Source: [Phialemoniopsis] sp. UDSM-2020 (Eukaryota; Ascomycota; Sordariomycetes; Thyridiales; Thyridiaceae). From it: DNA of 64,000 nucleotides. This document shows, in pieces, positions 1 to 64,000 of this stretch; the first letter of the stretch is position 1, and each line of letters begins with the position of its first letter. The stretch covers positions 4,402,001 through 4,466,000 of the forward strand of contig JAEILZ010000002.1 of assembly GCA_018873225.1 (NCBI GenBank), in the 5' to 3' direction. Position numbers and translations under genes: made by a program. The notes below the pieces were generated by a model. That model was not told the origin of the DNA and did not search any database. It saw only the letters and a program-made list of their open reading frames with translations.

Positions 1-246
1 TTATCCTCGTATCCATTCCCGGGCGTACCAAGGATGTTTTTTTGTACATATATTAGAAAATACAGACCATTCTGCTCCAAGCCCAGTGTGCTCATATCAT
101 CACTTAGAAGTTAATCATGTTTTGAACAAGAGCGATATTGGCATCGACGATGTGCATCTGGTCCCATGATATGGATCGTTTATGTCATTAAGCTATTCTT
201 CCTCTTGCTTTTTTACTGCATCTATGCCTTCCTCCCCTAGCGGCGC
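1..246. other. gene-free 5' margin
   Basis: This AT-richer stretch lies downstream of the AP-3 mu stop codon and is probably its 3' untranslated region plus spacer. I see no convincing coding region in it. Confidence 0.5.
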
Positions 247-2007
247 TCAACACCTCACCTCGACGCCGCCCTTGCTGATGGTCAGGTACTTGACGCCCTT
301 GTAGGGTTTCACCCCCTCGCCGAGCCCCCGGCTGCGCTTGGTGTCGAGGACGATACTCTCGATCTTGATACCGCTCGGCAGCCACCCCTTGACCCCGAAG
401 CTCACCGACGCCGAGCTCGGCATCAGCATGCGGTTCTGCTGCGCCAGCTTCTCCGGCGCCGATGCTTTCTTTTCTTTCGCGGCCTTGTCGTCGTCACCAG
501 CCCCGGAGTCGTCCTTCTCGTCCGCCTGGTACGGCTTGTACTCCCTGAAGCCGGCACCGCCAAAGCCCATGGGGTCCCCGCCGGCCGCCGCGTCCTCGTC
601 GGTGGCGGACTGCTGGCCCACGACGGTGCAGCGCAGCCCAAAGTAGGTCGTGCCCGCGGCGAGGTCCTTATTGGAGATGTGCCACTCGAGGAACTGGTCG
701 CCCGGGTTGTACGTCGCGTCGCCCTTGCTGGGCCGGATCTCGGACAGGTTGCGCACCTCCGCGGGCAAGGGAATCATGATCCTGACGTCCTCTAGTAGCG
801 GGGCCCCGAGGGTGCCCGGGTGTGGCCCGCTGCCGAAGCCGCGGCCCGACATGCCTCCAGCGCCGCCCCCGATGCCACCACCACCACCGCCGGCACCAGT
901 GCTCAAGGACGACGTGAACGTCCGGCTGATATGCACGCGCGCCTCGAAGTCGGACCCCGCGGGGCCCAGGCCCGTCTTCATCTCGATGTTGACAGGAAGC
1001 TGCAGGTTGTTCGCGGTCAAACTTCCGCTCTTGCCGCTGTCAAAGGGCAGCAGGTCGACCTCGTAGCCGGCGAGGATGAAGCGTCCGTCTGGCGGCACGA
1101 AGCTCAGCTCGCCGGGCCGCTCCTTCCACCGCGCGAGGCGGACGCACGGGTGGAAGACGGGCAGCTCCATGATGTTCTTCAAATTGTGCCGGCCTGAGGG
1201 ACTCGTCAGCGAGAGGACGACGTCCGGCACGCCCGAGACCTTGGAGGTGAAGGCGATGGTGCCGTAGGCAAAGGCTGCGATGGGCCGGCCCGAGGGCGCG
1301 AGGGTGACGGAGAGCGTCTCGACTACGTCGGCGTACATCTCATTTGACGTGTGGCGCACGTTGGCGCGGCGCCAGGGGAGGGCGGGTGCGTTTTGTGCCG
1401 ACAGTAACGAGGGCGTGTTGCTTCCCGAGCCAGAGGAGCCAAAGGGGCTCGGGCCGCCGGGCCTGCTGGTGCTGCCCGGCAGGGTGATACTGCCGAGGAG
1501 CTTGCCCATGAAGCCCTCGACCTCGACGAGGTCGCGCAGGGCATTGGGCTCGGTGGTGGCGACGGTGCCCGCGTCGCAGAGCTCGGTGAGCAGCTGGGCG
1601 GCGACGTCGTAGCTGTTCTCGATCTTGGAGGGCAGGAGGGGCGCGCCGAGGAACTCCTCGAGGGCGTCGACGACGCGGTGGAGGAACTCGAGGACGAGCA
1701 AGGGTTCGACCTCGGACGAGGTGGTGAGGAGGAAGAGCAGGTTGGCGTGGACGAGGCTGAAGACGAGGGCGGGCGGGTTGGTCGTCGAGAGGTAGATGAG
1801 GCTCGGCCGGGGGGTCGGGTGCTCTAGGTAGAGGGGGAGAAGGTGGGCAGCCGAGAGGGGGCGGGAAGTGTAGGTGTGCGAGAGGATCGGGGTGCTGGGG
1901 GAGATCTTGGGTTAGCAAGGCTTGTTATTGGGACGAGTATCGAGGGAGGGAGTGCTCTCTTACTTGCGCTCATCGTAGATGTGCAGCGCCTCGATGACGC
2001 CGCTCAT
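247..2007 (-). CDS. APM3: AP-3 adaptor complex subunit mu
   Basis: This encodes the medium (mu) subunit of the AP-3 adaptor, which recognises cargo tails for vesicle traffic from Golgi/endosome to vacuole. Two exons are read: 2007-1964 and 1894-247; joining them gives 563 residues in frame and restores the usual mu-subunit start (MSGVIEALHIYDE, then TPILSHTY). The N-terminal longin-like half ends near residue 190; the C-terminal mu-homology domain contains LPAEVRNL and the YNPGDQFLEWHI stretch. An acidic, Lys-rich loop (roughly residues 460-500) and a Gly-rich loop (about 345-370) interrupt the homology domain; such loops vary between fungi. The start at 2007 is chosen because it gives the canonical N-terminus and a good GTAAGA donor. 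It is divergent from the next gene across a 417-base shared promoter. Confidence 0.9.
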
Positions 2008-2424
2008 GGTGGTTATATCCTCATCCGACTGTCTATGTGTGGGCTGGTTCTTCTCGACGGAGTGAACGTATAGCCGGGACAGTCGTGTGTGAAAGGGTGA
2101 GGCTCCAATGATCTCCGGCTCTCGAGGTTGATTCTATGCGATGTGGTAGTTGAGGTTGAAGATCAGGAACCCCACCACACATACCGCCTGACGTGCTGTG
2201 ATGACATCCATTGAGGCAGCTCCATGCCCTGCAAGCCCGTTGTTGTGGGGTATCGGAGCTGCCCTGAGCGGGATGCGCTCAGGGCGCTGAGCCGCTAACG
2301 CAGTCCGGACTTATCGTCAAATGGCACATCTTATCGGAGCTGACGATCTCGAAACCTGCGACCTCGAGCAGCACCCTGACATTTGTGGCCTTGCCCAGCT
2401 TCGAAGTCACGACGACACATCACA
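2008..2424. promoter_or_regulatory. shared divergent promoter, AP-3 mu / DMAC1-like
   Basis: The 417 bases between two divergent start codons must hold both promoters. The only structure I see is the inverted repeat at 2261-2285, listed separately. No TATA box is obvious. Confidence 0.5.
2261..2285. repeat. perfect 10-bp inverted repeat, 5-base loop
   Basis: GCCCTGAGCG at 2261-2270 and CGCTCAGGGC at 2276-2285 are exact reverse complements separated by five bases. It sits in the shared promoter of the AP-3 mu and DMAC1-like genes and could be a dimeric protein-binding site or a hairpin. Confidence 0.7.
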
Positions 2425-2782
2425 ATGGCCGGCGAAAAGATACCGCCGCTGTCCTCGCTGGACAAGCCAGAGAATTACAAAGATCTTCTCAAGGAGGATC
2501 GTGGGGATGACTGCATGGGTTGTCGCATAATAGGTTTGTTGTCGCCCTGCCTGGCTCGATGTCGCAAATCGGAGGCAATCTACTGACACAAAGACAACAG
2601 GAGGCGGCGCGTTCATCGGACTCGGAGCCTACAGCTACTTTTCCGGCCATGCCCAACTCGAACAGCAAAAGGCAGCGATCCTGGCGAAGAACTCGATGTT
2701 TGGTATGAGGAGTCGCAGGATGGGCATCACGGGCATCTCGCTCGGGCTCGCCTGGATGGGACTGTATAGGCTGTTCAGGTAG
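2425..2782 (+). CDS. DMAC1-like (DUF4536) small membrane protein
   Basis: Two exons, 2425-2533 and 2601-2782, give a 96-residue protein. It matches the DUF4536/DMAC1 pattern: a DCMGCR motif near residue 30 (a CxxC pair), followed by a glycine-rich hydrophobic segment reading GGGAFIGLGAYSYFSG across the splice junction, a short polar hairpin, and a second hydrophobic segment ending near the C-terminus. The human family member helps assemble the distal membrane arm of respiratory complex I; a mitochondrial inner-membrane role here is inference from the family. The junction is phase 1 and restores the conserved Gly run. No cleavable presequence is evident, as usual for this short family. Confidence 0.75.
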
Positions 2783-3455
2783 CACTCGCCGTGCAGTCTA
2801 CTATTGAAACGACGAAACGATCGGAAACCCCCTCTCAATCTCATCAAGCTTCGACGACTTCACGAGAAAATTTGGAAGGTCCATGGCCGGACTAGAGGCG
2901 CTCTTGCGCACCACAACAAAAGAGGACGAGACAGAAGGCCTTGCAAAATGAAAGGCTAGGCCAATGTTGTTCCTGCTCACCTGGGGATTGAAAGTGTGCT
3001 CATATGTCGGGAGAGTGCGCCGTCGAGAGCCGTGAATTAGAAAGGACACCGGACACAGTCGTCCCCAGAGCGGGTGGGCGGATCTGTCGCATTATCAGGA
3101 TTTTGGCCTCACAGGCTTTTATATCTCCTGTAAACCACTCCTCTGTTGTACAACATGTAGCATAACATAAAAATCTAGAATTGCCCCTTCTACTGAGATC
3201 GTCTTCGTCCTGTGAATTGGTGTAGTCTCCAGTTGACCTCCAGTCGCGAAGTCTTGGCACGTGCCAAGACCAGAGTCGAGGCGCAGAAAATTGATGATGA
3301 ACTGATAAGCGCGATAAGCTTCAACTTTTGTTCACCATCTCAAACAACGACAACCATCTAGATCACCAGCCTTCAACGTGACGAGAAGCAGGTGGGACAC
3401 TTACAGATTCCATATCGAAAATTGATGAAATACGACCCATAGGAGTGTGCTCACG
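2783..3455. other. intergenic, no gene seen
   Basis: The stretch covers the 3' end of the DMAC1-like gene and the RRP4 promoter. Short reverse-strand ORFs are present but have no recognisable features or splice logic. Confidence 0.5.
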
Positions 3456-4522
3456 ATGCCGATCACCATCTTGGCGCCACGGCGCATACCCGCTGCGCGC
3501 GCACATGGCAATGGCGACGATTCAGATTCAGAGATGGGAGGAGCTGCTGCAACTCACGATTCGGCCATCGTCACTCCAGGTGAGGTCATTACGGATGATC
3601 CTCAATGGATGAGGTTTGTGCACTTGAGAAATATCTCACTTCTGTTTACTGACATGAGGACAGGGGTCACGGCACATACATCACTCCCGGCTCGAGTTCA
3701 ATCATCTCGTCCCTCGCCGGCACAGTCACCCGCACAAACAAGTTGCTATCTGTACGGCCACTACGAGCGCGCTACACTCCAGAGGTCGGTGACCTGGTAG
3801 TCGGCCGTATCGTTGAGGTGCAGGCCAAGCGGTGGCGCGTCGATGTCGGCGCTACTCAGCTCGCCAACCTGCCTCTATCAGCTATCAACCTTCCCGGCGG
3901 AATCCTGCGTAAGCGCACCGAGACGGATGAGCTGCAAATCCGCAACTTCTTCTCAGAGGGCGACCTGCTCGTCGCCGAGGTCCAGCAATTGTATCAGGAC
4001 GGCGGCGCGTCGCTGCACACTCGCAGTCTCAAGTACGGCAAGCTGCGCAATGGCGTCTTCATGGCGGTCTCAGGTACTGGTGGCGGCGCAGGAGTGGTGC
4101 GGAGCAGGAGGCAGGTGTGGACGATGGACTCGGCCACGGCCGGCGGCGGCCCCATGGACGTGATCCTGGGTGTCAACGGCTACATCTTTATCAGCGCGCA
4201 CGTAGCGCAGCCCGAGGAGGAAGCGCCGTCGGGGCCCAGCGGTCCGGCTGCGGGCGTCACGAACATGGAGGACAGTATCAGCGCGACCATGTACTCGAGC
4301 CAAAACGACCCGATCGACGCCGAGACGATGCGAGAGATCTCGCGGGTGCGCGGCGTCATCGGCGCGCTGGTGGAGCACGGCCTGCGCGTGGACGAGGACA
4401 TGGTGGCCCGTGGTTACAGGGAGGCCGTTGAGATGGCGAGGCATTCGGAGGATGGCGAGGATGACATCTACTTGGGCGGGGAGAAGGGCCAGCGTCTTGC
4501 GGCTGCGCTCACTGGCAGGTGA
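3456..4522 (+). CDS. RRP4: exosome complex subunit RRP4
   Basis: This is a cap subunit of the RNA exosome, which threads RNA to the catalytic subunits for 3'-5' processing and decay in nucleus and cytoplasm. Exons 3456-3613 and 3664-4522 give 338 residues. The junction recreates the family signature DPQWMRGHGTY, the entry to the N-terminal beta domain. An S1 RNA-binding domain follows ([20 protein letters not shown], about residues 95-115 onward), then a KH-like domain containing the LKYGKLRNG stretch and [10 protein letters not shown]. The start is the ATG at 3456; an upstream in-frame GTG is not needed. A short Gly-rich and Pro-rich insert occurs in the C-terminal half. Length and domain order are normal for fungal RRP4. 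Confidence 0.93.
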
Positions 4523-5543
4523 AGAAGTTTACCATGAGACACCACTGCCACCAACGCCATGGCCAGTTCCCATCAGGCTCGGTCAGCCAGGCACTACGAT
4601 TGCTTACCACTACCATCACTAAGGGACCAAAGCCAGGGTAGTTTGGATCAAAAGCGACACTGGGAGGAGGCCTCACGTCCACGCCCGATTGTCGATATAT
4701 GACGCCGGGTCAGGAAGACGAGAATCGCACATCTCTCTGTCACGGTGATCACAGCAGGCGAATGCACGCTCAAAACTGTCTACAAAGTGCGGACAACTAC
4801 TTGCCAGATAGTAGAAGTTACCCTTCACGGCGGGGAGTCTTGCAGGCCGTTACGGAGAAAATCATTCATAACTCCCCTCGCCGGGCTAGTAAATCAAATG
4901 GAATAGAGCCTTATGATAAATAGTAGATGAATCCATTGCTCGACTCCAACTGGGATTTTCCACACTTCAAGGCTCTCATCCTGCGGACTCGGGGCGTTAG
5001 GAAACACTGGCAATTACCGGACCCGTTCTGGAATCAACGGCAGCGTGCGGCACTGCAATAATCCGGTGCTTCGGGTATTGGGTTCCAGGCGTGTTGAGAG
5101 CTCCTCCGAGGACTCCACTCCAGGTGCTTATACGTAAAATAATCCCTGAAGTCCACTGAGAAGCCCGAAAAAAAGGACGCCATCGTGAGGTCGGGCAGTG
5201 CCTTAGCCGCTGTGCGCTAACAATTTCAGTGGGCCTCGCGCCAGTCGTTTCCGAGCTGCAGCTTGGATTTTTGGGGGAATTAACCAGTCCCGCGGGGAAA
5301 CACAGAGGGCGCCAGAAGCGATCGGGTCGGATCCGTCATCGTCCCATCTAATTCCACAGTCCACAGTCTCACTCCTATCGGACTCTACTTGCATTTCCGA
5401 CATTGCCCTCGCCAATGTTTTCTCTTCCTTCGCTTTCAGGATGAGCAAATATCGCTACGGGTAGATGAGGCTTTCTCCAATCGAACATACTGGATGCCTG
5501 AGACGACTTGCTGCCGCAGCTTGTTTCGAGCTGGCGCCTTCTC
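4523..5543. other. 1 kb intergenic, no gene seen
   Basis: The stretch lies between RRP4 and the MCT1 start. A 66-codon reverse ORF (5403-5203) starts 140 bases upstream of MCT1 but has no homology I recognise, so it is not annotated. Confidence 0.5.
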
Positions 5544-7003
5544 ATGAGACCACCACTCGCTCCCTGCCTGCGCCGAGCGACACGCCTGAGCTCCGGAAGC
5601 TCTGCGCTGTCCTGCGGCACGGGCAGTCTTCACAGAATATGTCTTCCTAGCATTGCGCGATGCGCCTCGCGTCGCTATGCTGTTCCCTCAACAAGCCCCA
5701 GGCCCAAGACGGCTCTCTTCTTCCCAGGTACGTCATCGTCCGGTCCGAGAGCCCCGTTGTATCTGTCCGCAGACATGAGAAACTACTAGCCAACCCGGAG
5801 CACTAACATGACACCGCGCTCGCAGGACAAGGGGTTCAGAAAGTCGGCATGCTGACCCCATGGCTCGAGGCCTTCCCCCGCACCGCGACGCCCTTCATAC
5901 AAGAGCTCGACGACCTGCTTGGCTACAAGCTCTCGGCCATCATCCAGGAGGGGCCCAGCACCCGCCTGACAGCCACTCCGAACGCCCAGCCCGCCATCAT
6001 GGCCACCTCAATCCTCATCCTGCGCATCCTCGAGCACGAATTCGGCTTCCGCCCGCACGAGCGCGTAGACGTCACACTGGGCCACTCGCTCGGCGAGTTC
6101 GCCGCCCTCGTGGCGGGCGGCTACATTGCCTTTGAGGACAGCCTGTACATGGTGCGCCGGCGCGCCGAGGTTATGGCTGAGGCCACGCGCCGCGCCCGCG
6201 AGGAGTACGGCGGCGAGTACGGCATGGTCGCCGTGGTCACCGAGCCCGACCACCTGCCGCGCCTCATCGGCGCTATCGACGAGTTCCTGGGGCGCGGCGC
6301 CACGAGCGCCGGCAACAAGGCCGAGAGCGCGCAGGATGTCCCGCCCATCGAGCAGGTACTCATCGCCAACGTCAACAGCAAGAACCAAATCGTGCTCAGC
6401 GGCAACATTGACCGCATCAAGACGCTCATCGCGCACGTCCGGCAGTTCCTGGGCCATGATCCGAGAGCTGTCAGGTTGAAGAGCGACAGTCCCTTCCACA
6501 GCCCCATCATGGAGCCCGCCGTCAAGACGATGCGGGAACTTCTCGCTGGCCAGAGCCGTGTGCCTGGACGGCAGGGCATTGTTCAGTTCCCGGGGACACT
6601 ACCCTGCGTGAGCAATGTATCGGCGCGACCTTTTAACAGTAAGGAAAATCTTGAGGATCTGCTGTCGCGGCAGTGCCTCGAAACAGTGAGGTGGTGGGAT
6701 AGTATCAAGTACTTGGACCAGGAGGTCAAAGTTAGGAGGTGGATTGGCCTCGGACCCGGCAAAGTCGGACGGAACCTTGTGGGCAAAGAGGTCGGCATGC
6801 GCGGCAAGGACTCGGTCAAGGGTGGAGGCGTATGGGCTATCACGGACCCCGTTGAGATCGAGGAGGTACTGAAGGGGCTGGAGGAGACGGAAAACTTCAA
6901 CGACGAGGATGAATTCGAAGAGCCAGAACAGCCTATCGCGGTGCCGAAGAGCACGCGTAAGGTTGGTCGCGACGGCTCGCAGCAATCACGCCTGGACTTT
7001 TGA
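5544..7003 (+). CDS. MCT1: mitochondrial malonyl-CoA:ACP transacylase
   Basis: This enzyme loads malonyl groups onto acyl carrier protein for mitochondrial type II fatty-acid synthesis. Exons 5544-5727 and 5826-7003 give 453 residues. The phase-1 junction rebuilds the conserved FFPGQGVQKVGM oxyanion-loop motif. The active-site GHSLGE (Ser near residue 149) and the downstream catalytic-His motif SPFHSPIM are present. The first 50-odd residues are rich in Arg, Ser and Leu with no acidic residue, as expected for a mitochondrial presequence, which is why I start at the ATG at 5544. The C-terminal tail (about the last 40 residues) is acidic and looks extra to the fold. The last 330 bases lie tail-to-tail with the GH6 gene. 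Confidence 0.92.
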
Positions 7004-7345
7004 ATAGGAGGATAATATTGTGCGATTGAAAAGGATAGGATTTGTCTGTTTAACTTATACCTTGGCTGCACTAGAAGCAAATATGAAGCAATTTTCTACC
7101 ACCCTTAGGGGACACACGCATTGTTCAACAGCCTGCACAGCACCAAAATCACATACGAGTACATAAGAGTCTTCATCGGGAACGAGTGTATATATACGGA
7201 GATATATGTACAGCGAAGTTAGGTACAAGAAGGGACAAGGGAAGCAGAAGCTTTTTGCACCTGTGCCACGCGCAATCTGAAGGTCTTTTTGAGCCACTTT
7301 CTCACTGTCATCTTCCTATTTACGCTTGTTGCTAGATGCAAGCGC
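7004..7345. terminator. convergent 3' region, MCT1 / GH6
   Basis: These 342 bases separate the stop codons of two convergent genes and presumably hold both polyadenylation regions. Nothing else is seen. Confidence 0.4.
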
Positions 7346-8648
7346 TTAGAACGAGGGCTTGGCGTTCTTGAGGAGCATCTCAAAGTAGGCCTGGTTCCAG
7401 GTACCGGCCTCGGGCGAGGGCTTGAAGGCGTCGTCCTTGCCGCAGAAGCTGTCGTACCGGGTGGCGCTGGTGTCGCTGGTGCCGTCGGACTCGCCGCCGG
7501 GCTTGCCCCAGACGAAGGCGTCGGCGAGCTCGGAGCCCGTGTCGGCCGTGGGGCGGACGCCGAAGCCGGCGCCGTCGACGTTGCACCAGTCACCCCACTC
7601 CTTGCGCAGGCCGGTGACGGCGTTGCGGCCCGTGTCGACGATGGCGTGGTTGGGCATGCCGGCCGTCTTGAGCGCCGCGCCAAACTTCTCAACGTAGACC
7701 TTCTCGTTCTGGCAGCTGTTGTACTTGGCGTCCGAGGCCGTCGAGAACTCACCGGGGGAAAGGTCCCAGGCGTTCCAGCCGGCGATGTTGGTGGCGAAGC
7801 CGCGCAACTGGCTGGGGCTGCCGGCGGCCTTGTACGCCTTGGCGAGCTCCTCCGCTCCCGGCTTGAGGTTGGCGTCCCAGCCGAGCCAGCCGCCGTGGCC
7901 CGCGTCGATGTACATGACGACGTTGGGCAGGTTGAGCTGCTTGAGGGCGTAGGCGACGCCGTCGCGGTAGCCCGCGGCCGAGTCCTTGCAGGTCTGCAGG
8001 TCGGCGTTGGTGACGAGGTTGGGCAGCGAGTCGGGCTCGATGATGAGCGCGAAGGCGGTGTTGGGGTGGGCCTTGAGCATCGTGACGATGGCTGCGCACA
8101 CAAATCATGTCAGCTACTGTGGTGATAGGGGGGGTTGTTTCACTACTTACGGTCGATGTACTGAGACTTGTACTTGCTGATCTCGCCAACCTTCAGCTCA
8201 CCGTTGGAGGCCTTGGCGGCGCAATCACGGCCGGGAAGGTCGTAGACGATGAGACCCATGATGTGGTCGCAGGGAACATCAGCAATGTTCTTCTCAGCAC
8301 GGCCAATGTTCTCAATGGTGTCCCTGAAAGTTAAGATGGTCAGCATTGTGGACGTTCAGAGGCTTCTAGCTGTTGTACTCACATCCACAGGAAGCTACCG
8401 ACGTCACCGACCTTCTTGGCGGCGGCGGCGAGGCTCGAGTCGGAGATGGCGGCGGCGGCGGCTTCGACCTCGGACCGGTAGAAGTCGTTGGCGTGGAGGG
8501 TGTACTTCTTGAAGACGTTGCTCTTGGCGTCGAGGGAGACGGCCGAGGAGCAGGCGCCGGCCTGGCGGGGCTGTTCCTTGGTGGTGGCAGAGGGCGCAGC
8601 CATGGCGCTGGCGGCGAGCGCCAGGAGGGCAGAGTGCGTGAACTTCAT
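7346..8648 (-). CDS. GH6 cellobiohydrolase/endoglucanase, no CBM1
   Basis: This is a secreted glycoside hydrolase family 6 enzyme that cleaves cellulose from the non-reducing end. Three exons (8648-8383, 8323-8151, 8091-7346) give 394 residues. A signal peptide (MKFTHSALLALAASAMAAP) precedes the catalytic domain directly: there is no CBM1 and no linker. The catalytic-acid loop VYDLPGRDCAA (Asp near 122), the second catalytic Asp in IEPDSLPNLVT (Asp near 167), the DAGHGGWLGW stretch and the C-terminal WGKPGGESDGT are all present, so the enzyme should be active. The arrangement resembles the CBM-less Cel6 subgroup. The third exon start gives a Pro at residue 147, slightly unusual but in frame. 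Antisense ORFs of up to 278 codons over this gene are GC-rich shadows. Confidence 0.92.
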
Positions 8649-10711
8649 GGTGGGCTGGGCTTCTGGTGGTTGCTGCAGAACCTCCTTGATGATACTAAAG
8701 AGCGAAGCTGGGGGAGGAGGGAGAAGAGGAAAGCCTCAGGTCGGGCGGAGGCCCAGGCCTTTATACAGAAGGGGGTTCCGGGGAGGGAGCTCGTGGCGAA
8801 AGCAAGAGGGTGTTGCGCCTCCCCACGCTCCGCATCGTAAGCTCGCTCATTCTATCGAATATCCATCCCCATGGGCGTTCCCATACGGTAATCAGGAACC
8901 GAGGGCCGTTATTCGCGAGACATTCTCGGCCAGGAACTTCCGAGGACGTTCGCCTCCACCGCCCACCGCGGAACGTATAGAACTGCGGGGGCGAGAATAT
9001 GGCAGGTGCCGTGATTGGGGGAGTCGCTGTCCCTGAGAAGGCTGCTTCCCGACTTTTCCATATGGGCCTTTCATTTGCGATCCAGTCTGTCGACCGGCGG
9101 CCCGACTCCGGGACATGCCCACAGGGTCCTCGATCTGGTCGAGTGTGGGGTAGGGCCAAGGGGTGCAAGGTAGGGGTTGAGTGGGAGAGGCCCAGCGTCG
9201 GAAGACAATATGTGATCTCTTTATTCCTACATTATGCATGAGAGTGTGCGTTTGCCTCCTTCGGCCTGGCCAGATCGAGGTCCGATTACCCCTTGCAGAG
9301 AAGTGTGGGGAGGCAAGCAGAGCAAGATCTCTGCTGCTCATTCGGGGGAGGGCTGCCCCAGTGCGGAGATGATAGGGGTTCGCAGTGAGGGACAAGCAGC
9401 CCTGCAAACTTCCCACGAATGGCATGTCGTACACGACGACCCCGGATCCAGGCTTGCGAGCTTGCGTGAATGGACTGAGAATTGCCGAATTATGGGGCTA
9501 CGAGAGCCGAAGCCACAAAGCAGTGCGTCACTCTACTCTTGTCTTGAGCCAGCCAATCCGCGGAGTGTTTGTATTAGAGTCTGATCCCACGAGAGGCAGC
9601 AACAGCGCGAGCTCTGAAGTGCAGCTCATAGCTCGCGTTCTAGACGCTGTGCCTGTCGGAGGCTTTTCTGCTGAAGGGTATAACTCGCAGCCATCACTGG
9701 AGCATGTCATCTTTGTTAGCAAGAAGCCAAGTCCCTCGCGGGCTCACATAGAGGCCTCACATCCACATGACCGTCGCGGCCTGATGTCTGCCCTTAGCTG
9801 AAACGACCAAGGCGGTATTAATCGCGCCAATGGACCCCCTCCCGCTCTGTCCCATAATATGTTGTCCATAATGGGGTTTTCATTTAAGTTTAGCCGGCAT
9901 AGAATAACAAAGGATCGACAAAGCTTTGTGTACACCGGGGGCCCCTGGCTCTCGCTGGCAAGCGCCCCTATTTGCCAGGCCGTTTCGTTTGCGGCCGTGT
10001 CCCGGCTAAAAGACAAGGGGTGACTTCCCATTGCCGGCTGCGATCGGCGGCAATTTGGGGAAAACTCTCGGCGCGCGGAGCGAGCACTTTCAGAGTGTGG
10101 GCACCGAATAGGCATGTAATTGATGATCAATACGCAAATGAGCTTCGCTGCAACTCGAACGGGGGATGGACAGTACAGTCCTGTGGCGGAGTGGTCAGGC
10201 GTGCGGGGGACGCAGAGACGGGGGCTTCACGCGAAGGGTCCCTACTTGCACGATGCGCTCTTTGGGGTCCAGATGAGGCTCACATGGTATCGAAGATTAA
10301 TCAAATGCTGTTGATTATTACTCGGTAGTGGCGATATCGCTTCCCTGGACGAGCTGCGTTAACGTACATGCCCAGACCTTGGGGGTACTGGGCGCGCCTC
10401 CAAAGCCAAGGATTGTTGATGATTGACAAGCCCGATAAAGACATTCCAAGGAACTTGCACCCAGAGCAGTGCTCGTTCCGATTCCTTGGGTAACATGTTG
10501 TCTCTGTTTGCTGACCCGATCCGGGTGATCGGCGCTGCTGACCACATGCTCGGAGATGGAAGACCGGGACGAGTAGCCACCCTGCACATGCAAGAGGACC
10601 GAGATCTCCGGGAGGAGCATCCGATCTCATGGCTGTGGAGAACTTGTTCTGTTTATTCATCTATGAAACAGGGTGGTGCGCAAGTCAACCGGCGATGCTT
10701 TCCATCTGCTA
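8649..10711. other. 2 kb gene-poor stretch
   Basis: Apart from the GH6 promoter this stretch holds only short overlapping ORFs on both strands without recognisable domains, start context or introns. I see no repeat element or transposon remnant. Confidence 0.5.
8708..8765 (-). promoter_or_regulatory. GH6 promoter: TATA box and CreA-type site
   Basis: Read on the minus strand, TATAAA lies at 8765-8760, about 112 bases upstream of the GH6 start codon. A CTGGGG at 8708-8713 (plus strand) fits the SYGGRG consensus of the carbon-catabolite repressor CreA/Cre1, which represses many cellulase genes. One match of so short a motif is weak evidence. Confidence 0.4.
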
Positions 10712-12410
10712 TTACATGATTTGTGCACATAGATTGAGGAGGAGCCCCAGGTTATCAACCGTAGCGTTCCAAGCATGTAGTCTCTGCTTGATCGAGTCGT
10801 GGGAACTATGCTTGCAGGCATCGTATAGGTCTCCGAAAACTTCCAACCCCGTATGTGGCATGTTCTTGTAGACTTCGTATTCCGCCTCCCACTCCAAGTG
10901 TGTCTTGGCTTCCCAAAGCGGCCGAGGAGAGGGCAGAGGAACATCACGGAAGCTCGGAAAGGAATCACACGGTACGCCAATCTTGATCTGGATTATCTGC
11001 GTGATCAGCAACCAGATTATCGCTGTCCTGTGGTGGAGGTTGGTGGTTAATGACGTCTTGGCAATAGGGGTGATCACGATTCGATAAACTACCTTCTCCT
11101 GGATTCGGCGAAGATCCATTCTTGCCAACGAAAGCTTGGACAGAGTCTTTCATGTTGATAGAATGGCTCGTCGCATGGATCCTTAAAGCTCTCACAGAGA
11201 TCCTATGCTTGTTAGCAGGTATTGTGGCGGACAGGGACAAAGTTTCTTACCTGGTAAGTCACCAGCAAATCGAAGTTTAGGTTTGTATCAATCTTAGAGT
11301 TGTCTACAACTCTCATCATGATATAGATCAAGACAGCTTGTATGGCTGCAAGGTGGTCATGTCTTGAGAGACCCCGCTGGTTTGCCTATGTTCAAGTTAG
11401 GCCGTCTCGCAGAGGACCTAGATGGGAACCAGACATACCTGATCAGCGGATGATTGTTGCTCCTCTCTGACTGCGCGCCACAGAAATGATCTTGTCTCCA
11501 TGTTGTGGGATGCAAACACTTGTGCCAGACCCATACAGTTGACTAATGGCTTGGGTAAAGCGGGAACAGTAGGATCTGAGGGCCGACACCAGTGCCCGTG
11601 TATGAATGGAGGGAAAGTCTCCCGACGAGTCATCATCTGTGGGAAAGCACAGAGCATTTGCATGACGATGTTGGCAGTAAAACTTGCCACAGGATCTGAT
11701 ATCGGAATTGGAGACAAGAAATCGTAGTATGATTGCTTGGATGCGTGTGATGATCTGGCCAGAGTAGACGGTGTCCGGGTAGTCATCATCACCCTTGCCG
11801 CATTTGCCTTGCCTTCAAGGCTTTTGGGCTCAGGATCGCCAATGTCTGGATATAGTTGATCAAGTGACATAATAGGAGGAGACTCAAATTGTGTATAAGT
11901 AGGAACTTCCTGGCCAAGTTTGGGACTTTGTGAAGGTAAAGTATCATTCGCGGAGAAATCGAGATAGCTCCAGTCGAAGTTTTCCTGTGTCGAGTGGCAT
12001 GCTGTCGTCTCGCTAGTATCCATCAACTGCTCTAGGTTGGCTGTGATAGGGTCCGCGGCCAGTGAATCAGCACTTTCCGCTGAATGCATGTTCTCATGAG
12101 TGATTCGAGAGCCTTCATTTACTCCTCCAACCGCGGAGGTTTCAGCGTTCGACGTAGCTGTCTCGTAAATACACTCAAATCCTCTGCTCGTGCAGCGTTG
12201 GCAGCGAGGCTGACCGCTGCATTTCCTTTTCGCCTTTGTGCAGGCTTGACATGACTTGATTCGAGACCGGGGACGGGTCTTCGCATGACGGCAGTATTGG
12301 ACATGTCGGTTGTATGAAGTCTCCTTCAGGAAAGGTTTATGGCAAAAGCCGCAAAGTCGCACAGGCCCCGGAGAGGGGCAATCGAGGGTTGACTGGAGTT
12401 GGGGATCCAT
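10712..12410 (-). CDS. C2H2 + Zn2Cys6 double-finger transcription factor
   Basis: Four exons (12410-11439, 11385-11251, 11202-11093, 11027-10712) give 510 residues. The N-terminus has a C2H2-like finger (LCGFCHKPFLKETSYNRH, with a following C and H), immediately followed by a complete Zn2Cys6 cluster (C-x2-C-x6-C-x5-C-x2-C-x6-C, starting SCQAC). This double-finger order defines a known group of fungal regulators. The C-terminal half reads RWQEWIFAESRRRTAIIW and PLWEAKTHLEWEAEYE, characteristic of the group; both depend on the introns proposed here. The start at 12410 places the fingers at the N-terminus; an ORF extension to 12617 is Gly-rich and probably leader. It is transcribed divergently from the MFS pump at 12864 and is a likely regulator of it. 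Confidence 0.85.
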
Positions 12411-12863
12411 AACTGCACATGCCCTTGAAATCAAGAGTACAGTGAGTTGAGATAGAGCTCGAGGCGGAACAGAGCATGTGAAGAAACGGGATCTGAGACT
12501 TGACTCGAATGTGCGGCTAATTTCGCCGCCGCCATTGTCGCCGCCGCCGCCGAATACTCCGCAGCCGCGTTTGTCAGCAATCCCGGCTCCGACCCACCAA
12601 ACCTCGTTGAATTTCATTGCGGTGTTGTGCGAAGGCCAGAGTTTTATGCTTTTGTGAGATGGCGGCCAGATTGGCCATTGTCATCACATTTGTAGCTCGG
12701 ACTCGTAGATGTCTATAAGTACGAGGTGAGGTCACTGCCACCTTGGGTCATGGTATTGACTAGACTTACCGCTGCACCCGACTTGATGTTTGATCGTTTA
12801 TCATACTAACTCGACTTCTTGTGTTATACGGTATAATTCTACTTTACGTATAAATTGTTCGTC
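12411..12863. promoter_or_regulatory. shared promoter, regulator / MFS pump
   Basis: 453 bases separate the divergent start codons. The regulator side is rich in CCG/GCC repeats (about 12525-12580). No strong palindrome is visible. Confidence 0.5.
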
Positions 12864-14848
12864 ATGGACTCTGTAGCGAGTTTCCCAATTAGACCGAGAA
12901 GTCCGTCCGGCAATTCTCTCTCGGAGAAGGTCAGCCGAGCTGAGACGCCCAATAACGATGCGATCATGTCAACCGGGGAAGACTCCAGTTTAGCTGGAGG
13001 AGCTTTACGAGAAAGAACTATTCATGGATGGAAATGGGCTGCCACGGCTGTGTCCCTCTACATTGGAGCTCTTATCTATGGCCTTGACAGCACTATCGTC
13101 GCGGATCTGCAACCCGCTCTTGTTGAACAGTACAACGAGTTCGAAAGTCTTACTTGGGCCGGCACCGGGTTTCCGTTGGGATCCTTCTGTTCCATTCTTC
13201 CGGGGTGAGTCGAAATTGCTCTTCCTTTCTCACTGAAAGACACGAAAGCTAACCTTGATGACTTGTTTTCTGAAGAGCTGCTCTCTATGCAATTTTTGAC
13301 CTCAAGTACATGTTCATTGGGAGCATCATTCTCTTTGAAGCTGCCTCGGCGCTTTGTGGTGCAGCGCCCACCATGGATGCTCTCATTGTGGGCCGAGTGT
13401 TTGCTGGTGTCGGCGGTAATGGCATCTTCCTTGGGTACTACGATTTCCCCATTTGGCATCTTAAGGGGACTGGCTGACAGCGTTGTTCAACAGAATTTTA
13501 AACTACTTCTCTCTCATCACGACCGATACAGAACGTGGGCGCTACATCTCCGGCATGGGGGTCTCTTGGGGCGTTGGTGCTGTTCTCGGCCCACTTGTAG
13601 GTGGTGCATTCGCCACCTCGGCAGCAACATGGCGTTGGGCATTTTACATCAACCTGTAAGTCATTATGTGCATCAAATACTGCATCTTATGCTTGGTTGC
13701 TGAGTCTCATGTAGCGTGATTGCAGCCGTTTGTGCTCCGGCGTATCTGTTCTGGCTGCCTAGAGTACAACCAGGCGGTGACCATGACCGGCCGACGTTGG
13801 TCAAGTTTCTGTCCCTTGACTGGGTTGGGTTCACTCTATCGACAGGAGCTATGGTGGCGTTCACGATGGTCTTGACTTTTGCAGGTACAACTTGGCATTG
13901 GGACGATAAACGTACCATTGCTTTGTTTGCCGTCACGGCCGTGCTGTTCATCATGACCTTTCTCCAACAGTACTATGTACTCTTCACCACTCTCGGACAT
14001 CGGATGGTCCCACCAAGCCACGTGCTTGTCAATCCGGTGCAACTGTTGCTATACATCAACACGGCGGTGGCGGCTACCAACATCTATGTCCCGTTGTTCT
14101 ATCTCCCTCTTTATTTTGCCTTCACGCGTGGAGATTCGGCTATGCAGGCCGCCGTTCGCCTCTTGCCTTTTATCGCCTTTTTGGCCTCCGGTACTATGTT
14201 CTCGGGGTCTATGCTCCCAAGAATTAACTATTAGTGAGTTCGAACTCTTGCCGTATACCCAATCCTATTTCATAAGCTGATTGCATTAGCTGGGCCATAT
14301 ACCTGACTGGGGGTATCCTCATGACGATCGGGAGTGTGGCCATGTATACCGTGAATGACACCACTCCGTCAGCACATGTGTACGGGTATAGCATCATTCT
14401 TGGTGCTGGAACAGGCATCGTCTTCAATCTCGGGTTCTCTGTCGCTGGTATCACGATGCTACAACAGACTGGCTCTGGTCTGGACGTCCAACGTGTTAGC
14501 TCGATGCAGAACCTATCTCAACTTGGGTGGCAGCTCATAAGCTTGTTGATCGGCGGCCAGATGATGCAAGGGCTTTCTTTCAGAAACTTGTCCCAGGTCC
14601 TCCATGGTCTCGGGTTTTCCGAACGAGAAATTCGGCAGGCTGCTGCAGGGACATCGAGTCACCTGTTTGCTTCACTCAGTACCTCGGTACAAGGGCAGGC
14701 CATCAAGGCCATCACCGATGCTATCAGCAAGATCTACATTCTCAGCATTGTCTCGGGGGTTGCCATGATCATTGTCGCAGTGTTCTTGCCAAAGGGAAGA
14801 CTCTTTCCCAAACCAGTTGACAACGTTGATGAAGCGACCTCAACATGA
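12864..14848 (+). CDS. MFS drug/metabolite efflux pump (DHA2, 14-TM type)
   Basis: Five exons (12864-13204, 13276-13434, 13494-13655, 13715-14233, 14290-14848) give 579 residues. A cytosolic N-terminal tail of about 55 residues is followed by hydrophobic segments in the order expected for 14-helix pumps. Recognisable motifs include the LDSTIVAD stretch in helix 1 (family motif LDxTIV), [13 protein letters not shown], and the [21 protein letters not shown] motif C that marks antiporters. The closing helix is followed by a short basic tail. All junctions are phase 2. Substrate cannot be read from sequence; the family exports toxins and xenobiotics. Its divergent regulator and the second MFS gene nearby suggest a small transport/degradation cluster. 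Confidence 0.9.
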
Positions 14849-15121
14849 ACATGTCTTAAATCGTTTCAGAAACACTACGTGACGGATATGTAAGATATAT
14901 AGATAGTCATCAACCCCACAGCCAATACTGGCCGTCGCTGCTGCCATGAAGACTCTGTTCGAAGCATACAAAGTTACTCTTGTATTGAACTCGTCCAAGT
15001 GTTTCATGCGATTATAAGTCCTCGACGGCGTTTCCCCTCCAAACAGCCCGAGTGTAAACAATGTCGAATCGGCTCCGATAGACATAGCATGGCTTCTTTC
15101 AAACAGTCAAGCCATACCAGT

Positions 15122-17169
15122 CTAATGAGCCATTCCGTTGGACATATAATAATCGACCAGCCTCCAGTATTCCACCCGGCTCCTTGCACGGAGCCGCTTA
15201 CCAAAGATGATCATGGGGATAAATACAGCACTGGCAGCTAGTCCGATCATGGAGGCAGAGATAAAACAGTTCTGCGTTCCAAGGTCCTCGAGCCACGGGG
15301 TAATTCCATAACCTAAGTGGTCAATCCAGTTAGTTCTGAGGGGACCGCAGCGACGATGATGGATTAGAAAGGCTTTCATACCTATGGCGAAGCTCATAGT
15401 GTTTCTGATGATGATAATCGTCGTCATTCCATCTGCACTCACGTCCTTGTAGCTGTCGATGAGATAGTTGACGCTGAGCGTGATGCCGGAGGTATTGGCG
15501 AACGAAAGCATGCCCATTGCCCAGACCAGACCAAACCAGTGGATTTCATGGGCAGCGCCGACTCCCCACAGAATCAGTGAGACGGGTATGATCACTGTCG
15601 TAACGGCAAAGAGGTAGAGCCGATGTTCGGGTTCCATGATGCCATTGTTGCGTCGGGCGATTTTGATCGTCAGCCAGTCGCTGAACCTTCCTGTGAAAGC
15701 GGCACTATAAGTTGTCAGCTGACAGCATAGATCTGAACAACTGTAAAGTTTCTACGTACCCAGCGATCGTCCCGATGAGAGGCGCGACATAACTAACACC
15801 CACCATTGCTGGACGAAAGTTGTAGGGCTCATCACCGAGGATGACAGATGCAGTCGCGTTCATAACGGTGAACCAGATCAAGTACGAGCCATAGGAGAAA
15901 CTGTGTTGTTTGTTGGTCAGCAGATCCTACTAGTTACCGAGCTTCGAACGCTGGACTCACCCTGCATAGAAGATCACGGGCCAAGAGAGGAACACAATCT
16001 GCTGCTTCACTCTGTGGAAGATCCTGTTCGGTCGAGGAGCGTCCCTCAACGACAACTTTTGCAAGTATGTCTTGCGGGTGTATGTTGCTGACGGACTACC
16101 GACAGGAGTTGCGGGAGTGCGCGCCGTGCCTGTCTTCTGTTTGTCTTCAATTATGCCGTTCGGGCCTTCCGATGAGGCCATTTCTTCCTCTGCCACCCCC
16201 TCGACAACGCCGACAGTGGACCGGTCGTAGTTAGTCTCCTCCATAAAGAAGAAGAGGAAGACCAAGGCGATGCCGAGGAAGATAGAGAACCAGTAGAACA
16301 CCCACTGGTACCCTTGCCCGTCGTTGATGAATCCGCACATGATGGGAGCAAGGTAGCTGCTAGCTCCGAGGGAGAATGCGTAGATGGCCATATATGTGCC
16401 TCGCTCGTGAGCAAAGTACTGATGTCAAGTAACATGGTCAGTCCGACGACAATCTGGGTAGGTTTCATGGATAGGGAAGGTCCAGGAGCACATACCACAT
16501 CTGTCACCGAAATCTCTGGGAGAGCTTCAATGGGTGCTGTAAAGAAGCCGCCGAGCACGTTCTTGGCTACCCACTGGCCGTTGCTAGATGCGTAGGGGCT
16601 CCACATGATGAATGCCTGATGTCCTTCATGTCAGCTATTACACAAGCCTCCAACCTCAAAGTCCGCGTGCTTACTATGTTGCCCAGAATCGAGATGAGGT
16701 ACACTGGCCGTTTCCCGAATTGTAACGCGAGGGGCTGCCAGAATAGAAGACCCCAGCCGCAAAGAAGAAAGAAGTAGCCCGTTCCGGCATTCAAGTCCGT
16801 GACTGGTCAATGTTAGGGTGTGTCTCGGTGCGTGCTGCGGAGCGAACATACCTGTCAGACCTGTCGCTTCAGAGATAGGGACCAACACGGAGTAGACCAC
16901 CGAGTTTGCCATGCCGACGAAGAGGACATATCTGTGTCAGGTTAGTAACCTCACAGAACCCGTACGGTGCTTGGTAGGATCACGGACACTACCAAGCAGA
17001 TAGTAGACAGCGTCTTCCGCCGAGGCGTCCAGTTCAAGGGGTCATCCGGATCGTTGGACGGGGTAGGGATGAGAATGATATTATCCTGTCCCTTGGCATG
17101 CTTGGTGGCAACGTTGTGGTCAAGGTCGACCAGATGGACAGTGCCCGGAATCGCGTCCTTGTCAATCAT
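15122..17169 (-). CDS. MFS transporter (DHA1-like, 12-TM)
   Basis: Eight exons (17169-16988, 16931-16852, 16802-16675, 16615-16496, 16418-15961, 15900-15760, 15704-15382, 15312-15122) give 540 residues with all junctions in frame. The N-terminus carries the DPDDPLNWTPRRK motif common to fungal DHA1-type transporters. Then come FVGMANSVVYSVLVP, the FGKRPVYL cytosolic loop (motif A), a long polar central loop (about residues 240-310) and six more hydrophobic segments. The first junction uses a GTCCGT donor, the weakest in the model, but preceding a TTACTAAC branch point and giving the expected ICLVVYVLFVG. Convergent with the previous MFS gene and codirectional with the downstream regulator. 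Substrate unknown. Confidence 0.87.
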
Positions 17170-17668
17170 ATTGAAGAGGAAAGTAGGTTTAGTAGTGATT
17201 CTGATTAGGGACTATACAGTTCTGATTTCCTGTGGACTTCGCTCTCACGACTTAACGAGAGAGAGAGAGAGAGAGCGGCTTTGGAGCAGCAACTTATACT
17301 TTCAGAAGGAGGATGCCGTTGAAGGGAGAAACTGGGCAATGATACCCATGCCTATCAGCGGAGGGCTTGATTGACCATCTCGTTGTAAGTGACCCCTGTC
17401 ATCCAGCACCTGCTAAAGACGGGGTAGATTGCGTAAAATGTGGCCATTGGCTGCAATCTCTAGCGCAAAGACGACCCCCCGGCGTATCTGGGGATGCAGG
17501 ATCTAAGCACTCCACATTCCGTGAGATGACCCATCACCATCGGGGGCAAGCGAAAATCGAACTAGGAGAGTCACGCAAGATAACAATGAAGCCGATTCTC
17601 ATCTACGACTTGTCTGACAGATACGGTACCATATTTGCACAGTGTGTTTTGGGATATTGTAACAGCCA
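17170..17668. other. intergenic with GA microsatellite
   Basis: The 499 bases upstream of the MFS gene contain a 19-base (GA)n tract and otherwise no feature I recognise. Confidence 0.5.
17257..17275. repeat. (GA)9.5 microsatellite
   Basis: A pure GA dinucleotide tract of 19 bases lies about 90 bases upstream of the MFS start codon at 17169, possibly in its promoter or leader. Confidence 0.9.
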
Positions 17669-19375
17669 TCACTGATTGATGAGACCAGGCCTTCCTTGTC
17701 GCCCCAGGAGCAGATCGAGCCCGTCGGAGCTTGTCGGGGCGAGACTCCGAGAGCTTCGGCTCATACTTTCCGGGATCACATTATCCCATATGATTTCCAA
17801 TGCCCGCATGACCTTCAAGAATGTACTAGAGCGCATAGTCTTGGATATGTCCCCGAGTATACCGCGGATGATCTTGGCTTGATCATCTCGTAGAACCGCA
17901 CTCCCCACGATAAGAAGAGGCCAGAAGTGAAACCGTTCTGCCACATGGAGCTGAGCAATTTGTAAGGCTCGAGACACATAGTCTTGGATGGTCCTGTCTG
18001 CGACCACCGCGTCCGGATGTAGCAATTTGAAAATTAGTATCTTGAGAGCGATCACGAACAACCGCGCGCGTTGCTTGTACCAAAACATTGGCGTCGTTGA
18101 GTTTAGATCCGCCGAGATCTCATCGTCTACCATAGCTTTGCTCTCCCAAGTGCTGAGCCTGTCAGCCAGTGCAAGCGTGGTCGCCAGACCCGATGAATCC
18201 AAAGGCAACAGTCGTGCCAAGTGTGTGACCTCTGCTAGATATCGGTAGAGTTGCCATGGAACTCCGAGAATGGGGGAATTCTCCGCCTCCGAAGCGGCTG
18301 GGAAGGGCGGGGTGGCGAAGGCAGGTTCGAGGAAGTCCCACAGTTCATTTAAGGGCATTGGAATCGGATTGCCGTTAAAGATAGACCAGTTGACGGTGTG
18401 ATATATGAAGGCTCCAACCGCGATACGCGTGAAGACCTTGTCTTCTGGACGTGCTAGGTCATTCGACTTTGTTTTCGAACGTGTGGTCCCTCGCAGCTTT
18501 AGGATTTGCGCCGCGCCTTGAATATGCAAAAGGACAGGGGTCCGACCTGTTGCATTCCAGGTCTGTGGTTGTATGTGTATCAGCATTTGACCAATGGTAG
18601 GGAAATTGACGAGGCGTAACGATAGGAAAAGAGAAGGACCGGGGTCTCACCTCGAACAAGTTTAGATGCAGGACGTTGAGCAACAGCCAGTCCTCCGTAC
18701 CCTTGACTTTCTCTAGCGCAATCTTTTCGCGTAGGATTGTGACTGCTTGACCGTAATATTTCATGGCCAAGCTTCGATAGCTGGGATCATCCCTTGATAG
18801 ATCGAGGGAGGCACAAGCAAGAAGAGGATCAACCATCAATTGCAGCCGAGGAAGGATGGATGACGTTAGGAAATGTCGTTGAAACTGGGGATGGGCACCA
18901 TGGCCGAGAAGAAGACAGGAGAGCTTCGAGGCATAATGATTCAGAAGATCTCTATCGAATCCCAGGGGCTCCAGTGGCTGATAGGTCGGCGTGAGGATGT
19001 ATGGTGGGCAAGGTGTCAGGGGCTTGCCCGTCTGCTGCAGGACCGGAGTTTTTGAATATGAAAGATTGTCCCTACAAGAGCTAACGGGACTTGAGGGCTC
19101 GCCAGACACGGCTCCCTGGTGGGACCGTCGAGGCGGACCCGGGAACGGCCATGAGCATTCAAGGTTCCTCTTTGCGCAAGCAATGCATGTAGGATGCTGC
19201 TCATCGCATTTCCGATGACGCGCACGACCTAAACGGCCCGTATATCAGCGACAAACTCCAGGACGTACGAGGGAACCGATCTGGTCTTACAATTAGCGCA
19301 GCCTGTTTTGGTTCGCAGGGTTGCTGGTGGGCGCCGCTCCCTCCGACGCGTTTTCGGCTTGTCTGAATCCGGCAT
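17669..19375 (-). CDS. Zn2Cys6 transcription factor
   Basis: Three exons (19375-19291, 19228-18651, 18562-17669) give 518 residues. The Zn2Cys6 cluster is split by the first intron: exon 1 ends in TKTGCAN plus one base of the second cysteine, and exon 2 supplies CRARHRKCDEQHPTCIACAK, so C-x2-C-x6-C-x6-C-x2-C-x6-C is complete only after splicing. A Pro-rich linker and a fungal-specific regulatory domain follow; the C-terminal two thirds (LLLNVLHLNLFE, TPVLLHIQGAAQIL) fit the Fungal_trans_2-like fold. It is divergent from the amidase at 19874 across 498 bases, making the amidase a likely target. Confidence 0.85.
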
Positions 19376-19873
19376 GACGTTCCACTTCGAGAGAACCATG
19401 CACTTACTGGGGATTCATTCGACAACGAGAGTGGGTTACCTTTGACAATGGGAACCTATGATGGATCTTGAGATGCGAATCGGTTTAGTGGACGCAAGAG
19501 AAGGTGACTCTGCGACGGGCGACTTGGGCCGATGTATGATTAAACCCGGGCCCCGCTCCCTCCTCTCAGACAGGGTCCGGCAGCAGTCCGATCCAAGTTG
19601 ACCAATTAGCACAGTTTCCGCCAGTCTCAGGTGGTCTTATCAGATTACAAGACCAGATCCCTGTATTTGATCAACCAAATTGTGGGCTTTGGACCCAAGT
19701 ACGAATGCAAGCCGTGACCTTCTGGGTGCTGGTTGATGCCGAACGATGTATAAAGGATAACTCCCCAGCGGCTCACGTTGCTTGGCAGGCCTTTTGGTCG
19801 ATTTCGTCATAACGTTTATTCAAATCTCTGCTCACTGGACTTGTGCTCGAAATTCTTCTCGAACTCAAAGAAG
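19376..19873. promoter_or_regulatory. shared promoter, regulator / amidase, with TATA box
   Basis: The 498-base divergent promoter contains TATAAAGG at about 19748-19755, 120 bases upstream of the amidase start. Several CGG triplets occur around 19570-19580, but no clear palindrome was seen. Confidence 0.45.
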
Positions 19874-21776
19874 ATGGCCAATACAAAGGACTGGAAAGCC
19901 ATTGGCCATGAAAAGGCGAGGTCTGTCTTGGAGAAGATTCCCAAAGAGTGGCTGCTCTCAGAGTCTGTCATGGCCGATGTCAGTGAGACTTCGACCAAGG
20001 ATGTCACGGGTGTGCCGCGAGAATGTGGCATATTGACACCAGACGAGATAGACATCACAGAGAAGTATGATGCGACGAGTCTTTTAGCCATGATCGCAGC
20101 TGGACAGTTCTCATCAACAGCTGTTGCTACTGCGTTCTGCAAAAGGGCGGCAATTGCACAACAACTTGTAAGCGCTGCACAAGTGTTTTGACGCCCTTCC
20201 TAAAATTAGCTTCTTGCCTGTCTAATCGTGCCTTTAGACTCATTGTTGCACGGAGATATTCTTTGACGAGGCCATCAACCGCGCCAAGTTTCTCGATGAG
20301 TACTTTGCCAAGGAAAAAAAGCCCTTTGGACCTTTCCATGGCCTGCCCATTAGTATCAAGGTGAGCTGCCCTTGTCGAGTACTATATCGAATCTAGCTGA
20401 CGATCACACAGGACTCCTTCAGCTACATCGGTCAGCAAAGCACCCTTGGCTTTGTGTCATTCGTGGACCGACCACCAGCTACATTTCACAGTCCTCTGGT
20501 TCAGATGCTGCTCGACCTCGGCGCTGTTCTCTATGTGAAAACCAATATCCCACAGACTCTCATGGTATTTGATCCCGGCTCTTCCTTGCTTTTTCAAAGC
20601 AACTACTAACAACCAGCGCCAGACAGCCGACTCGGAGAATCACGTCTTTGGTCGGACTCTGAACCCTCACAACCTGTCTTTGACTGCTGGTGGCTCCAGT
20701 GGTGGAGAGGGCGCTATTGTGGCCATGCGTGCTTCACTCATGGGGGTCGGCACCGACATTGGAGGGTCCATACGCGTACCTGCTCTCTGCTGTGGTATAT
20801 TTGGTTACAGACCTAGTGCAAGTCGTATACCGTACGGTGGGCAATCCATCCCAGGGAGGATTGGATCTCCCGGTGTCCTTGCCGCCGCTGGTCCCTTGAC
20901 TACATCTTTCCGAGACATGTCCCTCTTCATGGATACCATCATCTCGAAACAGCCATGGAACTACGACCATAGCGCACTGCACATTCCATGGAAGTCTGTC
21001 CCAAAGAAGCAAGTTCTACGGATTGGTGTGGTGCCTCCAGACCCTGCGTTTCCTCTGCATCCTCCAGTGCAGCGTGCTAAGCAATCAGCGTTGGAAAAGC
21101 TGAAAGCCGCAGGACATATAATCGTGGAGATCGCGACGGTCCCTAGTATCAAAAAAGCCAATCTTGATATCGCCGACTACTACTCGCTGGATTCTAAGAT
21201 GACGCCTTTCAAGAACATCGAGGCCAGCGGGGAGCCCAAGATCAAATCTGTTGCAGAGTCGCCTTTTGTTTCGAAGCGGAATGGCGAGTTGACTATCGAC
21301 GATCTGTGGGAATTGAATGCTTCAAGAATTCAGTGTCTCAAAGACTGGCACAAGGTCTTCATTGACAATAATTTGGATGTCATTGTTGGCCAGGTGGCAG
21401 AAACGACTGCTATGCCTCACGATACTTTCGGCAACACGCCATACACGACCTTGTATAACTATCTCGATGTAAGAATCTATATGGCAAAACCTGGGTCAAA
21501 AACATGTTCTGAGTCCTCGCAGTATCCAGCCGTCGTCATACCGTACCTTCAAGCGGACAAAACAATCGATGTGGAAGATGGATTCACCTCATACAAACCT
21601 TGTAAGCTGTGCATAACTACATGATATGCTTCACTGCTAATTATTCACGCATGTAAGATCACTCTGAGGCAACTGACAAGGCTCCGATTGCGATCCAGGT
21701 GGCTGCTCGTACCCTTTTTGATGAAGAGCTGCTGTCTGCGGCTGATACAATCTCCGAAGTTCTGAGCAAGGTCTAA
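19874..21776 (+). CDS. amidase (amidase-signature family)
   Basis: Six exons (19874-20167, 20238-20360, 20412-20564, 20623-21468, 21523-21601, 21658-21776) give 537 residues. The amidase-signature triad is complete: Lys near 139 in [11 protein letters not shown], the cis-Ser in GGSSGGE (near 215) and the nucleophile Ser in GTDIGGSIR (near 239). The context [17 protein letters not shown] is typical of fungal acetamidase/fatty-acid-amide-hydrolase-like enzymes. No signal peptide is seen, so it is probably cytosolic and hydrolyses an aliphatic or aromatic amide to acid and ammonia. Donor GTATTT after exon 3 is weak but the junction is in frame and conserved in character. Possible regulator is the divergent Zn2Cys6 gene. 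Confidence 0.92.
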
Positions 21777-21901
21777 GCGAAGCTCACCCTTTGTCCGTCT
21801 GCATGAAAGTATAGTAGATCCAGTGATAGAAGCTCTCTTATGAGCAATAGTCAACAGACTCGTAGCAACAGTGCATCGTGATGGCATGGTTGGTGGTCAA
21901 A

Positions 21902-21913
21902 CATCACGTGATG
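21902..21913. promoter_or_regulatory. perfect 12-bp palindrome with CACGTG core
   Basis: CATCACGTGATG is its own reverse complement. It lies 95 bases upstream of the start codon at 22008 and holds an E-box core, the usual site of bHLH or bZIP dimers. Confidence 0.6.
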
Positions 21914-22007
21914 GGTGCTTTATATCATCTGACTCTCGTGGCCGAGTGACTCAGCTTGTTTGACGTCTGTCCACTACCAAAAGCTACAGACATCACTCGA
22001 CTCAGAT

Positions 22008-23460
22008 ATGGACAAAGGATTGCTTCAATATGTCTCGTTGACGGAGAACGACAGGACGTGAGATTGAATCCTCGACCTCTTACAGATAACCAAGACGCTG
22101 ACGCGATGAGCGTTGGACAGACCTGATGCGCCTCAGATACAGCTGTCCCTCGAGGGTAGCAACAGGCAATCGACAACGCTGCCCATTGACATTGATCTAC
22201 GATTAGAAAGGGCTAATGACGATGGGCATGATTACCCCTGCATCCTGCACTGGAGCTCAGTTATTCATGGCTTTTCGCCAGCAGGCTTTGTACTGCTTCA
22301 CCGATTGCGCGATGGCACGCTCGAGGTTGTCGAAGTCGACCACTCCAGGCGCGTGAAGCTCGCCGAGGAGATCGGGCCTCTAATTATCAATGGCTACAAT
22401 CACTCACTCTGGGAGCTCGCCCCGGGTCGCAGCGTCACTTTCACGAGCACACTGCCCGAGCGATACCACAAGGCACTCAAAGCAGGAGAGACATACACCC
22501 TGCTATGGCCCGGAAATGAGATCGCGAGGTGGGATTGGGGTACCGTCAAGGAGCACATGGGCCTGGAGCTCAAGTCCGCAGCGTGTGAAGGGGCACAGAC
22601 TCGGCAGCGGTTGCTATTGCCTGGCGGTGCTCATATCACATTCACAGTCCATGAGGAGTCCGATCCATGGCCAATGCGGCGCGAGCGTGAGGAAAAGGTT
22701 GGCTTTACATCCGCGAATAGAGAGGAACGGTTATGGCGAGCTCCAAGGTCTCCCAAGTTGCCGCCAGTCATCCTCAAAGCGCCCGAACAGGAGTGAGTAC
22801 AAACCGTCCCAAATAGTTTGGGAAATTCGCAAGTTGCTAATCGAATGCGACGCGCGCTATCAACACAGCAACGGTGCACCGAAGCTCCGTGTCACCCTTG
22901 AAGGCCCTACAACCGTGACCAAAGGGCAAATCTACGAAGTAACATTGAAGGTTCCTTATCTCGGTGTTTCGGAGAATGAGAAGCAACCGCCGCGTCCAAT
23001 AATGTTCCACACAACTCCCTTCCACTTTCAGTTAGAGCGACTATACCGCCAGCCTGCTGGACATGGAGACTGGGAGGAATGCGATAGCTTAGACCAAGAG
23101 TGCGGCTTCATGATCGTGGATGAGCCTGATGTGGTTGTGTATCCGGCACGGGACATCGAAAACTTCGCAAGTCTCAAGCCCGGCGAAATCTGGACGACTG
23201 AGCGCCAGCTTCAAGGCGGCGGATCGTGGTCGGACCTACCAGACGATTATGCGCCAGGCGACAACCTTCGCTATCACTTCGATGGCACCGTTGTGGATTG
23301 GTGGGATTGGGGTAGTCCAGAGGAGCATGCGGAGACTACGGTCAAGCTGCCCTGTTTTATCAAAGGCCGAGTCGTAGACCCTCCTGACAACGGGGGTCGA
23401 CCAAAGCTTGTGGTTCCGGTCTGTGAACCTCTTGAGTTCCTTGTAGCTAGCTCTGAGTGA
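22008..23460 (+). CDS. unknown protein with two similar lobes
   Basis: Three exons (22008-22057, 22121-22792, 22869-23460) give 437 residues with in-frame phase-2 junctions and clear branch points. I do not recognise the family. Two halves of about 180 residues look related: each begins with a PKLRVTLEG / IQLSLEG-like strand, continues with PxxFHxxFxLxRL-type strands, and ends in a W-D-W-G motif followed by E-H and a hydrophobic strand (RWDWGTVKEH near residue 150; WWDWGSPEEH near residue 390). There is no signal peptide or membrane segment; the composition (many aromatic and acidic residues, few Cys) suggests a soluble beta-rich protein. It follows the amidase on the same strand after 231 bases, so a shared role is possible but unproven. 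Confidence 0.75.
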
Positions 23461-23740
23461 CATGTACGAGATTGGGCTTGATTCTGACCCAATCACCCTC
23501 ACAAGACTTTATACTACGTCAAAGTGGTTACTGCCTAGACACCTGAGAATTTCAATAGATCTACATCAAGTTGTAGGTTAAACATTGACAGAATGATTGA
23601 ACAACATCCCTCCCTGCCGAATACACCGCGATAGCCCTAGGATGCATCAACCTGCTATTTCGTAGGTTCCCAGGTTCATATGAAGCAGCCCGAAGTTATA
23701 GTGAGAAGAATTCATGATGTGATCGGAGCATCAATATATA

Positions 23741-24729
23741 TCATCGATCAAGTAGGGGGGCGGTCTCGTCATTCAGCGTAGTCGCAGAGTTTCTGTGACG
23801 CCTCATCACCCAGAATAGGATGATCTGTGCCAGGGCAAAGATGCCGTTGTCGATGGCAACCCAGCCGACCAGGGAGTACCATGTCTTCAGGAAGCTGAGC
23901 CACATCATCCCTTCAGGTGATCCATCGAAGAAGCGGAGCCTCCACGGCCAGGTTACGGCAGCAATGGCAAAGACACAGCCTTGTAAAAGGAGAGTCAGCG
24001 GGCTAAGTGCTGTGTCGACCCTCCCGCCACGCAACGTCCGCCATTGAACCAGCAACGCAGCGACGCCGAGTAGTGTCACGATCGGATTGAGAAAAAGTGA
24101 GTGGAGTCCATGGATCAAAGCAAGTTGCCACTTGCTATACGGCTCGTCCTCTGGGTGTTGCTGCATGGCAGCCGTGAAGACGGGGACAACAGAGATGACG
24201 AGGAAGGTGATGTAGATGGCGATAGTCGTCGCTCGCCGAGTCGGGTTGTCACCCGCCGATGGAAAGTAGAGGCACAAGGCAAAGCTGTGAAGTTGTATCG
24301 GTTAGCTTTGACCACTTGAGAAGAGTGTCTCCTGGATGTGGCAGACATACATAGCTAGCCACAATAGCCACACTACAGTGAACTGGGCCAGGTTGAGCCA
24401 GTCACCAGTAGAAGGGGGTGTCTCAACAAATACGTCAGACTTCTCGAGCTGGAGGACAGTAAAGAGGAAAGATATGGTGAATTGTTCGGTAGCGCTGATG
24501 AGATTGAACAACACATAGTAGAGTGATATCCCAGAGCTATTTCGCCGTCGCACTAGCAGTCGAAATTGAGGTATGAAAGAGAAGAAACTGAGGGTTATCA
24601 AGACTCTGCACAATACTGTCAGCAAAGCGGCGGCAAACAATAGTGTTGAAGAGACATGTTGCAGTTGTAGGGTGCCGAAACGGGTGTTACCAACATTCTA
24701 ATCCAATTAGGTAATGTTGAAGCTGCCAT
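23741..24729 (-). CDS. PQ-loop-like multi-pass membrane protein
   Basis: Three exons are proposed (24729-24695, 24605-24351, 24284-23741), giving 277 residues. The second exon begins with a helix containing FSFIPQFRLLVRRRNSSGISL, which fits the PQ-loop signature (Pro-Gln followed by a basic turn and SxGxS). About seven hydrophobic segments follow, and the C-terminus ends in an acidic LL-type tail (ETAPLLDR) that could serve as a vacuolar sorting signal. PQ-loop proteins transport amino acids or act in the vacuole and ER; the substrate here is unknown. The first exon is the uncertain part: the long ORF has no ATG before the first helix, and the only in-frame solution I found uses a GTTGGT donor. 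Confidence 0.6.
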
Positions 24730-25637
24730 TTTGGGCTGCACTTTCTGATTGTCCTAAGCGTGGGGTTGTGGTCGGCACAGCGATGTATAAAGCCGGGAGC
24801 TGAGAGATCCGAGACCAGGCGGATTGGAGAAGACTTGTCATTATAAAAGAGTACCAGAAAGATGAAGGCTTCTTCTAGTCTGTATTTTTGCTTGTCCCTC
24901 TGAAACTTGGCTGGGTGGTACAGTCGAGGCAGTGTATGCAGCTTGGTGAGCACCGCCACCCTAGAAGTGCAAGTTTCCTTGGGGCCTGAGAAGAGATAGG
25001 CTACCCGGCTTTTTTTTTTAGCTTCTTACATCAGATGCTTCGAGCCACATGCAGTTACTATTTGCTGGAGGAAGCGAATGGGCACAACCCCCAATTCTAC
25101 GCCCAATTTCGCACTCTTGCGGAGAGGAAGTGCCTCTTTCCACCTCCCACTTGGTAGGTACGCCCTAGTGTCTGCAGTGTATCGACGCCAGTGTGGGCTT
25201 TGATTTGTTGTGGCCGTCTCACCAAGGCCCAAGCCACTGTAAATGGAGATGTCGATGGCATGGAACAATTTGGGGGCCAGGCGGCATTTCAGGCCTGGTG
25301 AGATAGGAAAGCCCGCCTTTTGGAGAAGTCTTTTTGGGATACGAGTACATGGTCTGAATAATAGCCACCGCGGCGCGTTGACGCCCGCGTTTAACTTAGA
25401 TCCCCCTTGCGACGGGGCTGTTGTAGACCCGGTATATGGCCATGGGGAGATTGGGAACATTGGAGCCAGAGGGATATTTGGAGCTGAGTCTCCTTTCCCA
25501 TAAGCATCAGGTCCATAGCTATAAGAGGTACCGCCTCCGCTGTCAAGATATCTTTTATGATCTAGGAAACTTAGCAACAGCTTCCAATCTTCCAATCATC
25601 ATTCATTCCTTGCAGGCAGTCCTTTCCTCTTTACCTC
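24730..25637. other. intergenic, no gene seen
   Basis: The 908 bases lie between divergent genes (the PQ-loop-like gene and the KP4-type fusion) and include a T9 run at about 25011-25019. A 189-codon reverse ORF (25595-25026) has no recognisable domain and looks spurious. Confidence 0.45.
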
Positions 25638-28324
25638 ATGCACTCCATCCTGGCCTCGGCCATCGCCCTCGGCGGTCTGGCCATACTGGGTAAAGCGGCT
25701 CCAGCCCACGAGGCTGCCAACGTTCTGGCTGAGCGAGCACTGGGAATTAATTGCCGCGGCTCCGGCCTGTGCTCCAACCACCTGGGTGAAATAGCCGAAT
25801 ATATTAACGGTATTGATACATCCAAGACATACCAGAATGGTGAACACATTGCCTGCTGGAAGTACGTTTTCTTTTCGCTACCAAGTACTCCATTAGTATG
25901 ACACTGATCGAGAGACAGGAATGATCTCGGCACCGGCATTTGTGTGTTTCTTCAGGGGACCAAATCTGGAGTCGTGGGTTCCCAGGTTCAAGCCCTGCTG
26001 AAGGCGATCCAAGACCACGGCTGCAAAGGCTGCGGCAGCGTCCCCATCGACTTCACGTCTGGCAGCAACGATCCTGCCAATGGCATCCTGACGGTCAACT
26101 ACGTCGGCGACCGCGGCGGCTGTGATGGCATCTGCGACGGAGCAAAGCCGCAGCCGCCGCCTGATAATGGTGGAGGTACGGCAGATACACAAACGTTCCC
26201 CAAACAGGTGCAGGTTAACTTTCATGGCGACACCTGCAACGGGGATCCGACATGGAAAGCCACGATCCAGGAAGAGTTCAACTATGCCTACGAGATGACA
26301 CTGGCCGCCAAGAACAATCCAACAGCTGGACCATATTTCAACCACTTTTTCGACGAAGGGTCACGGAGTCAAGGCGATTTCCAACAGAAGGTCACAGATG
26401 TGTTTGACCGGATGCAAAAAGGTATGATCCAGTCCAGTATCTGCTCAGCACAAAGACGCATCATGATCTGATAGTCAATTTGCTAGCATTCACGGGAATC
26501 GACCAAGACCAGATATTCCTAGTTACGTGTGATGCCACTACCAACGGCTGCACAAAAAAGAATCAGGTCGCCCATGCCAACCCGAACGGGGGCACCTTCA
26601 ACTTCTGTCCCAGATTCTTCAAAAATGAACTGCAATCTACCAAAGATCTGCTCGGCAAGTGTGGAGAACTTGATATTCGCGCTGCACAGCGGGCCAGGGC
26701 CGCCGTCATCGTTCATGAGTCTTCGCACGTGGGAGACATCATGGGCGGGACCCCTTCGGACGACTACGCGTACGGCTTTACAGGCTGCACGCAGCTACCT
26801 GCAGGCCAGTTCGACCGCAGTTGCGCCCCTTACCACAACCCAAAGAAACCCAAGTGCCCGGATGGCCAAGGGAAAGAGGGGCTTTGCAAGCCAGACTTGA
26901 GCTTCTACAACGCCGATACCTGGGCCCACGTCGCTGCAGGCGTCTTTTTCGGCGGCAGATGCAACCGCGACATCCCGTTTCCCGACATTCCGAACCCTCC
27001 CCCTGCGTCGGAGGCACAGAAAGCGTCGGCGGCACATTGTCCCTTCGTCACTGACTATCTCATCATTGACGGAGATGACGACTTAGACAACATCCAAGGC
27101 TATGTTCATTTTGGCGACTCGTACGCTTCGGGCATGGGCACAGGTACAACCGCCGGAAACTCTTGCCGAGTCGGCAGCAATAACTGTAAGTGCACTTGCG
27201 CCTTAAGCACATTGATCCGCTTTCTTACTCTTCCAAATGTAGATGGCGATCTCCTCCGCGACTGGTTGCCGAACAAGGATTCTGTCAGCTACGAACGACG
27301 CTCGTGCTCCGGTGACACTGTCGATGGCCTGAACGGGCAGATCGATGCCTGGAGCAACTCTGACAAGGCTAATCTCGGCACGCTCACTATCGGAGGCAAC
27401 GACGTAGGCTTCAGTGATTTGGTGTACTACTGCGTCATCACGCCGAACACGGCCAGACTGGGATCGACGAACCGGGCCAACTGCCTCGACGCCGAGAAGA
27501 AGGCCAACCAGATTATGGACGATGATTCACCCGACGGCCTGCGAGCTAAGCTCAAGAACTCATTCATGAAGATCCTTGACAAGTCTGGATCAAAGGGATT
27601 TCACCTCTACGTCTCCAACTACCCGACTTTCTTCAACGAAGAGACTACGGATTGCAACGATGCGTCTTTTCATTATTGGTGGGGTGCGAACCGACCATCG
27701 AGTGACTGGCCTACAAACCGGATTGTCTATTTATCTCAGGACCTACGCAAGGAACTCAACGCCTTGGTTGCGAAGCTCAACGGTGTACTTCTCAATGCTG
27801 TGTTGGATGCAGACTACGCTCACGGGGGTAATCAGATCCATTATGTTGACGTGACTGGGCGGTTCACCGATGGCAACCATCACTGGTGCGAGGCTGATGC
27901 CAAAGATCCAGATCAAAATCGCCAGGCCACGTGGTTCTTCCTATCAGGATGGCCAGACGTGGAGTCCGACACAGCAAGCATTGAGAGCACCGAGATTAGC
28001 AACCTCATCGGGCAGGGCGAGATCAAGTTGCCAGGGAACTGTACCACCGACGGGCTATTGCAACGCAACTGGAACGAGAGTAGAGATCCCCATGATCTCG
28101 CCATGTGCAGAGTCGCCGCCGAAATTGCAGATGATCCGAATGGAGAGCAGGCGAAGCGCTTCGCGCAAGCCAACAAAGATATTGCTGCCGGCGATGTAAG
28201 CAGCCAGAGCATTCCCTGGTATCTGCTCACCAGGATGGCCAAGACCTTCCATCCTAGAACCCCTGGGATGAAGGCATACAGAGATGCGGTGATTGCGGAA
28301 ATTCAACATCAAGGTCAGATATAA
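25638..28324 (+). CDS. secreted KP4-like / aspzincin / SGNH fusion protein
   Basis: Four exons (25638-25861, 25919-26421, 26487-27185, 27243-28324) give 835 residues. After a signal peptide (about 1-20) comes a KP4 killer-toxin-like domain (about 36-147): it starts GINCRGS, has eight cysteines, and holds the family stretches GEHIACW, GCKGCGSVP and LTVNYV. A Pro/Gly linker leads to a domain with HESSH (319-323) and a downstream GTPSDDYAYG, together the aspzincin pattern of M35-like zinc peptidases. The last 390 residues are an SGNH/GDSL hydrolase: FGDSY (451-455), GGND (526-529) and a final Asp/His block DGNHHWCE (685-692). The fourth-exon junction removes 57 in-frame bases and restores the expected SNNYGDLL. 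KP4 blocks calcium channels in sensitive fungi; whether this domain does so is unknown. Each domain assignment is motif-based; the single-gene model rests on in-frame introns. Confidence 0.82.
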
Positions 28325-28801
28325 ATCGTAGACCTGTAACATTATCTTGAGAATGTACATGAGACAATTGGGTAGCTACTTTGACGTTCGGAGTACGAGG
28401 ATCATTCATAAGGCATGGGAAGGGCGATACGGGAGCGATTTGCAAGCATGTCGGTACTTTCCTAGCACCCATCTTGAACGCACATTTGAGATTACACTTG
28501 TGCTCCTTGAGATGCTCAACAATGCAGATAACAAGCCTTGCATCTTGGCCATATTTGACTGCTCGAACTCAGATAAGAGGAGTGCGCTTTATCTAGAGTT
28601 AGTGTCTGACAGGGGATCAAGACTTTTGCCTGTAGGTGGAACACTCGCGAATCCTTCATGCTTACTCGAATCGATTACCTATTCAAACATAGCCTGCACA
28701 CGACAGCGGAAGCTCAATGATCACCGTGACATCCATAAGAAACCTCCTCGCTACTCTCCACGTCTGAAGACACAACATCACCACTGCTCCTTGTATGCGC
28801 T
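28325..28801. other. intergenic, no gene seen
   Basis: 477 bases between two codirectional genes; presumably terminator of the fusion gene and promoter of the 2EXR gene. No distinct element seen. Confidence 0.45.
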
Positions 28802-29812
28802 ATGGAGGAGCAGACGACCGAAAGCAAGGAGTTGCCTGAATCTTTCGTGTTCTACACGAAGCTACCATCCGAGCTCCGCCGACTCATTTGGCATCTCTAC
28901 CTTGCTGATGCTACCCCTCAAGTGCACCACATCCCGCCCTTCCACCCCATGTACGGCAACCTGCATCCTTCACAGCGAGATCAGACCCCAGAGGACGAAG
29001 CGATTGACCTGGATGACGTCTCCTCTCCTTGGCAGTGGGAGGCACCACTTGCCGGACCTACTTTATCGGCCCGCATAGCCTTGGCCACGTGTGTCGAGTC
29101 AAGACAAGTCGCAACAGAGCTGCTTCCCCACACCCTCTCCTTTCGCTATCTCAACAAACACTACCAGGTGAGACCCTGGCTGCGAAAGGAGGGCTCCCTG
29201 AACTCAAAGGTGTATCTGTACGGCGACCTCCGCTTCAACGGACGCCACGACATCTTCCTGTTCGATGCGCCCTGGGACGATGCTTGCACAATTGCCGACG
29301 AAGTAAAACGCCATCGCGTGCCGTGCGGAATTGAGCACATACAAAGCGTTGCCATCCCGGTCCGGGCACTGAGAGAAAGGTCATGGGGCGTGACGACGGA
29401 CGGGTGCTATGGATCTTCTTGGGTGAGTTGCCCCTGCGATACAGCGGACTGTCAGGATTGCTGCCAGCAGGAGCCGCTACCACGTTTCGTGCGATGTTTT
29501 CCCAATGCCAAGGCATTGTTCATTGCAGACAACTCCAACATGACGAAAGTCGCAAGAGCCCGTAGTTCCGGACTGGTCCGGCGATGTCAGGCTTGCGCAA
29601 GAGACCACCGCGCCGCAACTCAGGCCTGGCCAACAGCGCCGATCGTGAACGAGAGTGGGGTCTATGTGATGTGCGACGAGGTTGAAGGATGCGCGTCGTT
29701 CCGGAATCTCGAAGAGGTTGGAGACGTTAGAAGGAGCTGGAGGGCTCAGTTTCCCCGATATAAAGTGATGGATGGCCTGCATATACAGTATCTTGGACAC
29801 CGCGATGATTAG
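28802..29812 (+). CDS. 2EXR-domain protein
   Basis: A single exon encodes 336 residues. The N-terminus has the 2EXR hallmark: an aromatic residue, then TKLPSELRRLIWHLYL (pattern F-x-x-LP-x-E-L-R-x-x-IW), followed by a proline-rich loop, and ALATCVESRQVATELL around residue 95-110 (the second conserved block, C-x-E-S-R). A cysteine-rich insert (CPCDTADCQDCCQQ, about 210-223) is unusual and might bind metal. 2EXR proteins are abundant in Pezizomycotina and their function is unknown; an F-box-like protein-interaction role has been suggested only by resemblance. No signal peptide is seen, so it should act inside the cell, unlike its two flanking secreted neighbours. Confidence 0.75.
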   Translation: MEEQTTESKELPESFVFYTKLPSELRRLIWHLYLADATPQVHHIPPFHPMYGNLHPSQRDQTPEDEAIDLDDVSSPWQWEAPLAGPTLSARIALATCVESRQVATELLPHTLSFRYLNKHYQVRPWLRKEGSLNSKVYLYGDLRFNGRHDIFLFDAPWDDACTIADEVKRHRVPCGIEHIQSVAIPVRALRERSWGVTTDGCYGSSWVSCPCDTADCQDCCQQEPLPRFVRCFPNAKALFIADNSNMTKVARARSSGLVRRCQACARDHRAATQAWPTAPIVNESGVYVMCDEVEGCASFRNLEEVGDVRRSWRAQFPRYKVMDGLHIQYLGHRDD

Positions 29813-30693
29813 TTCGGCTTCCTTGTTTCTTTGGACACACTAGAGCTAATACCAGTGGTGACTATCTACATATCTACCGACAGATCTACCTACATATTCA
29901 TCACGTAGCGTTTATGAAACGATGAAGACATGTTGACCAAAGAGTGACAACAGGCTCGTTTTGCTTATTTGTATGGAAATATCGGCAGAGACTTATAAAA
30001 CCATATAAGTGCATTCCATAGTAGCATGACTGGTCGATGGATACTTTTACGAGTCAGCCAGAGGGCCGGAACTCTGATATCGAACACAACAGTCCGACAC
30101 TTCGCCAAACAAGGTTCCTTGAAATCTTATAATTCTACGACCTTGCTCATGCACGACGTCCTGCTGTTCGGTCCTTTTCTTCCTCCTCTTTGTGACGAGG
30201 CGAAGTCGAGACTCCAATACTGCTCAGTTTCTCCAAAGGGAGCCTAAGATGGAGTTATTACGCGATATCCGAACCTTGGCGAGGTCCAGTAGCACGCGGA
30301 TAAATCCTACTTAATCTATATGATAACTGCAGCATTCCTAAAGGTGGAGATTCCATCAATCAGGTCTGTGCGATAGACCACATTCGCGTCGGATAGTGCT
30401 GCGCCGCGGGATATACTGGACTACAACGTCAACTCCAAACTCCAAACATTGTTTTTCGAAAATTATGTCCTTGTACACAACGTTGTATTCAATGACGATC
30501 AACATGTGTATTTTGCATGCTTCGGGATCTGATTGCGGACAGAGAGCGATGATCCGGTCACCAAATGGCTCAAGGTCCAAGGATATAAAGCGACTCAAGA
30601 CCCAGAGGTGATGGTGATCATGGAGCAGACTCATCACCAGCATTTCCAACCAACATCATATATCCCATTACTACAACACCAGCAACCAACATC
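29813..30693. promoter_or_regulatory. intergenic, promoter of the KR-peptide gene
   Basis: The 881 bases hold no convincing gene. TATAAA at 30582-30587 lies 112 bases before the ATG of the small peptide gene, a normal core-promoter spacing that supports it being expressed. Confidence 0.5.
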
Positions 30694-30893
30694 ATGAAGA
30701 TTGTCTTCGCTCTCGTCGTCGCTCTCCAGGCCATGGCCGGCCTTGCAGCACCCACTCCCGACATTGAGGCCAAGGATGTCGCCGACAAGCGTGACCCTCA
30801 GGTGAGTTCAGCCTAGACAGATTGAGATTCGTAATTATAAGAGCTGACAAACCTTGATAGTGGTGCGATCCTATTTTCAGCCAGTTCTGTTAA
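30694..30893 (+). CDS. 46-residue secreted precursor, pheromone-like
   Basis: Two exons, 30694-30801 and 30861-30893, joined in phase 0 across a 59-base intron with GTGAGT donor and a CTGAC branch point. The product has a signal peptide (about 1-19, ending GLAA), a short acidic pro-region, a Lys-Arg Kex2 site at 32-33, then DPQ and the last ten residues WCDPIFSQFC. Sordariomycete alpha-type pheromones start with QWC or WC and have a second Cys near the end; a DP dipeptide after Kex2 is what Ste13-type peptidases remove, leaving QWC. Differences from the known type: a single unit instead of several repeats, seven rather than six residues between the cysteines, and no terminal Trp. Alternatives are a small Cys-rich effector or a Kex2-processed cyclic peptide. 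Confidence 0.6.
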
Positions 30894-31544
30894 GCGCTTC
30901 GTTCGCTTCAGATTGATGAGGGGGTTCAAGTTGGAGGCTGGTCCAAGTTGCAGACTTCATACGTACATGGAAATCAGCATATTCTTCTCATAGCTTGCAC
31001 GGCAAGATCTTTATAACAGACACTTTTACCCCTCTTTCATACTGAGTATGCCCTCTTGAAGATCTGTAATATCGCGTGCTCGATCAACTGGCTCTTACAA
31101 GAGTCTCAGTACCGCTCAACTCTTTGAGTGGTCTTTGACTTGAAGTTTAGTGAACACGGAGTTTCGCCATTCCCGTTGGTGCAAGCTCAAGCACCATGAC
31201 GTGCGCTGGCTTGTAGGGTGAAAGAGAAACAAGAACAAACATCAAAAGTAGGTAAAGTAGCATCAGCACTATTCTGGCAGTGAGCTTAAGCTTCAATTTG
31301 ATTCAACACACTAGGCAATCCCTTTTTGCTATTGGGAATTTGCTATCTCAGGAGTTACACAAGACACTCCAACGAACGACTTCAGTCAGTCTAATTGCAA
31401 ACAAAACGCGCCCCGGGTGGAATCAGACAAAGAATAGCAAAATGTCAAGATGAGACCAAGACAGGTAAGAAAGCAAGCTTCTTCAATTGCTACCTCAGTA
31501 CAGAGCTAGGAGGGGATAGCAATTGGGCCATGCTCATTGCGAGC
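30894..31544. other. intergenic, no gene seen
   Basis: The 651 bases separate the 3' ends of the convergent KR-peptide and defensin-like genes. No ORF of note or repeat is seen. Confidence 0.45.
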
Positions 31545-32187
31545 TCAACAATCGGTTATTAGACAGACCCATGGTAGCCAGCAGGGTGTCCTGTCTCGAC
31601 AATAACATCGGCAGTTGCCGTGCTCATCGCACCGAGATCTACAGTACCCTTGTAAAAGGCAATGCAAAGCACAGGTCACGTCTCTGACCTTGCAATGTGG
31701 GTGTCTCTGTCTCTCGAATATGTTGACTGATCGAGGCTGGGAGGTTGTAGAGGCGGGGAGCGTAGACGTGGTAAGAGTGGAAGGAACCAGTGACGAGACC
31801 AAGATTGATGTCTGAGAACTATGGGATGGTGAGGCGCTCGATGTCGAGTCTCTCCAAGATGATGACGGGGTGGTTGAGGTGCTGGTCGACGGAATGCTTG
31901 TGGATACAATGGAAGATGTGGTGCTCGAGCAGATACTGGAAGTCCCTCTGAAGCTTGCTAGATCAATCTGAGAAGTAGCATGTCAGATCGGATTTTTTGA
32001 CAAGTTCTATTTGAGTGGTTTAAAAAGCTTTACTGACCGTGCTCGCATTGCCCACCTGACCGGCCTGACAACCAAAGTCGCCATTGTCATCTACTTGACA
32101 GGTGACATTTTGTACCGGATCGTACCAGACCTCGTCGTCTTGGGCTACGATGAGAGTGGTGAAGATCAATGCCAAAATAAATTTCAT
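31545..32187 (-). CDS. secreted Ser/Thr-rich, defensin-like Cys-rich protein
   Basis: Two exons (32187-32038, 31967-31545) joined in phase 0 over a 70-base intron give 190 residues. Exon 1 encodes a signal peptide (MKFILALIFTTLIVAQ) and a short N-terminal part with two cysteines. Exon 2 opens with about 80 residues dominated by Ser and Thr, likely O-glycosylated, and ends with a basic domain (about 142-190) holding 11 cysteines. Within it, C-x6-C-x3-C-x5-C (with Gly-x-Cys at GYC) and a later C-x-C reproduce the cysteine spacing of CS-alpha-beta defensins, including the gamma-core G-x-C. Extra cysteines follow. An antimicrobial or effector role is inference from spacing only. Alternatives are another small disulfide fold on a cell-wall-type stalk. 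Confidence 0.65.
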
Positions 32188-32970
32188 AGTTGTATGTCTG
32201 TCGTCAAGGTATGTGGATTGAGGTCTCAGACCAAATTCAAGACTGATCTGTGAGCAGGAGAGGCTTCATAAACTACACGACGGTCTAGCTGACCGCCTTT
32301 CTACCGAGCTTGCAGACATGTGAATGCAGTAAAAACACAACCCAACATAATTGACGCCTCATCATTCGATTCCCGCTTGGTGGCGTCGTTCCAGGGCCAA
32401 GCTGAGAGCGGTCGAGACCATCTCGTGGTGACACAATGTCCCAAAAATGCAGGGCACTCTACTGCAATGCATCCCTAGATGAATTGACTTGTTTCCATTT
32501 GTAAAATATCCCGAATGTCTCAGGCATGCAGGCGGCAGTTCACTCCGTGTTCTAAACTTGTCCACTTGATGCGGGGTGAAAGACACTTGTGCAATCGAAG
32601 ATTCACGATAGCCCAAAGCCAATAGCAATCTTTAGTACAGACAGCTTTTGTTGAGAAAGCTCTGGTCGAACTGTTACAGCGAGCGGCGACCCCTCGTCAT
32701 CTGGGTGACAGAAGAATACAAGCGGAGCGAGCGAGGTGCCGACGTAATTTGAAGCAGTTCAGGCACGATTCGGGCGTCGTGCAAGAAGTCATGAAAGTGT
32801 CTCTTGCAATCGGTCATCCAGAAACGGAGAGGATTGCCTATGGTGGTTGTCACATTACCAGTCCGATCGCCTAGGTACAATTCTTGGACAATTTTTGGCA
32901 CATCTGAAGGTGCAAACACTGGGCCTTCGAGAGAATTGGATTTATCCTCTGTAAAGAGAGCTTGGGTAAT
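32188..32970. other. intergenic, no gene seen
   Basis: 783 bases between the defensin-like start and the histidinol-dehydrogenase-like stop. Short ORFs on both strands have no recognisable feature. Confidence 0.45.
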
Positions 32971-34416
32971 TCAGGCCTTTCCCGCTCCGCCATCAATCCA
33001 TTCAAATGAATCCTTACAATACCGATGGGCTCGCACATCCCCAGAACGAGCATGTCCTTCAAACTTCTCCGCCCGTGCTGCCCTGCCGCAAAGACGTCCC
33101 AGTTCGCCGCTCTCTTGGGTTGAGGTCACCTCCTGATATGTTACAGTCTTCAGGTACTTACCGACCCAAAGGCCGCCCGTGAAACGAGCAGCTCCTTTGG
33201 TCGGCAAGACGTGGTTGGTTCCGATACACTTATAGCTGAATCAGTACAAAGCCACAACTCTGTTTCGACACGAGATGGACTTACTTTGTCACCATATGAA
33301 ACACAGGTCTTGTCCCCGAGAAACAAGGCGCCATAGTTCTGCATCCTCTCCAGAGCTTCTCTGGGGTGCTTGGTCAAGATCTGTACATGCTCACTCGCGT
33401 ACTGGTCGGCAACGCTGTAAGCCTCGTCCAGGGAGTCGACGACGACGACCTCTCCAAAACGCGCCCACGATACGGACGCAATAGGGGCTGTGGGAAGGAT
33501 CTTGAGAAGACGATCGACCTCTGTCATCGTTTTCTCGGCTACAGTTGATGAATTCGTGACCAGAACAGCGGGCGTATCAGGTCCGTGTTCGGCTTGCGAT
33601 AAGAGGTCGGTAGCAACGACAAATGGGTCAGCATGCTCATCCGCGACGATCAGAATTTCAGTCGGGCCGGCGGGAAGATCAATCCCAATCTGGCCAAATA
33701 GCTGTCGCTTGGCTTCCGCGATGAATGAGTTGCCTGGGCCAGCGATGAAGTCTACCTTTCCGATAGTCTCAGTGCCAATAGCCATAGACGCAACGGCTTG
33801 CACGCCGCCGAGGATGTAGATCTCGTCGGCACCTGCCATATGTATCGCTGCAATTGTTGCACTTGGGACTTCGCCATTGATTGGCGGGGTGCAGGCGATC
33901 ACCCGAGGCACACTGGCAGCTTTGGCCGTCACGATGGTCATGTGCGCCGATGCCAGAAGAGGGTAACGACCTCCCGGAATGTATCTGTTCAGAACAAAAC
34001 TCGTCAGCTGGCTAGGTTCACAAGTCCTATTGAGGATATAGCGATACATACGCTCCGACGGTGGCGATAGGGATGTTCTTTTGGCCGAGGTGAACACCGG
34101 GACGGATCTCATACTCAAAGTCCGTGATAGACTTGCGCTGCTGTAGTGCAAAGTCTCGGACGTAGCTCTGGACGAGTTTGATATCATCAAGGGTCTGTTG
34201 AGGTACCTGTTTTATGATGTCGTCTATCTCGGCCGAAGACAGTCTGAAGCTTTTTGGGCTCCATTTGTCGAATTTGACAGAGTACTCCCGCACTGCCTTG
34301 TCGCCGTTCTGACGGATGTCATCGATGACATTGCGTACAATCGTCGGCACATCCACAGCCGATGTCCCCGCATCACCGTTGACTTGGTTGGGGGCTTTGA
34401 GCTTTCTAATGGCCAT
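32971..34416 (-). CDS. stand-alone histidinol dehydrogenase-like enzyme
   Basis: Three exons (34416-34052, 33984-33285, 33228-32971) give 440 residues. Splicing restores the family motifs: ATVGAYIPGGRYPL, FIAGPGNSFIAEAKR, PAGPTEILIVAD, SQAEHGPD (Gln and His of the zinc site), ASEHVQI (catalytic Glu-His pair) and DKCIGTNHVLPT. The enzyme family oxidises an alcohol to a carboxylate with two NAD. In fungi, histidine synthesis uses the HIS4-type trifunctional protein, so this single-domain copy is likely to act on another polyol or amino alcohol, as with the bacterial sulfopropanediol dehydrogenase relatives; that substrate is a guess. No targeting signal. It is divergent from the Zn2Cys6 gene at 34802. 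Confidence 0.88.
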
Positions 34417-34801
34417 GTTCAGAGTTGCTTGTTGGATCAAGACCAGACAGAAACGTTCAAAAGATTGGTGTCAGGTGTCGATCAGATGGTTTGGGTGGAT
34501 GCCACCAGTCCAGCCGACCATCGGTATTGTTCATGCACGCAGACGTTATATATCCGGCCATGGTTTACATACTTTGGGTGACCATCAGACGTCGGTAGTA
34601 GATCGGCGATATCATGCGGCTGGTTCCGACACGCGGGCTGGATCCGCGCGGATGTGCTCCGTGAGTGGAGCTCCCCTCATTTTCGCGGAGAGATGGCCGA
34701 TGCCCACTTGCACAAAAGGCGGATGGATCCGTCACTCACCCGTCATTTACATCAAGACGTTCCCTTTTGCTCAATCCCGTGTAAAACGCCCGTCTGCAAA
34801 C
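34417..34801. promoter_or_regulatory. shared promoter with CCG/CGG palindrome
   Basis: The 385 bases between two divergent genes include the perfect palindrome ATCCGCGCGGAT at 34642-34653. It contains facing CCG and CGG triplets, the half-sites bound by Zn2Cys6 dimers, so it is a candidate site for the adjacent regulator. Confidence 0.5.
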
Positions 34802-37133
34802 ATGCCTGACGCAAGGTCACAGGCTGCAGCTCCCACGGCCCCTCGGAGAGGTGCAAAGGGGTCGCGGATCAGCTCAGCATGCACCCGGTGCCAGCGCCGG
34901 AAGATCCGCGTGAGTCTATTCCGTCCACTGACACTGATCGAAACTAATCAGGCAAAGTGTGACGGTTCTATCCCATGCTGCAAGCAGTGCCAACCGGCCG
35001 GGGTCGATTGCGTGAATGACAATCAGCGCCGTGGCCGGGAGCTTGACACCGCCAGAGCGTGAGTACACTAGTTTCCTACTCTCCTTCACCGAACCTCCTT
35101 ATACACTGGACGCTAACTATGCTAGGCATGTTTCTGAGCTGAGAAGCAGGGTGCAATGGTTGGAGAGTGTCTTGCAAAACCGATGTCCTGATGTGAATGT
35201 GGGCAATGGACCACCTACTTCTGTCGAACCATCGGGCGTGCATGAACACGCTCAACGGAGAGCTGGTTCAGATCGAGTATCTGAGATTCAGCATCAGGCT
35301 CATGCAACTGAACAATTTTCCCCAGTCACGCCCGAAACGCAAATCAGCAACCTTGACCAGGAACTCGGGCTTGTGTCTTCCTCTGCCGGTGCAGATCAAC
35401 GATATGTTGGCGCATCCAGCGGGTACTTCTTTGCCAAACTACTTCTGTCTACTATCAGCGGGCGTAATTGTGCCACCGAAACGTCACCTAAATCTCAAGA
35501 CCAGTCACATACATCATGTCCACCACTGGAGCTTGCTTTGCAAATTGCACCGGCACCCCTGCCATCAAGTTGTGAGCTAGCAATGCAGCTCTCCTCGACA
35601 TACTTTGAGACAGTACATACACAGTTCCCATTCTTACATCAGCCAACCCACGAGGAAAGTATAGTACGAGCGTATCGCGATGGCGAAGAAGCTGACCGCG
35701 TCGTCCTCTTTCAAGTCTACATGGTTCTAGCAATCTCTACCATCCTTTTTTCGAGAAGAGTGAAATTATCGCTTTCGCCGGAAGGGTTCTGCATCAGCGC
35801 ACTTGAATTACTCGAACATGTCGACTTGACAGGCTCGCTAAAGGGACTACAGTGTACGCTGTTACTGCTGCTTCTAGCGCTCAACAGTCCCTCCACAGGC
35901 TTGAACATGTGGTACCTCCATTATCAATGCGTGGCGGCCCTGATTGACCTGGGTCTGCATTGCAACCTGGCTTCCAAGCAGTGCTCTTTGCTCGAGGAAC
36001 AGATGAGACGCAGAGCATTCATGTGTATTTACTCCATGGATCAGAACCTGTCGATCATCATGGGGAGGCCAGCTGTCTTGAAGGACGAGGATTGTAGTTG
36101 CGAAGTATGCACCCTGTCCGTTAAGACTGCATGTAAATTGTGCTAATTGGACGGCCAGACTCCTACAGATGTGGCAGATCGCGACTTGTCACAAACAGCA
36201 ATGCTAACACGAGAAGCCGGCGCGCCACCAACAAACATGTCAAATGCCATCCACTTATTCCGCCTGGCTCGAATGACGACAGAGATACGATACATGCTTC
36301 AGCCATCTTCACCAAAGTCATTTTCTACCTACACACGACCGCCACCCATTGATGTGGCAGTGTGGCATCACGATATGCTCTCGCGCCTCCGTGAGTGGAT
36401 GACGACCATCCCAGTCAGCCATCGAGACAACTCCTACATCACAGAACTATCTGAGATCAAGTATCATAACGTGGTCATGTTGCTACTACGTCCGAGCCAA
36501 GCCATCCGAGAGCCGTCACAGGCTTCTTTAAAGTTATGTTATGAGAGCGCCGTCGAGTGCCTCCGCATTTACAATCGGCTCTACAAGAGGGACGTGCTTG
36601 CCTACAGCTGGGTCACGATCCACAGTATCTTCCTTAGCAGCCTCACTATGCTCTACTGCGTCTGGGTCATCCCCGGGTTCGCGTTAGACATTCGCATGGA
36701 TGTCCTCGTGTCAGACTTGAAGGCCGGCTCGGACGTCCTGAGCGCGACAGGGGAGCATTGGCCACAGGCAAAGCGGTGTCGGGATGCTTTGGAGAATCTG
36801 TCCAACTCGACCATATGTTGGCTCTCCGACGTGAAGCAACGTGGAGTGCAGTTTCCAGGCCACAGAGAAGGTCAAAATTGGTCCGCGGGATCTGGGAAGG
36901 ACTCTGCGCTGGAGGTGAACCCATCGTCGCTGATGATGGTCCCAGTAGGTGAGATCGATGGGAACGGATATGAGGCCGACAGGGCCGACCAAGGCTCGTT
37001 AGAGGCTATTGATTATCTCAGCGCGGATGTCTTCTCATCACTATTTGGGCCCAATCTTGACATAAGCGGTGACAACGACATTAACTTCATGTTCAATGGC
37101 ATGTTTAGTGATTTCCAACCTGTAATTAGCTAG
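34802..37133 (+). CDS. Zn2Cys6 transcription factor, Fungal_trans type
   Basis: Four exons (34802-34909, 34958-35058, 35126-36104, 36159-37133) give 720 residues. The zinc cluster spans the first intron: SACTRCQRRKIR, then CDGSIPCCKQCQPAGVDC. Acceptor choice matters: the AG at 34956-34957 gives the correct six-residue spacing, whereas the AG six bases upstream would add two residues and spoil the cluster. A coiled-coil-like heptad (HVSELRSRVQWLESVL) follows, then the fungal-specific regulatory domain with MGRPAVLKDEDCSCETPTD, a signature of the family. It is likely to regulate the divergent histidinol-dehydrogenase-like gene and perhaps the hydrolase behind it. Confidence 0.87.
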
Positions 37134-37247
37134 TCATCTTCTTCTAATCGAGAGATTCTATCTCTTGTCCAGACCTTCGTTGTATTTTGTCATCCTGTCT
37201 CACAAGCTCGCCGCTGATTGTCAATTCTTTGTAATGTATTCTTTTGA

Positions 37248-38074
37248 TCAGACTTGCTTCGTGCTCTCGAGACCGATCTGAGCCGCAAGCTCCAGCCCAT
37301 CGGACAACTCCTCAGGTTTCGAGAGGAAAGGCGAATGAGAAGCATTGATGTGGATGCTCTTAGTATCTGGAGGCAGCGCCGCAGCCAGCATCTTCTGCAT
37401 CTCGAGTGGAAGAGACCTGTCGTCGTCGCAGTAGATCACCATACACTCAATATCGTGCCAAGGCTCGTAGTTGACCACACCAGCGTGGCAAGGACCCGAC
37501 TGGTGTCTCAGGGCAGCCACTGCCTTCTTCTGAGCTTCAGGCTCCAGATCATGATAGAAAAGTTCCACCGGTGTATCTACGTAGATGTAGTCGCCCTATT
37601 CATGTCCAACGTTCAACATCGATGCCCTCGGAGACGATAGTTTTCGACCAGATGACTCACCTCGGCTCTCATCCACGGTGGGCGCTCTTCGCCCATCAAC
37701 TTCATGATGCTCATGCCCACTGGAAACAAGCAGGCCGAGAGAAACGCAACAGTAATCACGCCTCCAGTCTTGCCCTGCGCGGCACGGGGCTTATATCCCA
37801 GGCCTTGGACGGCATTCGAAGCCACAACGCCGCCGTAGGAGTGCGCGAGGACCACCACAGATTTGCCCTGGTCCGTGAGTCGCTCAATGACGGCACGCAC
37901 AGCTGCCGAATCATCCTCCGCAGTCTTGGTGGGCGGCTCGGCGCCGACGGACGGGTAGGCGATGGTCTCTACCGGGTATCCTCGGGTTTCGAGCACCTTT
38001 CGAGTGGGCTCGAAGTGTTCCGGGACATGCCAAGCGCCCTGGCAAAAGACGATAGTTGGCTTAGTAGGAGACAT
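37248..38074 (-). CDS. alpha/beta hydrolase (AB_hydrolase_6, esterase-like)
   Basis: Two exons (38074-37661, 37595-37248) give 253 residues. The N-terminus reads TIVFCQGAWHVPEHF, a variant of the oxyanion-loop HGAWH motif, the nucleophile elbow is AHSYGG (Ser near 79), and the catalytic His lies near the C-terminus in NASHSPFLSKPEEL. The acid is probably the Asp in the CDDD stretch or one nearby. Length and motif spacing match the small soluble esterases related to salicylate esterase/hydroxynitrile lyase. No signal peptide. It is convergent with the regulator at 34802 (115 bases apart), so it may belong to the same metabolic neighbourhood. Confidence 0.88.
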
Positions 38075-38546
38075 ATCGGCGTTATGTTGTTGTCTAGAGC
38101 TTGATGATCGTGTTTAGCAACGACAGCGAATCTGGTTGTGCGCCAGTATTTAAGGATCGGCCAATTGGCCGAGCACTAAAGGACTCCCGTCTGGGATGAT
38201 TTGGAAGCATTTCGCGAGGCGAGTGCGAGCGGAGGGTCAGCTTACTTGACCTGGGATCCATATCCTAGTCCACCTGAGTTGTAGCGCTGACGATGCGAGC
38301 AGTGAGACCGAGTCCACGTCAATGACCTTACCAAAACGAGGCATCAGTCGACAAGGGGTCTACTATGACAAGTATGCCAAGGGTTGAAAGAACTCAGACT
38401 TCCCGATTCAGGCAATCAGATAGAGCAGCTCTAGGGAAGGGAGTACACAGAGAGATGATTTCATTCTTCTAGATCAAATTCATATATCCCTACGCTATGC
38501 AGTTGAAAGATTTATGCCCAAAGGCTAGACGCGGAGCCGTACTCGG
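38075..38546. other. intergenic, no gene seen
   Basis: 472 bases holding the hydrolase promoter and the 3' end of the next regulator. No structure noted. Confidence 0.45.
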
Positions 38547-39897
38547 TCATAATATAGCCCTTTCCGACGCTACAGTAAGCTTCATTCGCGGCCATAATAA
38601 TAGACTCAGCAGCTTCGGCTCAAAGGCCCACTCCATCTCAAGGTAACCGCACACCGCCAGACCTTCCGTCCAGGCGTGCTTCCACAGCCACCAGATAGAT
38701 CGGTCGCAGACCTTGGCGTAGAAATACAGAAGTATCAGCAGGGCCCCTTCGTCCTTCTGAAACAACAAGTCCCTGTACGCCCCGCCCATCACCCACACAA
38801 GCGAGGTATGAGACATGTTGTGTTGACCGTCAATGTCCTGGGCAAAGAGATCCGCCAGTCCTGCAACGGCGGGATAGTACGGACTGACGGTAGGGGTGCC
38901 GTCAAAGCCAAAGTATTCGCAGAAACCGCTTGGTAAAGGCTTGGGATCGAAGGGTCCGCAAGCGACCGCCTGTACGCGAGCGACACAGGTGAGCATCTCC
39001 CGAGCAGAGTCCCGAAAGGCGCCGCCTTCCCGCATCGGGTCGACCATGTCGAAAACAATCTGCTTTCCGGCACACAGTTTCATCCACGTCAGGTCCATGA
39101 CCGATGGCGGCCGGAGCGGCCACGCTTGCGATGGGTCGTCGGCATCGGTGGACGCGAATGAGCCGAGGGTGACGAGCGCGGAGGCCATCCAGAGCGCGTC
39201 CCTCTCTGATTGGACTAGAGGCTGAGATAACCTGCCGTGTAACAAGAAGAGTGCTTTGTGCCAGTGGTAATTATCCCTGGCCGTTTTGATCATTGGTGTT
39301 TTACTCGTCAGTATGTCGTGGAAGCGAGAGTAGGCCAGGACGGCATGCATCACGACCGAGTTCTGGGTAATCATTAACGCTGGGTTACGTAAGGATTAGA
39401 TTGGGACAACTAACCGAGAAAGCAAGAGGCAGCATCTGGTCAAAGTACTCCTGGGCTGTCCGATCGGACCCGAGGGTTCTGACAACACGGCATTGAAATT
39501 TCTCGATGAGATCAATGTCCACCGGCGCCAGCTGGAAGACCTCCGAGGACCGCGTCGAAGCGACCAGAGGCAGTGGGGCCGGCGGCGACCGTGGAGGGGA
39601 TGGTGTCGGGGTCGATGTGACCGCGAAACATGTGCTGCCGGCGTAGAGGGCCTCGGGCGTGACCTTGTAGCCGTAAACGCAGGGGACGCCAAGCATGTCG
39701 CACCCGGAGCAGCGGGGCCGGACCTCGTTGCACTGTGATGTGTGTCAGTAGAGGGCACCCGATTGGATGAGCTTATGCCAACCTCCCTTGACGCTTCTCA
39801 GCTTGCAGTTGGCACAGCCGAGCCGGGACTTGGTATGGGCTTTGCGCTTGCGTTGCCGGAGCTTGGGCTCCAGACCCCTGGAGGCGGTCGACGCCAT
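38547..39897 (-). CDS. Zn2Cys6 transcription factor with atypical splice donor
   Basis: Three exons (39897-39787, 39732-39415, 39362-38547) give 414 residues. The basic N-terminus leads into GCANCKLRSVK, and exon 2 begins CNEVRPRCSGC, so together they make a correct C-x2-C-x6-C-x6-C-x2-C-x6-C cluster. However the intron between them starts with GG (AAG followed by GGAGGT) instead of GT. Its 3' half is normal, with a CTACTGAC branch point and CACAG acceptor. Without splicing there is a stop within 14 codons. The nearest GT donor (GTCAAG) would delete two residues of the cluster. So this is either a rare noncanonical site, a sequence error, or a damaged allele. The rest (LVTLGSFASTD, MDLTWMKLCAGKQ) fits the sterol-regulator-like fungal TF group. 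Confidence 0.7.
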
Positions 39898-40485
39898 GCT
39901 ACTCTGGGAAATGCCCGATGGGCAAGGACGCGTTTGTATTGTCCGCTCGGTCTTCTCTGAGGCTCTCGCTCGGTGTACGTGGGGAGGAGAGAATACGTAG
40001 TGGACTGCTAGACGTGAGCAATTTCGCCGCGGTCGCGAGCTGTAAAGTCCGGCGTGGCGGAACCGGCTGAGGCGTCAGGTCGGAGGTCATCATTCTCCAC
40101 TTTCAGCCTATTTCGTATGCTAGATCCAGCGCTAGACCTATTTCGTATTCCTGCGAGCCGGCTTCTCGGCACTAAGCCTAATTCGTATGAACGACTCTCT
40201 CACGATGCCCTCGCCTTACAAAGCTTGTCGAGTCGTGGCGCAACCGTTCATCAACTTTATCTGCGAGCCGACTATAGTCATTGTATCACCGAATATCTGA
40301 CGCGAAGGCAGAGCCCGGACTTTGGGCCAACGGCTGGTGCCGAGTATGCTCATGGTCGTCTATAAAGCCATCCGGCATGCCTCTCTTTGTGGTACTGCTG
40401 GGAGGTTCATCATCATCACAACACTACATCAACATACGAAGCATATCTAGCCTTGTTCGACCTTGAATTCAGATCCGATACCAAC
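39898..40485. promoter_or_regulatory. shared promoter, regulator / MDR enzyme
   Basis: The 588-base divergent promoter has CCTATTTCGTAT at 40107-40118 and 40137-40148, CCTAATTCGTAT at 40177-40188, and an inverted ATACGAA at 40434-40440. CTGCGAGCCG also occurs twice (40151-40160, 40261-40270). TATAAAG starts at 40361, 125 bases before the MDR start codon. The repeated boxes are candidates for the adjacent regulator. Confidence 0.55.
40107..40188 (+). repeat. three TTCGTAT boxes
   Basis: Three near-identical 12-mers, CCTA(T/A)TTCGTAT, start at 40107, 40137 and 40177, i.e. 30 and 40 bases apart. They lie upstream of the MDR gene's TATA box. Confidence 0.75.
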
Positions 40486-41607
40486 ATGTCTCCTTTGCCT
40501 GAAAAGATGCGTGCCCTCGTGGCAACGGCACCCGGCACGGGGTCCGTCGAAGAAATCCCCATGCCGGCAGTACAATACGGCTCGGCCCTCATCAAGCTTG
40601 AGGCATCACTGGTCCACAATGCCGCCAAGATGGCATTCGAGGGCGAGAACCCTTTCTTCAAGATGCCATACCCTGTTGTTCCCGGAGCTCACGGTGTAGG
40701 CCGAGTCGTTGCCACCGGTCCTGATGCCGTTGCCATCAAGGAAGGCCAGCTCGTCCTCGTCGCCTCTTTCACACGGGCTCGCGATGACCCGAATGTTCAA
40801 AACCTCTGGGGTGTCTCGCCTCTGTTTACGCCACAGACACAGAAGCTGTACACTGCGCTTATCCGCAACGGCGTGTATGCCGAGTACGTCCTCTCGCCCC
40901 TCGAGAACCTCTACGCTGTGGACGAGGCCCGGCTACTCGGTGACCCTGCCCAGGGTGGACTGGGCCTGAGCGTCCCTGATCTTCTCCACCTGCATATAGA
41001 CGCCGTCGCGTACGGTGGCCTCCGAAGTATCGACCTGAAGGCTGGAGAGCGCATCATCATCACGCCAGGTTCCGGATTCTTCAGCATGGCTGCTGTTACC
41101 GTTGCGCTCGCCATGGGAGCCGATGTCATCGCAACGAGCCGCAACGCCGACTTTCTCGCTGCTCTGAAGAAGCTGCACCCTCGAGTCGACACTGTCCAGA
41201 CGACCGGAGATGTAGAGAAGGACAGTAAAGCCTTGGCAGCCTTTGGCCCCGTTGAGGCTGTGCTCGACATGTCTCCGCCTTGGGCTTCCGGTTCGACCAT
41301 CCTCACCGCCGCCGCGTCCACGCTACGACAATACGGGCGGGTCTGTCTGTTGGGCAACCGCATGGATGATTCCATACCAATTCCCTACAGCCAAGCTCTC
41401 CTGAAGAGCCTTCGCATCCAGGGCCAGTTCATGTATCAGCGTGATGATCACTTCCGGATCATCAGGTTTGCAGAGTCTGGGATCTTGAAGTTGGGCAAGG
41501 CAGGTGGCTACAACCTCGTTGCTAGCTATGGCCTAGATCAGTTCCAGGAGGCGTATGAAAATGCGACAAAGGGATCTAGCTGGGATATGGTGTATTTCAA
41601 GCCATAA
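40486..41607 (+). CDS. zinc-independent MDR oxidoreductase
   Basis: A single exon encodes 373 residues of the medium-chain dehydrogenase/reductase superfamily. The N-terminal GroES-like domain has VPGAHGVGRVVATG in place of the zinc-ADH GHE motif, so the catalytic zinc site is absent. The Rossmann domain follows with ERIIITPGSGFFSMAAVTVALAMGADVIATSR. Such proteins are NAD(P)H-dependent quinone, enoyl or alkenal reductases; the substrate is not evident. The ATG at 40486 is chosen because the upstream extension of the frame is leader-like and follows the TATA box. It is expressed divergently from a Zn2Cys6 regulator. No signal peptide. Confidence 0.85.
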   Translation: MSPLPEKMRALVATAPGTGSVEEIPMPAVQYGSALIKLEASLVHNAAKMAFEGENPFFKMPYPVVPGAHGVGRVVATGPDAVAIKEGQLVLVASFTRARDDPNVQNLWGVSPLFTPQTQKLYTALIRNGVYAEYVLSPLENLYAVDEARLLGDPAQGGLGLSVPDLLHLHIDAVAYGGLRSIDLKAGERIIITPGSGFFSMAAVTVALAMGADVIATSRNADFLAALKKLHPRVDTVQTTGDVEKDSKALAAFGPVEAVLDMSPPWASGSTILTAAASTLRQYGRVCLLGNRMDDSIPIPYSQALLKSLRIQGQFMYQRDDHFRIIRFAESGILKLGKAGGYNLVASYGLDQFQEAYENATKGSSWDMVYFKP

Positions 41608-41768
41608 CGTGACTGTGTTGGCCCAGTGTGGATAGAGTCTGTGTGAGGGAGATAGCTCACTTCTATAAGCAAGATCTCATGCCAGGCTTTGCTCATATAT
41701 TTCGAGATCAAGAAATGTATCGATGTTTTTGAGATGTCAAAAATGTTGCTAACAACTGTTTCTCAATG

Positions 41769-42457
41769 CTAGAAATCCAATAATTGAGATGATATATGTG
41801 GCCATTCTTGTCCAATGACAGACATATAACAGAGTCTTCTTCGGCTGGAGTCGGAAAGAATTCCCAACCTCAATACATCGAGCCGTTGAGCAGTTTGTAA
41901 ATCTTCCTTCCAGTGATAAAAGAAGCGCTCACATGATTTGAAGAAACTGTCTCCAAGATGTGTCATAATGCCGTATACGACTGGGTCAATGTTTTCGTAG
42001 CTTACTCGCCATTGCTCCATGGTCATAAGAAGAATGGTCCTTGCTAAAACATAGTGTCTGTACGGAATATCAGGTTGCAAGGCTTTGGCAGAGCCAATTG
42101 CACCCTCGAAAACGACGCAAGAATCCCCGTCATTTTATTCAGCAGCCCAGAATTGATTGCGAAGGCTAGGCTGACTTGAATGATGCGTTGTTCAGCATTC
42201 CCAAAAGTACGCCATTGAGCGATCAGTGTGCCTGCAACGTCCGTTACGGAATATTCGTATACGAAAGGTTTGTGTTCTTTGTGAGGCTGATCTAAAATTG
42301 AGCATCCCTTCATTTGTTGGTGGCATTCAGTCTGAACCCGACTCATCAGTGACTTGCTCTCCACGGTGGCAGCACCATGGAGATCCTTTGTGGCTTTTTG
42401 AATCATGGAAGAGAGCCAGGTAGTGCCATGGATGTCATCGGCAATGTACCTGAATGC
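41769..42457 (-). pseudogene. probable broken gene of unknown family
   Basis: Two overlapping reverse reading frames each look coding over part of their length but do not connect. The upstream frame (about 42457 to 42047) begins after an AG that could be an acceptor and reads RYIADDIHGTTWLSSM. The downstream frame (to 41769) reads CVVFEGAIGSAKALQPD and continues for about 120 codons. The shift falls near 42115, where I find no donor or acceptor pair, so a one-base frameshift is the simplest explanation. I do not recognise the family. The region is AT-rich relative to neighbouring genes. It could also be two unrelated chance ORFs. Confidence 0.35.
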
Positions 42458-42712
42458 CTAAGTGATCATTCTAGAGTGGTGGTTTTAATTCTACATAAGG
42501 ATTGAGGAGAGATTATTCTACTGCCTGACAAAGGTCTGTAAAAGTATTCGACCGTCAGTGCACATCAAACATGTGCTAGCAGTCTAGGTAGAGGTTGATC
42601 AACAACCGTCAACCTGTCTGATAACCACCTGCCCGCGCTAGGGCCTTTTCACCAGGTGATGGCTCCTATCATCACGGACATTCCCAACATCATAATCGTT
42701 TCCGCCAATACC

Positions 42713-43183
42713 CTAGATCCATGCCGACATGTGGTGGAGTTGAAATGCAATCGCGGCAATCTGGAATATGGTGATGGAATTAGTTATTGAAGCACGCACA
42801 TCGAGTTGCTCCGGATGCTTTAACCACCATCTTTTGTACCACGGGATTGCTAGAAACTCTTGAATCCTTCGGGCTTCTTCATGGTAGACAGCGTGCAGGG
42901 CGACATTCTGGACAAGCTGTTGGAGGCGCTTAGTGTCTTGATCATGACGTTCTGCGTCCAGATCGTGAATTTGTTCTCGCATCGTCTGGCTGGCCTTGTG
43001 GACTTGCTGCTGGAGTTCTTGAAAAAGTTTCGGTCGAGATTCAATGATTCGCTCTGTACTATCAGGTCCATAATGAAGAGCCCTTGCCGGGGCGCGGCGT
43101 ATCAAAGGGCGGCAAATGGCAGTATAGGGTCTTGCCGTGCCGTATGATGCTGCTCTTGCAGCTCGAGTGAGGACTGGGAGCAT
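42713..43183 (-). CDS. small protein, mitochondrial-looking, C-terminal TM
   Basis: A single exon encodes 156 residues. The N-terminus (MLPVLTRAARAASYGTARPY, then more Arg and Ala with no acid for 40 residues) is a strong mitochondrial presequence. The centre is an amphipathic Gln/Glu/Arg-rich helix of about 60 residues, likely a coiled coil. The C-terminus has a KRWWLKHPE stretch and a final hydrophobic segment (SITIFQIAAIAFQL) that could span the inner membrane. I do not recognise the family and propose no function. The frame extends upstream without an ATG, so the start at 43183 is well set. Confidence 0.6.
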   Translation of the reverse strand: MLPVLTRAARAASYGTARPYTAICRPLIRRAPARALHYGPDSTERIIESRPKLFQELQQQVHKASQTMREQIHDLDAERHDQDTKRLQQLVQNVALHAVYHEEARRIQEFLAIPWYKRWWLKHPEQLDVRASITNSITIFQIAAIAFQLHHMSAWI

Positions 43184-44518
43184 GATGAATTGTTGAGATG
43201 CGATGCGATGCGATGAGACGATGGTGCTGGTATCGGTTGTTTGAGTCGAGGTCAAAGATCTATGCTCTTATGAGGGTGAATTACCGTTGAAGATGGTAGT
43301 AGTGAAGTTGGAGAAAGAGAGACTGTTGCAATAGATGCATGCAATATTGTACGGGAGAATAATTACAGCACCTGTCCTTTGGGTAGGCAGATCTTTTTGT
43401 ATTTTCTAGCTCTGCTAACGAGAGTCATCGGGTCATGCAAATCTTCTCGCGCAGACCTTGACTGTCCCACGGTCCGCAAAACCATCTCGTCGTCGTGATT
43501 TGTCCAGCCACGCGCCATATGCGGTCACGCCCAGACCACGGATCGGAAACCCTGGTCAAGTCCAAAGTCTAAATCTCGTGGCGAGTGTTGGATAATATCG
43601 TGGACCTCTTCTTGATTGTACATTTTGGACAGGCATTGGGTTCGGATAGATGTTGGAAAGCACCAATAGCTCTTGGAGTTCAGTGGGCAGGCTGGATAAG
43701 TGCAAGCAGCGGCCCGAGCCTACTATATGCAGAATCAAACATCGTGTCTGGGTCGGCTCTGTCGGCTTGTCTTCTTCCCCATAATCGACGAGGTGCCCCG
43801 CGGCTGGAACACTGGCTCAATCTAGATCTGAGGAGGAGTGAAACAGGGGAGGTTATGAACGAGTCTGCATGGATTCGACCATGCTCAAAAGAACAAGTTC
43901 TTGGACCCTTGCGCAACGAGCCCAGCAGGGTCTTAGCATAATTGACCGAGAGCGATAGCCCTGTTCGCATGCTCCGGCCGTATCATCATGGAACCTTTGC
44001 AGCCCATGGTCGGTGATCGAGGTGGAGCACAGCCTTCGGGGGATATCCGATAGTCCAAGAATGTGGAGATGCTACACAGGTCTACGCTAAACGATTGTGG
44101 GATAGCCATAGTCTATCGGTCAAAACTAGCCCGAGAGTCGCTATCCACAGCCAAGCCATCACACTAAGAACATGACAACGCAACGTCGGTCCGACACCAG
44201 CTTGGAAATACTTGACCGTGCACGACGTTCAGGGTCAACGCCGAAGCACATGTGAACATACACCATCGCGCCTGGCCCTCCAGTTAATGGACCTTGCCAT
44301 TCCACGCCAGCCAGTCGTCTTAAAGCGACGTTATCAGGGCGGAGTTACAAATTCACCGTCTGGCAATGGCCACCCCGGGCGGCTCCGAACAGATCGCTGG
44401 GGCTTCGGGGAGCCAACCGATATCCACTCCATCCAATCTCAGGTAGGAAAGACTGCATGTATTGCGCAAAGTAGACAAGTGCTAAAGCCCGCTCACGCAT
44501 AGAGAATCACGAGCCGGG
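43184..44518. other. 1.3 kb stretch without a supported gene
   Basis: The stretch includes a short GATGC tandem (about 43198-43214) near the start of the small mitochondrial protein gene. Short ORFs occur on both strands. A possible intron (about 44442-44502) precedes the next regulator's start codon, but I could not find a zinc-cluster exon upstream of it. Confidence 0.4.
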
Positions 44519-46545
44519 ATGCCCCCCACGGAGAGTCAGGCCCCAGTCTCTCCCTCGGACCCTGGTCAACACCAAATCGCTGCCATCTTGATGCGACTCT
44601 CCAACATTGAAGGACAGTTGAGCATGCTGAACCCTGGGCGCCGCGGTGGAGACGCTGGGAGAGATGTGGCAGAGATGCGGTCGCTGCTGGCCCCTGCTAT
44701 GCATACCAATTCCGGGAGTCGTAACGAATCGTACGCTGCTTGGCCAGACAGGATCACGCCGGTATACAACGACCATTACCAACAGCCTCACGATGTCATG
44801 GAGTCACTGTCCTTGAGGCGGGATCTTTCCCGACCGGAGAACCCGCCTTTTGGGATCTGGTGGACGTATACCGTTGAAGAGACGCTTCTATGGCCAATCC
44901 TGGACTACCAGGGCAGTGTTAACAGCAGCCTGGATGTGATTTTGGAAGACTCAGGAGACGAAAGCGATGACGAAGATTTCCACAGCTCGTATGCTAAAAG
45001 CTCGGGTTCGAATCCGAGGAAACGAAAAGCTTTTGTCTTCAATGGGGCTCGAAGGGGTCTAGATGATGGAGCCCTGGTTTCAGAACTCGTAGAGAGCTTT
45101 TTACGAAATGTGCACACGAAGGCTCCCATTCTTGAGCCCAAAGAACTGCGAGCTCGAGCAGCCCGAATGATGGAGAATGGTCTTGACTGGGATGGGGAGA
45201 CCTGCCAGGTGGTAAGTGTCTACCTTCAACGATTATTACTGTTCTGAGCTAACGGATCATGCGTGAAAGTTGCTGGCATGTGCAATGGGTGCCATCTCGT
45301 GCGCGTGGGATCCCTCCAGCATCTACAACTACAGCTTCAGACGGCCATCTGCAGACCGGTACTCATTGGCACGAGATTATTTTAAAGCTGCTCAGAAACG
45401 GCTCGGGCTGTTGTGCACGCAGTCGTCATTGATCGCAGCGCAGTGTCTGTTCATGGCCGGTACCTTCCTGATGTACTTGCAGAAGCCCGTCGCGGCATGG
45501 CGTCTTTTGAACATTGCCTCGATCGCGTGTCGCACATGCATCTCCAGGAGGATCTCCCGCGAGAGCAGGGGGAAGAGACCCGAATATCCTCGCAGTATGG
45601 AACAGCGACTCGGTTGGAGCTGTTTCAAAGCCGAACGGTAAGGGTGACGTACATTTACCGCCTCATGGAACACAAGTGAGACTGACTTCATCAAGGGAGG
45701 TGGCTTGCGAGTTCGGGATGGAGACATCTGGGCTGAACATCATTGCGAATTCGACTTCGCTGCCTACGCCACCGAATGGCTACGCCTCCGACATGAACAC
45801 GGGATTGCCTCACTTAACACCGGGATCTGATACAGTCACGCCATTCCCAGTCTCTCCCGAGCCTTACGAAGATCAGTCGTGGTACTTCTTTCTCACCGAG
45901 ATCATGCTCCGCAAGCTTGAGATGCGGATCGACAATGACTTCCAAGACAGGCGGCGAGAGGCTTATCGCATTGCCGGCAGCTCTGCAGAAGCATTCTTTC
46001 GAAGTCTCGTACAATCGTTACAAGAGTTTCGATACCAGCTATCATCCTACTACGAATCGCTTCCTCCTTCGATGCGTTTCCCTTTGAATGACCCCACTCC
46101 CTGCGAAGACGAGCTCCAACACTCCCTGCGGTGGCGTCTCTACTGCGTCCAGCATGACATATGCCTGCCAGGTCTATATATCCTCCTTCACAATGACGTC
46201 TCGACTTGGTCTCGCACCCTAGTTGACGACCTGATAGATCTTAGCAACGCATGCCTGAGGTTGGACGTGATTTTCCTTAAGACGGCTGCTACCGCGCACA
46301 GACATCACAATACCTGGTTGGACTTGAGGTTCGGTGTCAGGAGTGCTTTGATACTTATTGCAGCTCGAAGACTCCATTCACAACATAGACCCGGCCTAGA
46401 GCGACTGCAAGTGCCCGACGACGAGACGTGCAGGGAGGGGGCCGTCGCGTTGATGCGAGGCATTGAGTACTGGTCCGCAGAGTTGCCAGACGGTGCGAAT
46501 AGTCTCAACATCCTTCGAAGTCTGCACCCAGACTTTCGCGTTTGA
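44519..46545 (+). CDS. fungal-specific regulator lacking a visible zinc cluster
   Basis: Three exons (44519-45211, 45270-45637, 45696-46545) give 636 residues. The protein opens with a Pro/Ser-rich stretch and a short coiled coil (AAILMRLSNIEGQLSML), exactly what normally follows a Zn2Cys6 cluster, but no cluster is present and none was found upstream to 44100. The regulatory domain is intact: LLWPILDYQG, AKAPILEP-like TKAPILEP, LACAMGAISCAWDP, MEQRLGWSCFKAER and EVACEFGME. An acidic patch (EDSGDESDDED, about 142-152) precedes a basic GSNPRKRKAF stretch that may be a nuclear signal. Either a 5' exon is missed or this is a cluster-less relative, perhaps acting by dimerising with a DNA-binding partner. 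Confidence 0.78.
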
Positions 46546-46577
46546 AGTTTCTTGAAACAATTTGGAAGATTGCATCA

Positions 46578-48641
46578 TCATTTCGCACGCAGGTCGCGCA
46601 ACAAATTTGCATAGACCCTGCCCAGGCCCGATGCGTGGTCAGCTCTGAGTAGACACTCGATGTCATCCAAGACAGAGCTGCAATCCTCAGGCACAGGATA
46701 CTCTTCGCCAGCCGGGCTCCCATCAGTGATCCGCTCCGTGGCAATCAACAACAACGCGAGTCCAGCACAGGATCGCGTCCTCAAACAACCAGCATCGGCC
46801 CACGAATGCTCCATGCCCAGATCCTTGTACAAGTTCAACCTGGCGCATATCAAGCTACGGTGTCGTGTGCTTAGCGCAGTGAATTGGGTTCTGCAATGAC
46901 TTCTTAAAATAGAGTCTCGCGAATTCGAGTTCTGTTGGAGACACCGGACGTTTAGCAGAGCATACGTTGAGGATCGCAAGAGGAGCTCGCGTGTTTCGAG
47001 GTATCGAGTCCGGAGATATGTTTGATAGCGACCAGTAGGAGCAGAATGAAGCATGGATACCTCATCTGTAGACCATCTCAAGTATTCCGGCAGAGCGTTA
47101 TACCAGTCATCGAGAGCCTGTTCTGCGTCTACAAGCTTCTCGTGTAGATTGCAAATTTCATGCAAAGAAATGTCCGCGTGCAGACCTCGAAACAATGCAA
47201 CGGTGGACTGGCGTATCATGAGTATCGACCCAGTTTCACTAGCCCAGCTTTCAGTCTCCTGCGGCTCGGGCAACTTGTAGCTGGTCAGGCAAAGAGGAAG
47301 TTCGTCCTCGCATGCCAATCTACTGAGATTTCAGAAAACGTTAGCCGAGGTCTAGGAAGACATGGCGCTGATGAACGCTGAATGAGACCAAGAACTTGCC
47401 ATAATGAATCAAGACAAATCCACCGAAGATTTTCACTGATCCCCTCAGAGTTTGATGTGTGCAGACTTAGCGCCGCCGCCGGCGTATGGCGTCTGGGTGT
47501 GACGGAGTCGAGTGCCAATAACGAGCCGCCCAGCATTTTCCAGGCAGTCACAGGCTCTGAAACGTAAAGGTACCAGATGCTACGTCCGGATCTATGTCAG
47601 CAGCTCTTCAGGAAACGTAGATGCACATGGGAAGCAAGACAAAGAACATACCCGGCCAGAAATTGGCACTGGGCCGCCAAAAGCCCAGGCTTTTCCAGAG
47701 CCCACGCCAGCCTCTTCTTCGCCATGTTCCAATAGCCGAGGGCGCCTTCCGTTACTCCAACGCCCCGGATGGTAGGCGAGCCATTGTGTTGTACCTGTAA
47801 AGTTGCCAACGCCGCCACGAGCAGCACAAGGCATGATTCGGCGTTCCAAAGAATTCCGAATTCGCCGATGTACGCAATACAGCCACGCAGCTCATTCATG
47901 TCTAGCACGGGGGCTTCGGGGATAAAGCAATCTTTAAAGATATTGGCAAGTGCTAGCAAATCCGACGTTGCACAGCTCGCGCTCTCTTTCCCAGAAGTGC
48001 GTGATCCGCGAGACTGTCTTGCGTGTTCCGATAATGATAGAGAGAAGCGTGCCAAAGCAGCATCATGTCTAGAGAAGACGTCCCATGCCAAAATGGAAGG
48101 CAGGCTAGTGATGTGACTGGGGCCTTCTATCGGAATAGAGCGAGGCTCGAGGAGCGCGACATCAGGTTGCAGAGCAGGGGGTTGTTCAGCGACGATGATG
48201 CGTCCTGGAGGTATTCCGTTTCCGGCGCTCCTGCGAGAGTTACTGTTGTATTCAGGCGAAGACTTGAGATCCTCGGCGAGATTGTTGACAGCACTTAGGA
48301 TTCTCTCCCCCCATTCGTCAAACGTCGAGTTCCTGGAGACCAGCTGAGATCAGTAACCCGTCCTGGTAGCACTACACCACTACACACGAAACAAAAGCAT
48401 GGAAACTCGAAATGTGATTCACTTACGCATTGCCAGAGGCATATGGGAGCAGAGTGGGCGTATACTCGCATGAAACTCCGGCTCTCTGGCAGTAGGCACA
48501 TGTCGGCTGATGCCCGCTACAGCGAGTCTTCCGATCGCGACAAGCACGGCATGCCCTAGGAGTACGCAGTCCGGATCTTTCACTGCCGGGATGGGGTCTT
48601 TTCTGGCCCTGTGTGGGCGGTTGCAAATCGCCGTTGCTCAT
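46578..48641 (-). CDS. Zn2Cys6 transcription factor
   Basis: Four exons are proposed (48641-48427, 48332-47652, 47579-47396, 47306-46578), giving 602 residues. The zinc cluster is clear: [19 protein letters not shown] then [10 protein letters not shown]. The regulatory domain resembles the tail-to-tail neighbour at 44519 ([39 protein letters not shown]). The third junction is uncertain: the domain would be expected to include RLACE before DELPL, but that acceptor puts the frame out by one; the AG at 47307-47308 is the only one I found that stays open. A frameshift or unusual splice there cannot be excluded. The stop codon lies only 32 bases from that of the neighbour. The start is divergent from the GH78 gene. 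Confidence 0.7.
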
Positions 48642-49158
48642 AGTATATGTCCCAGAGTGAAGGCTCCGCACTCTGCATGAACAGCTTAAGAGGGACGTGA
48701 GGATCGGAGGATGCAATGTTGGAAAGGAGGAGTGTCGGCTGAGCCCCGAAGAAAGGATAACAATTGGAAAATGGCCCCATAAGTGCGGGTCTTATTGTGC
48801 GCCCTTGGCCTCATTGCGTCTAGTGGATATCGGGGCAAGCTGCCGACAGTAACTACATGAGAAGCAAGAGTCGGCATTCGAGGCGGCAACCCGGGCTCGG
48901 TGGGACTTGTACGTATTGGCAAAAGACAGTATCGGTCATCCACAATTCGATAGAACGGTGTGTCTTGAGACGAGGATGATAGAGATGAGTCGTGCATTGC
49001 CATCGCAGCTAGATAGTCCAAGAAGCAAAATCGTCATCCCTAGATCACCCATACCATCCCGATGCCATCTACACCAGTGCCGGTTTACAACATATCATAA
49101 AGCTGCAAAAGCGTCTCCTCTGAGCTGATTCTAATTTTACAGGCCTAGTAACTGAAGA
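48642..49158. promoter_or_regulatory. shared promoter, regulator / GH78
   Basis: 517 bases between divergent start codons. Several CGG triplets are present (for example around 48735, 48873 and 48884) but no clean dimeric site. The arrangement makes the rhamnosidase a plausible target. Confidence 0.45.
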
Positions 49159-51900
49159 ATGGGCCTCCGAATCGACAGGGTGCAATTCGAGCACCACCGA
49201 GAAGCGATTGGAATTGGCGAGTCCAAACCTCGTATCTCCTGGAGGTTTGCAGCCGATGATGTCGACAATTGGACCCAGAAATGCTACGAGATCGAATTTA
49301 CTCGACCGGAAAACTCATCGCCAGAGGTTTACACTGTTCAGTCCAGCGAATCGGTTTTGGTGCCTTGGCCTAGCGAGCCACTTGGATCAAGCGAGTCGGC
49401 GTCCATCCGTATACGCGCCTTCGGATGCGCACCCCATGACCAACCAACGCCATGGTCAGATCCAGCAACTGTAGAAGCTGGGCTCTTGGATCGCAGTGAC
49501 TGGACATGCTTGCTCATCTCGAGTACCAGGGCAGTCGACACTTCTTCTCCCCGGCAGCCGGTACTCTTTCGAAGATCTTTCACTCTGGACAAAGACTGCC
49601 GTAGAGCAAGACTCTATATCACGGCACATGGACTGTACGAAGCGCACATCAACGGAACCCGGGTTGGGGACCATGTCCTCGCCCCCGGATGGACGTCCTA
49701 TAAACATCGTCTTCCGTATCAAACATACGATGCAACCGATCTTATTCATGAAGGAGAGAATGTGATAGCAGCCCAGGTGGCTGAGGGATGGTTCTGTGGC
49801 CGGTTAGGCTTTCTGGGAGGCGTGCGGAACATCTGGGGTGATCAGATTGGTCTCATGGCCATGCTGATCGTTGAGGCAGCCGATGGGTCAAGGACTGTTG
49901 TCGATTCCGATTCGAGTTGGAGATCAAGCTCTGGAAGCATACTCACGTCGGAGATTTACGACGGGGAAGTCTGCGAACTTTCCTTAGAGCCCACAGGGTG
50001 GCAGGCCTCTGGATTCGACGACTCCTCCTGGGACATCGTCAAGTCCAACGACTTGCCGGGTGCCGAGCTGGTAGCTCCAGATGGACCACCCGTACGCAAA
50101 ATCGAGATATTAGAACCAGCCTCCGTTTTCACTACACCAAGCGGCAAAACTGTGGTGGATTTCGCACAAAATATTGTCGGTTGGGTACAACTTCGTCTGA
50201 AGGGTCAAAATGGCCAGACAGTCACGCTCCAGTTCACAGAAGAGCTGGAAAATGGAGAGGTGGCTACCCGACCCCTCCGAATATGCAAGGCAAGCGACAC
50301 AATAACACTTTCAGGGAAAGAAGCCATCTGGGAGCCTAAGTTCACCTTTCACGGCTTCCGGTATGTACAAGTGGACGGACTTGTGTCAGAGGCAAATGAA
50401 TTGGATCTCGACTCGATCAAGGCAGTCGTAGTCCATACAGACATGGAACCGACTGGCTCATTCGAGTGTTCTAATCCTTTACTCAATCAGCTTCACAGTG
50501 AGTATTGATGATAGTGTCGACAGCTCGTGGAATGTGAAGTCACGGGCTAACTTCAAGCAGAGAACATACGTTGGGGCATGAGAGGAAACTTTCTGAGCAT
50601 CCCCACCGACTGCCCTCAGCGTGACGAGCGTCTTGGCTGGACAGGCGACATTCATGTCTTCAGCCCGACTGCCAACTACCTCTATGACACATCTGGCATG
50701 CTGAGAGGGTGGTTGAAGGACCTTGCTGCAGAACAGATAGAAGACCACGGCAGTGTACCGCCGTTCTTCTGTCCCAACGTTTTCCTCAATGATACTCGAT
50801 ATCCTACAGCGATTTGGGGCGATGTCGTCGTTGGATTGCCATGGGCCCTCTACACCTCCTATGCCGACACCGAGATCCTCAGTCAGCAGCTACAGAGTAT
50901 GGAGAAGTGGATGAATGATGGAATACCGCGCGATTCAAACACAGGTCTCTGGGACGAGGAGTCTTATCAGTTCGGCGACTGGCTTGATCCTCTTGCACCT
51001 CCAGACGATCCCGGAAATTCTGTCACCGACCCTCAACTGGTAGCAAATGCCTATCTAGTGCATATCACATCTCTCATGAGAGACATTCACACTGCCATAG
51101 GTTCTGAAACGTCAGCCAAGCAGTACAGCAATTCGTGGGCCCGGGTCAAAGCCGCATTTCAGAAGCGCTACATCTCAGCAGAGGGACGGATGGTGGGCGA
51201 CAGCCAGACAGCTCTCGCCCTTGCCATCCACTTCCAGCTCTTCGATAGCCCAGAGCAAGAACGCACAGCTGCCAAGCGACTCAAGCACCTCATTCTACGG
51301 AACTCTAGGTTCAAAATAGCAACGGGGTTCGCGGGTACACCCATCATCGGCCATGCTCTCTCGCGCGTTGGCGAAGCTCAGCTCTTCTATAGAATGTTGT
51401 ATCACCGGAAAGCCCCGAGCTGGCTGTACCAGGTGTCTATGGGAGCAACGACCATGTGGGAGCGCTGGGACAGTAAACTTCCAGACGGCAGCATCAATCC
51501 GGGCGAGATGACCAGCTTCAACCACTATGCTCTTGGTGCGGTGGCGGACTGGATGCACCGCAACATCGCAGGCCTCTCACCGCTGGCTCCTGGCTGGCGA
51601 AAGTTTCTCGTCGCCCCGATTCCTGGCGGCGATCTCACACATGCGACTGCGCGATTCTTGAGCCCGTACGGGTTGATACACATCAAATGGAACATTGATG
51701 GCGGGCGGCTGCACTTGACGGTGAAGGTGCCTCCAAACACTGTAGCTGAAGTGAGGCTGCCGGGTGCCAACAATGAGAAGAACGACAATATTGTTGTCGG
51801 GTCAGGCAATCACGAGTTCCAGACGGAGTACGAGCTGCCGGAATGGCCGCCTTTGCCCCTCTATCCTCAGTACTATCCTCACGATGACGATGAGCCTTGA
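49159..51900 (+). CDS. GH78 alpha-L-rhamnosidase, intracellular
   Basis: Two exons (49159-50497, 50561-51900) give 892 residues. The phase-1 junction rebuilds NQLHKNIRWGMRGNFLSIPTDCPQRDERLGWTGD, the hallmark of the family; the acidic residues in this stretch and in the later WERWDS segment line the active site. N-terminal beta domains (ISWRF, then the carbohydrate-binding-like region with LYITAHGLYEAHINGTRVGD) precede the (alpha/alpha)6 barrel and a C-terminal beta-sandwich. The enzyme removes terminal L-rhamnose from plant glycosides and pectin side chains. There is no signal peptide, so it probably works on imported glycosides in the cytosol, unlike the secreted rhamnosidases. Divergent from a Zn2Cys6 gene. 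Confidence 0.93.
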
Positions 51901-52496
51901 GAAGTTGATCTCCATGTTGTCTTTATACTCACTGACATTAGAGACCTGGGTATATTGGTGACATTGCAGGCAAGGGAATTATGTATGAGAGCATGTAGAT
52001 GAACATGGCAGCAAGAAGTGACATTGCGACACCAAACAGACTTGACCGATCTCAATCCTCAAAATTTTTGTAAAGTGTCTATTAGATCATTGACCCATAC
52101 AATACAAGCAGGATCATGCACGCACTGCGGACCGTCGAGGATCGAAAGTCGTCACTGATTTTCCGCATACGCTAAACGCGCAAGATTCGTTTCCTCGGTA
52201 CCATGGGAAGTCCGACCCATAGATCTCTGTGTAGGGCATGTCAAACCTAGACTTCGACCTAGATATATCCTTCTTTGGTATATGCTGCTGGCCTTATAAG
52301 TCTTGTCACGCAAAATTCCTTCCAGTGCCGACATTCTCTTTCTATTTATACCAGCGGACTGTCTATTCAACTGCCAGTCCACCCAGCATTCTACGTCCTG
52401 CAATTCCCATCATCTTGCCTCCAGTAACCCATAACAGCATCAACGAAATCACTCCTCGAAACAACTCTTCACCGAGATACAGGCCCGAACACCAAG
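51901..52496. other. intergenic, no supported gene
   Basis: 596 bases. A 140-codon ORF starting at 52238 overlaps the next gene in another frame and lacks any domain; I take it as leader sequence. Confidence 0.4.
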
Positions 52497-53184
52497 ATGA
52501 CTCTAAATGCCACACAAGACGGCAACCCTCCTACAAGAGGCCCTTCCTTCGACGATCTTGTCGATCAGCTACCGACGCGAAGCGCCTCTGCGGAAGAAGT
52601 AAGACTGTGGCTTCACAAGGTCCTCCACCATCACGGCTATTGGCAGGAAGTCAAACTTGACCAGTTGTACTGGACTGGCAACACCCTTTACTGGAGGTTC
52701 TGGGGTGAAAAGACAAGACGCAGCTAGCCCATGGGACCAATATCCCCCCTGATCTCGCTGATTCGGTTTGTATGACGATATATCGAGCTGTCGAGGCTGC
52801 TAAAGTGAGTAGACCCCACGGTCCTGGTGCGCCTTTGAATTAACTCTTCGAGGAACTGTAATGAGGTTGCCTTTAAACATCCACTGATCAGATATATCCT
52901 AGGACGCGAAATTCATGGCTGGATTGAAAGAGTGCTTGAAGGTGTGTAATTACCATCAAATATGTCCACAAACCCCGAGACAGAAATCGTCAACTGACTT
53001 AGCCAAAGATACTCGGCTTTGTAGTTCTTGGAGCGTTTTGCATTGCCGTTCTTGTTTTCTGGAAAGTTCGTATAGTGCTCTTGAAGTTCACATGAGCCTA
53101 ATGTTGAACTCGACACAGGCCTCAGCATCGGCTCTGCAAATCCTGGTTGCGAAGCATTTGGACCGGCATGCCAGTCAATTTTGA
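52497..53184 (+). CDS. unrecognised small membrane protein, multi-exon
   Basis: The 3' part is a consistent exon chain, all phase 0: ...52804, 52903-52941, 53009-53065 and 53119-53184. It contains one clear transmembrane helix (ILGFVVLGAFCIAVLVFWK, 53009-53065) and a short basic tail. In the same frame the first of these exons is open back to about 52726 and has an ATG at 52772. The 76-codon ORF from 52497 (ending WRFWGEKTRRS) also looks coding and probably forms the N-terminus, but it is in another frame and I could not identify a convincing intron; GTCAAA near 52648 with AG at 52716-52723 is one in-frame option. Family and function are not recognised. The start and the first junction are uncertain. 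Confidence 0.45.
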
Positions 53185-53474
53185 TAGGTATCACTCAGGA
53201 CAAGATTTCTACATTTGATGTTGATGAAATCCCATTTGTGGACAATCAAGTGCCCATGATCTATAAACGCCTTTTTACTGCCCCCTTTTCTTCGTGGCTC
53301 TGGCGCGAGTTATCTATACAATATCAACGTTGTGATTGATGTTCGCTTATGGTGGCGGTTGCGGTTGTGCTTTGATCTCCGTCTCTCTCCTGTCTTTCAC
53401 TTGTTGTAGCCCTCACACATTGTAAGAGGTCACGTCACAGAAGATGTTTCCTGGCTCTCCGTCTTATATCGTCC
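53185..53474. terminator. convergent 3' region
   Basis: 290 bases between the stop codons of the small membrane protein gene and OST3. No other feature seen. Confidence 0.35.
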
Positions 53475-54664
53475 TCACATAAAGGGCGGCAGGGAGAACG
53501 GGTAGCCGCCGTTCTTGACGCGGAAGACACTCAGGAGGAAGCTGTACATGACGAATAGTATGCCTCCCCAGGCCAGGATGGCAACCTGCTGGGTCTTGGC
53601 ATCGGCTATCCTTGGCGCCCTGAGCGCAAGAGCGATAGCAGCGAACGACAAGACACCATCTAGAAGAGAAATGAATGATTAGCCATGGTGTTTGGAGAGA
53701 TCAGCAGGTGCCGGCGTAACTTACACATAGCAGCAACGATCTGCGTCTCAAGACCGAACTGGTTCTGGAAACCACCAGCAAAGTAGCTGATGCCGCCCTT
53801 GCCGTCGCCAGCAACGTAGGGGACCTTGCGAATGTGGTTGAACATGTGGCCGCTAGTGAAGAGGAGGATAGAGACCAGGCTGATGGCGGCCCAGACATTG
53901 CGGTTCTGGATGATAGGGAGGACATAGGGCCAGGCGACAAATGCACCAGTGGCAGCTCCAAGTGTCATGATCGTGCCAACAATCCATCGCATCCAGTTGA
54001 TGGGGCGCTTAACCGGAGGGTGGGAGACGTCGGGGAGGTGGCGGGCGATCCAGTCGTGGACTTGCTCGGCAGTCTGGGGTCTGGAGAGTTGTTAGTGATT
54101 ACGCAATGCTAAGCCATCAATCCCCTTATTATACGCACCCGCTGGTGAAGTCGTATCGGAGAGGCTCGGGAGAAGCGACAGCATTGAGTCCGATTGTAGG
54201 GGGGAAGAAGAGGAGAACGGGCGCAGTTTGGAGACCGAGCTATTGAAAAGCATTGATATTAGTTGGACCACTCTCGAACATCGACAAGAAAATGAACCAG
54301 CTCCATATACCTTAAGGAAAGTCTCCCTGCCATCGGTGAAGTCGAGAGTGCCAAAGTTGAGGCGCGACTCGCCCTTCTTATCGCCCTTGAGCCAGCTCTT
54401 GGAGAGCAGGTCCCATTCCGGCTGGAACTCGCGGCACAGCTGGCAGGCGAAGCGGGCGTCCATTGCCGTCAAGAGAATGGCGGACGCATAGTCGCGAGGA
54501 GTCGACGTAAGCTGCTGGTATGAGGCATCGTCGAGCTTCACTGCCGACGAGGTCCCAACAGCCTTGTCGTGGAAGTGGGAGAACTTGTCGGCCTTGGTCG
54601 ACTTCTTGGCTGCCAGGGCGCCGCCCACGGACAGGACAGACAGGAACAAGGAGAGGACGCGCAT
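53475..54664 (-). CDS. OST3: oligosaccharyltransferase subunit OST3/OST6
   Basis: Four exons (54664-54311, 54239-54139, 54080-53725, 53659-53475) give 331 residues. It is the oxidoreductase subunit of the ER N-glycosylation complex. A signal peptide (MRVLSLFLSVLSVGGALA) precedes a lumenal thioredoxin-like domain with the C-x-x-C motif FACQLC (Cys 74 and 77), which forms transient disulfides with substrates to slow folding. Then QTAPVLLFFPP and the linker into four membrane segments (from about residue 190), with HMFNHIRKVPY between helices 2 and 3 and a short C-terminus ending LPPFM. Order and length match OST3/OST6 exactly. Which of the two paralogue names applies cannot be told. It is divergent from the coiled-coil gene at 55318. 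Confidence 0.93.
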
Positions 54665-55317
54665 CTTGTCGAATTGGTGGCAAAGACCAGCTATAAGACG
54701 GCACGTCAGATATGAGAGTGAGCCGGGCAGTGAATGCAGTCACAAAGTCTACTGCTGCGTCGACCCGGTGCAATGAAAATCAAAGGGGAGAGCTGTCACT
54801 GCTGCTGCGATTGAGTTGAAGCTCCACGTACGCCAAAAAGAGGTGTCCTCAGCTTAATTGGCACTCTTGGCTTGGCGGCGTTAAGGAGGGACCGAGCTTC
54901 AGTGGGGCAACAAGCCAGGGCTGCGTAATCGTGGCGCCCTGTGGCTCGCGGGTGGGCCAGCACCTGCAAGCAGTGTGGCGCCATTTCCCAGTGGTCCTAG
55001 TGATCCGCTTTAGGCAGTCTGTTTACCCGGCAACCAAAAACAAGCGCGGCATTCTAGCCAGGCCCAAAACAACATTGAGGCAAGCACACACACACCGACA
55101 AGCCAAAGTACCACTCCTGAGCTGAGGGTGCCATCGTCCATTCAATCTGTCCCGCACTTTGCCAACCCATGTCATAGGTATCTCTTTGATATATCCTGTC
55201 GCTCTCTGTGCTCTTCCCCCATCATATCCTAGTTGGGGACTTCATTCATTGATCAGATCAGTCTGTGCGACTATCAACAAACACACCTTCAACTTGTCCA
55301 GGTCAGGGCACTTTTAG
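54665..55317. promoter_or_regulatory. shared promoter, OST3 / coiled-coil gene
   Basis: 653 bases between divergent start codons. No obvious palindrome or repeat. A CA-rich tract (about 55085-55095) is present. Confidence 0.4.
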
Positions 55318-57387
55318 ATGACTGCCCGCAGTGTCAACATGGCTACTTGCAAGGTATTTTCCCTCACATCTGCCTGCCGGCTCCCCATCCCAAGCAATCA
55401 CTGACAGGATTTGTCACATAGAGGGCAGAAAAGATTCACGATCTCGACATGCGATACCAAAACACCCTGCATCAGGCGAAGCTGATCGTCGGCGAGGAAG
55501 ACACCCGGAGGCACAAGCTTCGCAGTGTCGTTCTCCGAGATGAGGTCACTTCCCTGAAAGACCAACTGGACAACAGAAACGACAAGATCGTCCAGATGTC
55601 TGCACAATACGACGACATCCGCATCCAGCTCGACAAAACCATTGAGAAGTGTCGCGAACAGGAGAAGCAGATCCGTAACTATGTTCGCGAGCAGTCAGGC
55701 CTCAAGGTAGATTCACAGCCCGTACTTCTTGGCTAGCTGACATGCAGGCTAACAGACCTTGCAGGCTGAGATGCAGTCCCTCATGGGTGCATCAACCGAC
55801 TCAACAAAGCTTCTCTCTGAGAAGCTCGCACTAACCCGAGAACTCGGCCTTCTCAAGCCAGAGATTGAGCACCTACAATCTCAATTGGCGCACCAGAAGG
55901 ATGCCCTCAGCCAGAAGCTTGCACTCGAACGCCAACTTGATGCCCTCGAGGTCGAGCTCGCAAACGAGAAACGAGCCGCGCAACGCGCCACACAAAAACA
56001 GGCCAGCAACGACAATCAAGTCGAGGATGATCTGAGAAGCCAAATCCAAGAGCTCGAGAAGCAGCTCGCCGCCGAGAAGCGCGAGGTCGAGAAGGCAAAG
56101 AAGACCACCAAGGGCAAGAAGGGTTCCAACGAGGATGAGCTCAAGCGCAGAATACAGGAGCTCGAGGAAGAACTTGAGTCTGAGCGAAACAGCTCGAACA
56201 CCACCGCACCTGTTAGCAACGGCAATGACGCGCAGATCGACGAGCTACGCCAGCAACTCCAGAGAACCGAGGCCGACCTTGCCAAGGAGAAGAAGACTAC
56301 ACTCGAGCTACGAAAGTCGATCGAGACCCGAGCTTCCGAGGCGGAGCAAGAACGCGACGCCCTGCGACAGAAGTTTGATGAGATGAAGCTTAAGCTACGC
56401 GAGACACGGGAGGAGCTCAAGGCCGCCCGGGCTGAGGCAAAGAAGGGCAAAGACTCGACTGCCGTTGTTGTCTTTGACAGCCCTGTCAAGGTGCCCGTAG
56501 CGAAGCCCCAGGCCCGGAGGAAGCGTGGCGTCAACGAGATTAGCGACGACAAGATGGTTCTTCACACACCCAACAACACCGACGGAAGGTCGAAGCGCCC
56601 CCTTAAGAAGAGGGGCTATGAGCCCACTTTAGTTGGGGAGAAGTCAACATTCTCTATCACGCCGTTCCTTAACAAGACCATCAACTTTGCCGAAGCTTCT
56701 CTCGATCTGAGCACCGGCAAGCGCCAAGCTGCCGAGGAGACTCGCACAGTCACCGAGACTATTGCAGAGGAAGTCGAGGCCGAAGTCGAAGTCGACTCGA
56801 GCGCGTCGGTCGCACCCGCCGAGACTACAGAGACCACTACCGCACCAGTTGCTGCCACAAAGCCCGCGCCCAAGGCACGCGGACGACCTCCCAAGGCCAA
56901 GGTTCTTGGCGAAGCCTCCCCCTCCAAGAGGAACGTCCCGGTCTCCAAGAACCGCAAAACGGCCATCAGCGAGCCCACTTTGGACAAGGTCCTTGAAGAC
57001 AAGAACGAGTCCGCCGTGGTCGAGCAGGAGAACAGGCCACCAGTCACAGCCAAGACGGTGGGCAAGGGCCTCAAGCTCAAGGTTACTACGGCTGCCGAGA
57101 CGACGCGCCACAGCGGCGTGAGCAACACTTCTGCCAACTCCTTGTCGGAGCCTGAGCCTAAGAAGAAGAAGCGTAAGCTGCTTGGTGCTACGAACAAGAC
57201 TCTCTTTGACGAGGAGGACGGCGAGGTGGCACCCGCACCGGCTCCCACGAAGCGCAAGGTGCTTGGTGGCGGTGCGAGGGCTCTTGGCAAGGCCCCGATG
57301 ATGGGCAGAGGTGCGTTTGCTGCGGGCGGCACTTTCTCGCCGCTGAAGAAGGACAGGAGAGGTGTCAATGCGAGCTTCTTGGCTTGA
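55318..57387 (+). CDS. long coiled-coil, basic nuclear-type protein
   Basis: Three exons (55318-55353, 55422-55706, 55765-57387) give 647 residues. The N-terminal half (about 15-375) is almost uninterrupted coiled coil with Leu/Glu/Lys heptads. The C-terminal half is disordered and charged, with a conserved-looking SITPFLNKTINFAEASLDLS block (about 425-445), an AT-hook-like ARGRPPKAK stretch (near 500) and KKKKRK, a nuclear-import-type signal. A tail PMMGRGAFAAGGTFSPLKKDRRG closes it. Together these suggest a structural chromatin, kinetochore or spindle protein, but I do not recognise the family and give no name. The first 12-codon exon is supported by a phase-0 junction that yields RAEKIHDLDMRYQ. 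Confidence 0.75.
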
Positions 57388-57912
57388 TACTTGAGGAGTA
57401 GAGATCGTTCATTGCACAATTTGGGGACACGGACTGGGGTTAGGTTGGGTAAGGCTGGTTTGGTATGGTGGCGTTCTGCTTGTTATTGCATGGTTTGGAG
57501 TTTTGTGTCGTCTTTTCAAGACTAGCATCAGTCTTATTGTAGGAATACTTCTGAATTCTATGCCAACTGAGAAGTGGCTTTTCAAGTCTGTTCGACAATG
57601 CGTACTATGGTGAAAATGAATCAATAAGATGGCCACAGGTGTTAGTGTGTAAGGTCGAATTAAAGCCTAGCACTAACATTTAATCGACATGGGTGGTTCG
57701 AGCTTTTGAAGTTTGCAACCTCATTTCACTTCCTTCCAACGAAAGCGTTACGGCGGCCTTGAGCACGTCTCAATTGATTCTCTCGTCTTGTATAATATCA
57801 CCAATCTATTTAAGCTTGCCCTTTACTACTCCATGAGGTAACCTCGGCCTAGAGAAGGACGCAACAGGCCTAGAGAGCTTTGCTCATCTCGGCCCCCGGA
57901 TTTCTCGCCGTG
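57388..57912. other. intergenic, no gene seen
   Basis: 525 bases between codirectional genes; contains the MRM2 promoter. Nothing distinctive seen. Confidence 0.4.
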
Positions 57913-59468
57913 ATGCGCCCAGCTCTGGCTCGGTCTTGGGCGCGGTCGGCCACGTTAGCCGCTGAAGGGCTCGAGATGTCACAGATTGATCGGCTCGCGT
58001 CTCGGCTATCGCGTACCTCGCTCTCATGGGCTGCGCGGCCGCAGAACGTATGCCGTCAGTGCCAGCGGCGCGCGGCCTCGACGGGCGGCTCGGCGTCGTC
58101 GCGCTGGAAGCAGAGGCAGGGCAAGGACTTCTTTGCGCGCGAGGCCAAGGTACAGGGCCTGAAGAGCAGGGCGGCGTTCAAGCTGCTTGAGGTCCGTCTT
58201 CCCAGCGCTGGTCACACTCGCTCTTTGGAGCGGGCATCATTATCATGAGGAGCATCCGCGAAGATGATTATCTGTCCGACAAGGGCTGACAAGAGGTGCG
58301 ATAGATCGACGCAAAGTACAGGATTTTCAAGCGCGGGCAGTCCGTAGTTGATCTCGTACGTATCTCCGTCTATCCCTTGTTCTCATCTCACACAGGGTGT
58401 GCATCTCATATCATCACAATTCACATCATCTTACACGTGTTCGCACAAACAGGGCTACGCCCCAGGCTCCTGGTCCCAGGTCGCCGCGGAGCGCACCAAG
58501 CCGACAGGCCGCATCCTGGGGATCGACTTGATCCCCGCGCAGCCGCCGCGCGGCGTGTCCACCATCCAGGGCGACTTCCTGTCGCCGCACGTGCAGCAGC
58601 TCGTCAAGCAGTTCCTTGCCGACGACGAGGTGCGCCGGAAGCGGCACCCGGGAGGCAGTACCACCACAGATGAAGCTCCCGAGGCCGAGATCGGAGACGA
58701 CGCCGGCGGCGCTGAGACGGTGGCGGAGCGGCCTAGCTACATCGACCTCGAGAGGCACGCCGTCCAGGAGGAGGCCGAAGCCGAGGCCGAGGTCGAAGAG
58801 GCCCGGAGGGATGAGAAGGGCGGGAGGCTGGTGGATGCAAGTTGCCCTTCACCTCTTCCTTTCCCTCGTTACAGATCACGAAAGCTAACCTCGTCCTTCT
58901 TGTTATATCCAACAGGTAGTCCTAAGCGACATGTCAGCACCCTGGCCCCAGACGGGCGGCTTCTCAGTGAACACGTTGACCAACCCCCACGCCAGGATGA
59001 TGAACACGAGCGGTATGCCCTTTCGCGACCACGCCGGCAGCATGGTGAGTCCTGATCCCCCTTCTTCTTCTTCTCCCCCCCCCCTTCCTCCAGAACCAGT
59101 TCTCTCACCCTTTCTCGCCAAAATCGCAGGACCTCTGCACGGCAGCCCTGTCCTTCGCCAACGACACGCTGCGCGCCGGCGGCCACTTTGTCTGCAAGTT
59201 CTACCAGGGGGCCGAGGACAAGGTGCTCGAGAAGCGCCTGCGCAAGCTCTTTGCCAAGGTGTTTCGCGAGAAGCCCGATTCGTCACGGAGTGTAAGTCTA
59301 GGACCCCTCACCCACTTCTACCCTATTTGCTCGCGGCTATCCTGCCAGAATGGCTACTTACCTGATCCGCGTGGTCTTCAACAGGAATCCAAAGAGGCCT
59401 TCTTCGTCGCGCTGAGGAGGAAAGGAGATGTCGTTCTGAGCGTCGAGGATCTTGAGCCTCCTATTTGA
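57913..59468 (+). CDS. MRM2: mitochondrial 21S rRNA 2'-O-methyltransferase
   Basis: Six exons (57913-58191, 58305-58355, 58453-58836, 58916-59044, 59131-59292, 59385-59468) give 362 residues. It is an FtsJ/RrmJ-type enzyme that methylates a ribose in the mitochondrial large-subunit rRNA. The K-D-K-E tetrad is complete: Lys 90 (RAAFKLLE), Asp 243 (LSDMSAPW), Lys 304 (GGHFVCKFYQG) and Glu 339 (ESKEAFFVALRRK). The SAM loop reads DLGYAPGSWSQVA across an exon junction. The N-terminus is Arg/Ser/Ala-rich and fits a mitochondrial presequence. Two oddities: the third intron begins GCAAGT (a GC-AG intron), and an acidic insertion of about 75 residues (163-236, many Glu/Ala) lies between the SAM-binding strands, absent from bacterial RrmJ. 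Confidence 0.92.
58837..58915 (+). other. GC-AG intron in MRM2
   Basis: The intron starts GCAAGT after GTGGAT and ends CCAACAG. No GT donor nearby keeps the frame into VVLSDM, whereas the GC donor does so exactly. Other than the C it matches the donor consensus, as GC introns usually do. Confidence 0.7.
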
Positions 59469-60059
59469 ATGCCCATGGGAGATGGGCGAATAAACACAGA
59501 TGACCTGTCGATGCTTGTGTGTACGAGTAGAGAGCAATAGACATTGGTCATAGGGCACGACATGTGTACGAAATATCAACTCAAACTGGCATCTCCTGGG
59601 CATTAGAGAAAATTTAATACACCAGCGAAGTGTAAAATATAGAGAGCGAAGACAACGTCCGTGTCGATGTGGCCGAGGCTCACACTAGGACTTCAGACAA
59701 TATGAGTGTAATAATATAGGAGTCTCTTCACAACATCTGCAAGCATGCAGAGCATCACCCGACTCTGCAAGGTCATCAATCATCAAGTCACAGTCACACA
59801 TCAAGCCAGGCATTGTACACACAAAGACCTTTGGATTTGAAATTTCCGTCCAGAGTTGTCCTCTTTTGAATTCATTGCTTTTTTGAATTTTGGTATGACC
59901 GTTTCACGCCGAACCATGCACAATCCCCCACATGAAGAAACCCGAAGGCAGACAACCCATTTGATGTCGAATTCCAAAGGATGTTGCGCATAAAAAGATG
60001 GGCCGACGACGCCGCCGTCGCCCACCACCACGACACCAATCCAGTAACACTCCCACCGC
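59469..60059. terminator. convergent 3' region, MRM2 / RPL18
   Basis: 591 bases between two convergent stop codons. No ORF of note. It presumably includes long 3' untranslated regions for both genes. Confidence 0.4.
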
Positions 60060-61128
60060 TTAAACCTTGAAACCACGCGAGCGTCTGCGACCACGGGCAC
60101 GCTCGAACTTGCGGCCCTTGGACTCGACGTAGGGCTTCTGCAGAGGGGGTCAGTCTTACCGCGCTTACTATTGTCATTCCCAACAAATCGAAACGTACCT
60201 TGTTCTTGTGGGGACCCATGCCGAAGTGCTTGACGGCCTCACGGGCGTTCTTGGGGCCGCGGAGGAGGAGGGTGTTGGCACCGGTGGGCTTCTCGAGGGC
60301 GAGCTGGTCCAGGGTGATGGCCTGGCCGCCGGCGGCGGTGATGCGGGCGCGGGCGGTGGCGGTGAAGCGCATGGCGGCGACCTGCATCTTGGGGACCTCG
60401 AGCAGGCGGTTGTCGTCGGTGACGGGGCCGACAACGACAACGGTCTTCTTCTCGTTGCCGTTCTTCAGGTTGCCGGCGATGCGAGAGAGGGAGACGGGGG
60501 GGCGGTTGATGCGGGACATAAAGAGGCGGCGCAGGACAACCTTGTTGAAAGCCGAGTCGGTACGGCCTGGATGACAAAAGTCAGTATCTCGTTTGATAAA
60601 GCCCAATGTCCGCCAAGATACGGTATCTCGGTGAGAGAAACTGCGCGAGGGGAGGGGTGAGAACTTACGGGCCAGGAAGCGGTAGAGCTTCACCAAGAGC
60701 TTCAGGTAGACGTTGTTGCTCTTGGGCGCCTTGCGGTGCGTGCCCCTGACGTGGTGGGAAGTAAGATCGATACCTGTAACATGACAAAATCTCCAGTCAG
60801 CCTTTTTGTTTTGTGGTATGCTCAAAAAATTGGCTTCAGAACATCATTCCGAGGGCAGCGAAGGTTTTGCAGGCTCGATGACCGCCGTGCGAGAGACAGC
60901 ACCTTGTTACCGGGTATCGTCTTTCGCACAATGTCTGTGTCCATATTGCAAAACTCCTCGCTGCCACTCGAAACAATCTCATCGTGCCGTGGTTCGCAGG
61001 CAGAATCTCGCCATCACCAATCCCTCGTCCGTCCAGGTTTTCACGCCCAGGCCAACAGGAAAGGTGAAGAGCAAAGATCTCCCACTCGCACACAAAGGCT
61101 TTTAGGAAAGCTTCGTTCACGTACCCAT
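60060..61128 (-). CDS. RPL18: 60S ribosomal protein eL18
   Basis: Four exons (61128-61125, 60773-60669, 60566-60199, 60137-60060) give 184 residues, the normal eL18 length. The first coding exon is only four bases (ATG plus one), spliced over 351 bases to complete [20 protein letters not shown]. The following segments ([26 protein letters not shown] split at an intron, then [18 protein letters not shown], and the basic C-terminus [18 protein letters not shown]) match the family. It is a core large-subunit protein. The position of introns near the start codon is typical of ribosomal protein genes. Two RCCCTAA boxes lie about 185-200 bases upstream. Confidence 0.96.
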
Positions 61129-62167
61129 CTTGACGGTGACTCGAGATGCCGGATTAAATCTAGAGTCGACGGGTTGCTGGTCGGTTGGTTGAACGAGGGT
61201 CGAAAAGAAACCTGCGAGAATTGGCTGGGTGGATTTTTTTCGAGGGTTATCCGAGTCGCACCACACCAAAGAGTGCAAACCCACCAAATTCGTGGTTGGT
61301 GGGCGGTGACTTAGGGCAATTAGGGTATTTGATGGTTTTGTGAGAGTTGATTGGGAGAAAGTGTGCAGGTGGGTCCGAGACTTTTTGAGCTCCTCGACTC
61401 GACCAAGCGAATGTGGGTCACTCCTTTCAACTTATGTCATCCGCTCGCGTGAGACCATCAAACGGTCCAAGCGTGAGAAGCTCAAGCTCCCGCGATAACT
61501 TGATCGACGCCTGCTTTGGCCAGTCTCTCATACCATACCCGCAAACTCATGTTCCAACATCGAACGGAGGAAACGCAGAAACCGGAAATGCATTGGAATG
61601 ATATATCTATTGATTGTAGTAAACAAGCCGTCCCCCTTGAGAGGCAGAACGTAGGTATTCTCAAGGGGCAGACCTCTGCACTGCTCTCCTGTAGTGCCGC
61701 AGCGCTCTAAGCTAGCTACCTGCTTGAGTCGCTCTGTCAATTGTCTATGCGTCTGCTCGATACACATATCAGAACAAAGTTTTCCTCTCTTTCTGGCTCA
61801 ATAAAAGGATCTCCGGGGTACAGGATGGGACCCAAGACGTATCCTGCTGTAGTCCAGTGCGTCCCGTCTAGATCTACCCAAGCCGGTCGATGTATAACAC
61901 ACGACTGTCATCTGTCCATGTATGGCTCCCTTCGCCGAAGCTCTTCTCGTTCTCTTAATCTTCCTCCTAATCCATGCTATGCCCTGCGCTGTCTGATGCG
62001 TTGTTACTCCACTCGAATGCTGATATGACTTTTGGTGGTCGCCCATGCCTCTAATGTCGGCGTGCGTTGCGTTCCGTCTCTTGCTTTCCCCTCCTGATAT
62101 CGTCTTTCCATCAATAATAGAGTCATCGCATGGCCGACTGGCAGACCACTTGCGTTAACTGCTCTTC
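61129..62167. other. RPL18 promoter and spacer, no gene seen
   Basis: 1039 bases between the RPL18 start and the carrier stop. The first 250 bases hold the RPL18 promoter. The remaining ORFs are short and unrecognised. Confidence 0.45.
61311..61326 (-). promoter_or_regulatory. two RCCCTAA (Tbf1-type) boxes upstream of RPL18
   Basis: On the minus strand, ACCCTAA (61326-61320) and GCCCTAA (61317-61311) lie 183-198 bases before the RPL18 start codon. RCCCTAA is the binding site of Tbf1, which controls ribosomal protein genes in many ascomycetes. The paired arrangement and distance fit that role. Confidence 0.6.
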
Positions 62168-63442
62168 TCATAGAATAACCTCCTCGTCGCCCGGGTTCAG
62201 ACTGACGAGGAAGTCTCTCGTAAGCTCAAAGCTTAGCCAGCTAGAAGCCATGCTGGGCGCCACCTTGAGCAGGTTGGGTACGATGCCCTTGTAGAGGCCC
62301 TTGATGCCCTCCTGCGCCACGATGACGCGGATCGCGTCCGGAAGCGACTTGTACTGGTAGCCCATGCCGGACATGGTGTTGATCTGGAAGCGCCGGCGTA
62401 GAACATCACTAAAGAGGTCAAATGTGTTAGCGATTCTGTCTTGAATTCTCCGGCGCAGGCTCAGCTTACAATGGATATGTGCACGTCTGCGCAACAGCAC
62501 CAGATATCGCGCCGGCGGCCAGTTTCCTCACGGCGCTCGGGTGCTTCTCTCCGTCGGGCGTCAGGTATTTCCTCACCCACTCGTACACCATAAAGTTCAG
62601 GCCCACGTACGGCGCAACGCCCGCCACAGTCGGGACGATGCCCCGGTACAGGGCCCTGAACCCACCTTCCGTCTTGTACATGACGCTCAGCGTCCCCCAC
62701 ATGCCGGGCAGCTCCTTCGGTTTCGCGCCGAGGTCGGCGAACGAGGCGGACTGGATCGATAACCGCGTCCGCACGATGTCGAGCGGGTATGTGAAGGTGA
62801 CGGAGGTGATGCCGGCCAGGCCACCGCAGACCAGACGGGTCAGCGGCGACATGTCGGCGCCAGGATGTGATTCAAAGATATTCTGTACAGAAAGACACAG
62901 CGGTCAGTATACCAAAAAGCAACAAGCCTCGAGCAGACGCTAGGAAGTTCAAAACGTACCCTCTTGTAGAAATTATAGCTCCCAAACTGCACCGCCGAGT
63001 ATGGCACGATCCGGATGCAGTTGGTGCCGTTGCCGCGCATAAACCCGCGCCACCCTTCCTCCTGCCACATCTTCTTGAGCGCTTTCCCCACCGACAGCTT
63101 GTACTCGTCGCGCCCGATGCTCTGCACCTGGAACAGGATCTTGAGGCGCTCTAGCGGGGACACGACGGTACGAGATACGGCGCCCGCTACGCCGCCGGCG
63201 CAAAACGCCGCGATGACGGGCTGCGAGATGCCGGAGCGAAACTGCGTGGCGAGCGTGTCGGGCTGCGGGTATTGCGACTTGATGATGCCTTCCGCCGCTG
63301 GCGCGGGGGCCGGTCTCGAGGCCGGCGCCGGGGCTGGGCCGGAAGCCTGCTTGGGTTCTTGGTCAGTCCCTTCCGCCCGGCGAGCAACACGGAACAGCTT
63401 GTCCGTAGACGAGGAGGGCCGGTTACTTACAGTGGTCGACAT
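62168..63442 (-). CDS. mitochondrial carrier, YPR011C type
   Basis: Five exons (63442-63431, 63346-62960, 62882-62470, 62408-62168) are read as four coding segments giving 350 residues. Three Solcar repeats are clear from the P-x-[DE]-x-x-[KR] motifs SPLERLK, YPLDIVR and YPFDVLR (the third is split by the last intron). The stretches QPVIAAFCAGGVAGAVSRTVVSPLERLKILFQ and GFMRGNGTNCIRIVPYSAVQFGSYNFYKR are close to yeast YPR011C, a carrier of adenosine 5'-phosphosulfate and PAPS across the inner membrane. The N-terminus is Pro/Ala-rich (PAPAPASRPAPAPA). The first intron (63430-63347) is 84 bases and in frame, so an unspliced reading adds 28 residues; its GTAAGT donor and CTGAC branch make splicing more likely. 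Confidence 0.9.
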
Positions 63443-64000
63443 GATGGGAGACTATGAGGTAGAAACGAGGGTATCAACTGTACTGCTGGCCCCGTCCAGT
63501 CTATGAGGAAGATCGTCCAGCGGGGTTCGGTGATCGGTGTCGGGTAGGAAGAGGATGCTGGACGGGTCGGAGAGGGGCTTCTTCTCATCTAACAAGCACC
63601 AGGATGTACCAATGCGTCGAGGAAAACTTTTTTATGACAAGCGGAACGACCGTGCTGGGAGTGGCGGATGCCAAAACGAAGGTTCTCGTCGAGCTGACCG
63701 GATCAAAGGAGGCGATGGCAGCGGGTCAAGCTCGACATGCTCGAAGGGGAGAAAGGGGACGCTGTCGTCGTCGACCATAGGAGGTGCCCGTGCCTCGGTC
63801 AGGTGTGTGATGTGTTGGTCGTATTGGCAGGGAGGGAAGAAAAGCCGTCAGGGGACAGCTCTTCGTGCGTTGTTGTCGCTATCGAGTGTATAGCGAGGTC
63901 GTCGTTCTTGGTTGTTGCTCGTGGCGGATTTCTTTGCCAGCAGCACTCGTGATGTCGAAAACGGGAACTCTTGACCCGGCGGAGAGCGCGTGCAGATCGA
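63443..64000. other. window end, no gene supported
   Basis: 558 bases upstream of the carrier. A forward ORF of 118 codons (63537-63893) is Gly/Ser/Arg-rich with no domain and looks spurious. A gene could begin beyond the window. Confidence 0.4.

Follow-up and report, generated by a model that had tools for sequence, protein, structure and literature searches.

Kp4 proteins have an antifungal role, and the KP4 killer family to which they belong normally consists of small, stand-alone secreted proteins. For the Fusarium members (KP4L), lengths of 125–283 residues and either one or two Kp4 domains are described (PMC9506348). Reported effects extend beyond fungi, with KP4 and its homologs inhibiting the growth of plant roots and KP4 acting on calcium channels of mammals (PMC13211469, PMC13324453), and the way in which KP4 proteins act is still regarded as unresolved (PMC13211469, PMC9506348). 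Moreover, a comparison of two Trichoderma afroharzianum strains reportedly shows a Kp4-domain gene rising in one of them, namely the one that overgrows Fusarium (PMC11761082).

The gene described here, from the fungus [Phialemoniopsis] sp. UDSM-2020, departs from this pattern, because its Kp4 domain heads a far longer protein of 835 amino acids with two further domains, an aspzincin (M35) peptidase and an SGNH hydrolase. Judging from sequence comparisons, the enzyme pair is already common in fungi, and the Kp4 front end is the unusual part and looks rare. Among the listed matches in the open-licence PMC literature no title or abstract start deals with this architecture, although an earlier mention is possible.

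Gene structure and domain content

The 44.2 Mb genome, judged by its genes to be that of a filamentous ascomycete, is assembled in 11 contigs, and the window (the whole stretch of 64,000 nucleotides that was analyzed) is part of contig C4. An earlier note on this DNA had read the locus as one 835-residue frame over four exons that starts with a signal peptide. Both claims were borne out: the gene has three GT-AG introns of 57, 65, and 57 nt with a GC content of 42–44% (Table 1), all sequence elements listed in that note are present, and the most hydrophobic 15-mer of the whole protein (residues 4–18) lies where a signal peptide would show it, so that secretion is predicted. Pfam places the Kp4, aspzincin M35, and SGNH/GDSL domains in this order behind the signal peptide, as the note had supposed, and all score above the family cut-offs. 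Five Pfam families were listed up to E 1, and one of them, MU117, scores 17.2 bits and stays far below its cut-off of 30.4. NCBIfam has no family for the window frame or for two of the related proteins discussed below (P0002 and P0086).

Table 1. Features of the gene, with positions counted from the first letter of the window
Feature	Position	Strand	Residues	Basis or conservation
Whole gene	25638..28324	+	835 aa plus stop	4 exons
Exons	25638-25861, 25919-26421, 26487-27185, 27243-28324	+		splicing
Introns 1 / 2 / 3	25862-25918 / 26422-26486 / 27186-27242	+		GT-AG
Predicted signal peptide and short pro-segment	25638..25721	+	1-28	hydrophobicity; 1kpt alignment
Kp4 domain, split by intron 1	25722..26105	+	29-137	Pfam PF09044; 1kpt
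Linker (...CDGICDGAKPQPPPDNGGG...), inside exon 2, without Met	26106..26186	+		splicing
Aspzincin M35 region, split by intron 2	26187..27049	+	about 165-430	
HExxH zinc site	26714..26728	+	H319, E320, H323	29/29 aligned rows
DxxY	26762..26773	+	D335, Y338	29/29 aligned rows
SGNH/GDSL hydrolase, split by intron 3	27098..28321	+	about 447-835	PF00657; 4hyq
Nucleophile in FGDSY	27119..27121	+	S454	29/29 rows
Block III GGND	27392..27403	+	526-529	N528, D529 in 29/29 rows
Likely block V catalytic histidine in FHPR	28250..28252	+	H812	28/28 rows with a residue there

Membership of the first domain in the KP4 killer protein family, likewise claimed before, was confirmed by the Pfam profile (PF09044, residues 29–137, 112.4 bits against a cut-off of 27.8, E 2e-32) and by a sequence search of PDB chains, in which the solved KP4 toxin (1kpt) matches residues 35–138 with E 2e-6, residue 35 being located opposite the first residue of its chain. 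In this alignment K42 of viral KP4, which we take to be its essential lysine, faces C73, and the lysine K75 follows two places on, beside a gap. Since the position of the essential lysine is not matched, the window protein may have lost the direct toxicity of the KP4 type.

The peptidase domain scores 43.8 bits in Pfam (Aspzincin_M35, residues 205–346, cut-off 30, E 4.6e-11), and its conservation was judged from an alignment of the window protein with 28 homologs (29 rows). The earlier note had recognized the enzyme by HExxH plus GTPSDDYAYG. HExxH, D335, and Y338 are invariant in this alignment, D335, by analogy with the family, presumably being the third zinc ligand. The "GT" that precedes the aspartate varies among the homologs, T331 being kept in only 3 of the 29 rows, and this part of the proposed signature was dropped. 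The window protein thus has the marks of an aspzincin, i.e., HExxH, the aspartate, the tyrosine, and a profile score above the cut-off, and a deuterolysin fold is supported as well, the folds of both enzyme parts being backed on a homolog with 55% identity.

For the C-terminal domain, Lipase_GDSL (PF00657, residues 448–694) reaches 28.1 bits against a cut-off of 23.6, and Lipase_GDSL_2 (PF13472) with 32.0 bits stays slightly below its cut-off of 32.9. The Streptomyces phospholipase A1 4hyq was matched in the sequence search of PDB chains (E 3e-10) and also by fold, via the SGNH part of the homolog. We thus predict a phospholipase A1-like SGNH domain, a likeness of fold that does not imply the substrate. 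Of the motifs named previously (FGDSY, GGND, and DGNHHWCE), the first two are conserved, but the catalytic histidine most likely is H812 in FHPR rather than a residue of DGNHHWCE. At the latter site D685 is an aspartate in only three rows, with H688 kept in 27 of 28, and HPxxxG is the usual form of SGNH block V. GDS, GxND, and HP blocks are all present, and the predicted active-site residues of both the M35 and the SGNH domain are complete and conserved over 28–29 aligned rows.

The M35–SGNH family and its N-terminal heads

A homology search yielded a set of 85 homologs from 7995 scored candidates. The view that M35-like peptidases and SGNH hydrolases are normally separate enzymes does not hold in this family, and a new fusion of the two was rejected as an explanation: 64 of the 85 proteins contain both domains, in all 64 the M35 domain comes first (at least 200 of its residues are found in 47, fewer in the rest), and the remaining 21 have SGNH without a detected M35. 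In their source records these fungal tandem proteins appear as "mutanase," "SGNH hydrolase," or "hypothetical protein."

What varies is the N-terminal part. According to precomputed Pfam domains, GH71 occurs in 23 homologs, FG-GAP or TcdB_midN repeats in eight, and FN3 and a fungal lectin domain in one each. Kp4 was found in none of the 85, either in these precomputed domains or by phmmer with the window Kp4, and none of five large Kp4 proteins found combines Kp4, M35, and SGNH, in agreement with the earlier statement that no protein with this order was known. P0002 of Arthrobotrys entomopaga, the closest full-length homolog, and P0003 of Trichoderma simmonsii (55 and 50% identity, respectively) share the tandem and the catalytic residues with the window protein but differ in their heads, which are a cysteine-rich stretch without a Pfam family in P0002 and GH71 in P0003. 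Other tandems begin almost directly with the peptidase, the M35 domain starting at residue 22 in P0004 and at residue 24 in P0008. In P0042, P0056, and P0064, FG-GAP repeats in the middle of the protein are accompanied by a further SGNH-type domain close to the N-terminal end (Pfam was run on P0042 and P0064); M35 was detected in the first two of these proteins but not in the third.

A quick SGNH tree was calculated from 67 sequences, i.e., 63 of the 85 homologs (22 were left out by choice), the window protein, and three Kp4–SGNH proteins. On it the heads GH71, FG-GAP, and Kp4 require five changes over 31 rows compared with a minimum of two, and therefore the head has probably been exchanged more than once. 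Adding four headless rows raises the count to eight changes over 35 rows; "no head" was kept out of the main count because some headless homologs may be truncated gene calls.

The three Kp4–SGNH proteins, which lack M35, are P0086 from Glutinoglossum americanum and P0088 and P0089 from metagenomes, the latter two being partial since both start inside the Kp4 domain. Their Kp4 heads share 58–64% identity with that of the window protein over the aligned part (53% for P0086 by the search's own count), and the linker is similar (GICDASRPQPPP against GICDGAKPQPPP), but the SGNH domain of P0086 is only 29% identical over 215 columns. The structural model of P0086 matches the same phospholipase A1 fold as the SGNH part of the homolog mentioned above. 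Only this match was used, because confidence in the model is low overall (mean pLDDT 59.0) and also in the Kp4 region, where 7 of the 12 blocks of ten residues between 31 and 150 fall under 50. In the SGNH tree the three proteins form a branch with a length of 3.4, as if the two Kp4–SGNH layouts might have arisen separately; a single clade of all four Kp4 rows was not rejected by the AU test (p 0.39), and a Kp4 tree of 12 rows contained no supported branch. The window Kp4 has 58–66% identity to the chimeric Kp4 domains, 54% to that of P0090, and 49–57% to the Kp4 pieces of its own genome, a weak sign of closeness to the chimeras because only proteins over about 300 residues were searched. In the Geoglossum umbratile assembly, one 868-residue gene model (P0087) joins Kp4 to RHS repeats.

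The genome itself encodes the M35–SGNH tandem once, with one remote SGNH match on contig C11 (33% over part of the domain), and has seven other Kp4 loci, of which six form three divergent pairs and the seventh stands alone. The pairs are located head to head at C1:749071-751089, C8:445434-447468, and C4:5954483-5956335, with 1095, 1099, and 1088 bases between the facing matches, as if they shared two-way promoters or had been copied pairwise.

Some homologs bear the name of Penicillium Pc12g07500, but data on that protein were not carried over, because, compared with other mutanases, it is described as much shorter and as lacking their C-terminal mutan-binding part (PMC4077275). Similarly, the Trichoderma qPCR results presented under this name (PMC10055783) could not be attributed to the long protein. 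A search for prokaryotic origins retrieved no relative of the 638-residue window frame from genome contigs, and none was found for the 187-residue window frame in viral contigs, both scans reaching close relatives only; matches from a viral fold library were to SGNH-like and tail proteins, with E 2e-4 and worse.

A proposed fungus-directed toxin and its alternatives

We tentatively propose, with a probability of roughly 45%, that the product of this gene is a modular lytic toxin secreted against fungi, in which a Kp4 head is placed on a protease–esterase module. Once outside, the protein would be guided by its Kp4 domain to the surface of a sensitive fungus, which this domain may also inhibit directly in the manner of KP4 toxins. 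The zinc peptidase would cut proteins of the surface or wall, after which the SGNH domain, resembling phospholipase A1, would hydrolyze the membrane lipids or wall esters thus exposed. The head would be exchangeable, as an alpha-1,3-glucanase or FG-GAP repeats stand in the place of Kp4 in relatives, and the protein would serve to antagonize other fungi or to feed on them. GH71 enzymes are alpha-1,3-glucanases, and alpha-1,3-glucan is a polymer of the fungal wall. A fungal target is suggested because the GH71 partner recurs and Kp4 is antifungal, and these recurrent partners point to fungus–fungus conflict; the recurrence of Kp4 heads on SGNH hydrolases in P0086, P0088, and P0089 was also counted for this reading, as was the rise of the Kp4-domain gene in the Trichoderma strain that overgrows Fusarium (PMC11761082). 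A fungal target is not assured, because KP4 homologs also inhibit plant roots and KP4 acts on mammalian calcium channels (PMC13211469, PMC13324453); the unmatched lysine and the failure to recognize a self-protection gene nearby were likewise counted against the proposal. According to a related published idea, an added domain steers a fungal chitinase between antagonism and host colonization (PMC13039781). A natural fusion of Kp4 to two hydrolases provides a handle on whether Kp4 is a binder or a poison, and the M35–SGNH tandem with its changing heads is a widespread secreted module of fungi, of which the papers listed in our search gave no description.

Headless tandems such as P0004 and P0008, as well as P0002 from Arthrobotrys, would fit general digestion or other prey too. 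Also weighed as possible, though unlikely, is an enzyme that serves the producing fungus in its wall or in nutrition, in which Kp4 and GH71 are mere anchors and the hydrolases remodel the fungus's own wall or scavenge proteins and lipids. The occurrence of the module without a recognized head and its single copy in the genome agree with such a function, as does the likeness of the KP4-like domain of the chimerolectin CCTX2 to ligand binders such as a fungal lectin (PMC13324453), but the recurrence of a killer-toxin head on SGNH hydrolases would be left unexplained.

A further reading, which we consider distinctly unlikely, takes Kp4 as a mobile head of fungal modular toxins with differing cargoes, the M35 peptidase releasing the esterase at the target. 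It derives from the variety of these cargoes, namely M35–SGNH here, a remote SGNH domain in Glutinoglossum and the metagenomes, and RHS repeats in the Geoglossum model. Kp4 would then end where several single Kp4 frames stop and continue via the proline-rich linker; four of the seven other Kp4 reading frames of the genome indeed end directly after the last cysteine, where the window protein runs on into DGAKPQPPP, and the lone Kp4 gene stops elsewhere.

Improbable, in our view, is an AB-like toxin directed against animals or plants (nematodes, insects, or roots), whose head would bind host cells on which the enzymes act. Its closest full-length homolog comes from Arthrobotrys, a nematode-trapping genus, and eight relatives carry FG-GAP/TcdB_midN-type repeats, but this homolog lacks Kp4 and the most frequent partner is GH71, for which we know of no substrate in animals or plants. 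The nematotoxin CCTX2, which combines lectin domains with a KP4-like fold (PMC13324453), speaks for such a toxin.

Quite improbable as well is a built-in processing protease, where M35 would cut the protein after secretion and leave the SGNH hydrolase as the sole effector, although this would also be compatible with the other readings. The invariable position of M35 before SGNH would suit it, and self-processing has been described for metallopeptidases inside some bacterial toxins (PMC3482391). Also in its favor, a scan for KR and RR found no such site separating the domains, because the only two, at residues 494 and 780, fall within SGNH. Against it, neither a cleavage site nor a processed form of the protein is known, GH71 enzymes and Kp4 proteins function without release of this kind, and 21 of the 85 relatives have SGNH without a detected M35.

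Finally, two adjacent genes or an assembly join misread as one are very unlikely, and the two-gene reading was rejected, even though the full architecture was not met a second time among the 85 homologs or the five large Kp4 proteins, because the Kp4–M35 joint lies inside exon 2, whose frame is open for 503 nt (the other two contain six and three stops), no in-frame Met between residues 1 and 201 offers a separate start for the enzyme part, and GC3 is uniform over the three parts (0.66, 0.64, and 0.64).

Comparison with known toxin systems

Pfam assigned an amidase, a 2EXR protein, a histidinol dehydrogenase (33150-34211, minus strand), and three proteins with transcription-factor domains among ten reading frames of the window, the other four having no family; none was recognized as immunity-like, and no self-protection gene was recognized beside the gene. 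By eye, two further frames resemble a GH6 cellobiohydrolase (7346-8104, minus strand) and a GH78-type rhamnosidase (49156-51900, plus strand).

The earlier note had seen a layout recalling bacterial polymorphic toxins, which combine a constant N-terminal delivery part with a variable C-terminal toxin. The likeness is only partial, as the family of the window protein is built in reverse, with a constant hydrolase end and a variable N-terminal part. This order sets the window protein apart from polymorphic toxins as bacteria have them; an immunity gene was not recognized among the ten frames. If Kp4 were a mobile head as outlined above, the system would be a fungal counterpart of such toxins in which the part that is exchanged comes first. 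Killer-toxin-like chitinases and zymocin-type toxins, with their GH18, LysM, and Hce2 domains, likewise unite a wall-active enzyme and a killer part in one secreted system. The window protein shares this principle but employs Kp4, M35, and SGNH instead, and neither GH18, LysM, and Hce2 nor beta-trefoil lectin domains are among its five Pfam families up to E 1. Among described multidomain toxins of fungi, the closest that we found to contain a KP4-like fold is CCTX2 of Coprinopsis, in which, according to the account consulted, this fold is C-terminal and was recognized by structure, and four beta-trefoil domains, rather than a protease or an esterase, make up its company (PMC13324453).
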